Of a stretch of DNA of 32,980 bases, positions 1-32,980 are shown in pieces (position 1 is the stretch's first letter; the number at the start of each line of letters is the position of its first letter). The notes beneath the pieces are model-generated. The model did no database searches. It saw nothing but the letters and a program-made list of their open reading frames with translations, and was not told the DNA's origin. Made by a program: the position numbers and the translations under genes. This stretch comes from Desulfurococcaceae archaeon (lineage in GTDB: Archaea > Thermoproteota > Thermoprotei_A > Sulfolobales > Desulfurococcaceae). The stretch spans positions 1 to 32,980 of the forward strand of contig JAJHQS010000013.1 in NCBI GenBank assembly GCA_020833225.1, read 5' to 3'.

Positions 1-842
1 TAGGCGGACCGGGGGCGGCTGAATAGCCGCGACCCGGCTAACCGGTGAAGGCCCTGGAGTACCGTAATGGTGAGAAGGGGCCGAAGCCGGGAATGGGGGC
101 CGTTAGGCCCTTCCGCCGACCCCGGGGACCCGTGAAAAGGGGGCGGGGAACGATCCCCCGCGCCCGTACCGAGAACCGACACAGGTGCCCCTAGGTGAGC
201 AGCCTAAGGCGTCTGGGGGATAACCCAGGCCAGGGAACTCGGCAAATTGGCCCCGTAACTTCGGGAGAAGGGGTGCCTGCGGTCTTGGGGAAATAACCCT
301 GGGACCGCAGGTCGCAGTAACAAGGGGGACCTGACTGTTTAATAAAAACATAGGTCCCCGCAAGCCCGTAAGGGTGTGAACGGGGGCCGAATCCTGGCCA
401 CTGGCGGTCCGTGAAACCGGGGTTCAACCCGGCGAAGCGCCGCTGAAGGCCGGGGGTAACTCTGACCCTCTTAAGGTAGCCAAATGCCTTGCCGGGTAAG
501 TTCCGGCGCGCATGAATGGATCAACGAGGTCCCCGCTGTCCTGGCCTGGGGCCCCGTGAATACACGGAGCCGGTGCACAGGCCGGCAACCCCCCGCTGGG
601 CGATAAGTCCCCGTGGAGCTTTACCGCAGCCCGGCGCTGGCTCCTGGGCTGTGGTACGTAGCGTAGGTGGGAGCTGGTGAAGCCACACCTCCGGGTGTGG
701 CGGAGGCGACAATGAAACACCACCTACCGCAGCCTGGGAGCCTAACCTCTGGGCATAGCCTGGGGGGACAACGCCGGGTGGGCGGTTCGGCTGGGGCGGC
801 ACGCCCGCGAAAAGGTAACACGGGCGCCCAAAGGTCGGCTCA

Positions 843-1262
843 CCGCGGCTAGTGGGGGTTTCATTTTAAATACTCATCATCAACTGTGTATTGGGGGTGA
901 TTGTGAATAGTAATAGAGGTGTATTATTTGCATATATTGTTGGATTTCTCCTATCTGATGGCTCAGTGTTTGTTGATGAGTCGCGGGGGATAGGAAGAAT
1001 TAAACTGACGGCTAAAGACCCGGTCTTAATAAGTGAGTTTGAAGAAGCTATTAGAGAATACTACCGTGAGAATTTGATTTAAGCGTAGTTGACGATGGCT
1101 ATAAGCACCTTAGAACAAGATACAGAGACATAAACTCTTTACTTAACTTTAAAAATAACGTAGGATTTATAGAAGGAGTAAAACCAGTAAAGGGTAAATT
1201 CGTATATCTCACAAAGAACCAGTTGCTTGAATTAGGACTCACGCTTCTCCGACCCCCTGCTA
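843..1262 (+). other. rRNA intron A (archaeal bulge-helix-bulge type) in 23S domain V
   Basis: Conserved rRNA sequence stops after GGTCGGCTCA (A842) and resumes as GGCGGGTCAGAACTCCGCC at 1276. The AT-rich insert between carries a homing-endonuclease remnant. A bulge-helix-bulge can be drawn: GGCU, bulge CAC, CGCG, GC on the 5' side against GC, bulge UAC, CGCG, GGCC on the 3' side, with GGGGG/CCCCC continuing the intron helix. That predicts cuts after 842 and after 1262 (420 nt). Comparison with standard archaeal 23S would instead place the 3' junction near 1275, so 13 nt (1263-1275) are unaccounted for. The insertion is at the base of the helix that corresponds to E. coli H84 (about 2297-2299). 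The intron is certain; the exact 3' junction is not. Confidence 0.85.
891..1240 (+). pseudogene. LAGLIDADG homing endonuclease remnant in intron A (frameshifted)
   Basis: The first frame (891-1082, 63 codons, GTG/ATG region start) carries a clear LAGLIDADG-type motif, AYIVGFLLSDGSV, at about residues 14-26. It stops at TAA 1080-1082. The coding sense continues in another frame from about 1076 (LSVVDDGYKHLRTRYRD, then NNVGFIEGVKP) with no stop until it runs into the 3' exon. One single-base indel near 1076-1079 would explain this. Intact crenarchaeal rRNA-intron endonucleases usually have two LAGLIDADG motifs and about 180-220 residues. Here only one motif is visible and the total is about 115 codons, so there has probably also been an internal deletion. 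The product is unlikely to be an active nuclease. Confidence 0.8.
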
Positions 1263-1407
1263 CCGCGGGCCGAGAGGCGGGTCAGAACTCCGCCGTAGAG
1301 TGCAAGGGCAAAAGCCGGCCTGACCGGACCCTTGAACACAAGGGGTCCGGCCGGGAAACCGTGGCCTAGCGAACGCTCGTGCCCCCGTCGGTGGGGGCCG
1401 GGCATGA

Positions 1408-1445
<38 letters not shown>

Positions 1446-1567
1446 TGAGAGCTCCCATCGACCCCGCGGTTTGCTACATCGATGTCGGCTCTTCCCATCC
1501 TGGGGGTGCAGCAGCCCCCAAGGGTGGGGCTAAGGAGGCGGGCAATAAGCCCCCTCCTCCCTAAGCC

Positions 1568-1855
<288 letters not shown>

Positions 1856-2185
1856 CCGTCGTGAGACAGGTCGGGCTCTACCCGCGGGGGGCGTGGGCCG
1901 CCTGAGGGGAAGCTGCCCTCAGTACGAGAGGAACGGGGCGGCGCGGCCTCTAGTTTACCAGTTGTCCTGGTGGGCAGTGCTGGGCAGCCACGCCGTAGGG
2001 GGTAACCGCTGAAAGCATCTAAGCGGGAACCCCTCCCCGAGACGAGGCGGCCTGCCGTAGAGGCCTTGTGCCTCTGCGGCGTGGGCTCCCGTAGAAGACG
2101 GGGTTGATGGGGCGGGGGTGTGAGCTCCGAGGGGTTTTCCCCGAGGGGTTCAGCCCGCCGCTCCCAATCGCCCAAAGCTACAGCT

Positions 2186-2234
2186 CACCTGGGGGCGGGG
2201 TGTATGTTTACTACTTGCCTTACAGACCCAGGTG
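2186..2234 (+). other. Inverted repeat after the 23S 3' end (processing stem or terminator)
   Basis: CACCTGGG (2186-2193) is matched by CCCAGGTG (2227-2234), an 8-bp perfect stem with a 33-nt loop right at the inferred 23S 3' end. It could be part of the rRNA processing structure or help termination. The 5' side of the gene is outside the window, so the usual long processing stem cannot be tested. Confidence 0.35.
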
Positions 2235-2305
2235 TAATCCTGGTTTAGAGCTCCTCTACAGCGCTCATTATCCTTAAGTCTTATTGTGAATTTTGGTGTT
2301 TGATA

Positions 2306-3160
2306 TTGGGGGTTAAGGCTTACTTAGAGCTTATTAGGCCTCCTAATTCACTTATGAGTGGTTTAGGAGCTGTTCTCGCAATAGTTGCTTTTTTAGACTA
2401 TAATGTCTCATGGGATCACTTGTTAATACTCCTCATAGCTTTTACAACAGGATTTACATTGACAGCTAGTTCAATGATCATAAATGACATAGTAGATGTA
2501 GAAGTAGACAAGGTCAATAAACCATGGAAACCCCTACCACGCGGAGAAGCATCAGCAAAAACAGCCCTAATAACCGCAACAACACTAACAACACTCGGAG
2601 TACTAGTAAACACAATAACTAACAATTACAAACTCATAATAACAACACTAATCTACACGACAACAGGCATAACATACAACTACCTTAGAAAACACTGGTG
2701 GAGCCACACACTAGTAGCATTTTCAACAACAGGCCCCATAATATACGGCTATATAGCTTCAAATCAACCACAACACAAACTCCAACTAGCAGTAACCTTC
2801 ACACTAATAGTATTCCTAGCAACACTAGGAAGAGAAATACTCAAAGCAATACAAGACTACAGAGGAGATTTAGAGAGAGGATATTCAACAATAGCAACAA
2901 AATACGGATTAAACACAGCACTTAAAACAATGATTACAACAGGACTATTAGCAACAACACTAGCAATAACCTCAACAATAATAATCAACACTGGAATACT
3001 ATACAAAACACTAATAACCATAACAACAATAATTTATATGCAAAGCCTCATAGAAGCATACAAAAACAACACAAAGCCAAAAATACTAGAAAAATCCAGG
3101 AAGAAAACACTAATAGCAATGAGCATAGGACTAATAGCATTCTGGCTCAGCGGCATTTAA
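2306..3160 (+). CDS. UbiA-family prenyltransferase (digeranylgeranylglyceryl phosphate synthase-like)
   Basis: Integral membrane prenyltransferase of 284 residues. The first aspartate-rich motif is NDIVDVEVD (N60, D61, D64, D68) followed by KVNKPWKPLPRG. The second is DYRGD (D184, D188) followed by LERGYSTIATKYG. About eight hydrophobic segments are visible. In archaea this family member usually adds the second geranylgeranyl chain to geranylgeranylglyceryl phosphate in ether-lipid synthesis. That substrate is inferred from family and length, not shown. Start: TTG 2306 lies 7 nt after GGTG (2295-2298); TTG 2300 is the alternative. After about codon 70 the coding strand becomes very rich in A and C and the protein rich in Thr, Asn, Ile and Lys, unlike its own N-terminus. 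Its 3' end overlaps the convergent PAP2 gene by 14 bp. Confidence 0.85.
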   Translation: MGVKAYLELIRPPNSLMSGLGAVLAIVAFLDYNVSWDHLLILLIAFTTGFTLTASSMIINDIVDVEVDKVNKPWKPLPRGEASAKTALITATTLTTLGVLVNTITNNYKLIITTLIYTTTGITYNYLRKHWWSHTLVAFSTTGPIIYGYIASNQPQHKLQLAVTFTLIVFLATLGREILKAIQDYRGDLERGYSTIATKYGLNTALKTMITTGLLATTLAITSTIIINTGILYKTLITITTIIYMQSLIEAYKNNTKPKILEKSRKKTLIAMSIGLIAFWLSGI

Positions 3161-3995
3161 CAACACAGAACACATTAATAAACAATGGAAGCATTAAAAC
3201 AAAAAACACAACAAGAGAGAAAACAAAAACCCTCAAAAATAAACCAAAACCCAGGGTTAAAAAGTAAACTAGGAAAACAATACCCGAGGAAACAATAAAT
3301 AAAAACAACCGCAACCAAACATTAAAAACAATACTTTTCAAATAACCCCTAAAAAACAACAATAACAAAAACACAACTAAACTAGTAGCAATAAGAACAC
3401 TACAAGTACTAATAGGACCACCAAACAATAAAACACTAATTAGCGATAACATTAAAGATAAAATAGAACACAAAATAAAAACCAAATAACCCAAAAAACT
3501 CTTCAACAACAACACCACTAAGCCCACTATCAATCCAAATACAACACCACACACAACATCAACAGGATAATGAGCCCTCAAATAAAGCCTACTCAGCGAA
3601 ATACCAGTTATAAGCACAATAGAAACAAGATAAAAACACCTAACACAAATAACACTTGGAAAAACAAACCAAAAACTCGTAGAAACCTGAGAATGCCCAC
3701 TAGGAAAACCAGGCCCCTCAACAGGAACAAGAGGATTAAGAGGCCTAGGCAAATTTAACCAATACTTTAAAAAAACATTGAAAGAACCTGAAAAAACAAC
3801 TGATAAAACCAATAATAACCCCCCAACCGGATCAGGGTGTAAATAGTAAATTAAAAGCGATAAAGCCAAGTAAAATTCCTCATCACCAAGAAAACTCCAC
3901 ACACGCCACAACAACACATTACTCGCGAAAAAACTAACTAGAAGAAACAACAATAGAGTAGAAAAAACAATAAAACACAAACGCCTCAAAAACAC
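3147..3995 (-). CDS. PAP2-family membrane phosphatase
   Basis: Polytopic membrane protein of 282 residues with the three phosphatidic-acid-phosphatase type 2 signatures: KYWLNLPRP (K77, R84, P85), PSGH (98-101) and SRLYLRAHYPVD (R136, catalytic H142, D146). The remainder is hydrophobic, with several more transmembrane segments C-terminal to the catalytic core that make it longer than minimal PAP2 proteins. Likely role: dephosphorylation of a lipid or isoprenoid phosphate or pyrophosphate at the membrane. The substrate is unknown. Adjacency to the UbiA-family gene fits isoprenoid or lipid metabolism but the genes are convergent, not co-transcribed. The start is GTG 3995 within a GGGGGTG motif, or TTG 3989. 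The coding strand is extremely G/T-rich, continuing the compositional island of the neighbour. Confidence 0.88.
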   Translation of the reverse strand: MFLRRLCFIVFSTLLLFLLVSFFASNVLLWRVWSFLGDEEFYLALSLLIYYLHPDPVGGLLLVLSVVFSGSFNVFLKYWLNLPRPLNPLVPVEGPGFPSGHSQVSTSFWFVFPSVICVRCFYLVSIVLITGISLSRLYLRAHYPVDVVCGVVFGLIVGLVVLLLKSFLGYLVFILCSILSLMLSLISVLLFGGPISTCSVLIATSLVVFLLLLFFRGYLKSIVFNVWLRLFLFIVSSGIVFLVYFLTLGFGLFLRVFVFSLVVFFVLMLPLFINVFCVVKCR

Positions 3996-4037
3996 CCCCT
4001 AAAATAATTAAAGGGGGAGACAATAAATATTAAACAT

Positions 4038-4087
4038 GTGATGACACGACGGTAGTCTGAAAAGTGAAGAGCGTTTCCCCAGGCTGA
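4038..4087 (+). ncRNA. C/D-box sRNA (predicted 23S 2'-O-methylation guide)
   Basis: All four boxes are present in order: C GTGATGA 4038-4044, D' CTGA 4057-4060, C' GTGAAGA 4064-4070, D CTGA 4084-4087. The guides are 12 nt (4045-4056) and 13 nt (4071-4083), with a 3-nt D'-C' spacer, all typical for archaea. The D' guide CACGACGGT is perfectly complementary to ACCGUCGUG in the 23S gene of this window. The +5 rule then points to the first C, E. coli position about 2590, exactly at the splice junction of intron B. The D guide pairs with the conserved archaeal 16S stretch CCUGGGGA (8 pairs plus a wobble), which I recall rather than see here. The gene lies in the 205-bp gap between PAP2 and the ferritin-like gene. 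Confidence 0.88.
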
Positions 4088-4200
4088 AATCACACACCCC
4101 TCTTTAGTAAGTTAGCAATGTACCTAGAAGAAACAAAAATAATTAATTTAATATTAAGACTTATATGTTTAAATAACAATAACCCTCTGGGTGTGTTGTT

Positions 4201-4668
4201 TTGAGCATAATAGATAAAGTAATTGAGTACTCTAAATTAGAGAGGAAATATGCTGAGGAATTAAAGACTATGGCTGAATCTATAAAACACCCAGTACTCA
4301 GAGCATTATTCCTAAGCATATCACAAGACTCTCTAAAACATAGTTTAATGTATGAGGCAATAACACAACTACTAGAGCAAACACAACCATTTATCACCAT
4401 AGAAGAACTCAGAAAAATAACTACTACTATTGAAAAACACATTGAAACAGAGATAAAAATGCTAGAAGAAGCTAAGAAAATATTTTCAACATCACAAGAC
4501 CCAAGAGTAAAGTTAATAACAGCAGCAATTATAAATGACGAGATCAATCATCACATTCTACTCCTAGATATTAAGAAGAGGATAGCTGAAGAAGAAGCAC
4601 TCACAGAGGAGAAGATATGGGACATGATCTGGAAAGAGAGCCCCTGGCATGGAGCACCAGGAGGCTAA
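4201..4668 (+). CDS. Ferritin-like (rubrerythrin-type four-helix) protein
   Basis: Soluble, highly charged, all-helical 155-residue protein. Carboxylate/histidine pairs in four helices resemble the ferritin-like superfamily: E19/E20 in helix 1, D43 and H47 in helix 2, E79-E84 in helix 3 and a canonical ExxH at E114-H117 in helix 4. The helix 2 motif is offset (DSLKH rather than ExxH), so a complete di-iron site is not certain. There is no rubredoxin domain, so it is not a full rubrerythrin. A possible role is iron storage or peroxide handling; this is inference. Start TTG 4201 is supported by GGGTG at 4189-4193 (7-nt spacing), and an AT-rich TATA-like stretch lies at 4160-4175. It appears to be transcribed alone. 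Confidence 0.6.
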   Translation: MSIIDKVIEYSKLERKYAEELKTMAESIKHPVLRALFLSISQDSLKHSLMYEAITQLLEQTQPFITIEELRKITTTIEKHIETEIKMLEEAKKIFSTSQDPRVKLITAAIINDEINHHILLLDIKKRIAEEEALTEEKIWDMIWKESPWHGAPGG

Positions 4669-4797
4669 TTATAGCTCAATAAACACTAACAACACAAATA
4701 TCACGTGAGAAATACTCATAAGAGCTATTAATATCCTCAAATTACTGTTACTAGTACTCAGCTACTTATACCATTACCATAGATTAGAGGTTAAATA

Positions 4798-4872
4798 TGG
4801 GGCCGCGGGGATTTGAACCCCGGGTCACGGGGGCCCAAGCCCCGCATCCTAGCCAGGCTAGACGACGGCCCC
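4798..4872 (-). tRNA. tRNA-Pro(UGG)
   Basis: On the minus strand the sequence folds as a cloverleaf. The acceptor is GGGGCCG/CGGCCCC, the D arm is GUCU...GGAU, and the anticodon stem CGGGG/CCCCG has loop CUUGGGC (anticodon UGG). The T arm is CGGGG-UUCAAAU-CCCCG, and the discriminator is A (4798). CCA is not encoded and no intron is present. The flanks are AT-rich, with a possible TATA element around 4878-4890. The cognate prolyl-tRNA synthetase gene is also in this window (11771-13207) but not adjacent. Confidence 0.97.
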
Positions 4873-4914
4873 CATTAGAATTTTAATATTAATACACCTC
4901 TTTTAAAACACTTA

Positions 4915-5916
4915 TCACTCTTTAAAAATCTCCTTAGTCTTTAACTTATATAGTTCTATCGTCTTAGTTATCAATGGGTCTACACCTCTCAGCTCTGCTA
5001 AGAAGATGCTTGTAAGACCTCCTACTAGGCTCCCATATAGCAGTTTCTCCAATGTATTCTCTCCACGTAATTCAACTCTGTAGAAAGATTTTGTTACCTC
5101 ACTATAAATATCCCTCATAAACTCTACTAGTTTACAGCCAACAGCATTATCTGGATCTATAATCTCAAGGACGCAGTAATCTCTACGTAAGGGGGCCTCG
5201 TAGCCAACAATATCATTATGCATCCACTCGGGAGCAACATCAACCTTCACATGCAACTTACTATTCTCATTGAATTCATTTTTAAATCTAAGAGCTAAGA
5301 CGCCCATAGGTGTATGTGTAGCTATAATTACAAGTCTACCTGGAATAACACATTCACTATAAAGCCATTTTGCAAGTTTACTTGAAGACCCAAGAATAGA
5401 GCTCTTCACATCTTCAAGAAATACAACACTCTCCTCAGCTTCTCTAAGTGTTATAACACTATAACCACTAGTATCTAGTAAACCTAGAATACTATAGAGC
5501 ATTGAAGGTAAAGAAGCCCTTGGTACAATCCCACCTGGAACCTCAATATAGAGAACACCACGTCTCCAAGCCTCCTCCTTCAATACACCACCACTAGAAA
5601 CAACAACAACTCTAAGCTTAGACAATAAAGCGCTTTTAAAAGCCAATAGTGTTTCAAGAGTATTACCACTATAACTAATTAACAGAACTAAGCTGTCTTC
5701 ATCTACAAAGCGAGGCAAAATATAAGACTTCACAACATATACTGGTAGAGGACCACGCTCAGCAGCAAGCACTTGTAAGTAATCTCCAACAATACCACTA
5801 CCACCCATACCTACAACTACAACCTCGTCAAAAACACCTTCAACACGGTAAACACCCCACTTCTCTAACACACCCCTAATCATTTTAGGCCAAGACAAAT
5901 ACACTTCTCTCAGCAA
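4915..5916 (-). CDS. Bifunctional phosphoglucose/phosphomannose isomerase
   Basis: SIS-domain sugar isomerase of about 333 residues, matching the crenarchaeal PGI/PMI family. The N-terminal phosphosugar-binding loop is GMGGSGIVGD (about 36-45), and the second SIS signature is SYSGNTLET (about 81-89). Glu and His positions typical of the active site occur in FKNEFNENSK and PEWMHNDIVGYE. It interconverts glucose-6-phosphate, and in this family also mannose-6-phosphate, with fructose-6-phosphate in the cytoplasm. This feeds glycolysis and glycan synthesis. Two starts are possible: GTG 5925 sits inside GGGGTG, while TTG 5916 lies 6 nt after it and is preferred. It is divergent from the gene at 5997 with an 80-bp shared upstream region. 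Confidence 0.9.
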   Translation of the reverse strand: MLREVYLSWPKMIRGVLEKWGVYRVEGVFDEVVVVGMGGSGIVGDYLQVLAAERGPLPVYVVKSYILPRFVDEDSLVLLISYSGNTLETLLAFKSALLSKLRVVVVSSGGVLKEEAWRRGVLYIEVPGGIVPRASLPSMLYSILGLLDTSGYSVITLREAEESVVFLEDVKSSILGSSSKLAKWLYSECVIPGRLVIIATHTPMGVLALRFKNEFNENSKLHVKVDVAPEWMHNDIVGYEAPLRRDYCVLEIIDPDNAVGCKLVEFMRDIYSEVTKSFYRVELRGENTLEKLLYGSLVGGLTSIFLAELRGVDPLITKTIELYKLKTKEIFKE

Positions 5917-5996
5917 GTCACACACCCCGCGAACACATAAATATAATAATAGCTTAGAACCCTCTATAATTTAAATATAGCAGGAGAGTGTGTTTA

Positions 5997-6650
5997 ATGA
6001 GTAGTGAATTTCTCTGGCAGTTGCTCGGCAATAGGTCTATTATAGTGTCAACAAGTATAAATACGCTAATTAAACTAGCAAATGCAATAATATTAAAACT
6101 CACTCATAGTGGAGAAAGAGTATGTGTAGTTACTGAGACGACACAATTAGCAAGGTATTTAACAATAGAGGTGTTAAATAAAGTAGAATTTACAGATCCT
6201 GAAACAGCTTGTAAAGAATGCACTTACACAATCTTTCTCGAAATAATACAGCCAAGACTCCTACGCACTTGCAAATCCGAGAATACATATGTATTTACAA
6301 CTAAGCTGAAAACACCGCGTACACCAGGATACACAAGGATCTATGTAAAGAACATTACAAACGGAGAATACTCACTCATAGAGCCGAAAACAGGCATATA
6401 CATGAGATTTACGTTTAAAGAAGGAAACATAGTATTCCAGGAACAACTCAGCGGCTTCTATAAAAAAGCTTTAGACGTACTCATGAACTCTATGTCTACG
6501 TATGGAGAGATCTCTGTTAAAGACGCTATTAGAATAATAGTTCACGAGCTCGGCGTCGAAAGAGGTTATGCAAGGAGAATTCTAGAGTGGCTGGCGAGAC
6601 ACAGGTATATTAGAGTAGTTAAGGGGAAAATAACAATAGCTAGTATTTAG
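5997..6650 (+). CDS. Hypothetical protein with C-terminal winged-helix-like region
   Basis: Not recognised. The 217-residue protein begins with an alternating hydrophobic segment (IIVSTSINTLIKLANAII) reminiscent of the start of an alpha/beta nucleotide-binding fold but without a Walker A motif. It ends with a region of about 70 residues (YGEISVKDAIRIIVHELGV through RHRYIRVVKGKITI) that looks like a winged helix-turn-helix. A pair of cysteines (CKEC) sits near residue 68. ATG 5997 is chosen because AGGAGAG (5982-5988) lies 8 nt upstream and TTTAAATA (5970-5977) is about 25 nt upstream of the expected transcript start. GTG 5988 is possible. The 3' end overlaps the convergent gene by 11 bp. A DNA-binding or replication-related role would be guesswork. 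Confidence 0.7.
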   Translation: MSSEFLWQLLGNRSIIVSTSINTLIKLANAIILKLTHSGERVCVVTETTQLARYLTIEVLNKVEFTDPETACKECTYTIFLEIIQPRLLRTCKSENTYVFTTKLKTPRTPGYTRIYVKNITNGEYSLIEPKTGIYMRFTFKEGNIVFQEQLSGFYKKALDVLMNSMSTYGEISVKDAIRIIVHELGVERGYARRILEWLARHRYIRVVKGKITIASI

Positions 6651-7107
6651 ATAACTCTTCGTCAAAATACACTTTAATAACACTAAGCTTCTTTAAGACA
6701 ACACTAACATATTCATCTATAACTCTACGTGAAACACCGAGACGCTCAGCGCGAGTTAGCACAATATTTTCAACTATAGCGTATTTCTGGTATTTCTCAT
6801 TAAGTTCTTTCCACGGCACTCCAATAAAGGCTCGTATAACCTCGTTATCCATGGGGAGAATACCTTTAATCATCATAAATGAGAGTATAGGATATCCTAT
6901 ATAACCCCTATATAGTGTACCATTATCACTACTATAAGCCCTATATGTGCCTTCACCACTTTCAACTAGTACAACTTTATACTCCCTCTCACCAGTACTA
7001 GATTTTACAAGAGCCTTACTCCCCGAGATCACGTTTACCCTGTTATCACCAATAGCTCCTGCAGCCTCTAAAACCTTAATTCTAGGTGGTTTAGCAAGCA
7101 ACTTCAC
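6640..7107 (-). CDS. Conserved-looking hypothetical protein
   Basis: Not recognised. A 155-residue soluble basic protein that starts MKLLAKPPRIKVLEAAGAIGDNRV, followed by a beta-rich section (VISGSKALVKSSTGEREYKVVLVESG). A helical C-terminal half (VPWKELNEKYQKYAIVENIV, then RAERLGVSRRVIDEYVSVVL) follows. No catalytic motif, metal-binding cysteines or membrane segment is seen. GTG 7107 is supported by GGTGG 8 nt upstream. It follows the small gene at 7123-7353 by 15 bp on the same strand, so the two are probably an operon. Codon use is like its neighbours. Confidence 0.7.
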   Translation of the reverse strand: MKLLAKPPRIKVLEAAGAIGDNRVNVISGSKALVKSSTGEREYKVVLVESGEGTYRAYSSDNGTLYRGYIGYPILSFMMIKGILPMDNEVIRAFIGVPWKELNEKYQKYAIVENIVLTRAERLGVSRRVIDEYVSVVLKKLSVIKVYFDEELSKY

Positions 7108-7122
7108 GACTAAGCCACCACA

Positions 7123-7353
7123 CTACTCCTGGGCTAAAACCACAAGCGGATTTTCAGATATAATTACACCAACACCCTCAACTCGAACTCCAATACCCAA
7201 ATATCGAATTCTCTTAAGAACATCTTCACTCGCTTTCAAATAGAACTCTGAGTTAACGCCATTAAGTTCTCCGTGAACAAATAAAAGATCACCAAACCCC
7301 TCAACACTTTCAACACTAACAACTATGCCAGAAAAAGTAACACTCTTACTCAA
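7123..7353 (-). CDS. Small hypothetical protein, all-beta appearance
   Basis: Not recognised. About 76 residues with alternating hydrophobic strands (VTFSGIVVSVESVEGFGDLLFVHGELNG, then GVRVEGVGVIISENPLVVL). This pattern would suit a small OB-fold or beta-barrel, but no nucleic-acid-binding signature is identifiable. The upstream GTG triplet run (7365-7357) overlaps the GGTGGTG ribosome-binding motif, so TTG 7353 is the better start. It is the first gene of a two-gene minus-strand unit with 6640-7107 and is divergent from the DUF2258-like gene. Confidence 0.55.
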   Translation of the reverse strand: MSKSVTFSGIVVSVESVEGFGDLLFVHGELNGVNSEFYLKASEDVLKRIRYLGIGVRVEGVGVIISENPLVVLAQE

Positions 7354-7522
7354 AAACACCACCACAAGTATTCTAATCTATAAGATACTAATAAGGGCTA
7401 GTTTGTGAGACATGTATGATAAAGATTCTCTGATAACCTAGGATAATTAAAATATATAACTAAAATAATATTTTTAATATAGTTTCACATAACTAATATC
7501 ATGAATTATTGAGGTGATTAGT

Positions 7523-8365
7523 GTGAGTACTTCTAGTGAGACCAGAGAGCTTAGTACAGGTCTTGTTATTGCTGGTGCATATGCTGATAAAGTTAGAAGA
7601 ACTATCTTTGCTCAACTAAGAGATCTAGTTAAACAAGATAAAGAGTTCGCAAGAGAAGCTGCAAGAGCATCTGCAGAGTTAAACATGGTCCTCTACAATA
7701 TACTAGTAGGAGAGTTAAAGATAGATAAAGGTGATGTTGTCCGTATTAGAGTTAACTATAGAGTAGAACCTGAGAAGAGGATTACATGGCTCTATAACAC
7801 ACTAAGAATAGAAGCTTTTAAGAGAATTCCTGATGAAAACGTAGAGAAAATAGTAAATAATATCATCTCAACGAGACTAGAACAAATATTAGAGAGATTT
7901 AGAGTAGCCCCTAGAGAAGCCGAAAAAGTAGTTAAAGAATTCGAAATATCAGAGGAAGAAGCTGAGAGAGTAATAAAACCACCACCTCCACCAACACCGC
8001 CAACACCAATCGAAATCACACCACCAGCGATCTCACCAACACAGATAGTGAGCGAAATAGCGTCCATAGATATTATTGGAGAAACAGCTGAAAGAGGATT
8101 TGTGGCAAAACTATGTAGAAGCGATGGATCAGTTCTAGGATTAGTATCACTAACACCTACAAGTGAAGGTGAAGTAGTAGTAGATGCCATAGTAGTGTAT
8201 ATGCAGAAAGCATACAGATATTTAGCGAGAACAAAGAAGTCAATAGAACTCCTCATAGAAGAACCCCAGAAAATCCTAGAAGACCTCTCTAAAACAACAC
8301 CCACAGAAATAAGTAGTAGTGAAGCTCAAAAACTCATAGAGGAGAAAATGAAAAGCTTAATTTAA
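7523..8365 (+). CDS. DUF2258-like protein with proline-rich linker
   Basis: 280 residues in two parts. The N-terminal domain (about 1-150) begins TRELSTGLVIAGAYADKVRRTIFAQLRD, which I associate with the archaeal DUF2258 family of abundant crenarchaeal proteins, some related to ThermoDBP single-stranded DNA-binding proteins. A proline/threonine linker (about 153-168) follows, then a C-terminal domain (about 175-280) with a beta-rich start and helical end. A nucleic-acid-binding role is family inference only. The start GTG 7523 has a near-perfect GAGGTGA (7511-7517) 5 nt upstream; the GTG at 7514 lies inside that motif. An AT-rich TATA-like element is at 7471-7482. The gene is monocistronic as far as can be seen. 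Confidence 0.65.
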   Translation: MSTSSETRELSTGLVIAGAYADKVRRTIFAQLRDLVKQDKEFAREAARASAELNMVLYNILVGELKIDKGDVVRIRVNYRVEPEKRITWLYNTLRIEAFKRIPDENVEKIVNNIISTRLEQILERFRVAPREAEKVVKEFEISEEEAERVIKPPPPPTPPTPIEITPPAISPTQIVSEIASIDIIGETAERGFVAKLCRSDGSVLGLVSLTPTSEGEVVVDAIVVYMQKAYRYLARTKKSIELLIEEPQKILEDLSKTTPTEISSSEAQKLIEEKMKSLI

Positions 8366-8433
8366 AGAAAGTAAGAATACTTTTTAATAAAAATTACTCT
8401 TCTAAACTCATCAACTAATATAAACTCTCTACT

Positions 8434-8512
8434 AGTGCTCGAACCGCCGCCCTCAAGAGCTGATAGGTTCACGCGACAGTGCTGCGCGTGTACATGTAGA
8501 GTGTCGAGGGGG
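8434..8512. ncRNA. GC-rich structured intergenic element, candidate non-coding RNA
   Basis: The 266-bp gap 8366-8631 has no gene, but about 80 bp in its middle are much richer in GC than the flanks. In AT-rich hyperthermophiles that is a mark of RNA genes. It contains a perfect hairpin CACGCG/CGCGTG (8471-8491, 9-nt loop) and an outer pair CTCGA (about 8438)/TCGAG (about 8503). Read on the minus strand, GTGAACC can pair with GGTT...CAC and GCTC-TTGA-GGGC can form a small hairpin. A palindromic TATA-like TTTATAAA lies at 8513-8520, so a minus-strand transcript starting near 8490 is possible. No C/D boxes and no fitting H/ACA architecture were found, and it does not fold as a tRNA. Confidence 0.4.
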
Positions 8513-8588
8513 TTTATAAACGCACTCTACAACCTTGAAATAACTCAATAAACCTTAATCAACTTTATCAATGAAAACAACCCCTACC

Positions 8589-8624
8589 CCCTATAACTCT
8601 TCCCTCTAGAATCGAATTATAGGG
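8589..8624. promoter_or_regulatory. Inverted repeat directly upstream of the Xer recombinase gene
   Basis: CCCTATAA (8589-8596) and TTATAGGG (8617-8624) form a perfect 8-bp inverted repeat with a 20-bp spacer, ending 7 bp before the TTG start of the recombinase gene. The right arm overlaps the likely TATA region. It may be an autoregulatory operator. The spacer is too long for a classical 28-bp Xer recombination site (two 11-bp arms, 6-bp centre), so a dif role is not claimed. Confidence 0.4.
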
Positions 8625-8631
8625 TTTTTAC

Positions 8632-9645
8632 TTGCCAAAATTAGATATTGGTGAAGCACCTGAAGGCATACTAGAACTTAGTAATGAGGAGATCATTAGA
8701 GAATTCGAATTAGCATTACAAGCTGCAGGTGCTTCTAAAGAGACTATTAGAGCATATATAGCTGCTATAAAAGATTTTCTATCATTTATTAATAATAAAC
8801 CACTACGCGAAGTCACATTGAGAGATGTAGTTAACTGGAGAAATACGAGGGCAAGAACAGGCTTCCCAGGTTCTAAAACCACTAATAGTGCTAAGTGGCA
8901 AGTAACACTACACTATTATAGTATACTATTAAGAAGATTTTTCCAATGGCTCGGTTTAAGATTAAGAGTTCCAGGTAGTAAGAGACTTACACCAAGAATA
9001 GATGTATTAAGCGACGAAGACTTAAGAAAACTACTAAATGTTGCTAAAAAACCACAAGATAAACTCATATTAACTCTACTAGTTTCAACAGGTCTTAGAA
9101 GTAGAGAGCTCTTAGAACTAAGAGTAGAAGATATAGACTTTAATAGTAGAGTTATCAAAGTAAGGTCGGCTAAGTATGGTAAAGAGAGACTTGTCACAGC
9201 GCCACAAGATGTCTTCGAGTCTTTAAGTGCATGGATAAAACTCCATGGACTTAAACCAGGAGACAAGATCTTCAAGATCTCTTACACAGGACTCTATAAG
9301 AAAATAAAGAGATTAGCTATTAGAGCAGGCATAGAGCCCAATAAGATAAGACCACACATATTACGCCACACGTTTGCAACACTCGCTATTAGGAGAGGTC
9401 TTAGTCTACCAAGCTTACAGAGACTACTAGGACACAGTGATATAAGAACAACTCAAGTATACTTACACTTAACTATAGATGACATTAAGAAAGAATATGA
9501 CGAGAAACTGAGAGGAGCACTCAGAGAAAACGTCAAAACCTGTACTAAGTGTAATAGGCAGGTACCAGTAGACGCACTATATTGCCCATATTGTGGTGCA
9601 AGCCTAGAGGAAGCACAATTAGAGAGAGCTGAGATCTCAGCTTAA
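8632..9645 (+). CDS. xerA: Xer/phage-integrase-type tyrosine recombinase with C-terminal zinc ribbon
   Basis: 337-residue tyrosine recombinase. The N-terminal SAM-like DNA-binding domain covers about 18-110 (EFELALQAAGASKETIRAYI). The catalytic domain covers about 122-295 with R156 (STGLRSRE), Lys at 181/184, H242 and R245 (PHILRHTF), H268 (LLGHSD) and nucleophile Y277 (TQVYLH), so all catalytic residues are present. The archaeal XerA role is resolution of chromosome dimers at dif. What is unusual is an added C-terminal zinc ribbon, CTKC...CPYC (C304, C307, C318, C321). The intact length, ordinary composition and lack of nearby tRNA attachment sites argue for a housekeeping XerA rather than an integrated element. 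TTG 8632 has AGGG 7 nt upstream. The gene stands alone. Confidence 0.9.
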   Translation: MPKLDIGEAPEGILELSNEEIIREFELALQAAGASKETIRAYIAAIKDFLSFINNKPLREVTLRDVVNWRNTRARTGFPGSKTTNSAKWQVTLHYYSILLRRFFQWLGLRLRVPGSKRLTPRIDVLSDEDLRKLLNVAKKPQDKLILTLLVSTGLRSRELLELRVEDIDFNSRVIKVRSAKYGKERLVTAPQDVFESLSAWIKLHGLKPGDKIFKISYTGLYKKIKRLAIRAGIEPNKIRPHILRHTFATLAIRRGLSLPSLQRLLGHSDIRTTQVYLHLTIDDIKKEYDEKLRGALRENVKTCTKCNRQVPVDALYCPYCGASLEEAQLERAEISA

Positions 9646-9662
9646 TGTCCTAAGGTAATAAC

Positions 9663-10127
9663 CTAGGACTCTACATCTACTAGTCTTCCAATTACAACTC
9701 TAGGTATTTGTGCATACTCTGGGTTCTTAGACCTATAAGTATTAATCAAATACTCTCCATCAGGAACAGGATATTCATCTCTATAGTCTTTAATATACTC
9801 TAATAGCTTACTATTTAGAGTAACTATGTATAGTGGATTTACAGGAATACTCCACTTCTCGCCAGAGTATTTTATACGCAAAAGCTCCTTCACGAAGAGA
9901 GAGTCATCACTATAAGAATTACTTAAAACAGCTCTATAATACTGCGTTATGTAGTGTGCAACAATATACGCTTCTAGCTCATTATCACGCATAGCTTTAA
10001 ATACAGCTAGCTCGCTGTGATCTTCAAGCACCACGTGAGGGCCGAGTTCAATTCTAAATCCAAGTTCAATCAACCTTTTAATGAAGAGATCTAGGTTCTT
10101 TACATCGCGAAATTCAATAACTTTCAA
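9663..10127 (-). CDS. Hypothetical protein
   Basis: Not recognised. A 154-residue soluble protein with an N-terminal ferredoxin-like pattern (MKVIEFRDVKNLDLFIKRLIELGFRI). A helical central part containing ELEAYIVAHYITQYYRAVL and a tyrosine-rich C-terminal third (SKLLEYIKDYRDEYPVPDGEYLINTYRS) follow. No known motif is visible. TTG 10127 has a GAGGT motif about 6 nt upstream. It is convergent with xerA (17 bp between the stops) and divergent from the M28-like gene, so it is a single-gene unit. Confidence 0.65.
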   Translation of the reverse strand: MKVIEFRDVKNLDLFIKRLIELGFRIELGPHVVLEDHSELAVFKAMRDNELEAYIVAHYITQYYRAVLSNSYSDDSLFVKELLRIKYSGEKWSIPVNPLYIVTLNSKLLEYIKDYRDEYPVPDGEYLINTYRSKNPEYAQIPRVVIGRLVDVES

Positions 10128-10179
10128 ATCGCATACCTCACTATTTACACTTTTCTAATGGTGACTAATATTTCTACCC

Positions 10180-11799
10180 ATGTCACCTCTACTATCTCTG
10201 GGAGGAGTTTACGTGGAGAGTATATTACCTGGTAGTATTGAAGAACACAAAGTTATTAGTCAATTAACCACTAATCTAAAATCCATCGTAGACTGGGTTA
10301 AATCTATTGAAATTCCAGTTTACACTTGGAGTAGTGAGTGTAATATTGAGTGTAATAATGAGAGCTACGAATGTATAGCCCTACCATATAGTCCTCCAAT
10401 AGTAATTGAAATTAACCCTACAACTGTAAAACACATATGGGATTTAAGAGAGCTTAAAAAATCCTTGAATGGTCATGTAATCCTCACAAAATACCCTGAA
10501 AATCACGCAGAGTTGAAGTGGTCATACTATATTCTCAGTAATAGTAACATTGAACTATTAGTTTTCTATACTAATAGAGACTTTATAAAAGCAGATGTAG
10601 TGCTTGGAACACCGGGTTTCACATTTAACCCCTCCACATCACCCAAGATCCCTGCAATATGTGTAAGTAACACAGTCGCAGATTTAATTACTAAAAGGAG
10701 GGTTGTTTTAAGAGTAAAGTCTCAGATTAATAGCGGTATAGCACGCATCGTCCTCGCTGGTATTAATGGACGTGGTGAAAGAGAAGTACACATAGTTAGT
10801 CACCATGACAGTATAATTGGGGGATTTGAGAAGACATCTTCAAGTCTACTTGTAGATTTATCTAGATCTATCAGAGGCTGGAACTCAGCACCCAACTTAG
10901 TATTGATCTCGAGTAGTGCTAGAGATATTGGAGATAGACAATTCACAGAGTACCATTATATGTGGGGTCTGAGATATCTGTTAGAGTTACTTGAGAAGAA
11001 AGGGTTACTTAGTAGAGTTCAAAGTGCACTCGCGATAGGACCTGTATATGACACTACTCGTGTAAAGGTAATTATACATCCACTTCTAAGGCAACTCATA
11101 CTAGGTGATAATAGTAGCCTTGGTATTGAAGTAGATCTAGACTTTAATCACGCGTTATTTGAAAGCTATATATACGCGCTTAAAGGAATACCAGCTCTCA
11201 CAATAACTACACTACCACATACGTGGTGGTGTCATAACTCTACACTAAACTGCATGCTTAGAACTAAAAGTACTCAGCTCATAGAGTTCACTGTTAAGTT
11301 ACTTAGAAGACTATTAGAATATGAATACCCTGCGCGAATTCGCGAATTAGACAACCATGTTATCAAGTCTCTAGGTGAGGTTAGAGTAGAAATACGTGCG
11401 CTTATTTCAAGAATAAGGAGTCTTAGTAGAGTGTTTAATGCAGAAAAATACTTGGGTGAAGTTACAAAATTAAGCTATGGATTATTCTATGTAATGTGTA
11501 GTGAGCCTTTTACAACTATAATTGAATCAGATATGCTAGTAGAGCTCTCACAGAGATCTATTTTGACACTACAACGCTTAGTAAATGAGTGTAAAGGCGA
11601 CCTGCTGATAGGAAATAGTAATTGGTATGTTTTAGCGCGAAGTAAACCAGAATTTCTAAAAGAGGTCTTTTTAGATGCATATATTGAGAAAACTGTTAAA
11701 AACAGAAATAATCTTATAGATAGTAGTATTAGTGAGTTTATATGTAGAGAGGTTCTTAAGGGCTTAAGACATGGCGTGGAAGAGCATAGGGATAAATAA
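10180..11799 (+). CDS. M28-peptidase-like protein, probably lacking a complete metal site
   Basis: 539 residues. Residues about 60-180 resemble a protease-associated domain. Residues about 183-400 resemble the M28 aminopeptidase core: REVHIVSHHDSIIGG at 202-215 corresponds to the family's H-x-D strand, and VLISSSARDIGDRQFTEYHY at 241-260 to the strand that normally carries the catalytic Glu pair. The usual DN(A/S)SG bridging aspartate is replaced (GFEKTSS) and the EE pair reads ARD, so the protein is probably not a classical di-zinc peptidase. The last 130 residues are helical and unassigned. No signal peptide is seen. Its 3' end overlaps the prolyl-tRNA synthetase start by 29 bp, so the two are very likely cotranscribed and translationally coupled. 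Confidence 0.55.
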   Translation: MSPLLSLGGVYVESILPGSIEEHKVISQLTTNLKSIVDWVKSIEIPVYTWSSECNIECNNESYECIALPYSPPIVIEINPTTVKHIWDLRELKKSLNGHVILTKYPENHAELKWSYYILSNSNIELLVFYTNRDFIKADVVLGTPGFTFNPSTSPKIPAICVSNTVADLITKRRVVLRVKSQINSGIARIVLAGINGRGEREVHIVSHHDSIIGGFEKTSSSLLVDLSRSIRGWNSAPNLVLISSSARDIGDRQFTEYHYMWGLRYLLELLEKKGLLSRVQSALAIGPVYDTTRVKVIIHPLLRQLILGDNSSLGIEVDLDFNHALFESYIYALKGIPALTITTLPHTWWCHNSTLNCMLRTKSTQLIEFTVKLLRRLLEYEYPARIRELDNHVIKSLGEVRVEIRALISRIRSLSRVFNAEKYLGEVTKLSYGLFYVMCSEPFTTIIESDMLVELSQRSILTLQRLVNECKGDLLIGNSNWYVLARSKPEFLKEVFLDAYIEKTVKNRNNLIDSSISEFICREVLKGLRHGVEEHRDK

Positions 11800-13207
11800 A
11801 TATGAGAATTTTAGCGAATGGTATCACGAGATTTTAAGAGAAGCTGATATAGTTGATATAAGATACCCTGTGAAAGGTATGATCGTTTGGAGGCCTTATG
11901 GGCTTAAAGCTCTTAGATTAGTTCAAAAAATACTCACAGACCTTCTAGATAAAACTGGGCATGAAGAGGCATATTTCCCCACGCTAATACCTGAATCAGT
12001 GTTCTCCAGAGAGAAAGACTTCTTAGCTGGTTTTGGAGGCGAAAGCTTTGTTGTTGAGGGAACTGGAACTAGGAGGTTTAATGAGAGGTTTTATCTTAGA
12101 CCTACAAGTGAGACAGTAATGTATTATATGTGGTCTATGTGGATTAAGGGGCGCAAAGACCTTCCACTCAAAATGTACCAGGTTGTTAATATTTTTAGAT
12201 ATGAGACTAAAATGACACATCCATTATTAAGAGTTAGAGAGATCATGGGGTTTATTGAAGCACACACAGCTCACGCTACGAGAGAAGAAGCTGAAAAGCA
12301 AATTATAGAGGGTATTCAAGTGTATAAAGAATTCTTTGATAGACTACAATTACCATATTTCATAGTTAAAACACCACCATGGGATACGTTTGCAGGAGCT
12401 GAATACAACTACGACTTTATCACTGTAATGCCTGATGGTAAAGGACTCGAACTCGGCAGTGTAATAAATCTCGGACAGAAATTCGCTAAAGCTTTTGATA
12501 TAAAATACATGGATACAGATGGCTCAGTTAAATACGTATATCAAACATGCTATGGTGTTAGTGAGAGAGTTCTCGGAGCTGTAATAGCGATACATGGTGA
12601 TGACAAAGGACTCTTCTTTCCTCCCGAAGTAGCCCCAATACAAGTAGTTATAGTGCCAATTGCTAGGCGAGAAGAAAGCGATATTGTAGAATATGCTGAA
12701 CGCGTTAAGAACTTCTTAGAGAATCAGGGGGTGAGAGTATATCTCGATAAAGACCCTGAGCATACTCCAGGCTGGAAATATTATTATTGGGAAATGAAGG
12801 GCGTACCTACGAGATTAGAAATTGGTAGAAGAGAGCTTGAAACAAATACTGTTACAATTGCGAGGAGAGATAATGCACCTAAAGTCACAGTTAAAGTAGA
12901 GGACATATTAAGCGAGCTTAAGACCATATGGGCTGATCTAAACAAATTCCTCAGATCTAACGCACTAGAACACTTGAAGAAAATGACTATGTTTACTGAG
13001 AAATGTGAACCAGTGGAGTTTAAAGGGCTTATAATAACTCCATGGGATGGGTCTAGGAGGGAAGCTGAGTTATTAGAGAAGAACTTCGGTAAAGGAGTTC
13101 TCGGAGAGATCACCGAGTCTCCAATACAATTACCACAACCATCACAATACACTACATGTAGTGGTGTGAGAGCAGATAGATATGCTCTACTGGGAGTTAC
13201 ATATTAA
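11771..13207 (+). CDS. proS: Prolyl-tRNA synthetase
   Basis: 478-residue class II aminoacyl-tRNA synthetase that charges tRNA-Pro. It is of the archaeal/eukaryotic type, without the bacterial editing insertion. It begins with WYHEILREADIVDIRYPVKGMIVWRPYG. Motif 1 is in the region of GHEEAYFPTLIPES, and motif 2 is NIFRYETKMTHPLLRVREIMGF. TCYGVSERVLGAVI and HGDDKGLFFPPEVAP are typical of the proline-binding and motif 3 region. The anticodon-binding domain follows from about residue 285 (IQVVIVPI), and a C-terminal domain ends in GVTY with cysteines at CEPVEF and TTCSG. ATG 11771 gives the standard family N-terminus and lies within the end of the preceding gene. Confidence 0.97.
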   Translation: MAWKSIGINKYENFSEWYHEILREADIVDIRYPVKGMIVWRPYGLKALRLVQKILTDLLDKTGHEEAYFPTLIPESVFSREKDFLAGFGGESFVVEGTGTRRFNERFYLRPTSETVMYYMWSMWIKGRKDLPLKMYQVVNIFRYETKMTHPLLRVREIMGFIEAHTAHATREEAEKQIIEGIQVYKEFFDRLQLPYFIVKTPPWDTFAGAEYNYDFITVMPDGKGLELGSVINLGQKFAKAFDIKYMDTDGSVKYVYQTCYGVSERVLGAVIAIHGDDKGLFFPPEVAPIQVVIVPIARREESDIVEYAERVKNFLENQGVRVYLDKDPEHTPGWKYYYWEMKGVPTRLEIGRRELETNTVTIARRDNAPKVTVKVEDILSELKTIWADLNKFLRSNALEHLKKMTMFTEKCEPVEFKGLIITPWDGSRREAELLEKNFGKGVLGEITESPIQLPQPSQYTTCSGVRADRYALLGVTY

Positions 13208-13300
13208 CTAAAATTATTAAGTATTTTAGGCTAGTAGTTGCATAAAGTATAAAAGGATTTTGTTAATTTACTATGAACTGCTGGATTTAGGTGCATCTAT

Positions 13301-13546
13301 ATGAGTGAGTATATTAAACAACTCAAAATACAAATAGCGTCAAAGGTGACAGGAGTTAGATTTCAAGATCGCTCTCCACTAGAGATCAGCTTGTTTAAAG
13401 AAGGCTTCCCTGAAATAAGAATTAGAGATGAGAGAGACTACGTCATAGTGAGTATAGAGGGTAACCAGTACAAATATGATAAATGGTATACTAAACCAGA
13501 ACATCTTGCTGAAATGGTTAAGGTCTATTATGCTAGGAAGAGCTAA
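13301..13546 (+). CDS. Small hypothetical protein
   Basis: Not recognised. 81 residues, mixed alpha/beta: one helix (SEYIKQLKIQIASKV), three short strands (EIRIRDERDYVIVSIEGNQYKYDKWY) and a final helix (PEHLAEMVKVYYARKS). No metal or catalytic motif. The start is well supported: GGTG lies 7 nt before ATG 13301, and a TATA-like AGTATAAAAGG lies near 13247-13257. It is convergent with the Dph6 gene (14 bp between ends). Confidence 0.65.
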   Translation: MSEYIKQLKIQIASKVTGVRFQDRSPLEISLFKEGFPEIRIRDERDYVIVSIEGNQYKYDKWYTKPEHLAEMVKVYYARKS

Positions 13547-13560
13547 AGGTCTTTGGAAGC

Positions 13561-14247
13561 TCAATATTTTTCAACAAGACCACACTTTGAAATAACAAAG
13601 TAGCCTTCATATTCTGAAACAACTACAGATCTCCCCTTCACAGCCACCCTATATTTAAATAGCGGAGCATTTACAACAAAAGTCTCAGCATCTCCACCTT
13701 CAAATGATAAGTTAAAACCATATTTTACCGCGAGTGATTTAAGTCTCACTACATCACTATAATCTAATACTTTACCAAGGAGACTTAGAGGTATTCCCAT
13801 AGAGGTAATAGATATTAACATGAACTCTACACCATACTCAAGGAGCTTCTCTAAGTAGTCCTCTTCAGAAATACCCCATAGTGGATTGTAAAGCTCAAGT
13901 CCAACTGTATTAGCGATCTCTCTAAACACTCTCTCTTGAAATCTGCTTTTAACAGCACCAGTCACGAGCACTTCAACTTTATACTTTTCTCTAACACGTT
14001 TAAGAACATTAATTAAAGCGTATTTCTCAGCACTTTCACTATAAACACCAATAGTTTCTAAAGGCAATCTAAGTGCATAAGCTTGACACTTAACACCCTC
14101 AAAAAATGGCTTATGATAGAGTGGTGAGTAATTGTAATGTGGAATAATAGATACGAGTACACAGACATCTAAACCAGCTTCAACAGCTCTATGTAGTGCA
14201 AAAGTAGAATCTTTACCCCCCGTGAAGAGAACAGCTGTCTTAGCCAA
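13561..14247 (-). CDS. dph6: Diphthine-ammonia ligase (Dph6-type ATP-pyrophosphatase)
   Basis: About 228 residues of the MJ0570/Dph6 family. A PP-loop (TGGKDSTFA) lies at residues about 9-17. The family hallmarks GAVKSRFQERVFREIANTVGLELYNPLWG and the C-terminal FEGGDAETFVV are both visible. The enzyme amidates diphthine on elongation factor 2 in the last step of diphthamide synthesis, using ATP and ammonium. The frame is open to ATG 14289, but GGTG (14257-14254) is followed 6 nt later by TTG 14247, and a TATA-like TTATAAT lies about 20 bp before it. MAKTAVLFTGGKDS is also the normal family N-terminus. So 14247 is preferred. It shares a short divergent promoter region with the MBL-fold gene. 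Confidence 0.9.
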   Translation of the reverse strand: MAKTAVLFTGGKDSTFALHRAVEAGLDVCVLVSIIPHYNYSPLYHKPFFEGVKCQAYALRLPLETIGVYSESAEKYALINVLKRVREKYKVEVLVTGAVKSRFQERVFREIANTVGLELYNPLWGISEEDYLEKLLEYGVEFMLISITSMGIPLSLLGKVLDYSDVVRLKSLAVKYGFNLSFEGGDAETFVVNAPLFKYRVAVKGRSVVVSEYEGYFVISKCGLVEKY

Positions 14248-14364
14248 ATTAAACACCACAGTTAAACTCTCATTATAATTCTTAAACAACTACTCACTCT
14301 TAACAAATAATAAATACCTTAACCCTAATTTCTACAACATGTGTGAATTAACTGGGCTTTTAAC

Positions 14365-15063
14365 ATGAAAATTACTGTTATTTCTGATGATAAGGTATTG
14401 AGGAAAGATCTAATTGCAAAACACTCACTCTCAGTCCTGGTACAACACGAATTCACCTACGTGCTCTTCGATATGGGTGTAGATGAAAGAGTTTTAGAAC
14501 ACAATGCAAGAGTACTTGAAGTACCCCTTGATCTAGTAGACTACGTAATAGTCTCACACGAACACACACCACACTATGGTGGTTACAAGTATATTTCTCA
14601 AGAAGCACCATTTACAGACGTGTATATTCCATATGGTTCAATGGAGTCGCTAGGTAGACTACTACTCGCAAGTGGACTTAAACCACGCGAAGTAGTTAAG
14701 TGGACTAGTATTGAGAAAGATGTTTATTTAGCAACACCATACTATGGTCCTCCCTATGAGCAATTCTTAGTAATTAGACATGAAGGAGGACTAGTAGTGT
14801 TCTCTGGGTGTCTACATCCAGGTGTAGAGGTAATTAGAGATATCGTGAACAAGGCACAGAGCAAAATATACGCTGTTATAGGTGGTTTTCACCTCAAGAA
14901 CGCCCCTCTAGAAGTAGTAGAGGGCGCTATAAGCACTTTAAGAGAATTAAAACCCGAATTAATAATTCCACTACACTGTAGTGGAGAAGCCTTTGTAGAT
15001 AAGCTTGAGAAAATAGGGCTCTACGTTATTACTGGTGGTGCAGGACTAGTTTTAGAGATCTAG
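14365..15063 (+). CDS. MBL-fold metallohydrolase-like protein with altered metal motif
   Basis: 232-residue metallo-beta-lactamase-fold protein, closest in look to the MJ0296-type group (proposed methanopterin-pathway enzymes). The first metal motif is HEHTPH (H65, H67, H70), where the usual HxHxDH aspartate is Pro69. The remaining ligands look intact: GCLHPG (H151), GGFHL (H176) and LHCSG (H204). Losing the Asp removes a usual ligand of the second metal, so the protein may bind one metal or act differently. The biochemical substrate is unknown. It starts at ATG 14365 with a short leader. It is convergent with the gene at 15070. Confidence 0.75.
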   Translation: MKITVISDDKVLRKDLIAKHSLSVLVQHEFTYVLFDMGVDERVLEHNARVLEVPLDLVDYVIVSHEHTPHYGGYKYISQEAPFTDVYIPYGSMESLGRLLLASGLKPREVVKWTSIEKDVYLATPYYGPPYEQFLVIRHEGGLVVFSGCLHPGVEVIRDIVNKAQSKIYAVIGGFHLKNAPLEVVEGAISTLRELKPELIIPLHCSGEAFVDKLEKIGLYVITGGAGLVLEI

Positions 15064-15069
15064 CGATTA

Positions 15070-15444
15070 TTACAGAATCTCTTGAATTTCTTGAAGATTT
15101 TTAGAGTCAACTATTTTTATCAATTTGAATTCGAAGATGTTTTCACCACTAGTAGAGTAGTATATGGCGTAGAGTACTGGTTTCTCTTCACTTTCTCCAT
15201 ATATTCCTACAACCACTAGATCTTTGCAGCCCGGATCTGTAGGATAGAGTTTACAGCCATAGTCTCTGAGAACAGAGGCTTCAAGGCCTAATGGCTCGAG
15301 AACACTATTTAATATTATAGGTAATCTCTCCTCAAGCAGGTCTCTTACAAGATCTATTAGTTCTCTAAAAGCCCAGCCACTACCACCCTCAACTAGTAGG
15401 TGTAATGTTAAAATACGCTTTAAGCTCTTCACGTCAATACTCAT
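15070..15444 (-). CDS. Hypothetical protein coupled to Nudix hydrolase
   Basis: Not recognised. About 124 residues. The N-terminal helical part is SIDVKSLKRILTLHLLVEGGSGWAFRELIDLV. A Cys pair (GCKLYPTDPGC) precedes a beta-rich half ending in EFKLIKIVD. The ribosome-binding motif GAGGTGA contains the TGA stop of the upstream Nudix gene (15455-15453) and is followed 8 nt later by ATG 15444. That gives tight translational coupling. GTG 15456 lies inside the same motif and is less likely. A function in nucleotide-sugar or ADP-ribose turnover would be inference from this coupling only. Confidence 0.65.
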   Translation of the reverse strand: MSIDVKSLKRILTLHLLVEGGSGWAFRELIDLVRDLLEERLPIILNSVLEPLGLEASVLRDYGCKLYPTDPGCKDLVVVGIYGESEEKPVLYAIYYSTSGENIFEFKLIKIVDSKNLQEIQEIL

Positions 15445-15452
15445 AGTGTTAG

Positions 15453-15992
15453 TCACCTCTCATTATACTTAGAATTATAGAGTAGTATTATGAGAGCTGT
15501 CTTCATATCGGTGATAACCCCCTCTAAAACCATTTTATACGCCTCAGAGAACTTAACTATAAGTGGTTCTATAATCTCATATCTCTCCGGCCTAGAGCCA
15601 ACATACTCAAGATCTCTGGCAACATAAAGGTGAAGTACTTCACTACTATAACCAGGAGTTGGTGTAAATGAACCCAGTTTCTCTAAGGTACGCGGTAAAT
15701 AACCCGTCTCCTCAATAAGCTCCCTCTTAGCCGTTTCCTCGGGAGTTTCGCCATGATCAACTACACCGGCTGGAACCTCGACAATGTATTCGTTAAGTGA
15801 AGCTCTAAATTGCCTAATTAAGAGAATATCTCCTGCATTTATAAAGGGGAGTATTGCAACAGCTTGAGGGAAGATAACTATATCTCGCTCAAAGAACTCG
15901 CCTGAGCATGGCTTAATATATCTCCTTCTCACAACATTAAATCTTAAACCGCTAAATACCAGGTCTTCTCTTATTAACTGTGGTTTCTCCAA
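15453..15992 (-). CDS. Nudix hydrolase, ADP-ribose pyrophosphatase-like
   Basis: 179-residue Nudix protein. The Nudix box G76-x5-E82-x7-REL-x-EE-x-G (residues 76-98) is complete. The upstream strand pattern (QAVAILPFINAGDILLIRQFRASLNEYIVEVPAG) is that of the ADP-sugar pyrophosphatase group, including the QFR...E signature. The downstream SFTPTPGYSSEVLHLYVARDL matches the ADP-ribose-specific region, with the Pro about 16 residues after the box. Likely reaction: ADP-ribose to AMP and ribose-5-phosphate in the cytoplasm. The start is TTG 15992, about 20-25 bp downstream of a CTTTATAG box on the minus strand, so probably leaderless. It is first gene of a two-gene unit with the hypothetical at 15070. 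Confidence 0.9.
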   Translation of the reverse strand: MEKPQLIREDLVFSGLRFNVVRRRYIKPCSGEFFERDIVIFPQAVAILPFINAGDILLIRQFRASLNEYIVEVPAGVVDHGETPEETAKRELIEETGYLPRTLEKLGSFTPTPGYSSEVLHLYVARDLEYVGSRPERYEIIEPLIVKFSEAYKMVLEGVITDMKTALIILLYNSKYNER

Positions 15993-16053
15993 TCCTTAAC
16001 CCTCTAAGCTATAAAGCAATAAAAAGGTAAAATATTCAGAGGGTGTGTGATGA

Positions 16054-16932
16054 GTGCCTAGGTTCTGGTTTGGCCCTGCGGGTAAACCAATAACACTTAA
16101 ATCTACAGATATACTACGGGCCCCAGCTTTTCTCAGAGAAATGGGTTTAAACGCTATGGAGTATGAAGCTGTGCGTGGTGTTAATATTAGAGAGGAAAAG
16201 GCTAGAGCTCTAGGTAGTGAGGCTAAAACTAATGGTATAAAATTGAGTCTTCACGCACCATACTACATAAATCTCGCCGGTAGGAAAGATGTCGTTGAAA
16301 AAAGCATTAGAAATATGAAAGAGTCTATTGAGGTCTCATACTGGATGGAGGCGTATGTAGTCGTCTTTCATCCAGGTTACTACAAAGACGCCCCCTCTAA
16401 GAGAGATGCTTTGAGAAAAGTTATTGAGAACTTGAAGCCTGTGGTTGAATATAGAGAGCAGATCAATGCTAGAGGAGTATGGCTTGGTCCAGAGACCACT
16501 GGAAAGACTAGTCAAGTTGGAGATCTAGAGGAGGTGATTGAGATAGCTCTGAGTGTTGAGGGAACTAGGCCTGTAATAGACTTTGCACACTTATATGCTA
16601 GGAGTGGTGGGAAGTTTATTACTTCAAGAGAACACGTTTTACAGGTAATAGAGCTCATAGAAGAGAAACTTGGTGAGTGGGCTCTTAAACCACTACACGT
16701 ACACTTCTCAAAGATCGAGTATGGTAAGGGAGGTGAGAGAGAACATCATAATCTCTCAGAGGAGGGTTATGGACCAGATTTTAAACACGTCTGTGGTGTT
16801 TTCTGCGAGGTTGGAGTTGACGCTGTAATAATAAGTGAAAGCCCTATACTAGAGCAAGATGCATTAGTAATGTTAAATATGTGTAGAGAACTATGCGGTG
16901 AAAAATGCGTTGTTGAACAAGTTTCGGAGTAA
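16054..16932 (+). CDS. nfo: Endonuclease IV-like TIM-barrel protein (AP endonuclease family 2)
   Basis: 292-residue xylose-isomerase-like TIM barrel. Metal-ligand strands of the endonuclease IV family are visible in order: LSLHAPYYINLA (His68), VVFHPGYY, WLGPETTGK (Glu), PVIDFAHLYAR (Asp/His), LHVHFSKIEY (His) and a final IISESP (Glu). The EN-IV reaction is cleavage 5' to abasic sites in DNA. The ligand set argues for an active enzyme, but some archaeal relatives are uncharacterised, so the substrate is not proven. GTG 16054 has GGGTG 8 nt upstream and an AAAATATT box about 20 bp before. The 3' end overlaps the next gene, implying an operon with the phosphatidyltransferase. Confidence 0.85.
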   Translation: MPRFWFGPAGKPITLKSTDILRAPAFLREMGLNAMEYEAVRGVNIREEKARALGSEAKTNGIKLSLHAPYYINLAGRKDVVEKSIRNMKESIEVSYWMEAYVVVFHPGYYKDAPSKRDALRKVIENLKPVVEYREQINARGVWLGPETTGKTSQVGDLEEVIEIALSVEGTRPVIDFAHLYARSGGKFITSREHVLQVIELIEEKLGEWALKPLHVHFSKIEYGKGGEREHHNLSEEGYGPDFKHVCGVFCEVGVDAVIISESPILEQDALVMLNMCRELCGEKCVVEQVSE

Positions 16933-17485
16933 AATAGAATTCCTTATAAATACTGTTGCAACTAGTATTTCTAAGACTCATCTCACACCAAACACTCTCA
17001 CTTTTCTCTCCCTACTCATAAGTCTCCTCGGAATACCCCTAGTATTATTAACACGGAGAGGTCTAATACTAGTAGCTGTAATAGTAATCTCAGGTTTCCT
17101 AGATGCTCTAGATGGGGCTTTAGCTAGGATTACTGGTATGAGCACATTGAAGGGGGCATTATTAGATTCTTTTATAGATAGAATTTGTGAAGCCATTTAC
17201 GCACTAACATTACTACTACTTGGGGTAAACATCTACGCTACCTTAGTTTTTCTCGCATTCTCTTTTCTAGTTAGTTATCTAAGAGCGAGAGGAGAAACTC
17301 TCGGTGTAACTCTATCTGGTGTTGGATTAATGGAGAGAGCTGAAAGACTCATTGGACTAATCCTTGTCTCTATAATGGTGGATATAGCTGATCTCCTAGT
17401 AGCAAACACTATGTTGGCATTAATAACGTTTTTAACAGGTGTAACAGTTATTCAGAGATTTCTCTATATTTGGAGACAACTGTAG
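16910..17485 (+). CDS. CDP-alcohol phosphatidyltransferase (archaeal phospholipid head-group enzyme)
   Basis: About 191 residues with around six membrane segments. The full signature D-x2-DG-x2-AR-x8-G-x3-D-x3-D is present (D65, D68, G69, A72, R73, G82, D86, D90). In archaea this family attaches inositol phosphate or glycerol phosphate to CDP-archaeol. The small size and lack of other domains fit archaetidylinositol-phosphate synthase, but the head group cannot be read from sequence. GGTG at 16897-16900 is followed 9 nt later by TTG 16910; GTG 16898 within the motif is the alternative. The gene starts inside the end of the endonuclease IV-like gene. It ends 2 bp before the convergent HerA-like gene. 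Confidence 0.88.
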   Translation: MLNKFRSKIEFLINTVATSISKTHLTPNTLTFLSLLISLLGIPLVLLTRRGLILVAVIVISGFLDALDGALARITGMSTLKGALLDSFIDRICEAIYALTLLLLGVNIYATLVFLAFSFLVSYLRARGETLGVTLSGVGLMERAERLIGLILVSIMVDIADLLVANTMLALITFLTGVTVIQRFLYIWRQL

Positions 17486-17487
17486 TG

Positions 17488-19521
17488 TTAAATAGCTGAG
17501 AGATCATAGTGTCCAACTAGTGGTGGAGGTGTCTTAAAGACACTGTAACCCAGCCTCAATACATGGCTTTTAACAATAGCTACTCTATCACTTGCACGTG
17601 TAATGAAATCTCTATATTCCTGTGGCAAGTCTAAATAGCCTAAGTGACTCTTATCAGTCCTCAATACTATTTTTGTATTTGTCAATTGGAGTATAATGTC
17701 ATGGACATCTCTAGGACTATGAGTACTAAATATTAATCCTAGTTTTCTTGCTCTACCAAGTCTTGCAATTCTATCAATCATACTAGATACGTGTTCTATG
17801 TATTCTTCAACACCGCTCCTACTTGGGAAAAACCTATGAGCTTCATCTATAAATATCAATACAGGCTGAGTCTCTAATCTCATTTTACTCTGTATAAGTT
17901 TCCAATCGAAGACCCTATTTAATACTCTAAAAGCCACTATACTAATAGTCTTCTCGGGATCTGCATAAGAGTGTGTTTGTAAATACTCAAGATCCACCAC
18001 TACTGGGTATCCGTGGAAGAATTCAAAGTGTTTTTCAAGTATATGTTCTAAGGGTGGCTCATGGAGATATTTATCTTCTCCCTGTCCCTTAATATACACA
18101 TCAAATAACCCAGTATCTAGTAGTGCACCTACTTGTCTAATTATATTTTCAAGAGTACTCTTATGTATCGCGAGATCTCTAACTAACTCAATAATATATT
18201 CTCTATTAGGGTCTAGTATTATGCCCTTACGCTGCTTCTCCTCAAGTCTAAATCTAGCTTCTTTTAATGCCTCATAGAGATCATATATTGTTTCGACATG
18301 AGCGTTTTTCTCTACTAGTGTTTGTAGTAGCCTATGTAATGCGTCTTTAGCCTGTCTAGTAAAATATGGGTTTAATGAAATAAACTCTCTGGGCTTAAAG
18401 TCTCTAAATCTAAGTGCGTAGGGAACTATATAGTATTCAAATTCATCTATGAAGTCCCCGTAATTGAGGGCAATTTTAGTCTTAACTAATCTGAGTTTTC
18501 CACGTGGCGTGGGCTCTTCTACAACTTCTACTTTACTTATCTCATAACTCCACTTAAACCTCCTCGTAATAGGTCCTAGAATACTGTGAACGTAGTCTTC
18601 AGAGATCATTTTAAGTATTTTAGCCCATGTTTCAGTTTTCTCAATATATTCTTCTACAACGTTTTTTGTTATTGGGAGCACTATTACTAATCCTCTCGTG
18701 CTCTGTATACTATTAACTGTCTTCTTAGCGAGCACTACGTCCTCGCTCTGCTCTCCTAAAACATACCATAGAGGTTTTAGAGTTATAGATACATAGTCTT
18801 TATTGGGATCTAGCACAATTATTGACACATTGTTGTTTTGTAACTTAAAACCAGAAGTTATTGAGGCAATAATGTTCTTAAGTAGAGTTGTCTTACCACT
18901 ACCCGTAGTCCCCACGACTAATACGTGTTGATAAAATGCACGTAGTGGAGCGTAGAGATATGCATTGCCCCCGAAAATAGGTGTATCACCGACAGTAGCA
19001 TAGCCTAAGAAGACGCCTTCTTCGGGTAAACCCATTACTTTCTGTATTATTTCAGGTTGTTTAAGAAGAACTACTGGGCTTTGAGGTTCAATTACAAAGT
19101 TTGCTGTTAATACCCTATTAGTTTCAAAGTCATATGCAAGTAGTGGTTTAGCTTTAATCCTGGTCTTAGTTAAAAGACCCGAGATCTCGGTGTGAGGTAG
19201 TGGTAGATACATGTCTGGTAAGTCGAGCTCTGCAAGTATGTCTCTACGTTCAACACTAACAACTCTGAGACTAACAAGGTTAAGTGTTTTAATATCTACT
19301 ACTCCTAGATAACTACTAGCCTGCATTAAGGATTGAAAATTTTGAAAGTAGATTACAGGATCTACGTCGAAGACTACGTAACCACCTTCTTCATCAATCA
19401 ATGAAGGACTTGTTCTTGAAACATAACCTACAATTTCACCAATACTACACGCTATTTCAATAGCTCTCTTCGCCTTCTCTTCGAGGACTTTTAACACACT
19501 ATTATCTATACTACTAGTCAA
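17488..19521 (-). CDS. HerA-family ATPase/translocase
   Basis: 677-residue HerA/FtsK-type ATPase. The N-terminal beta-barrel (HAS-barrel-like) region covers about 25-180. Walker A is GTTGSGKT (204-211). Walker B is VLIFIDEAHRFFP (about 553-565; D559, E560), followed by GLIFSTHSPRDV (sensor region) and a C-terminal tail ending HYDLSAI. It is longer than the ~500-residue HerA of the mre11-rad50 operon because of a helical insertion of about 200 residues between Walker A and B. It probably forms a hexameric DNA pump with the NurA-like nuclease encoded immediately upstream (27-bp gap). The start is TTG 19521. No Mre11 or Rad50 gene is adjacent, so this looks like a second, specialised HerA-NurA pair. 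Confidence 0.88.
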   Translation of the reverse strand: MTSSIDNSVLKVLEEKAKRAIEIACSIGEIVGYVSRTSPSLIDEEGGYVVFDVDPVIYFQNFQSLMQASSYLGVVDIKTLNLVSLRVVSVERRDILAELDLPDMYLPLPHTEISGLLTKTRIKAKPLLAYDFETNRVLTANFVIEPQSPVVLLKQPEIIQKVMGLPEEGVFLGYATVGDTPIFGGNAYLYAPLRAFYQHVLVVGTTGSGKTTLLKNIIASITSGFKLQNNNVSIIVLDPNKDYVSITLKPLWYVLGEQSEDVVLAKKTVNSIQSTRGLVIVLPITKNVVEEYIEKTETWAKILKMISEDYVHSILGPITRRFKWSYEISKVEVVEEPTPRGKLRLVKTKIALNYGDFIDEFEYYIVPYALRFRDFKPREFISLNPYFTRQAKDALHRLLQTLVEKNAHVETIYDLYEALKEARFRLEEKQRKGIILDPNREYIIELVRDLAIHKSTLENIIRQVGALLDTGLFDVYIKGQGEDKYLHEPPLEHILEKHFEFFHGYPVVVDLEYLQTHSYADPEKTISIVAFRVLNRVFDWKLIQSKMRLETQPVLIFIDEAHRFFPSRSGVEEYIEHVSSMIDRIARLGRARKLGLIFSTHSPRDVHDIILQLTNTKIVLRTDKSHLGYLDLPQEYRDFITRASDRVAIVKSHVLRLGYSVFKTPPPLVGHYDLSAI

Positions 19522-19548
19522 GGACTACACGCCCTCAACTATCACTTA

Positions 19549-20721
19549 CTAAAGGATACTTATATAGTGCTCGGTGGCTTCACTAGTTAAACCCGTTAAG
19601 TAGAGGAAATATGTTGTTATTGAACTACTAATCTTCTTAACTCTCCTATCTACTACGAGTAGTGTGAGTGGGAGGAAAGAGCCTATTTGTATACTATCCT
19701 GTATTATTATTTCAAGTACTGGTTCTCGAAAGCAATCCTCAAGGGTCTCAACACGGTAGAAGACGTAGTTTCCTAAGCCCTCAATGTAAGAGTGTATTCT
19801 TCTAGGGATAACAAGATACCACATAGCTCGATTTACACTATACTCACTCTGCTGTCTTATTATTAGAGGACCTATCGCCACTGGTTTTTCACTTGGAATT
19901 TTACCCGCTATTAGTGCTGTAGTTAAATATGTTTCATCACTACATCCACCGATTTTTAAGTCTAATGGGTCTATAGTTGAGAGATAATAACTCCTATGTA
20001 AACGCTTTACAATATTAATTACCAGCGTGTTATTTACTAGGAGTTTTTTTATAAACATAGCTCTTTGATTATTGAGAGTTCTAATACTATTAGTATATAG
20101 TTCAAGCATTTCTCTACTTGTCGAAACAGCCCCTACTATTTTTTCAGGATATAGTGTAGGGCCATCTACAAATAACACAGCTCTATCTTTAACTATTTTA
20201 CTGAAATTTTCGAGAAGGCAGTTCTCAATACTAGCTCTTAGCTCAGCTAGAATTATGTTTTTATTATATTCACTTGTATATGGAATATTATTTGGATTAC
20301 TCTGTATAATGCTCTTCACAGAGCTAATTAACTCTGTGAATCTTTGAGAATACTCTATCTCAGGGATTAAAACTATGTGTTTACATAGAGGTTCCTCTAA
20401 ACCCATAATTGAGAGTAAACTTGGCACATCTAGAGCAAACCCTGTAAATCTATTAAATACACTACCAGCACCAATACAAGTAAACATATAAGGGGTTTCT
20501 ACAACACGTGAACTACTATCTAGAGCATAGATCTCCTTGTCGAGTTTAATTGACGATTGTCTCTGCAATTCTTGTACTTTTTCACTATAGAATTCAACTT
20601 GTACTGGTGAAGCCTCTTCTACGAGCTCTATTGGCTTACGCGAAGACTCTTTTACACTAACTCTTAAACCCTCAATAATCCCCTCTCTAATATTCCTCAC
20701 TATCTCAGCTAGGTATTTCAA
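19549..20721 (-). CDS. NurA-domain nuclease
   Basis: 390-residue protein of the NurA family (RNase H-like 5'-3' nuclease). An N-terminal helical segment (REGIIEGLRVSVKESSRKPIEL) is followed by the first catalytic aspartate strand EIYALDSSS (D68). The second acidic strand is VLFVDGPTLYP (D186), then the C-terminal signature SDETYLTTALIAGKIPSEKPVAIGPLII, and a strand with aligned basic residues near SYIEGLGNYVFYRVETLE. NurA works with HerA in DNA end resection. Here it is the first gene of a minus-strand pair with the HerA-like ATPase. The start is TTG 20721, with no strong ribosome-binding motif, so it is perhaps leaderless. Its divergent neighbour is a DHH phosphoesterase, giving a cluster of DNA-processing genes. 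Confidence 0.82.
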   Translation of the reverse strand: MKYLAEIVRNIREGIIEGLRVSVKESSRKPIELVEEASPVQVEFYSEKVQELQRQSSIKLDKEIYALDSSSRVVETPYMFTCIGAGSVFNRFTGFALDVPSLLSIMGLEEPLCKHIVLIPEIEYSQRFTELISSVKSIIQSNPNNIPYTSEYNKNIILAELRASIENCLLENFSKIVKDRAVLFVDGPTLYPEKIVGAVSTSREMLELYTNSIRTLNNQRAMFIKKLLVNNTLVINIVKRLHRSYYLSTIDPLDLKIGGCSDETYLTTALIAGKIPSEKPVAIGPLIIRQQSEYSVNRAMWYLVIPRRIHSYIEGLGNYVFYRVETLEDCFREPVLEIIIQDSIQIGSFLPLTLLVVDRRVKKISSSITTYFLYLTGLTSEATEHYISIL

Positions 20722-20787
20722 GATTTAAACCCGTATCCTAATGGTTAATAATGTCATAATGCTCATTAATATATAGGTGCTTATAAA

Positions 20788-21807
20788 GTGGCTTCGAGGA
20801 AGAGTAGAGTATTGGTACTTGGAGATTGGGATGCCGATGGCGTAGTGGCAACAGCACTTCTAACTTATGCACAAGAGTATTTAAAGACATATCCTCTCGA
20901 AGAAGAAGTTAAAGTAGATAAAATGCCAATTGACCCAGATAAGTTGAAGTATATTATATCTTCAATTAGCGAAGAGTACAGTGTAGTCGTGATCCTCGAT
21001 ATCCCATACAGTGAAGTACTCGGCAATGTAGTTAGAATTCTGAAAACACATTTTGGTATTTCTCGAGCGGTGTTTATAGATCACCACATAGCAAGTGTGC
21101 AAAAACACAGTGAAATCAGTAGAGTGATAGATGAGGTCATAGTTGATTTTAAAAAACCAACCTCAGTACTCCTCTATGAGGAGCTTTCTAAGCACGGCTT
21201 AAAAATACACGCTAAACTTACTAGTTTCGTAGAAGTAGTGAAGTATATGGATTCTGGGAGAAAAGTACCGGGTAAACTGATGAAGTTATTTGAAATTGCA
21301 AAAGCTTTCTCAAAAGTACTCACAGCTATGAGGAGTGAGGAGTTATGGGTTAAAATAGTTGAGTGGTTGGCTAATCCAGAGCCATTACCACTCCCATTAG
21401 ATGACGCCACGTGGAGTAAAGCGAGGGAGATTATTGAATCACGTGACCGTGAAGTTAGTGAAGTAGCGAGAGATTTAGCTGTAACTGCTGTGAAAATTGG
21501 TGATTTAAGATTTATAGATGCGAGAACCCGCTGGAAGAAGCGTGGTGCTACAGCACTTGCGTCAAGGCTCTCTTCAATACTTAAAGCACCAGTAGCTGTG
21601 CTTGTAAATACTAATAGGGGTTATCCACTATTAATTCTAAAAGCTCCAGGTGGTAGAGCTTATAGAGTAGCAAAATACCTACTAGCTGAGGGTATAGCAT
21701 TAGATATAGCTGGACACCCCAACTTAGCTATTGTGAGAATATCTAGTAATATAGATAAGAGCAAACTAGTAGAAACATTACACACAGCACTCTACTACTC
21801 CTCTTAA
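20788..21807 (+). CDS. DHH-family phosphoesterase
   Basis: 339-residue DHH-type protein. Metal motifs are GDWDADGVVA (D13, D15, D17), VVILDIPYS (D71) and FIDHHIAS (D98, H99, H100). A C-terminal DHHA1-like region contains APVAVLVNTNRGYPLLILKAPGGRA and ends with GHPNLAIVRI. The family includes RecJ-like nucleases, oligoribonucleases and cyclic-dinucleotide phosphodiesterases. The small size fits the archaeal RecJ-like/nanoRNase side, but the substrate is not determinable. GTG 20788 follows GGTG (20776-20779) by 8 nt. It begins a probable operon running to 24089: the next gene starts 12 bp downstream. Confidence 0.85.
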   Translation: MASRKSRVLVLGDWDADGVVATALLTYAQEYLKTYPLEEEVKVDKMPIDPDKLKYIISSISEEYSVVVILDIPYSEVLGNVVRILKTHFGISRAVFIDHHIASVQKHSEISRVIDEVIVDFKKPTSVLLYEELSKHGLKIHAKLTSFVEVVKYMDSGRKVPGKLMKLFEIAKAFSKVLTAMRSEELWVKIVEWLANPEPLPLPLDDATWSKAREIIESRDREVSEVARDLAVTAVKIGDLRFIDARTRWKKRGATALASRLSSILKAPVAVLVNTNRGYPLLILKAPGGRAYRVAKYLLAEGIALDIAGHPNLAIVRISSNIDKSKLVETLHTALYYSS

Positions 21808-21819
21808 GAGGGGTTATTT

Positions 21820-22860
21820 ATGTTAAAAATACTAATTATCTCTGAATCTATGAGTTTACATAAGCCTCTAGGAGAACACCCTGAAAACCCATCGCGAGCA
21901 AGGAGAGTGTTAGATTCTCTGAAGAATAATGGTATATTCTATGATGAGATAAACATTAAAAATATAGGAGTTAGTATAGAAGAGCAATTAAAATTAGCTA
22001 TGAGGATTCATAGTAAAGACTATATAGATTACTTATTGAGGCTTTCTAAGATGATACCAATTCTGATAGATGAAGACACATATATGTCACATGGTAGTCT
22101 AGAATTAGCACTTACAACATTTACATATAGTTATCTTCAAGCTCTAAGCGTTAAAAACACTATTTTCCTGGTTTCTAGGCCACCAGGTCACCACGCTGGC
22201 AGAAGTGGTAGAGCTATGGGTGCTAGTACACAAGGCTTTTGTATACTTAATAATGCAGCTGCAGCGGTTATGGGATTTATGGATAGAGGCTTTAAGAAGA
22301 TAGCTATTCTCGACTTCGATGCTCATCACGGTAATGGAACAATGGAGATTTTCTACAGTGAAAAAATACTTCAAGTAGACTTACACCAAGATCCTAATAC
22401 GCTGTATCCACATACAGGTTATCCTGAGGAAATAGGTGAAGGAGAGGGATTTGGCTACAAAGTCAACTTGATCCTCCCAGAAGGTGCTGGCGATGACTTA
22501 TATTTAGAGCTTACTAGTAGAATTAGAGAACTCTTTGAAAAATATACTCCAGAAGCACTAGTGGTTTCAGCTGGTTTTGATGCATTCCTCAATGATGGAT
22601 TAACAGACTTAGCGATTACAGAAATATCTTACTATAAACTGGGAGAATTAGTGAGAACACTCAAAGTACCAGTGGTAGTAGTGTTAGAAGGTGGTTATAG
22701 TGTAGGTTTAGAGAGGGGAGTAGTGAGTTTTATTGAGGGGTTAAATGGATTATTGAGAGATTACGCTGTTAAGACTACTACTCCGAGAGTTCTCTTTAAG
22801 AGAGCTCTTAACATAGCTGAGAGAGTTTTTGAGAAGTCCTCTAAGAGGATTTTACAGTGA
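21820..22860 (+). CDS. Histone deacetylase-family deacylase
   Basis: 346-residue zinc-dependent HDAC/AcuC-superfamily protein with a complete active site. This comprises RPPGHHAG (H124, H125), ILDFDAHHGNGT (D165, Zn ligands D167 and H169), VVSAGFDAF (D254, Zn) and VLEGGYS. The N-terminal HPENPSRARRV is also typical. Possible substrates are acetyl-lysine proteins (for example Alba-type chromatin proteins) or acetylpolyamines; the sequence does not decide. An ATG start with GGGG about 6-9 nt upstream. It overlaps the CYTH gene by 4 bp (GTGA), so the two are coupled. Confidence 0.93.
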   Translation: MLKILIISESMSLHKPLGEHPENPSRARRVLDSLKNNGIFYDEINIKNIGVSIEEQLKLAMRIHSKDYIDYLLRLSKMIPILIDEDTYMSHGSLELALTTFTYSYLQALSVKNTIFLVSRPPGHHAGRSGRAMGASTQGFCILNNAAAAVMGFMDRGFKKIAILDFDAHHGNGTMEIFYSEKILQVDLHQDPNTLYPHTGYPEEIGEGEGFGYKVNLILPEGAGDDLYLELTSRIRELFEKYTPEALVVSAGFDAFLNDGLTDLAITEISYYKLGELVRTLKVPVVVVLEGGYSVGLERGVVSFIEGLNGLLRDYAVKTTTPRVLFKRALNIAERVFEKSSKRILQ

Positions 22861-23408
22861 CTAATAGAGAAAGAGAAGTAAAATTACTAATAAGAGACTA
22901 TGATAAGGTTAAAGAGATTATAGTGAGAGAGGGTTTTAAATATACAGATACATGTTTCGAGGAAGACTACTACTATTCACACCCATGTATAGACTTCTCA
23001 GCGTCTGATGAGGCTTTAAGAGCTCGTAGGAGAAGATGTAGTAGCTCTGAATACTACGTTATCACATATAAGGGTCCTCGCTTAATTGAGGAATCTGGTT
23101 TAAAAACACGACTAGAATTAGAAGTAGAGCTTACTAGTAGTCAATGGGATATTATTAGAAGTATCATTGAGAAACTCGGGTTTAATATTATAGCTAAAGT
23201 TTCAAAAATAAGAGAACTCTACACAACACCCTGTGTAAATGCCTACTTAGACAAGTTATTAGGTGTTGGATTCTACTTTGAATTAGAGATTAAATGTGAG
23301 AGTGGTGAGGAGCTCATTAAGAGAATTCTAGTAGAGTTAAGTAATTATACTCAACTCGTACATGAAACATATCTTGAAATATGCCTTAAAACAAAGAAGT
23401 GTGTTTAA
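22857..23408 (+). CDS. CYTH-domain protein (CyaB/thiamine-triphosphatase-like)
   Basis: 183-residue triphosphate tunnel protein. The N-terminal E-x-E-x-K motif is EREVK (E5, E7, K9). Basic strands ALRARRRR and YVITYKGPR, then the acidic strand TRLELEVEL, and late residues ELEIK fill out the tunnel. Members hydrolyse or cyclise nucleoside or inorganic triphosphates; many archaeal members act on tripolyphosphate or thiamine triphosphate. Specificity is unknown. The GTG start overlaps the HDAC-like gene stop. It is the third gene of the 20788-24089 unit. Confidence 0.88.
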   Translation: MTNREREVKLLIRDYDKVKEIIVREGFKYTDTCFEEDYYYSHPCIDFSASDEALRARRRRCSSSEYYVITYKGPRLIEESGLKTRLELEVELTSSQWDIIRSIIEKLGFNIIAKVSKIRELYTTPCVNAYLDKLLGVGFYFELEIKCESGEELIKRILVELSNYTQLVHETYLEICLKTKKCV

Positions 23409-23456
23409 AACTATTTTTAAATTCACATTTATCCTCTTAACTAAATTGGTGATTTT

Positions 23457-24089
23457 TTGAGTTTTAAACCAGAATTCTATGTTACTAGGATTATATATGA
23501 AAAAATTATTGGTGAACAAGTTAATAGACTCAATGAGCTTCAAGACCCACATATAATCTACGTAACAGACCTAGTTCTCTGTACACATAAGTTTCACTTG
23601 AAAAAGGCATATCCATGGCTAACACTCACATTTGAACCTATAGCAGTACTTGGAACTATAGCACATTTAGGCATAGGGCAACTCCTTAGAGAGAGAGGTG
23701 TAGAAATAGAAGTAGAAGTTTCACGTGAAGTCACTATAAACGCTATGAAGTATTTTATTAAGGGACGTGTTGATGCTTTAGATAAAAGTAATAGAGTTAT
23801 AGTTGAAATTAAAACTACGAGGAGTACTATTAGTTCTCCACAAGAACACCACATTAAACAATTAAACATGTATCTTAATATGCTCAACTATGAAAAGGGT
23901 ATTTTAATTTACATAGCGCCGAATAAGATAGTAGAGTTCTTAGTGAACAGAGAGCCCATAGACTTAGAGCGCGAGGTAAGAGATTTATTAGAAGATAAAT
24001 ATCACCCTAGATATAACTGGGAGTGTAGCTACTGCCACTTCTCAAAATTATGTCCTTACTATACAATACAGAGTAAAGAGATAAAATAG
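23457..24089 (+). CDS. Cas4-like Fe-S exonuclease (PD-(D/E)XK), not linked to CRISPR here
   Basis: 210 residues with the Cas4/RecB-type nuclease layout. The first cluster cysteine is in VTDLVLCTHKFHLKKAYPWL (C42), and H70 is in VLGTIAHLGI. The catalytic strands are KGRVDALD (D106) and VIVEIKT (E117, K119), followed by QLNMY (Q135) and a C-terminal C-x2-C-x5-C (C190, C193, C199). Four cysteines for a [4Fe-4S] cluster and all nuclease residues are present. Cas4 proteins process DNA ends; stand-alone copies occur in archaea and viruses. There is no CRISPR array or other cas gene in the window. TTG 23457 has GGTG 5 nt upstream. It lies 48 bp downstream of the CYTH gene. Confidence 0.8.
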   Translation: MSFKPEFYVTRIIYEKIIGEQVNRLNELQDPHIIYVTDLVLCTHKFHLKKAYPWLTLTFEPIAVLGTIAHLGIGQLLRERGVEIEVEVSREVTINAMKYFIKGRVDALDKSNRVIVEIKTTRSTISSPQEHHIKQLNMYLNMLNYEKGILIYIAPNKIVEFLVNREPIDLEREVRDLLEDKYHPRYNWECSYCHFSKLCPYYTIQSKEIK

Positions 24090-24112
24090 TTTTCTAGAAA
24101 TCTAATTATACT

Positions 24113-24163
24113 GTGATGAACGCTCGGGTTGTCTGTAAAAGTGATGAGGGTCTTGAGTTCTGA
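24113..24163 (+). ncRNA. C/D-box sRNA (predicted tRNA-Leu(CAA) wobble methylation guide)
   Basis: Boxes: C GTGATGA 24113-24119, D' CTGT 24133-24136 (one mismatch), C' GTGATGA 24141-24147, D CTGA 24160-24163. The D guide GGGTCTTGAGTT (24148-24159) complements the generic anticodon arm GACUCAAGAUCC of tRNA-Leu(CAA) with two wobble pairs. The nucleotide opposite guide position 5 is then the wobble C34, with U33 at position 4. That tRNA is outside the window, so the pairing is from family knowledge. The D' guide (24120-24132) has no target I recognise. Just downstream, CTGAT/ATCAG and AGTTCT/AGAACT can form a hairpin that includes the D box. Located in the gap after the Cas4-like gene. Confidence 0.8.
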
Positions 24164-24298
24164 TTTTTTATCAGGGAGAACTAGTAGTATTAGCACTTTA
24201 GAACATGATTTTATGAAGGTGTAGATGTTACGTGGAGGTATATGATCGGGGAAATACTCATTAGGAGATCAATGAGAACCATTAGTAATAACCCTACA

Positions 24299-25111
24299 TT
24301 ACTCATTTACTAATACTAATAAATAATCTCCCTGTTTTACTTTTAACTTTTCAGCTGCATTATCCATATTTATCGCTATCTCTAAGTAACCCCATGAGTT
24401 CAAGTAGCATGCGTATTCGCCTATAGGTACTTTGCTAAAGGATGTTTCATAAGTACATATAGTGCTCTTTGAGTTTAATGATATAGTTAACTTTGAACCT
24501 AATTGTATTCTTAGCACGTTTAACTCTTTCTCCGTGATATTGGTCATTATGTTGCCAAATACGTCAATGTAGAGTACTTGGCCTCTAATACTCCTATTTT
24601 CTAAGTTTACTATGGGTTTCTCAATCACTATTTTAACTACGTTGTCATAGCTTATTTCAATTCCAATATCTTCTATTGATATGCCTCTACTAATCCAGGC
24701 AGCCACGGGTGCAAAGATGTCTCTACCATGGAATGTATGTGAGACTATTGGTAATTTATATTTAGTATTAGATATGTCAAATACTCGTTTAACCCTGTCT
24801 TGATCAGCTAATATTGTGAGGCAACCGTTATCAGGCCCTATTAGAATATAGTTTGTTGTCTCAATTACTAATGCTCTCCTAGTACTGCCAACACCAGGAT
24901 CAACTATAACTACAAATATTGTTCCTGATGGGAAATACTTAGCTGATACAGCAAGCATAATTGCTGCTTCGAGTACATTATGCCTCTCAATACCATGAGT
25001 TAAATCAATAACTTCTACATCAGGATTAATACTCTTAATAACACCCTTTAAAACTCCAACATATGGGTCTTTATAACCATAATCAGTCATAAGAGCAATA
25101 ATCCTCTTCAT
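24299..25111 (-). CDS. SAM hydroxide adenosyltransferase (DUF62 family)
   Basis: 270-residue protein of the fluorinase-like DUF62 family. N-terminal signature: MKRIIALMTDYGYKDPYVG with the SAM-binding Asp (D10). Then IDLTHGIERHNVLEAA, the VVIVDPGVGSTRR loop, ILIGPDNGCLT, SHTFHGRDIFAPVAA and a C-terminal domain with YIDVFGNIMTNI. Characterised archaeal members hydrolyse S-adenosylmethionine to adenosine and methionine using hydroxide. That is the expected reaction here. ATG start at 25111 with GGGGAGATT-like sequence just upstream on the minus strand. It is a single-gene unit lying between two sRNA loci. Confidence 0.93.
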   Translation of the reverse strand: MKRIIALMTDYGYKDPYVGVLKGVIKSINPDVEVIDLTHGIERHNVLEAAIMLAVSAKYFPSGTIFVVIVDPGVGSTRRALVIETTNYILIGPDNGCLTILADQDRVKRVFDISNTKYKLPIVSHTFHGRDIFAPVAAWISRGISIEDIGIEISYDNVVKIVIEKPIVNLENRSIRGQVLYIDVFGNIMTNITEKELNVLRIQLGSKLTISLNSKSTICTYETSFSKVPIGEYACYLNSWGYLEIAINMDNAAEKLKVKQGDYLLVLVNE

Positions 25112-25165
25112 AATAATCTCCCCTAGTTGAATATAAGAGCCTCATTTAAATTATAGTTTAAATGG

Positions 25166-25227
25166 GCCGGGGATGTAGGCGACGGGCGGTCTGAGATGTG
25201 ATGACTAAGTATACTAGTTAACCCGGC
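25166..25227 (+). ncRNA. C/D-type sRNA with predicted 16S C1402 guide; terminal boxes degenerate
   Basis: A terminal stem GCCGGG (25166-25171)/CCCGGC (25222-25227) encloses a C-like box GATGTAG (25172-25178) and a 12-nt guide GCGACGGGCGGT (25179-25190). A perfect D' CTGA (25191-25194), a perfect C' GTGATGA (25198-25204) and a D-like CTAG (25214-25217) follow. The 12-nt guide is the exact complement of the universal 16S segment ACCGCCCGUCGC. Counting five from D' gives C1402 (E. coli numbering), which is 2'-O-methylated in bacteria (RsmI) and in yeast (snR70 site). Two TTTAAAT boxes upstream (25145-25163) can act as promoter. The 16S gene is not in the window; the target sequence is recalled knowledge. 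Confidence 0.75.
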
Positions 25228-25233
25228 TTAAAT

Positions 25234-25275
25234 CCCGATGAAGATCAGCGGATAATCTGCTTGGTGATGATCGGG
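25234..25275 (+). ncRNA. Structured element with kink-turn-like loop downstream of the sRNA
   Basis: CCCGAT (25234-25239) pairs with ATCGGG (25270-25275). Inside, AGCGG pairs with CTGCT around an ATAAT loop, and the asymmetric internal loop contains GATGAAGA opposite GGTGATGA, GA-rich sequences that resemble a kink-turn bound by L7Ae. The pieces GATGA, CTGC (25257-25260), GTGATGA (25264-25270) and ATGA (25280-25283) could alternatively be the boxes of a second, degenerate C/D sRNA. No ACA box is present. It starts only 7 nt after the preceding sRNA stem, so the two may be one dual transcript. Confidence 0.4.
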
Positions 25276-25353
25276 CTCAATGAGAGGGTTTTTAACTATG
25301 CTATTTAATCTCTACTCTTACATAGTTCACGTGGAGTATGTTGTGATGTTGTT

Positions 25354-26259
25354 ATGAGTTCTCTAGTGGGCTCTAGAAGTTTGTTAAATAATGTGTGGTA
25401 TTTCTCGAAGAGTGGATTTAAGAAGGGCTTTGTTTTTCTCTATGGTAGTAGAGTTATGGATGATGGTGAAGAGCCTCTCCCAGAATATGAGCTCTCAGAG
25501 TTAGTAATGGATTTTGAAGGTAAGGCGTTAATTATTCATGGTTATAGTTTACTAGTAGATGTTGTAGAATATGTGTTTAGGGGTTTTCAGAGCAGGGTGG
25601 ATCTAAGTGTACTCACTAGGAATGAAATTAAGAAGTTAGCTGAAGTAGGCCTTGTAAATGCATATATTAGTGGTGTTACATTGCCAATAGCTTATACTAG
25701 GCATATTGAAGCCCTCGTAGATGCTGCTAGAGAGAATAGTATGAGAGTTGGTGTATTAGCTGATAGAGGTACTGTAACTAGTAACCCATTTCTCTTAGTC
25801 TTCGAAATTGATGATGGTAGAGTATATTTTGAGGATAAAGTACTTGGCAGTGTAGATAATGTTATATGTACTCCTCAGAGAGCTATGAGTAACTGTATAT
25901 TCATAGATGCGAGAGGCTATGGTAACACTCTCACAGCTATAGAAGAGACGTTTAGAAGCATAAGGGCTGTGAGAGATGCATATGAAGTTTTAACAAAACC
26001 TTATAAAATCACTGGCTTAGATGAAGGCTACGTGGAAAAAGGCTGTGTCTCAGATATAATAGTATATGACTTGAGAAATCCACTTAGAACATCTCTACAT
26101 GAGAGAGAAGAACACCTCTACACTATTATAGCTAGGTCACAACAACCAGACATAGTATTCATTGGTGGAGACATATTCTACGAGTTTGGAGAAAACCTCG
26201 CAATACCAATTACTAGAGTAGACAATGTTCTAGTAAAATTAAAAGAGGAATTAGATTAA
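25354..26259 (+). CDS. Amidohydrolase-like protein without the N-terminal metal motif
   Basis: 301 residues. The C-terminal part, YEVLTKPYKITGLDEGYVEKGCVSDIIVYDL, follows the usual end of amidohydrolase-superfamily enzymes (G-x-I-x-x-G-x-x-A-D-I-V-V-x-D). The middle could be a reduced TIM barrel (SGVTLPIAYTRHIEALVDAARENSMRVGVLAD). The N-terminal HxH metal motif that should follow the first beta-sandwich is absent (FEGKALIIHGYSLL has a single His), and the protein is about 100 residues shorter than typical members. It therefore looks like a divergent, probably metal-free paralogue. Start ATG 25354; no classical ribosome-binding motif. It stands between the sRNA locus and tRNA-Ile. Family assignment rests mainly on the C-terminus. 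Confidence 0.5.
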   Translation: MSSLVGSRSLLNNVWYFSKSGFKKGFVFLYGSRVMDDGEEPLPEYELSELVMDFEGKALIIHGYSLLVDVVEYVFRGFQSRVDLSVLTRNEIKKLAEVGLVNAYISGVTLPIAYTRHIEALVDAARENSMRVGVLADRGTVTSNPFLLVFEIDDGRVYFEDKVLGSVDNVICTPQRAMSNCIFIDARGYGNTLTAIEETFRSIRAVRDAYEVLTKPYKITGLDEGYVEKGCVSDIIVYDLRNPLRTSLHEREEHLYTIIARSQQPDIVFIGGDIFYEFGENLAIPITRVDNVLVKLKEELD

Positions 26260-26264
26260 TAGAG

Positions 26265-26338
26265 TGGGCCCGCGGGGATTTGAACCCCGGACCTCCCGGT
26301 TATCAGCCGGGCGCTCCACCAAGCTGAGCTACGGGCCC
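26265..26338 (-). tRNA. tRNA-Ile(GAU)
   Basis: The minus strand folds into a cloverleaf. The acceptor is GGGCCCG/CGGGCCC (26338-26332 with 26272-26266) and the D arm is GCUC...GAGC. The anticodon stem CCGG/CCGG has loop CUGAUAA (anticodon GAU), the T arm is CGGGG-UUCAAAU-CCCCG, and the discriminator is A (26265). CCA is not encoded and no intron is present. It is convergent with the amidohydrolase-like gene, 5 bp from its stop. Confidence 0.97.
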
Positions 26339-26420
26339 TCTTAAACCCCCCTAAAACTACTACTTAACTTCTAGGTTTTTAAGTATGTAATTGCTTACAG
26401 CACAATGTTTCTAAAAAGGC

Positions 26421-26428
26421 TTATAAAT
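26421..26428 (+). promoter_or_regulatory. TATA box for the aldehyde ferredoxin oxidoreductase gene
   Basis: TTATAAAT preceded by a purine-rich AAAAAGG element, 41 bp upstream of the preferred GTG start 26469. Transcription would begin near 26450, leaving a leader of about 20 nt that contains GGGTGA. This supports 26469 over the earlier GTG 26436, which would lie upstream of the transcript start. Confidence 0.5.
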
Positions 26429-26468
26429 TATCGCGGTGCTTTTAGTATTTACTTGGGTGATTTTCCCA

Positions 26469-28295
26469 GTGTATGGTTGGTGGGGTAAGGTATTATACGT
26501 AGATTTAACAGCTAAGAAAACAAAGGAGATAGTTCTTGATGAGAAATACTATGTAGAATATATTGGTGGTAGGGGGTTAGCTGTTAAATTGCTCTGGGAC
26601 TTAAATCCTGTAGGCGTAGATCCCTTCTCACCATATAATCACCTAGTAGTAGCTACAGGTCCATTATCCTCAATGCCATTACCGAGTAGTGGTAAAGTAC
26701 AAGTTGCTTCTAAGAGTCCACTTACAGGTGGCTATGGTGATGGCAACATAGGGTCAATGGCTAGTTATCACTTAAGGAGAACAGGTTATGATGCAATAGT
26801 AATTACAGGTGCATTTAGAAAACCAGGTTATATTTACATTGAGAATAATAAAGTTGAATTTCACGATGCAGAAGACTTATGGGGTAAATCGACATTTGAA
26901 ACTGAGGATAAATTAATGAGTATTCACGGTAAAAATGCAGGATATCTTGTTATTGGACCTGCAGGTGAAAACCTTGTACGATATGCTACAGTGATCTCTC
27001 AGAGGGGTAGGAGTGGTGGTAGACCAGGAATAGGTGCTGTAATGGGTAGTAAGAAGCTTAAAGCAATAGTAGTTAAAGGTACACTTGAACCGAGTATTGC
27101 TAATAGAGAAGAGTTTAGGAAAATTAGTGAAGAAGCATATAGGAAAGTCTTAGCTGCAGACGGCTATAATTTCTGGATTAGACAAGGTACAATGATGTTT
27201 ATAGTGTGGAGTCATCAAAACAATTGTTTACCAACAATGAATTTTAGAGAGGGCGTGTGGGAGCTTTATGAGACTATTAGTGGAGACTTAATGGAGAAAC
27301 TTAAGGTTAAGAGGCGTGGATGCCCATATTGTAATATGCAGTGTGGTAACGTAGTATTAGACCTCTCGCTAGAAGAGAGTGAATTAGACTATGAAAACGT
27401 CGCAATGCTTGGGAGTAATATATTACTAAGTGATTTGAGGAGAGTAGCTGAAATTAATAGATTAGCTGATGAGCTCGGCATAGATACTATTAGTCTTGGT
27501 AACTCAATAGGCTTCTATATGGAGGCTAGTGAGAGGAAACTTGTAGATGAGCGTGTAGAGTGGGGTGATTTCAGAGAAGTGAAGAGATTAACAATAGACA
27601 CGGCGTATAGGAGGGGTGTTGGAGCCTTCTTAGCTGAGGGTGTTATGAGAATGTCCAGGTATCTTGGTAAAGAAGCACAAGAGTTTGCAATGCATGTTAA
27701 AGGATTAGAGGTCTCTGCATACAATTGTTTTGCTGCACCCGCTATGGCCTTAGCTTATGGTACTTCACCTATTGGTGCTCATCATAAAGATGCATGGATT
27801 ATTAGCTATGAAGTGAGAACTGATAGGCTAGGTTATACACGAGATAAAGTTGAGAGATTAGTTCTCCTCCAGGATATAAGAGGGGGAATGTTTGAATCTA
27901 TTACTACATGTAGATTTCCCTGGGTTGAGGTGAATTTAGATATCGAATACTACCCGAAATTACTGACAGCCGTGACTGGTATTACGTGGACTATGAATGA
28001 TATTAGAGTAGTAGGTAACAGGATATATACGCTGATCAGGGCATATTGGATTAGAGAGTATAGAGATTGGAGTAGGGAATTAGACTATCCACCAGTTAGG
28101 TGGTTTAAACAGCCGCCTACTAAAGGACCATATGCAGGTGTTAAATTAGACTTTGAGAAATTTAATAAAATGTTAGATTGGTATTACGAAATACGCGGCT
28201 GGGATGCGAGAGGTATTCCTAAAACTGAGACATTGAAAAAACTAAACTTAGAGTTTACAATACCAATACTACGAGAAATAGTTGGTTTAGAGTAG
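26469..28295 (+). CDS. aor: Aldehyde ferredoxin oxidoreductase (tungsten-pterin family)
   Basis: 608-residue AOR-family enzyme. The N-terminus MYGWWGKVLYVDLT is the family hallmark. IGGRGLAVKLLWDL and VATGPLSSMPLPSSGKVQVASKSPLTGGYGDGNIG come from the pterin-binding domain. Iron-sulfur ligands are C285-x2-C288-x3-C292 and a distal C481 (ESITTCRFPW). RPGIGAVMGSKKLKAIVV is also conserved. The family oxidises aldehydes to acids with ferredoxin as acceptor, typically 2-oxoacid-derived aldehydes from peptide fermentation. Which paralogue (AOR, FOR, GAPOR or others) cannot be fixed here. GTG 26469 has GGGTGA 8 nt upstream. No ferredoxin gene is adjacent. Confidence 0.92.
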   Translation: MYGWWGKVLYVDLTAKKTKEIVLDEKYYVEYIGGRGLAVKLLWDLNPVGVDPFSPYNHLVVATGPLSSMPLPSSGKVQVASKSPLTGGYGDGNIGSMASYHLRRTGYDAIVITGAFRKPGYIYIENNKVEFHDAEDLWGKSTFETEDKLMSIHGKNAGYLVIGPAGENLVRYATVISQRGRSGGRPGIGAVMGSKKLKAIVVKGTLEPSIANREEFRKISEEAYRKVLAADGYNFWIRQGTMMFIVWSHQNNCLPTMNFREGVWELYETISGDLMEKLKVKRRGCPYCNMQCGNVVLDLSLEESELDYENVAMLGSNILLSDLRRVAEINRLADELGIDTISLGNSIGFYMEASERKLVDERVEWGDFREVKRLTIDTAYRRGVGAFLAEGVMRMSRYLGKEAQEFAMHVKGLEVSAYNCFAAPAMALAYGTSPIGAHHKDAWIISYEVRTDRLGYTRDKVERLVLLQDIRGGMFESITTCRFPWVEVNLDIEYYPKLLTAVTGITWTMNDIRVVGNRIYTLIRAYWIREYRDWSRELDYPPVRWFKQPPTKGPYAGVKLDFEKFNKMLDWYYEIRGWDARGIPKTETLKKLNLEFTIPILREIVGLE

Positions 28296-28346
28296 TTTTT
28301 AAATATTCAAACCTCTTATTTATTTCTTAGTTTAGGGCTATGTTCT

Positions 28347-28721
28347 TTGAGCTTAAGGAATATAGTGAGAGGTATTGTTGTCTCTGGTATTGGAGAAGCT
28401 GGTTTTTACGTTAAACTATATAGTGATTTCTTTAAAGGTATTTTAGGCGGTGAACCTTATCCCGGGACTCTTAATATACTAGTAGAGTCTTGTGGCGTGC
28501 TAAGAGAGATTTTCTCAGAGAATCACTTAATACATCCACTTAAACCTGGATTAGCTCCAGCATATGTTCGTAGGGGTGTATTGAGAGGTATTAGTGTATT
28601 AGTTGTTAAGCCTTTAATTACAAGACATGAGTGTAGGATTTTAGAATTGGTTTCTACAGTTAACTTAAGGTCTATGCTTAGATTAAAAAATGGAGATCTA
28701 GTTGAGGTAGAGTTGTTTTAG
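28347..28721 (+). CDS. ribK: CTP-dependent riboflavin kinase (DUF120 family)
   Basis: 124 residues, the length of the stand-alone archaeal RibK domain. Signatures: RGIVVSGIGEAGFYVKLYSDFF, GGEPYPGTLNILVES (the PYPGTLN loop), ENHLIHPLKPGLAPAYVRRGVL and a conserved C-terminal LRSMLRLKNGDLVEVEL. The enzyme phosphorylates riboflavin to FMN using CTP. The N-terminal helix-turn-helix found in some archaeal versions is absent. TTG 28347 is the first start in frame. Its 3' end overlaps the convergent antiporter gene by 4 bp. The location next to the AOR gene is probably coincidental. Confidence 0.92.
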   Translation: MSLRNIVRGIVVSGIGEAGFYVKLYSDFFKGILGGEPYPGTLNILVESCGVLREIFSENHLIHPLKPGLAPAYVRRGVLRGISVLVVKPLITRHECRILELVSTVNLRSMLRLKNGDLVEVELF

Positions 28722-30274
28722 CGTATAAAAGTATTCTTCACAAACTCTACGTAGAGTTGAATATTATCTACTACTTGACTTGAAGTCTTACTCAATATTG
28801 TGAAGAGTAGTTGAGGTATAGATGTGAAGAGTATTCCTATTGTCATTAATACTAGTATGAAGATTACTAATACTAGTTTAGCGAACTTCATGTCGACTCT
28901 CGTCATACTAGTAGTTGATGGTGCTAGTATAATTGTATAAAAGAGCTTCATGTAGCTTACTAGTCCTATAGCACTTGCAATTATCATGAGAACAGCTAAT
29001 GGCATACTATATTCGAAGAGAGCCTCGTAGAGTAGGAGTTTAGCTAAGAAGCCTGGTAGTGGTGGTACACCGGCGAGAGTTAAGGTAGATATTGCAAGGG
29101 CTATTGTTCCAATAGTAGATGCTTTCCAAGAGCCAGCTAATTTTTCTAGATCACGCGACTTAACGGCTTTTATGAAGACCCCTGTGGAGAGGAAGAGTGT
29201 TGCCTTAGCTATAGAGTGAACACTTATATATAGTAATGCTGCTTTAAGACCATTCCCTGTACCACAGCCAGTAGCCATGAATATATAGCCGAGGTTCATA
29301 ACAGTGGAATATGCTATAAGTCTCTTCACGTCTCTCTGAATATACATGAGGAGAGCTCCAATAATAGCTGAGAGAGCGCCCATTATAGTAGTTAATAGTG
29401 AAATCACATATTTCACTTCCCCCAGTGTGTGGGGTAGTGGTGATTGTGGTGTACTCCACGTAGCTATGTAGAGGAACTTGTATAATGCTACAACTCCAGT
29501 ATTAACTACTAATCCACTGAGTAGTGCTGATATAGGTGTTGGTGCTGCTGGGTGAGCATCTGGTAGCCAGAAGTGATTGGGGAAAACACCACTCTTAATG
29601 CTAAAAGCCCAGAGTGCTAAAACCATTATTATTGCGAATGCAGAATTGACTATTGGTTGGTAAGATTCTCTAATTTTAAGTGAGAAGTCAACTACATTTA
29701 GCGTGTTAAAGGCGCTATAAGCTATGCCCATTGCTAGTAGGTATAGTGTTGTGCCGAGAGCACCTATAAAGGAATACTTTAACCCAGAGACAATAGAGTT
29801 TGCTCTACGCCTATAGTACATTACAAGCCCATAAGAAGATGTTGAAACAACTTCTAACATCACAAATAAATTAAATAGATCTCCTGTTAACGTAACTCCT
29901 AATATACCTGAGAGTGCTCCTAATAGTAGAGCAGTATACCAGGGGTAGTTTTCATCGGTAATATAGCTAATACTGTAGAGAAATATGAGAAAACCTATGA
30001 AACAAGTTATAAGACTTAATACAGCTGTAAATCTATCAATAATGTAGACTATCCCTACTGGTGCAGGCCATCCACCAGCCTTAAATACTACTGGTGTATC
30101 TCTATTATACACATCTACTACTAGGGATATGCTGATCACTAGTGATATTAGCGATATTAAAGCACCATACCCCATAACTACTAGTCTTCTCCTTGATGCT
30201 AAATATGTGATGGGTATTGTAAAAGCGCCAAAAGCTGGTAATAGTGGTATTAAACCTGCTAAGATCTCTATCAT
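28718..30274 (-). CDS. mnhD: Mrp-type antiporter / NuoN-like subunit D (proton-translocating)
   Basis: 518-residue polytopic membrane protein (about 14 segments) of the MrpD/NuoL-M-N/MbhH family. Key features: LFNLFVMLEVVSTSSYGLVMYYRR with the membrane glutamate of TM5, SGVFPNHFWLPDAHPAAPTPISALLSGLVVNTGVVALYK with the conserved Lys/His helix, and RDVKRLIAYSTVMNLGYIFMA. It pumps or exchanges H+ for Na+ within the Mrp complex. It is last of seven genes on the minus strand; ATG 30274 has AGGTGA 5 nt upstream and follows MnhE by 8 bp. There is only one such large subunit here and no NuoL-like MrpA N-terminal half, as in archaeal Mbh-type modules. Confidence 0.93.
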   Translation of the reverse strand: MIEILAGLIPLLPAFGAFTIPITYLASRRRLVVMGYGALISLISLVISISLVVDVYNRDTPVVFKAGGWPAPVGIVYIIDRFTAVLSLITCFIGFLIFLYSISYITDENYPWYTALLLGALSGILGVTLTGDLFNLFVMLEVVSTSSYGLVMYYRRRANSIVSGLKYSFIGALGTTLYLLAMGIAYSAFNTLNVVDFSLKIRESYQPIVNSAFAIIMVLALWAFSIKSGVFPNHFWLPDAHPAAPTPISALLSGLVVNTGVVALYKFLYIATWSTPQSPLPHTLGEVKYVISLLTTIMGALSAIIGALLMYIQRDVKRLIAYSTVMNLGYIFMATGCGTGNGLKAALLYISVHSIAKATLFLSTGVFIKAVKSRDLEKLAGSWKASTIGTIALAISTLTLAGVPPLPGFLAKLLLYEALFEYSMPLAVLMIIASAIGLVSYMKLFYTIILAPSTTSMTRVDMKFAKLVLVIFILVLMTIGILFTSIPQLLFTILSKTSSQVVDNIQLYVEFVKNTFIR

Positions 30275-30282
30275 GTAATCAC

Positions 30283-30768
30283 CTAGTCAAAGATCTTGGT
30301 ACCGTATTTTTCAAATTCTTCGCTAATTTCTCTTCTAGCTGCTAAAGGCTCAACTGTAGTAACATATATCCAGTTCACGTAGAAATATCCATCTCTCTCA
30401 TCTATAACCACGGTTCCAGGTGTATTGGTGATAGAGCATGCTACTAGTAATCTTCCATAAGATGACTTAACTTGTACTGGTATTTTTACAATACCTGGTT
30501 TAATATTCATGTTGAATATTCTCTTTAATACATCTATGTGAGCTTTAAACTCAATAATAGTCATGTATTTTAAGAAGTAGTATGCTAGATAGAGTAGTCG
30601 CCTAGGATCTAGTAATTTATACTCGTTTTTAACAAGATAACGTGATGTAGTAAAGCCAAGTATTAATGCTATTAGTGCTCCTGTTAATAGGGTGTATTGT
30701 GATGTTGAACCAGCGAAAAGCACGTAGATTGTGAAGACCAATAGTGCTATTACTATAGAGCCGATCAC
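30283..30768 (-). CDS. mnhE: Mrp-type antiporter subunit E
   Basis: 161 residues: two or three N-terminal membrane segments (IGSIVIALLVFTIYVLFAG, YTLLTGALIALILGFTTSRYLV), then a cytoplasmic domain. The family signature is KPGIVKIPVQVKSSYGRLLVACSITNTPGTVVIDERDGYFYVNWIYV. Starts GTG 30768 with GGAGGAG just upstream and overlaps the MnhC stop by 4 bp. In most Mrp and Mbh operons subunit E is first; here it lies between C and D, an unusual order. Confidence 0.9.
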   Translation of the reverse strand: MIGSIVIALLVFTIYVLFAGSTSQYTLLTGALIALILGFTTSRYLVKNEYKLLDPRRLLYLAYYFLKYMTIIEFKAHIDVLKRIFNMNIKPGIVKIPVQVKSSYGRLLVACSITNTPGTVVIDERDGYFYVNWIYVTTVEPLAARREISEEFEKYGTKIFD

Positions 30769-31160
30769 TCCTCCAACACCTCTTCAACTAATACACTAAC
30801 AGCTCTCTTAGCATCGGTTGTTCCAGTTAACCTGTAGACTTGTATTATGCCAAACGCTATTAGCGCATTTACAGCTAGCCCTATAACTATGCCTGTTAAT
30901 ACTAGTGCTTGTGGTAGTGGGTCTGAGGCGTGTTTTAATAAGAATTCTTTTTCACCTTCAACTCCACTATAAACTGGTGGTACCGTGGGATATGTAAAGA
31001 TGTAACCTACTAGTATTATTGCTATAAATACTGTGTCTGAAAGTATTGTTAGAGATATTAGCTTTTTTACAAGACTTCTCCTAAATACTATACCATAAAT
31101 TGCTATGAGGGCGTTTATTACTAGTATCACTATAAATAATACGTATACGAAGTCCTCCAC
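30765..31160 (-). CDS. mnhC: Mrp-type antiporter subunit C (NuoK-like)
   Basis: 131 residues with three transmembrane helices in NuoK fashion: VYVLFIVILVINALIAIYGIVF, LISLTILSDTVFIAIILVGYIF and LPQALVLTGIVIGLAVNALIAFGIIQVYR. The conserved DPLPQALVLTGIVIG segment is diagnostic. GTG 31160 overlaps the MnhB stop by 1 bp. Part of the antiporter membrane core. Confidence 0.92.
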   Translation of the reverse strand: MEDFVYVLFIVILVINALIAIYGIVFRRSLVKKLISLTILSDTVFIAIILVGYIFTYPTVPPVYSGVEGEKEFLLKHASDPLPQALVLTGIVIGLAVNALIAFGIIQVYRLTGTTDAKRAVSVLVEEVLEE

Positions 31161-31903
31161 TATCCTCCACCTCTAAGTTCTTCTCTATATAGTTCTTCTG
31201 GTATAGATAAATAGAGGGCTACAGCTGCGAAACCAGATGCTACGGCGAGAAACTCGAAGAAGTTATAAAACCAGAGGCTACCGCTAATTAACATGCCTGC
31301 AATGTGTGACGGATAGAATTTCTGGTTTGTAACAGCTTCAAGACCTCTTAATACTGGTAAAATAGCCACAAGGCCTATTGCTGTTAATGCAAGACCTCTT
31401 GCAGCTACTAGTCTCGTAGAAGTTACACCACGCTCAAGTAGCGATTGTAAAGTATAGACCGGTACTATGAGCATGGCTGTAATAGCCATCGCTGATCCCC
31501 CCGGAAAACCCCCACCAGGCGTTAAGTGCCCGTGTAGTGCTATTGCAAATGCTATTGTCGCTATTAATAAGACTGTTATCCTTGTAGCTGTTCTCGTAAT
31601 ACCTGTTAACCCTATACGCGTCTTTAACTGTACTTTCCTAGATATAGTTGATATTGCAAGGCCGCCAACAATAGCCATGTAGAGTACTGTTGTCTCGTAA
31701 ATTGTGTCTAGTCCTCTATAATCCCATACAATTGCTGTAACAGCTTCTGGGCTTGCTGTGTCTTGTATTGTGTTTGCTACGTAGTACTTGCCGAGGTCTC
31801 TAATGCTCGTGGGGGCTTTAACTCCTAGTAGTAGGGTAATTAGGAGTGAAGTTAATAGCGAAAGTATAGTTATGATTAATAAGACTAGTATTCTCTTAGA
31901 CAT
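31160..31903 (-). CDS. mnhB: Mrp-type antiporter subunit B with N-terminal MbhE-like part
   Basis: 247 residues. The N-terminal portion (to about residue 85) includes AIVWDYRGLDTIYETTVLYMAIVGGLAIS, corresponding to MbhE or the C-terminal end of MrpA. The rest is classical MnhB with ALHGHLTPGGGFPGGSAMAITAMLIVPVY and a final NFFEFLAVASGFAAVALYLSI. In many archaeal Mbh clusters these are separate genes (MbhE and MbhF), so this is a fusion form. ATG 31903 is preferred: GAGGTG lies 6 nt upstream, overlapping the stop of the preceding gene. ATG 31918 lies before it. Confidence 0.9.
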   Translation of the reverse strand: MSKRILVLLIITILSLLTSLLITLLLGVKAPTSIRDLGKYYVANTIQDTASPEAVTAIVWDYRGLDTIYETTVLYMAIVGGLAISTISRKVQLKTRIGLTGITRTATRITVLLIATIAFAIALHGHLTPGGGFPGGSAMAITAMLIVPVYTLQSLLERGVTSTRLVAARGLALTAIGLVAILPVLRGLEAVTNQKFYPSHIAGMLISGSLWFYNFFEFLAVASGFAAVALYLSIPEELYREELRGGG

Positions 31904-31907
31904 AGTA

Positions 31908-32156
31908 TTACACCTCATATCTCTCGGTCTTACTTATCACAAATACTATGAGTGCCGAGTATAATCCTACAGATACAGCTAAATATGTCATCACGATATC
32001 TGGTGCAGCCATAGCATGTAGTAATATGGCGTAACATATACTTTGCCCAGCTGAGAACACTACAGCTTTTAGTAGGTCTTTCTCAGTTATAGCGAGATAA
32101 ACAAATATGAGGCTTAATAATAGTGCAATCGCGATCACTATGGGTGTCACAATCAT
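31908..32156 (-). CDS. DUF4040 / MbhD-like antiporter subunit (MrpA C-terminal domain equivalent)
   Basis: 82 residues, two or three helices: VTPIVIAIALLLSLIFVYLAITEKDLLKAVVFSAGQSICYAILLHAMAAPDIVMTYLAVSVGLYSALIVFVISKTERYEV. The DLLKAVVFSAGQSICYAILLHAMAAPDIV motif is typical of the MbhD/MrpA C-terminal domain. The large MrpA N-terminal half is not present. It overlaps MnhG by 4 bp. ATG start. Confidence 0.88.
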   Translation of the reverse strand: MIVTPIVIAIALLLSLIFVYLAITEKDLLKAVVFSAGQSICYAILLHAMAAPDIVMTYLAVSVGLYSALIVFVISKTERYEV

Positions 32157-32512
32157 TTCTTTTCATCCTCTTCTAGTAGGTCTATAACAGGGCTCCATGT
32201 AACGCTCTTAGATCTGTGTGCTGCATGTGCTAATACGTGGCTTCCAATTGGTGCAACTATTAGTAATATTATTGCTGTTACAAATGAGGCTCCAGCTATA
32301 GTGTAATTGCCCGGTATATCTGGCGATCCCAGGGCCATTAGTGATACTCCTATTAGTGGTAAAACTGCTCCATATATTGCTCCAATAGTTGCTGCATGTA
32401 ATCTAACGTAGAAATTGGGGAATCTCAACATGCCAATAGATGCTAATAAGTCAAAGACTCCTCCAATTATGAATAATGTAGAACCTACCCAGAACACTAT
32501 TTGTTCAATCAC
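32153..32512 (-). CDS. mnhG: Mrp-type antiporter subunit G
   Basis: 119 residues with three helices. The diagnostic segment is ASIGMLRFPNFYVRLHAATIGAIYGAVLPLIGVSL, followed by VTAIILLIVAPIGSHVLAHAAHRS. A charged tail (LLEEDEKK) ends the protein. GTG 32512 follows GAGGTG by about 5 nt and overlaps the MnhF stop by 4 bp. Confidence 0.92.
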   Translation of the reverse strand: MIEQIVFWVGSTLFIIGGVFDLLASIGMLRFPNFYVRLHAATIGAIYGAVLPLIGVSLMALGSPDIPGNYTIAGASFVTAIILLIVAPIGSHVLAHAAHRSKSVTWSPVIDLLEEDEKK

Positions 32513-32787
32513 ACTCCCACCTCTCGCGTAATTAGGTACTTAGAGACATAGATGTCTAGTAAATAGACCCAGAGTGCTAACATTATTGGAGGCGCCATCA
32601 TAAATGGTGTTTTATAGTAGAGTGCTATACCAGCTAAAAAGACTGCAAGATCATATGATAAGCTATCTACAGCGAGCACCATATCCGGTATTGTAGGCCC
32701 TTTAACAGCTCTAATAGAGTAGAGGATAACAGCTGTTAAATATAGTGGTATTCCAATAGCTAGTACGAGTGTTAATGGCTCAATCAA
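32509..32787 (-). CDS. mnhF: Mrp-type antiporter subunit F
   Basis: About 92 residues with three helices. The family signature is IRAVKGPTIPDMVLAVDSLSYDLAVFLAGIALYY. It is the first gene of the seven-gene antiporter operon (F-G-DUF4040-B-C-E-D). GGGTG at 32799-32795 is followed by TTG 32787; GTG 32796 inside the motif is the alternative. The promoter should lie in the 32797-32909 divergent region shared with the partial gene at 32910. Confidence 0.9.
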   Translation of the reverse strand: MIEPLTLVLAIGIPLYLTAVILYSIRAVKGPTIPDMVLAVDSLSYDLAVFLAGIALYYKTPFMMAPPIMLALWVYLLDIYVSKYLITREVGV

Positions 32788-32909
32788 ATTTAACACCCTT
32801 AACCAATTATAACTAGAGAAAAGCTTGAGATTAAAAAGTATTTTAAGTAGGATTTAAAAAGCTCTATGCTAATCACTAATCAACGTAAAGTGTGAAAGGT
32901 GTTTTAGAC

Positions 32910-32980
32910 TTGTCAATTAAGCGTGAAAAGCAAACTACTAAAAAGCCAAGTAAAAAACCCGCGACTAAAGAGGCTATTTC
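32910..32980 (+). CDS. Start of a lysine-rich protein, cut by the window edge
   Basis: TTG 32910 is preceded by GGTG (32898-32901, 8-nt spacing) and by a TTTAAAAA TATA-like box near 32854-32861. The 23 visible codons read SIKREKQTTKKPSKKPATKEAI after the start, a highly basic Lys/Thr/Pro N-terminal tail like those of small archaeal ribosomal or chromatin proteins. The identity cannot be told from this fragment. Confidence 0.55.
   Translation, partial: MSIKREKQTTKKPSKKPATKEAI

Follow-up and report, generated by a model that had tools for sequence, protein, structure and literature searches.

The window, by which we mean the whole stretch of DNA analysed (32,980 nucleotides), belongs to a Desulfurococcaceae MAG whose closest named relatives are Desulfurococcaceae archaeon Bin S25 and Thermosphaera sp. 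It starts inside a 23S rRNA gene, which covers positions 1-2187 (Rfam LSU_rRNA_archaea). An intron (intron B) interrupts this gene, and a box C/D sRNA with a D' guide complementary to the 23S rRNA beside that intron lies downstream. The features are listed below in window positions, with rRNA nucleotides in E. coli numbering.

1592..1607, + strand: 5' half of the bulge-helix-bulge (BHB) motif, comprising outer UGG (1592-1594), central GUUU (1595-1598), bulge AGA (1599-1601) and inner CGCCGG (1602-1607)
1601..1854, + strand: intron B, 254 nt, between G2588 and A2589, delimited by comparison with intronless relatives and by a canonical 3-4-3 BHB
1646..1792, + strand: putative LAGLIDADG-type homing endonuclease remnant inside intron B (IIGYILGDGRLG...), matching Pfam LAGLIDADG_2 with an E-value of 0.027, below the curated cut-off
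1843..1858, + strand: 3' half of the BHB, comprising inner CCGGCG (1843-1848), central GAAC (1849-1852), bulge UAA (1853-1855) and outer CCG (1856-1858)
1855..1863, + strand: target of the D' guide in 23S rRNA (A2589-G2597), wholly in exon 2, with predicted methylation at C1856 (C2590)
4038..4087, + strand: box C/D sRNA, extending from the C box to the D box; its boxes were all read directly
4038-4044, + strand: box C, GTGATGA, read directly
4045..4056, + strand: D' guide, CACGACGGTAGT, positions 4-12 pairing with A2589-G2597 and positions 1-3 unpaired
4057..4060, + strand: D' box, CTGA, read directly and aligned in 27 homologues
4064..4070, + strand: C' box, GTGAAGA, 3 nt past D', read directly and supported by the homologue alignment
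4071..4083, + strand: D guide, GCGTTTCCCCAGG, whose sequence differs between lineages
4084-4087, + strand: D box, CTGA, read directly

Direct reading of positions 4038-4087 gave the complete order C, D', C', D, with a box C of the form RUGAUGA, a CUGA box D and internal D' and C' boxes, as expected of an archaeal C/D sRNA. The D' guide also has the archaeal form (10-12 nt, with the +5 nucleotide paired), nine nucleotides of its 12-nt spacer pairing perfectly with the target. Pairing between the ends of the sRNA (terminal stem) was weak, and its folding was no better than that of shuffled sequence (z-score 0.16). Poor folding relative to shuffled sequence is not unusual among C/D sRNAs. The source MAG (G000) has a rated completeness of 99.5% and contains neither a 16S rRNA gene nor the 5' half of 23S; targets of the D guide were therefore sought in the rRNA of G005 and G024. 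The best candidate from the same genus was a 9-nt match to GGGGAAACG in the rRNA of G005, the closest complete genome, which tentatively places the D guide target in the 5' part of 23S.

The guide was found throughout the order. A search for TGATGA-N(0-2)-ACGACGGT matched 77 of the 197 genomes covered, with a single copy in nearly every one; the reversed control pattern yielded 7 hits altogether. Exactly one nucleotide separates box C from ACGACGGT in all 73 distinct copies, and in 64 of these the fixed position of D', three nucleotides past ACGACGGT, is occupied by an NNGA box. As the spacing between box C and the core is constant and the D' place is fixed, C2590 stays the +5 target across the copies. 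Guide positions 4-11 are the searched core, while position 12 and positions 1-3 differ between genomes. Homologues of the sRNA in the same genus were detected with E-values of 1.7e-11 and 1.9e-11. A profile constructed from the sequences of 27 copies hit the sRNA with an E-value of 2.1e-12. It gave hits below 0.001 in 26 of the 30 genomes tested; these 30 had mostly been selected for the absence of the exact core. Weak profile matches in G003 and G011 (E-values of 0.008-0.03) were discounted, as they had no guide core. A few genomes beyond the order also carry the guide. Six loci of one family (L194 and L200-L204, family f6) have an altered layout between box C and ACGACGGT (e.g. GGATGACCGGACGACGGTCGC), which makes them a divergent form of the guide.

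The order-wide recurrence and the constant spacing argue for a C/D guide family that is old and has been maintained. The weak terminal stem would fit if the sRNA were instead a decayed gene or a chance match with no function, but its C box, guide core and spacing are conserved across the order, about one copy is found per genome and both box pairs are intact. We consider a non-functional sRNA extremely improbable. The sRNA is a new, well-conserved member of the C/D guides, presumably transcribed and acting by the ordinary mechanism.

The target scan bore out the core of the original prediction, namely that the D' guide is a perfect 9-nt complement of the 23S gene (CACGACGGT against ACCGTCGTG at 1855-1863), and the three guide bases adjoining D' are indeed unpaired with the mature RNA. 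The +5 rule selects C1856, which the spacing to the E. coli sequence identifies as C2590, again as predicted. The proposed yeast equivalent is Cm2959, a position that is guided in yeast by snR73. This equivalence is correct, as the offset of 369 is the same as that between yeast Um2921 and E. coli Um2552 in the table of PMC11542601. The corresponding nucleotide is 2'-O-methylated in eukaryotes (yeast Cm2959, human Cm4536 and Arabidopsis Cm2960; PMC11542601). The window guide and the snR73 system are alike in addressing the same rRNA nucleotide by alignment (PMC11542601), and we do not assume homology of the guide RNAs. According to a review of archaeal rRNA-methylation C/D sRNAs (PMC7994747) and to their target maps (PMC4644070), these RNAs resemble the window sRNA in their consensus boxes, 12-nt guide and +5 rule, and also in targeting the peptidyl-transferase hot spot of domain V, with no essential difference. 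Neither paper names position 2590 in its main text. The guide described here adds an archaeal family of C/D guides, spread across the order, for a nucleotide of the peptidyl-transferase centre that is methylated in eukaryotes too.

In relatives, the uninterrupted 23S site is GGGTTTAGACCGTCGTGAGACAG, which is split by 254 nt in the window. The site was found without an intron in 106 genomes and with an intron in only four (G000, G004, G142 and G179). Folding the precursors of these four revealed a common BHB with a 4-bp central helix, two 3-nt bulges and helices on both sides (3-4-3), in agreement with the canonical motif definition (PMC7714728). Its consensus consists of outer UGG/CCG, central GUUY/GRAC, bulges AGA and NAA, and inner YGYYGG/CCRRCG, and compensatory changes (C-G to U-A, U-G/C-G) keep the pairing. 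BHB splicing normally cuts each bulge between its second and third nucleotides. From the sequence by itself, three registers would be equivalent for intron B, while the BHB geometry predicts cuts at G1600^A1601 and A1854^A1855. The C selected by the +5 rule had been taken for the first nucleotide after intron B; this was wrong by one position, A2589 being the first and C2590 the second nucleotide of exon 2 in the BHB geometry. As the predicted BHB cut separates G2588 from A2589, the 9-nt target lies wholly in exon 2.

The endonuclease reading frame of intron B is broken and its domain match is weak; a LAGLIDADG relic would fit intron B being a mobile intron. The 23S introns of Desulfurococcus mobilis and Staphylothermus marinus (cited in PMC3608112) likewise have BHB junctions and lie in the conserved 23S core. 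They carry homing-endonuclease ORFs, whereas the reading frame of intron B is broken and its match weak. The introns of G142 and G179 (L085 and L086), genomes from another family of the order, occupy the same 23S position and measure 149 and 87 nt respectively. The window 23S gene has a second insertion at approximately 847-1260, apparently the intron A of the earlier annotation, flanked by complementary CCGCGG and holding a frame-broken LAGLIDADG_3-like reading frame (E-value of 0.0037, below the cut-off).

Neither the distribution nor the sequence of the guide follows the intron. Most carriers are intronless: among the 77 guide-bearing genomes, 45 have no intron at the site and two have one, the remaining 30 being without an assembled or matching site. 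Guide and intron therefore coincide in two genomes with exact matches, or in three if a weaker match is counted. This third genome is G179, in which the guide match is weak (E-value of 2.6e-4) yet ACGACGGT is correctly placed. In intron-bearing G142 (94% complete), the profile recovered no guide among the 150 of 296 first-look candidates that were scored. The ends of the guides, whose three bases beside D' are the ones that could sense the junction, are also common to both states: AGG is shared by intron-bearing G004 and intronless G007 (same genus), and CGC by intron-bearing G179 and intronless G176 (another genus). The A at guide position 3 of the window is present in 11 intronless genomes as well. 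The guide end of the window itself, AGT, recurs in G021 and G029, two genomes in which, as in G001 and G006, 23S is missing from the assembly. Guide and intron are thus distributed independently, and the comparison of relatives with and without intron B reveals no dependence of the guide on the intron. An intron-encoded C/D sRNA of archaeal pre-tRNA-Trp, sR50 (PMC7994747), resembles the window guide in having targets near a BHB-type intron. In sR50 the guide is the intron itself, while the window guide is a separate gene kept in intronless genomes.

We favour, with a probability of roughly 90%, a standard C/D guide for Cm2590 whose conserved target site has also received a mobile intron. In this reading 4038-4087 is a standard dual-guide archaeal box C/D sRNA that would assemble with L7Ae, Nop5 and fibrillarin, and its D' guide would direct 2'-O-methylation of C2590, a nucleotide of the peptidyl-transferase centre located at the base of helix 93. 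Since exon 2 holds the whole target, the same 9 nt would be available to the sRNP whether or not the RNA has been spliced. Intron B is a BHB intron whose homing-endonuclease relic has decayed, and it would have inserted sporadically at the same conserved sequence. The overlap between guide and intron would be a by-product, both elements targeting conserved rRNA.

The original prediction went further and proposed that the sRNP acts on, or binds better to, the precursor through pairing of all 12 guide bases with the intron end (one A bulged), linking intron B splicing to methylation. The energies agree with this in part. At 37 °C the bulged 12-base pairing is the best precursor duplex (-17.8 kcal/mol, compared to -16.8 kcal/mol with mature RNA), and in G004, too, the duplex of the guide with the genome's own precursor is more stable than that with mature RNA (-16.2 vs. 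-14.2 kcal/mol). At 75 and 85 °C, however, the bulged pairing is not the best duplex and the precursor gains only about 0.5 kcal/mol, without the bulge. The guide end of G004 is found in intronless G007 as well, so that the fit is independent of the intron, and the guide of intron-bearing G179 favours mature RNA by 3.6 kcal/mol at 37 °C, as does the commonest guide type (4.3 kcal/mol). Of 73 guides, 52 pair at positions 2 and 3 alike with A2587 and G2588 of mature exon 1, and none pairs at both positions with the intron end of the window. Random upstream sequences would permit a bulged 12-bp extension in about 5% of cases with Watson-Crick pairs and in 17% if G-U is allowed, and the extension is weak evidence for precursor pairing. 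Moreover, the intron bases in the 12-bp duplex (AC and UA) are part of the BHB central helix and bulge; the duplex and the splicing substrate are therefore mutually exclusive, and pairing would destroy the structure to be spliced. With the target in exon 2 and the guides of most relatives pairing across the mature junction, preferential action on the precursor is not supported. Nor is a link between splicing and methylation, given the 45 intronless carriers and the guide ends common to both states. We regard a guide coupled to splicing as very unlikely. By comparison of relatives, a guide target adjoining an rRNA intron need not mean coupling between guide and splicing.

The target overlaps the outer BHB helix at 1856-1858 (C2590-G2592, paired with 1592-1594) in all four intron-bearing genomes, and binding of the sRNP and of the splicing endonuclease could exclude each other, so that methylation would come strictly before or after splicing, as an incidental and not an evolved order. 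This outer helix is, however, merely 3 bp long, one of them U-G, and the guide has no adaptation to the presence of the intron; on balance such steric ordering seems unlikely. We find it doubtful, indeed quite improbable, that in intron-bearing strains the C2590 sRNP competes with the splicing endonuclease for C2590-G2592 and the guide serves as a checkpoint ordering methylation and intron removal.

The original prediction also remarked that the guide is encoded 2 kb away. In the family, the sRNA gene lies within approximately 3 kb of the 23S 3' end in 13 genomes of seven genera, far above chance, and in ten of these 13 it is on the opposite strand to 23S. The linkage occurs without the intron, and for this reason it is no argument that guide and splicing are coupled. 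It resembles a conserved gene order in which local inversions have taken place. The conserved neighbourhood (window positions 1857-5925, and loci L084, L087, L137, L141 and L183) comprises 23S, a UbiA prenyltransferase, a PAP2 phosphatase and the C/D sRNA. It also includes the gene at 4915-5925 on the - strand, which is probably phosphoglucose-isomerase-like.

Follow-up and report, generated by a model that had tools for sequence, protein, structure and literature searches.

The gene for a small RNA at positions 25166–25227 (+) of the window, the whole 32,980-nucleotide stretch of Desulfurococcaceae DNA, has inner boxes of regular box C/D sequence and outer boxes that depart from it, and poses the question of what this RNA guides and whether its two ends still form a working motif. 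We consider it likely, from comparative sequence analysis, that the gene encodes a guide for 2′-O-methylation of 16S rRNA nucleotide C1402 with a nonstandard terminal k-turn, derived from an order-wide dual guide and now acting as a single guide in the genus of the window.

Gene layout and the probable guide to 16S C1402

The gene lies between two divergently oriented ORFs (24299–25111 on the minus strand and 25354–26259 on the plus strand) in an assembly that totals 1.47 Mb across 84 contigs, and its locus is syntenic across the window's genus. Read 5′ to 3′, it is ordered GCCGGG-GAT-GTAGG-CGACGGGCGGT-CTGA-GAT-GTGATGA-CTAAGTATACTAG-TTAA-CCCGGC. The arms GCCGGG (25166–25171, +) and CCCGGC (25222–25227, +) pair in the 6-bp GC stem named in the original prediction. 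The internal pair, there called perfect, is so: box D′ CTGA (25191–25194, +) and box C′ GTGATGA (25198–25204, +), separated by a GAT k-loop spacer read from the sequence (25195–25197, +), follow the CUGA/RUGAUGA consensus. The outer boxes ATGTAGG and TTAA do not follow the RUGAUGA/CUGA consensus, and we therefore class the sRNA as a variant rather than as a standard box C/D member. Rfam returned nothing over cut-off at 25166–25227, a strict C/D pattern found no match in the window's assembly while a looser one, which requires GATGA, would by design pass over other genus sRNAs lacking A at 2b, and the folding energy of the sRNA alone is unremarkable (z −1.32). A TATA-like, AT-rich TTTAAATTATAG at 25145–25156 (+), about 10–21 nt 5′ of the sRNA, was noted by eye as a weak candidate promoter from which the gene might be transcribed.

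A second C/D-like sRNA, outside the present finding, follows in tandem at 25234–25288 (+), starting 6 nt 3′ of the C1402 guide, and the two may form a dicistronic transcript; a T-run 3′ of both (25289–25293, +), likewise picked out by eye, is a possible terminator. This neighbor bears a weak likeness, below cut-off, to Rfam sR14/sR41, and its box D′ is CTGC in the window and CTGA in the relatives read. A search for an rRNA target of its D′ guide gave no clear one. Relatives in the same genus share the tandem arrangement, which inspection by eye also showed in G017 and G018.

Directly upstream of box D′ lies the 12-nt D′ guide GCGACGGGCGGT (25179–25190, +), which, as predicted, is the exact complement of 16S 1398–1409 and, being complementary to rRNA at this position, has the defining property of a box C/D sRNA guide. 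The 16S sequence was read in four same-genus genomes, the window's own assembly having no 16S match. The fifth nucleotide upstream of D′, G25186, faces C1402 (E. coli numbering). In all 14 genomes in which the guide was paired with 16S the duplex is unbroken over 1399–1408, G·U allowed, with a G·U at 1405 in some of the pairings. In one family of the order (f6; f2 and f11 are others, and f1 is the family of the window) 16 of 16 guides have A at a position occupied by G in most other homologues, and this A fits the U1400 seen in both of the f6 16S genes read. Outside f6 the same guide A is limited to two of 29 f2 members, neither of them among the genomes paired with a 16S, and the other 71 homologues lack it. 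The guide RNA thus appears to follow a rare change of its target, and this guide–target covariation at U1400 is, on sequence grounds, the strongest evidence for selection on the pairing. Taken together, the D′ guide very probably targets C1402, and we predict the RNA to be a methylation guide that would direct fibrillarin to 2′-O-methylate this nucleotide, with the internal D′/C′ pair as a standard k-loop for L7Ae.

A fully canonical second guide for C1402, named in the original prediction as grounds for giving it up, was sought in the window's assembly at one mismatch and did not turn up. Three further observations concern the same 16S region. In the f6 genomes G056 and G046 (L261, L265), U1400 breaks the universal 1392–1406 primer site. 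Another sRNA family of the genus (L122, L129, L132, L141, L142) has a D guide that looks complementary to 16S 1406–1413, by eye overlapping the C1402 target. Finally, the 16S match of L267 (G005) spans 2002 bases and probably holds an insert or intron of some 500 bases.

The nucleotide addressed belongs to the decoding center and is also the target of bacterial proteins and of a yeast snoRNA, the latter presumably snR70. Fibrillarin, which together with L7Ae and Nop5 is expected on a box C/D sRNA, is encoded in the window's assembly (E 1.2e-102), in which the RsmI model TIGR00096 gave no hit; among 41 relatives it scored over cut-off in none, with weak sub-cut-off hits in four. Bacteria, by contrast, make m4Cm1402 with the proteins RsmH and RsmI, as described in sections of PMC7694415. 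We hold it very probable, judging from these genomes, that the archaeal order uses one guide RNA instead. The main text of the seven-species survey PMC4644070 mentions neither 1402 nor 1389, the position its own numbering would suggest, and the parts covered of PMC4644070, PMC7994747, PMC7897474 and PMC7694415 describe no archaeal C1402 guide.

Homologues across the order and their box quality

A pattern of guide, D′ and C′ matched three of 41 relatives and its reversed control none, so the match lies beyond chance. In a named sequence collection, 67 stretches matched the pattern, 24 of them archaeal by title; a D guide to 16S A1236 accompanies 20 of these 24, whereas all 43 bacterial matches lack it. 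Across the order, a model built from 28 homologues, with matches counted at E ≤ 0.01, found the sRNA in 142 of 214 genomes, including 37 of the 40 listed genomes of f1, and it also matched four genomes from elsewhere in the class; the window's assembly has a single match. Comparison across the order, suggested at the outset as a check, therefore supports the C1402 assignment, as does the shift of the guide with U1400 in f6. We read 116 homologues from the 142 matched genomes, leaving out 26 weak or partial ones, and the f1 counts below cover 35 of the 37 matched members (G022 and G098 left out).

Box D′ is CTGA in 35/35 f1, 29/29 f2 and 2/16 f11 homologues, and box C′ retains TGATGA in 34/35 of f1. 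Box D, anchored on the stem, is CTGA in 0/35 f1 members. In f2, f6 and f11 the stems are short and stem-anchored calls of box D are sometimes wrong, so for counts between families box D was instead placed at a constant distance from the D guide; there it is CTGA in 0/27 f1, 29/29 f2 and 14/15 f11 members. Good inner and poor outer boxes are thus a trait of the whole f1 family as sampled, and f11 mirrors it. Because two families show opposite box quality, the homologues offer a natural test of which C/D sRNP motif carries the load and of how far a k-turn may degrade.

The putative terminal k-turn and its stem

The terminal motif was read in k-turn register, that is, as a stem, three bulged bases and the pairs 1b·1n and 2b·2n. 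In this register GAT (25172–25174, +) is the bulge L1–L3, the box C equivalent is ATGTAGG (25173–25179, +) with G25175 at 1b and T25176 at 2b, and the box D equivalent is TTAA (25218–25221, +), abutting the 3′ stem arm, with A25221 at 1n and A25220 at 2n. The outer boxes given in the original prediction, GATGTAG and CTAG, were therefore misplaced, the second (25214–25217) lying one box upstream. An intermediate reading, a flush outer stem that had lost its bulge, came from taking GATG as the start of the G·A pairs and was dropped, since GAT as bulge gives an ordinary k-turn register with the same stem; by eye this register suits further sRNAs of the genus as well. For G099 the register differed between two analyses.

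Throughout f1 the bulge is kept (35/35; GAT in 34, AAT in one), as are G at 1b (35/35) and A at 1n (35/35, partly by construction, as only 3′ stems preceded by A were searched). The pair 2b·2n varies: it is T·A in 16, G·A in eight, G·G in four, A·A and T·T in two each, and G·T, A·G and C·G in one each, with A at 2b in only three of the 35. Measured against a standard k-turn, the C-stem (GCCGGG/CCCGGC) and the 3-nt bulge are there, and of the tandem G·A and A·G pairs the first, G1b·A1n, occurs in 35/35 and the second, A2b·G2n, in 1/35. Inverted box quality, as originally described, therefore holds for the whole family at the level of the boxes, yet the outer motif keeps its k-turn features except for the second sheared pair, and the weakness of its boxes would come down to a single k-turn base-pair position that has been substituted.

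The stem itself is under evident constraint. On 16 sequences 99% of cells are paired and four of the six pairs are changed on both sides (GGG/CCC versus CCC/GGG), the covariation score is 0.397 against 0.063 in shuffles, and sliding the stem arms lowers every pairing measure. Pairing of the outer stem in f1 exceeds a cross-genus mispair control at positions 1–15 of 16 (position 8, for example, is paired in 28/35 members versus 0.47 in the control). Contiguous stems run to 5–16 bp in 33/35 f1 members, the other two having 3 bp and then a mismatch, and the mean length is 8.9 bp in f1, 3.7 bp in f2 and 3.1 bp in f11. We infer that the longer, GC-rich stem probably compensates for the lost 2b·2n pair, a suggestion that rests on few independent events, as long stems and odd 2b·2n pairs share one clade.

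Passages of PMC5061560 state that nonstandard k-turns differ most often at 2b·2n, that L7Ae binding induces the fold of box C/D k-turns, and that A2b joins the hydrogen bonds by which k-turn classes are defined. The nonstandard simple k-turns treated there, Kt-23 and SAM-I G2nA, are likewise substituted at 2b·2n with G·A kept at 1b·1n, whereas f1 changes both 2b and 2n in most members (T·A in 16/35) and does so within a C/D sRNA. Compared with an archaeal box C/D dual guide, the RNA of the window has the same size, four-box order, 5-nt rule, k-loop D′/C′ and terminal stem with 3-nt bulge, but lacks A·G at 2b·2n, has TTAA for box D and shows one recognizable target. According to parts of the review PMC7994747, L7Ae binds only where a terminal stem, a box C uridine and two sheared G·A pairs are present; here both the stem and the uridine persist, but at most one sheared pair does, so L7Ae might fail to bind the terminal motif. 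Parts of PMC8413462 describe the archaeal C′/D′ motif as also essential. In the explanation we favor, the terminal C/D would still be a nonstandard k-turn that keeps stem, 3-nt bulge, L3 uridine and G1b·A1n, with A·G at 2b·2n replaced (by T and A in the window), and it would be retained because archaeal sRNPs need both motifs. More tentatively, and with the odds somewhat against it, the terminal k-turns of Desulfurococcaceae could form a new class, with U-A or G·A in place of the second sheared pair and the long stem stabilizing the motif instead, the L7Ae-bound core shifting inward and the hierarchy of motifs being reversed, with f11 the opposite case.

The second guide and other readings

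The ancestor would have been the order-wide dual guide, addressing C1402 by D′ and A1236 by D. All 27 f1 members outside the window's genus retain the D guide to A1236 and none of the eight inside it does, and in the window the former D guide CTAAGTATACTAG (25205–25217, +) has no complementarity to A1236 and no rRNA target above chance. Four genus members still carry the A1236 target string GCTACAATGG intact in their 16S, so the loss lies on the guide side, and in this genus the RNA would act as a single guide.

The permuted or circular sRNA put forward in the original prediction, read here as one with the internal D′/C′ as sole working core and the outer ends merely a clamp, appears improbable and is both unsupported and unneeded. 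Inner boxes are indeed canonical and outer ones not in 35/35 f1 members, and archaeal circular C/D sRNAs do exist (documented in parts of PMC7994747), yet the order stem-C-guide-D′-C′-guide-D-stem is the ordinary one in 116/116 homologues read. A plain clamp, moreover, would not need the 3-nt bulge, G1b and A1n that all of f1 retains, nor does a dispensable outer motif agree with co-varying stem pairs, and the A1236 guide kept outside the genus indicates that the outer half still works there.

Decay of the gene, by which the genus would be losing its function with the D guide going first, accounts for the absence of that guide in 8/8 genus members but not for the retention of stem, bulge, D′ guide, D′ and C′ in the same eight, nor for the synteny of the locus, and we regard it as very unlikely. 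A chaperone that holds distant parts of 16S together through pairing at 1398–1409 and in the 1230s, rather than a methylation guide, is just as hard to credit: the ancestral RNA pairs with two such segments and parts of PMC4644070 propose roles of this kind for these sRNAs, but of these two contacts the genus retains only that at 1398–1409, boxes D′ and C′ persist, and the 5-nt rule points to a nucleotide that bacteria methylate (sections of PMC7694415).

The single C1402 guide remains our preferred reading for the window, and a new rRNA target for its D region was tried and rejected, 95 of 200 shuffles scoring as well or better against the G004 16S locus. The D region of G007 matches 16S near 1353–1363, scoring 10.5 points against the G004 locus, a value that six of 200 shuffles attained, and 11 points against its own 16S locus. 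Judged by this complementarity, some members of the genus may have acquired a new target for the D guide. The D region TTGTTGACGCG complementary to 16S near 1353–1363 is found in L007 (G007) and L009 (G002).
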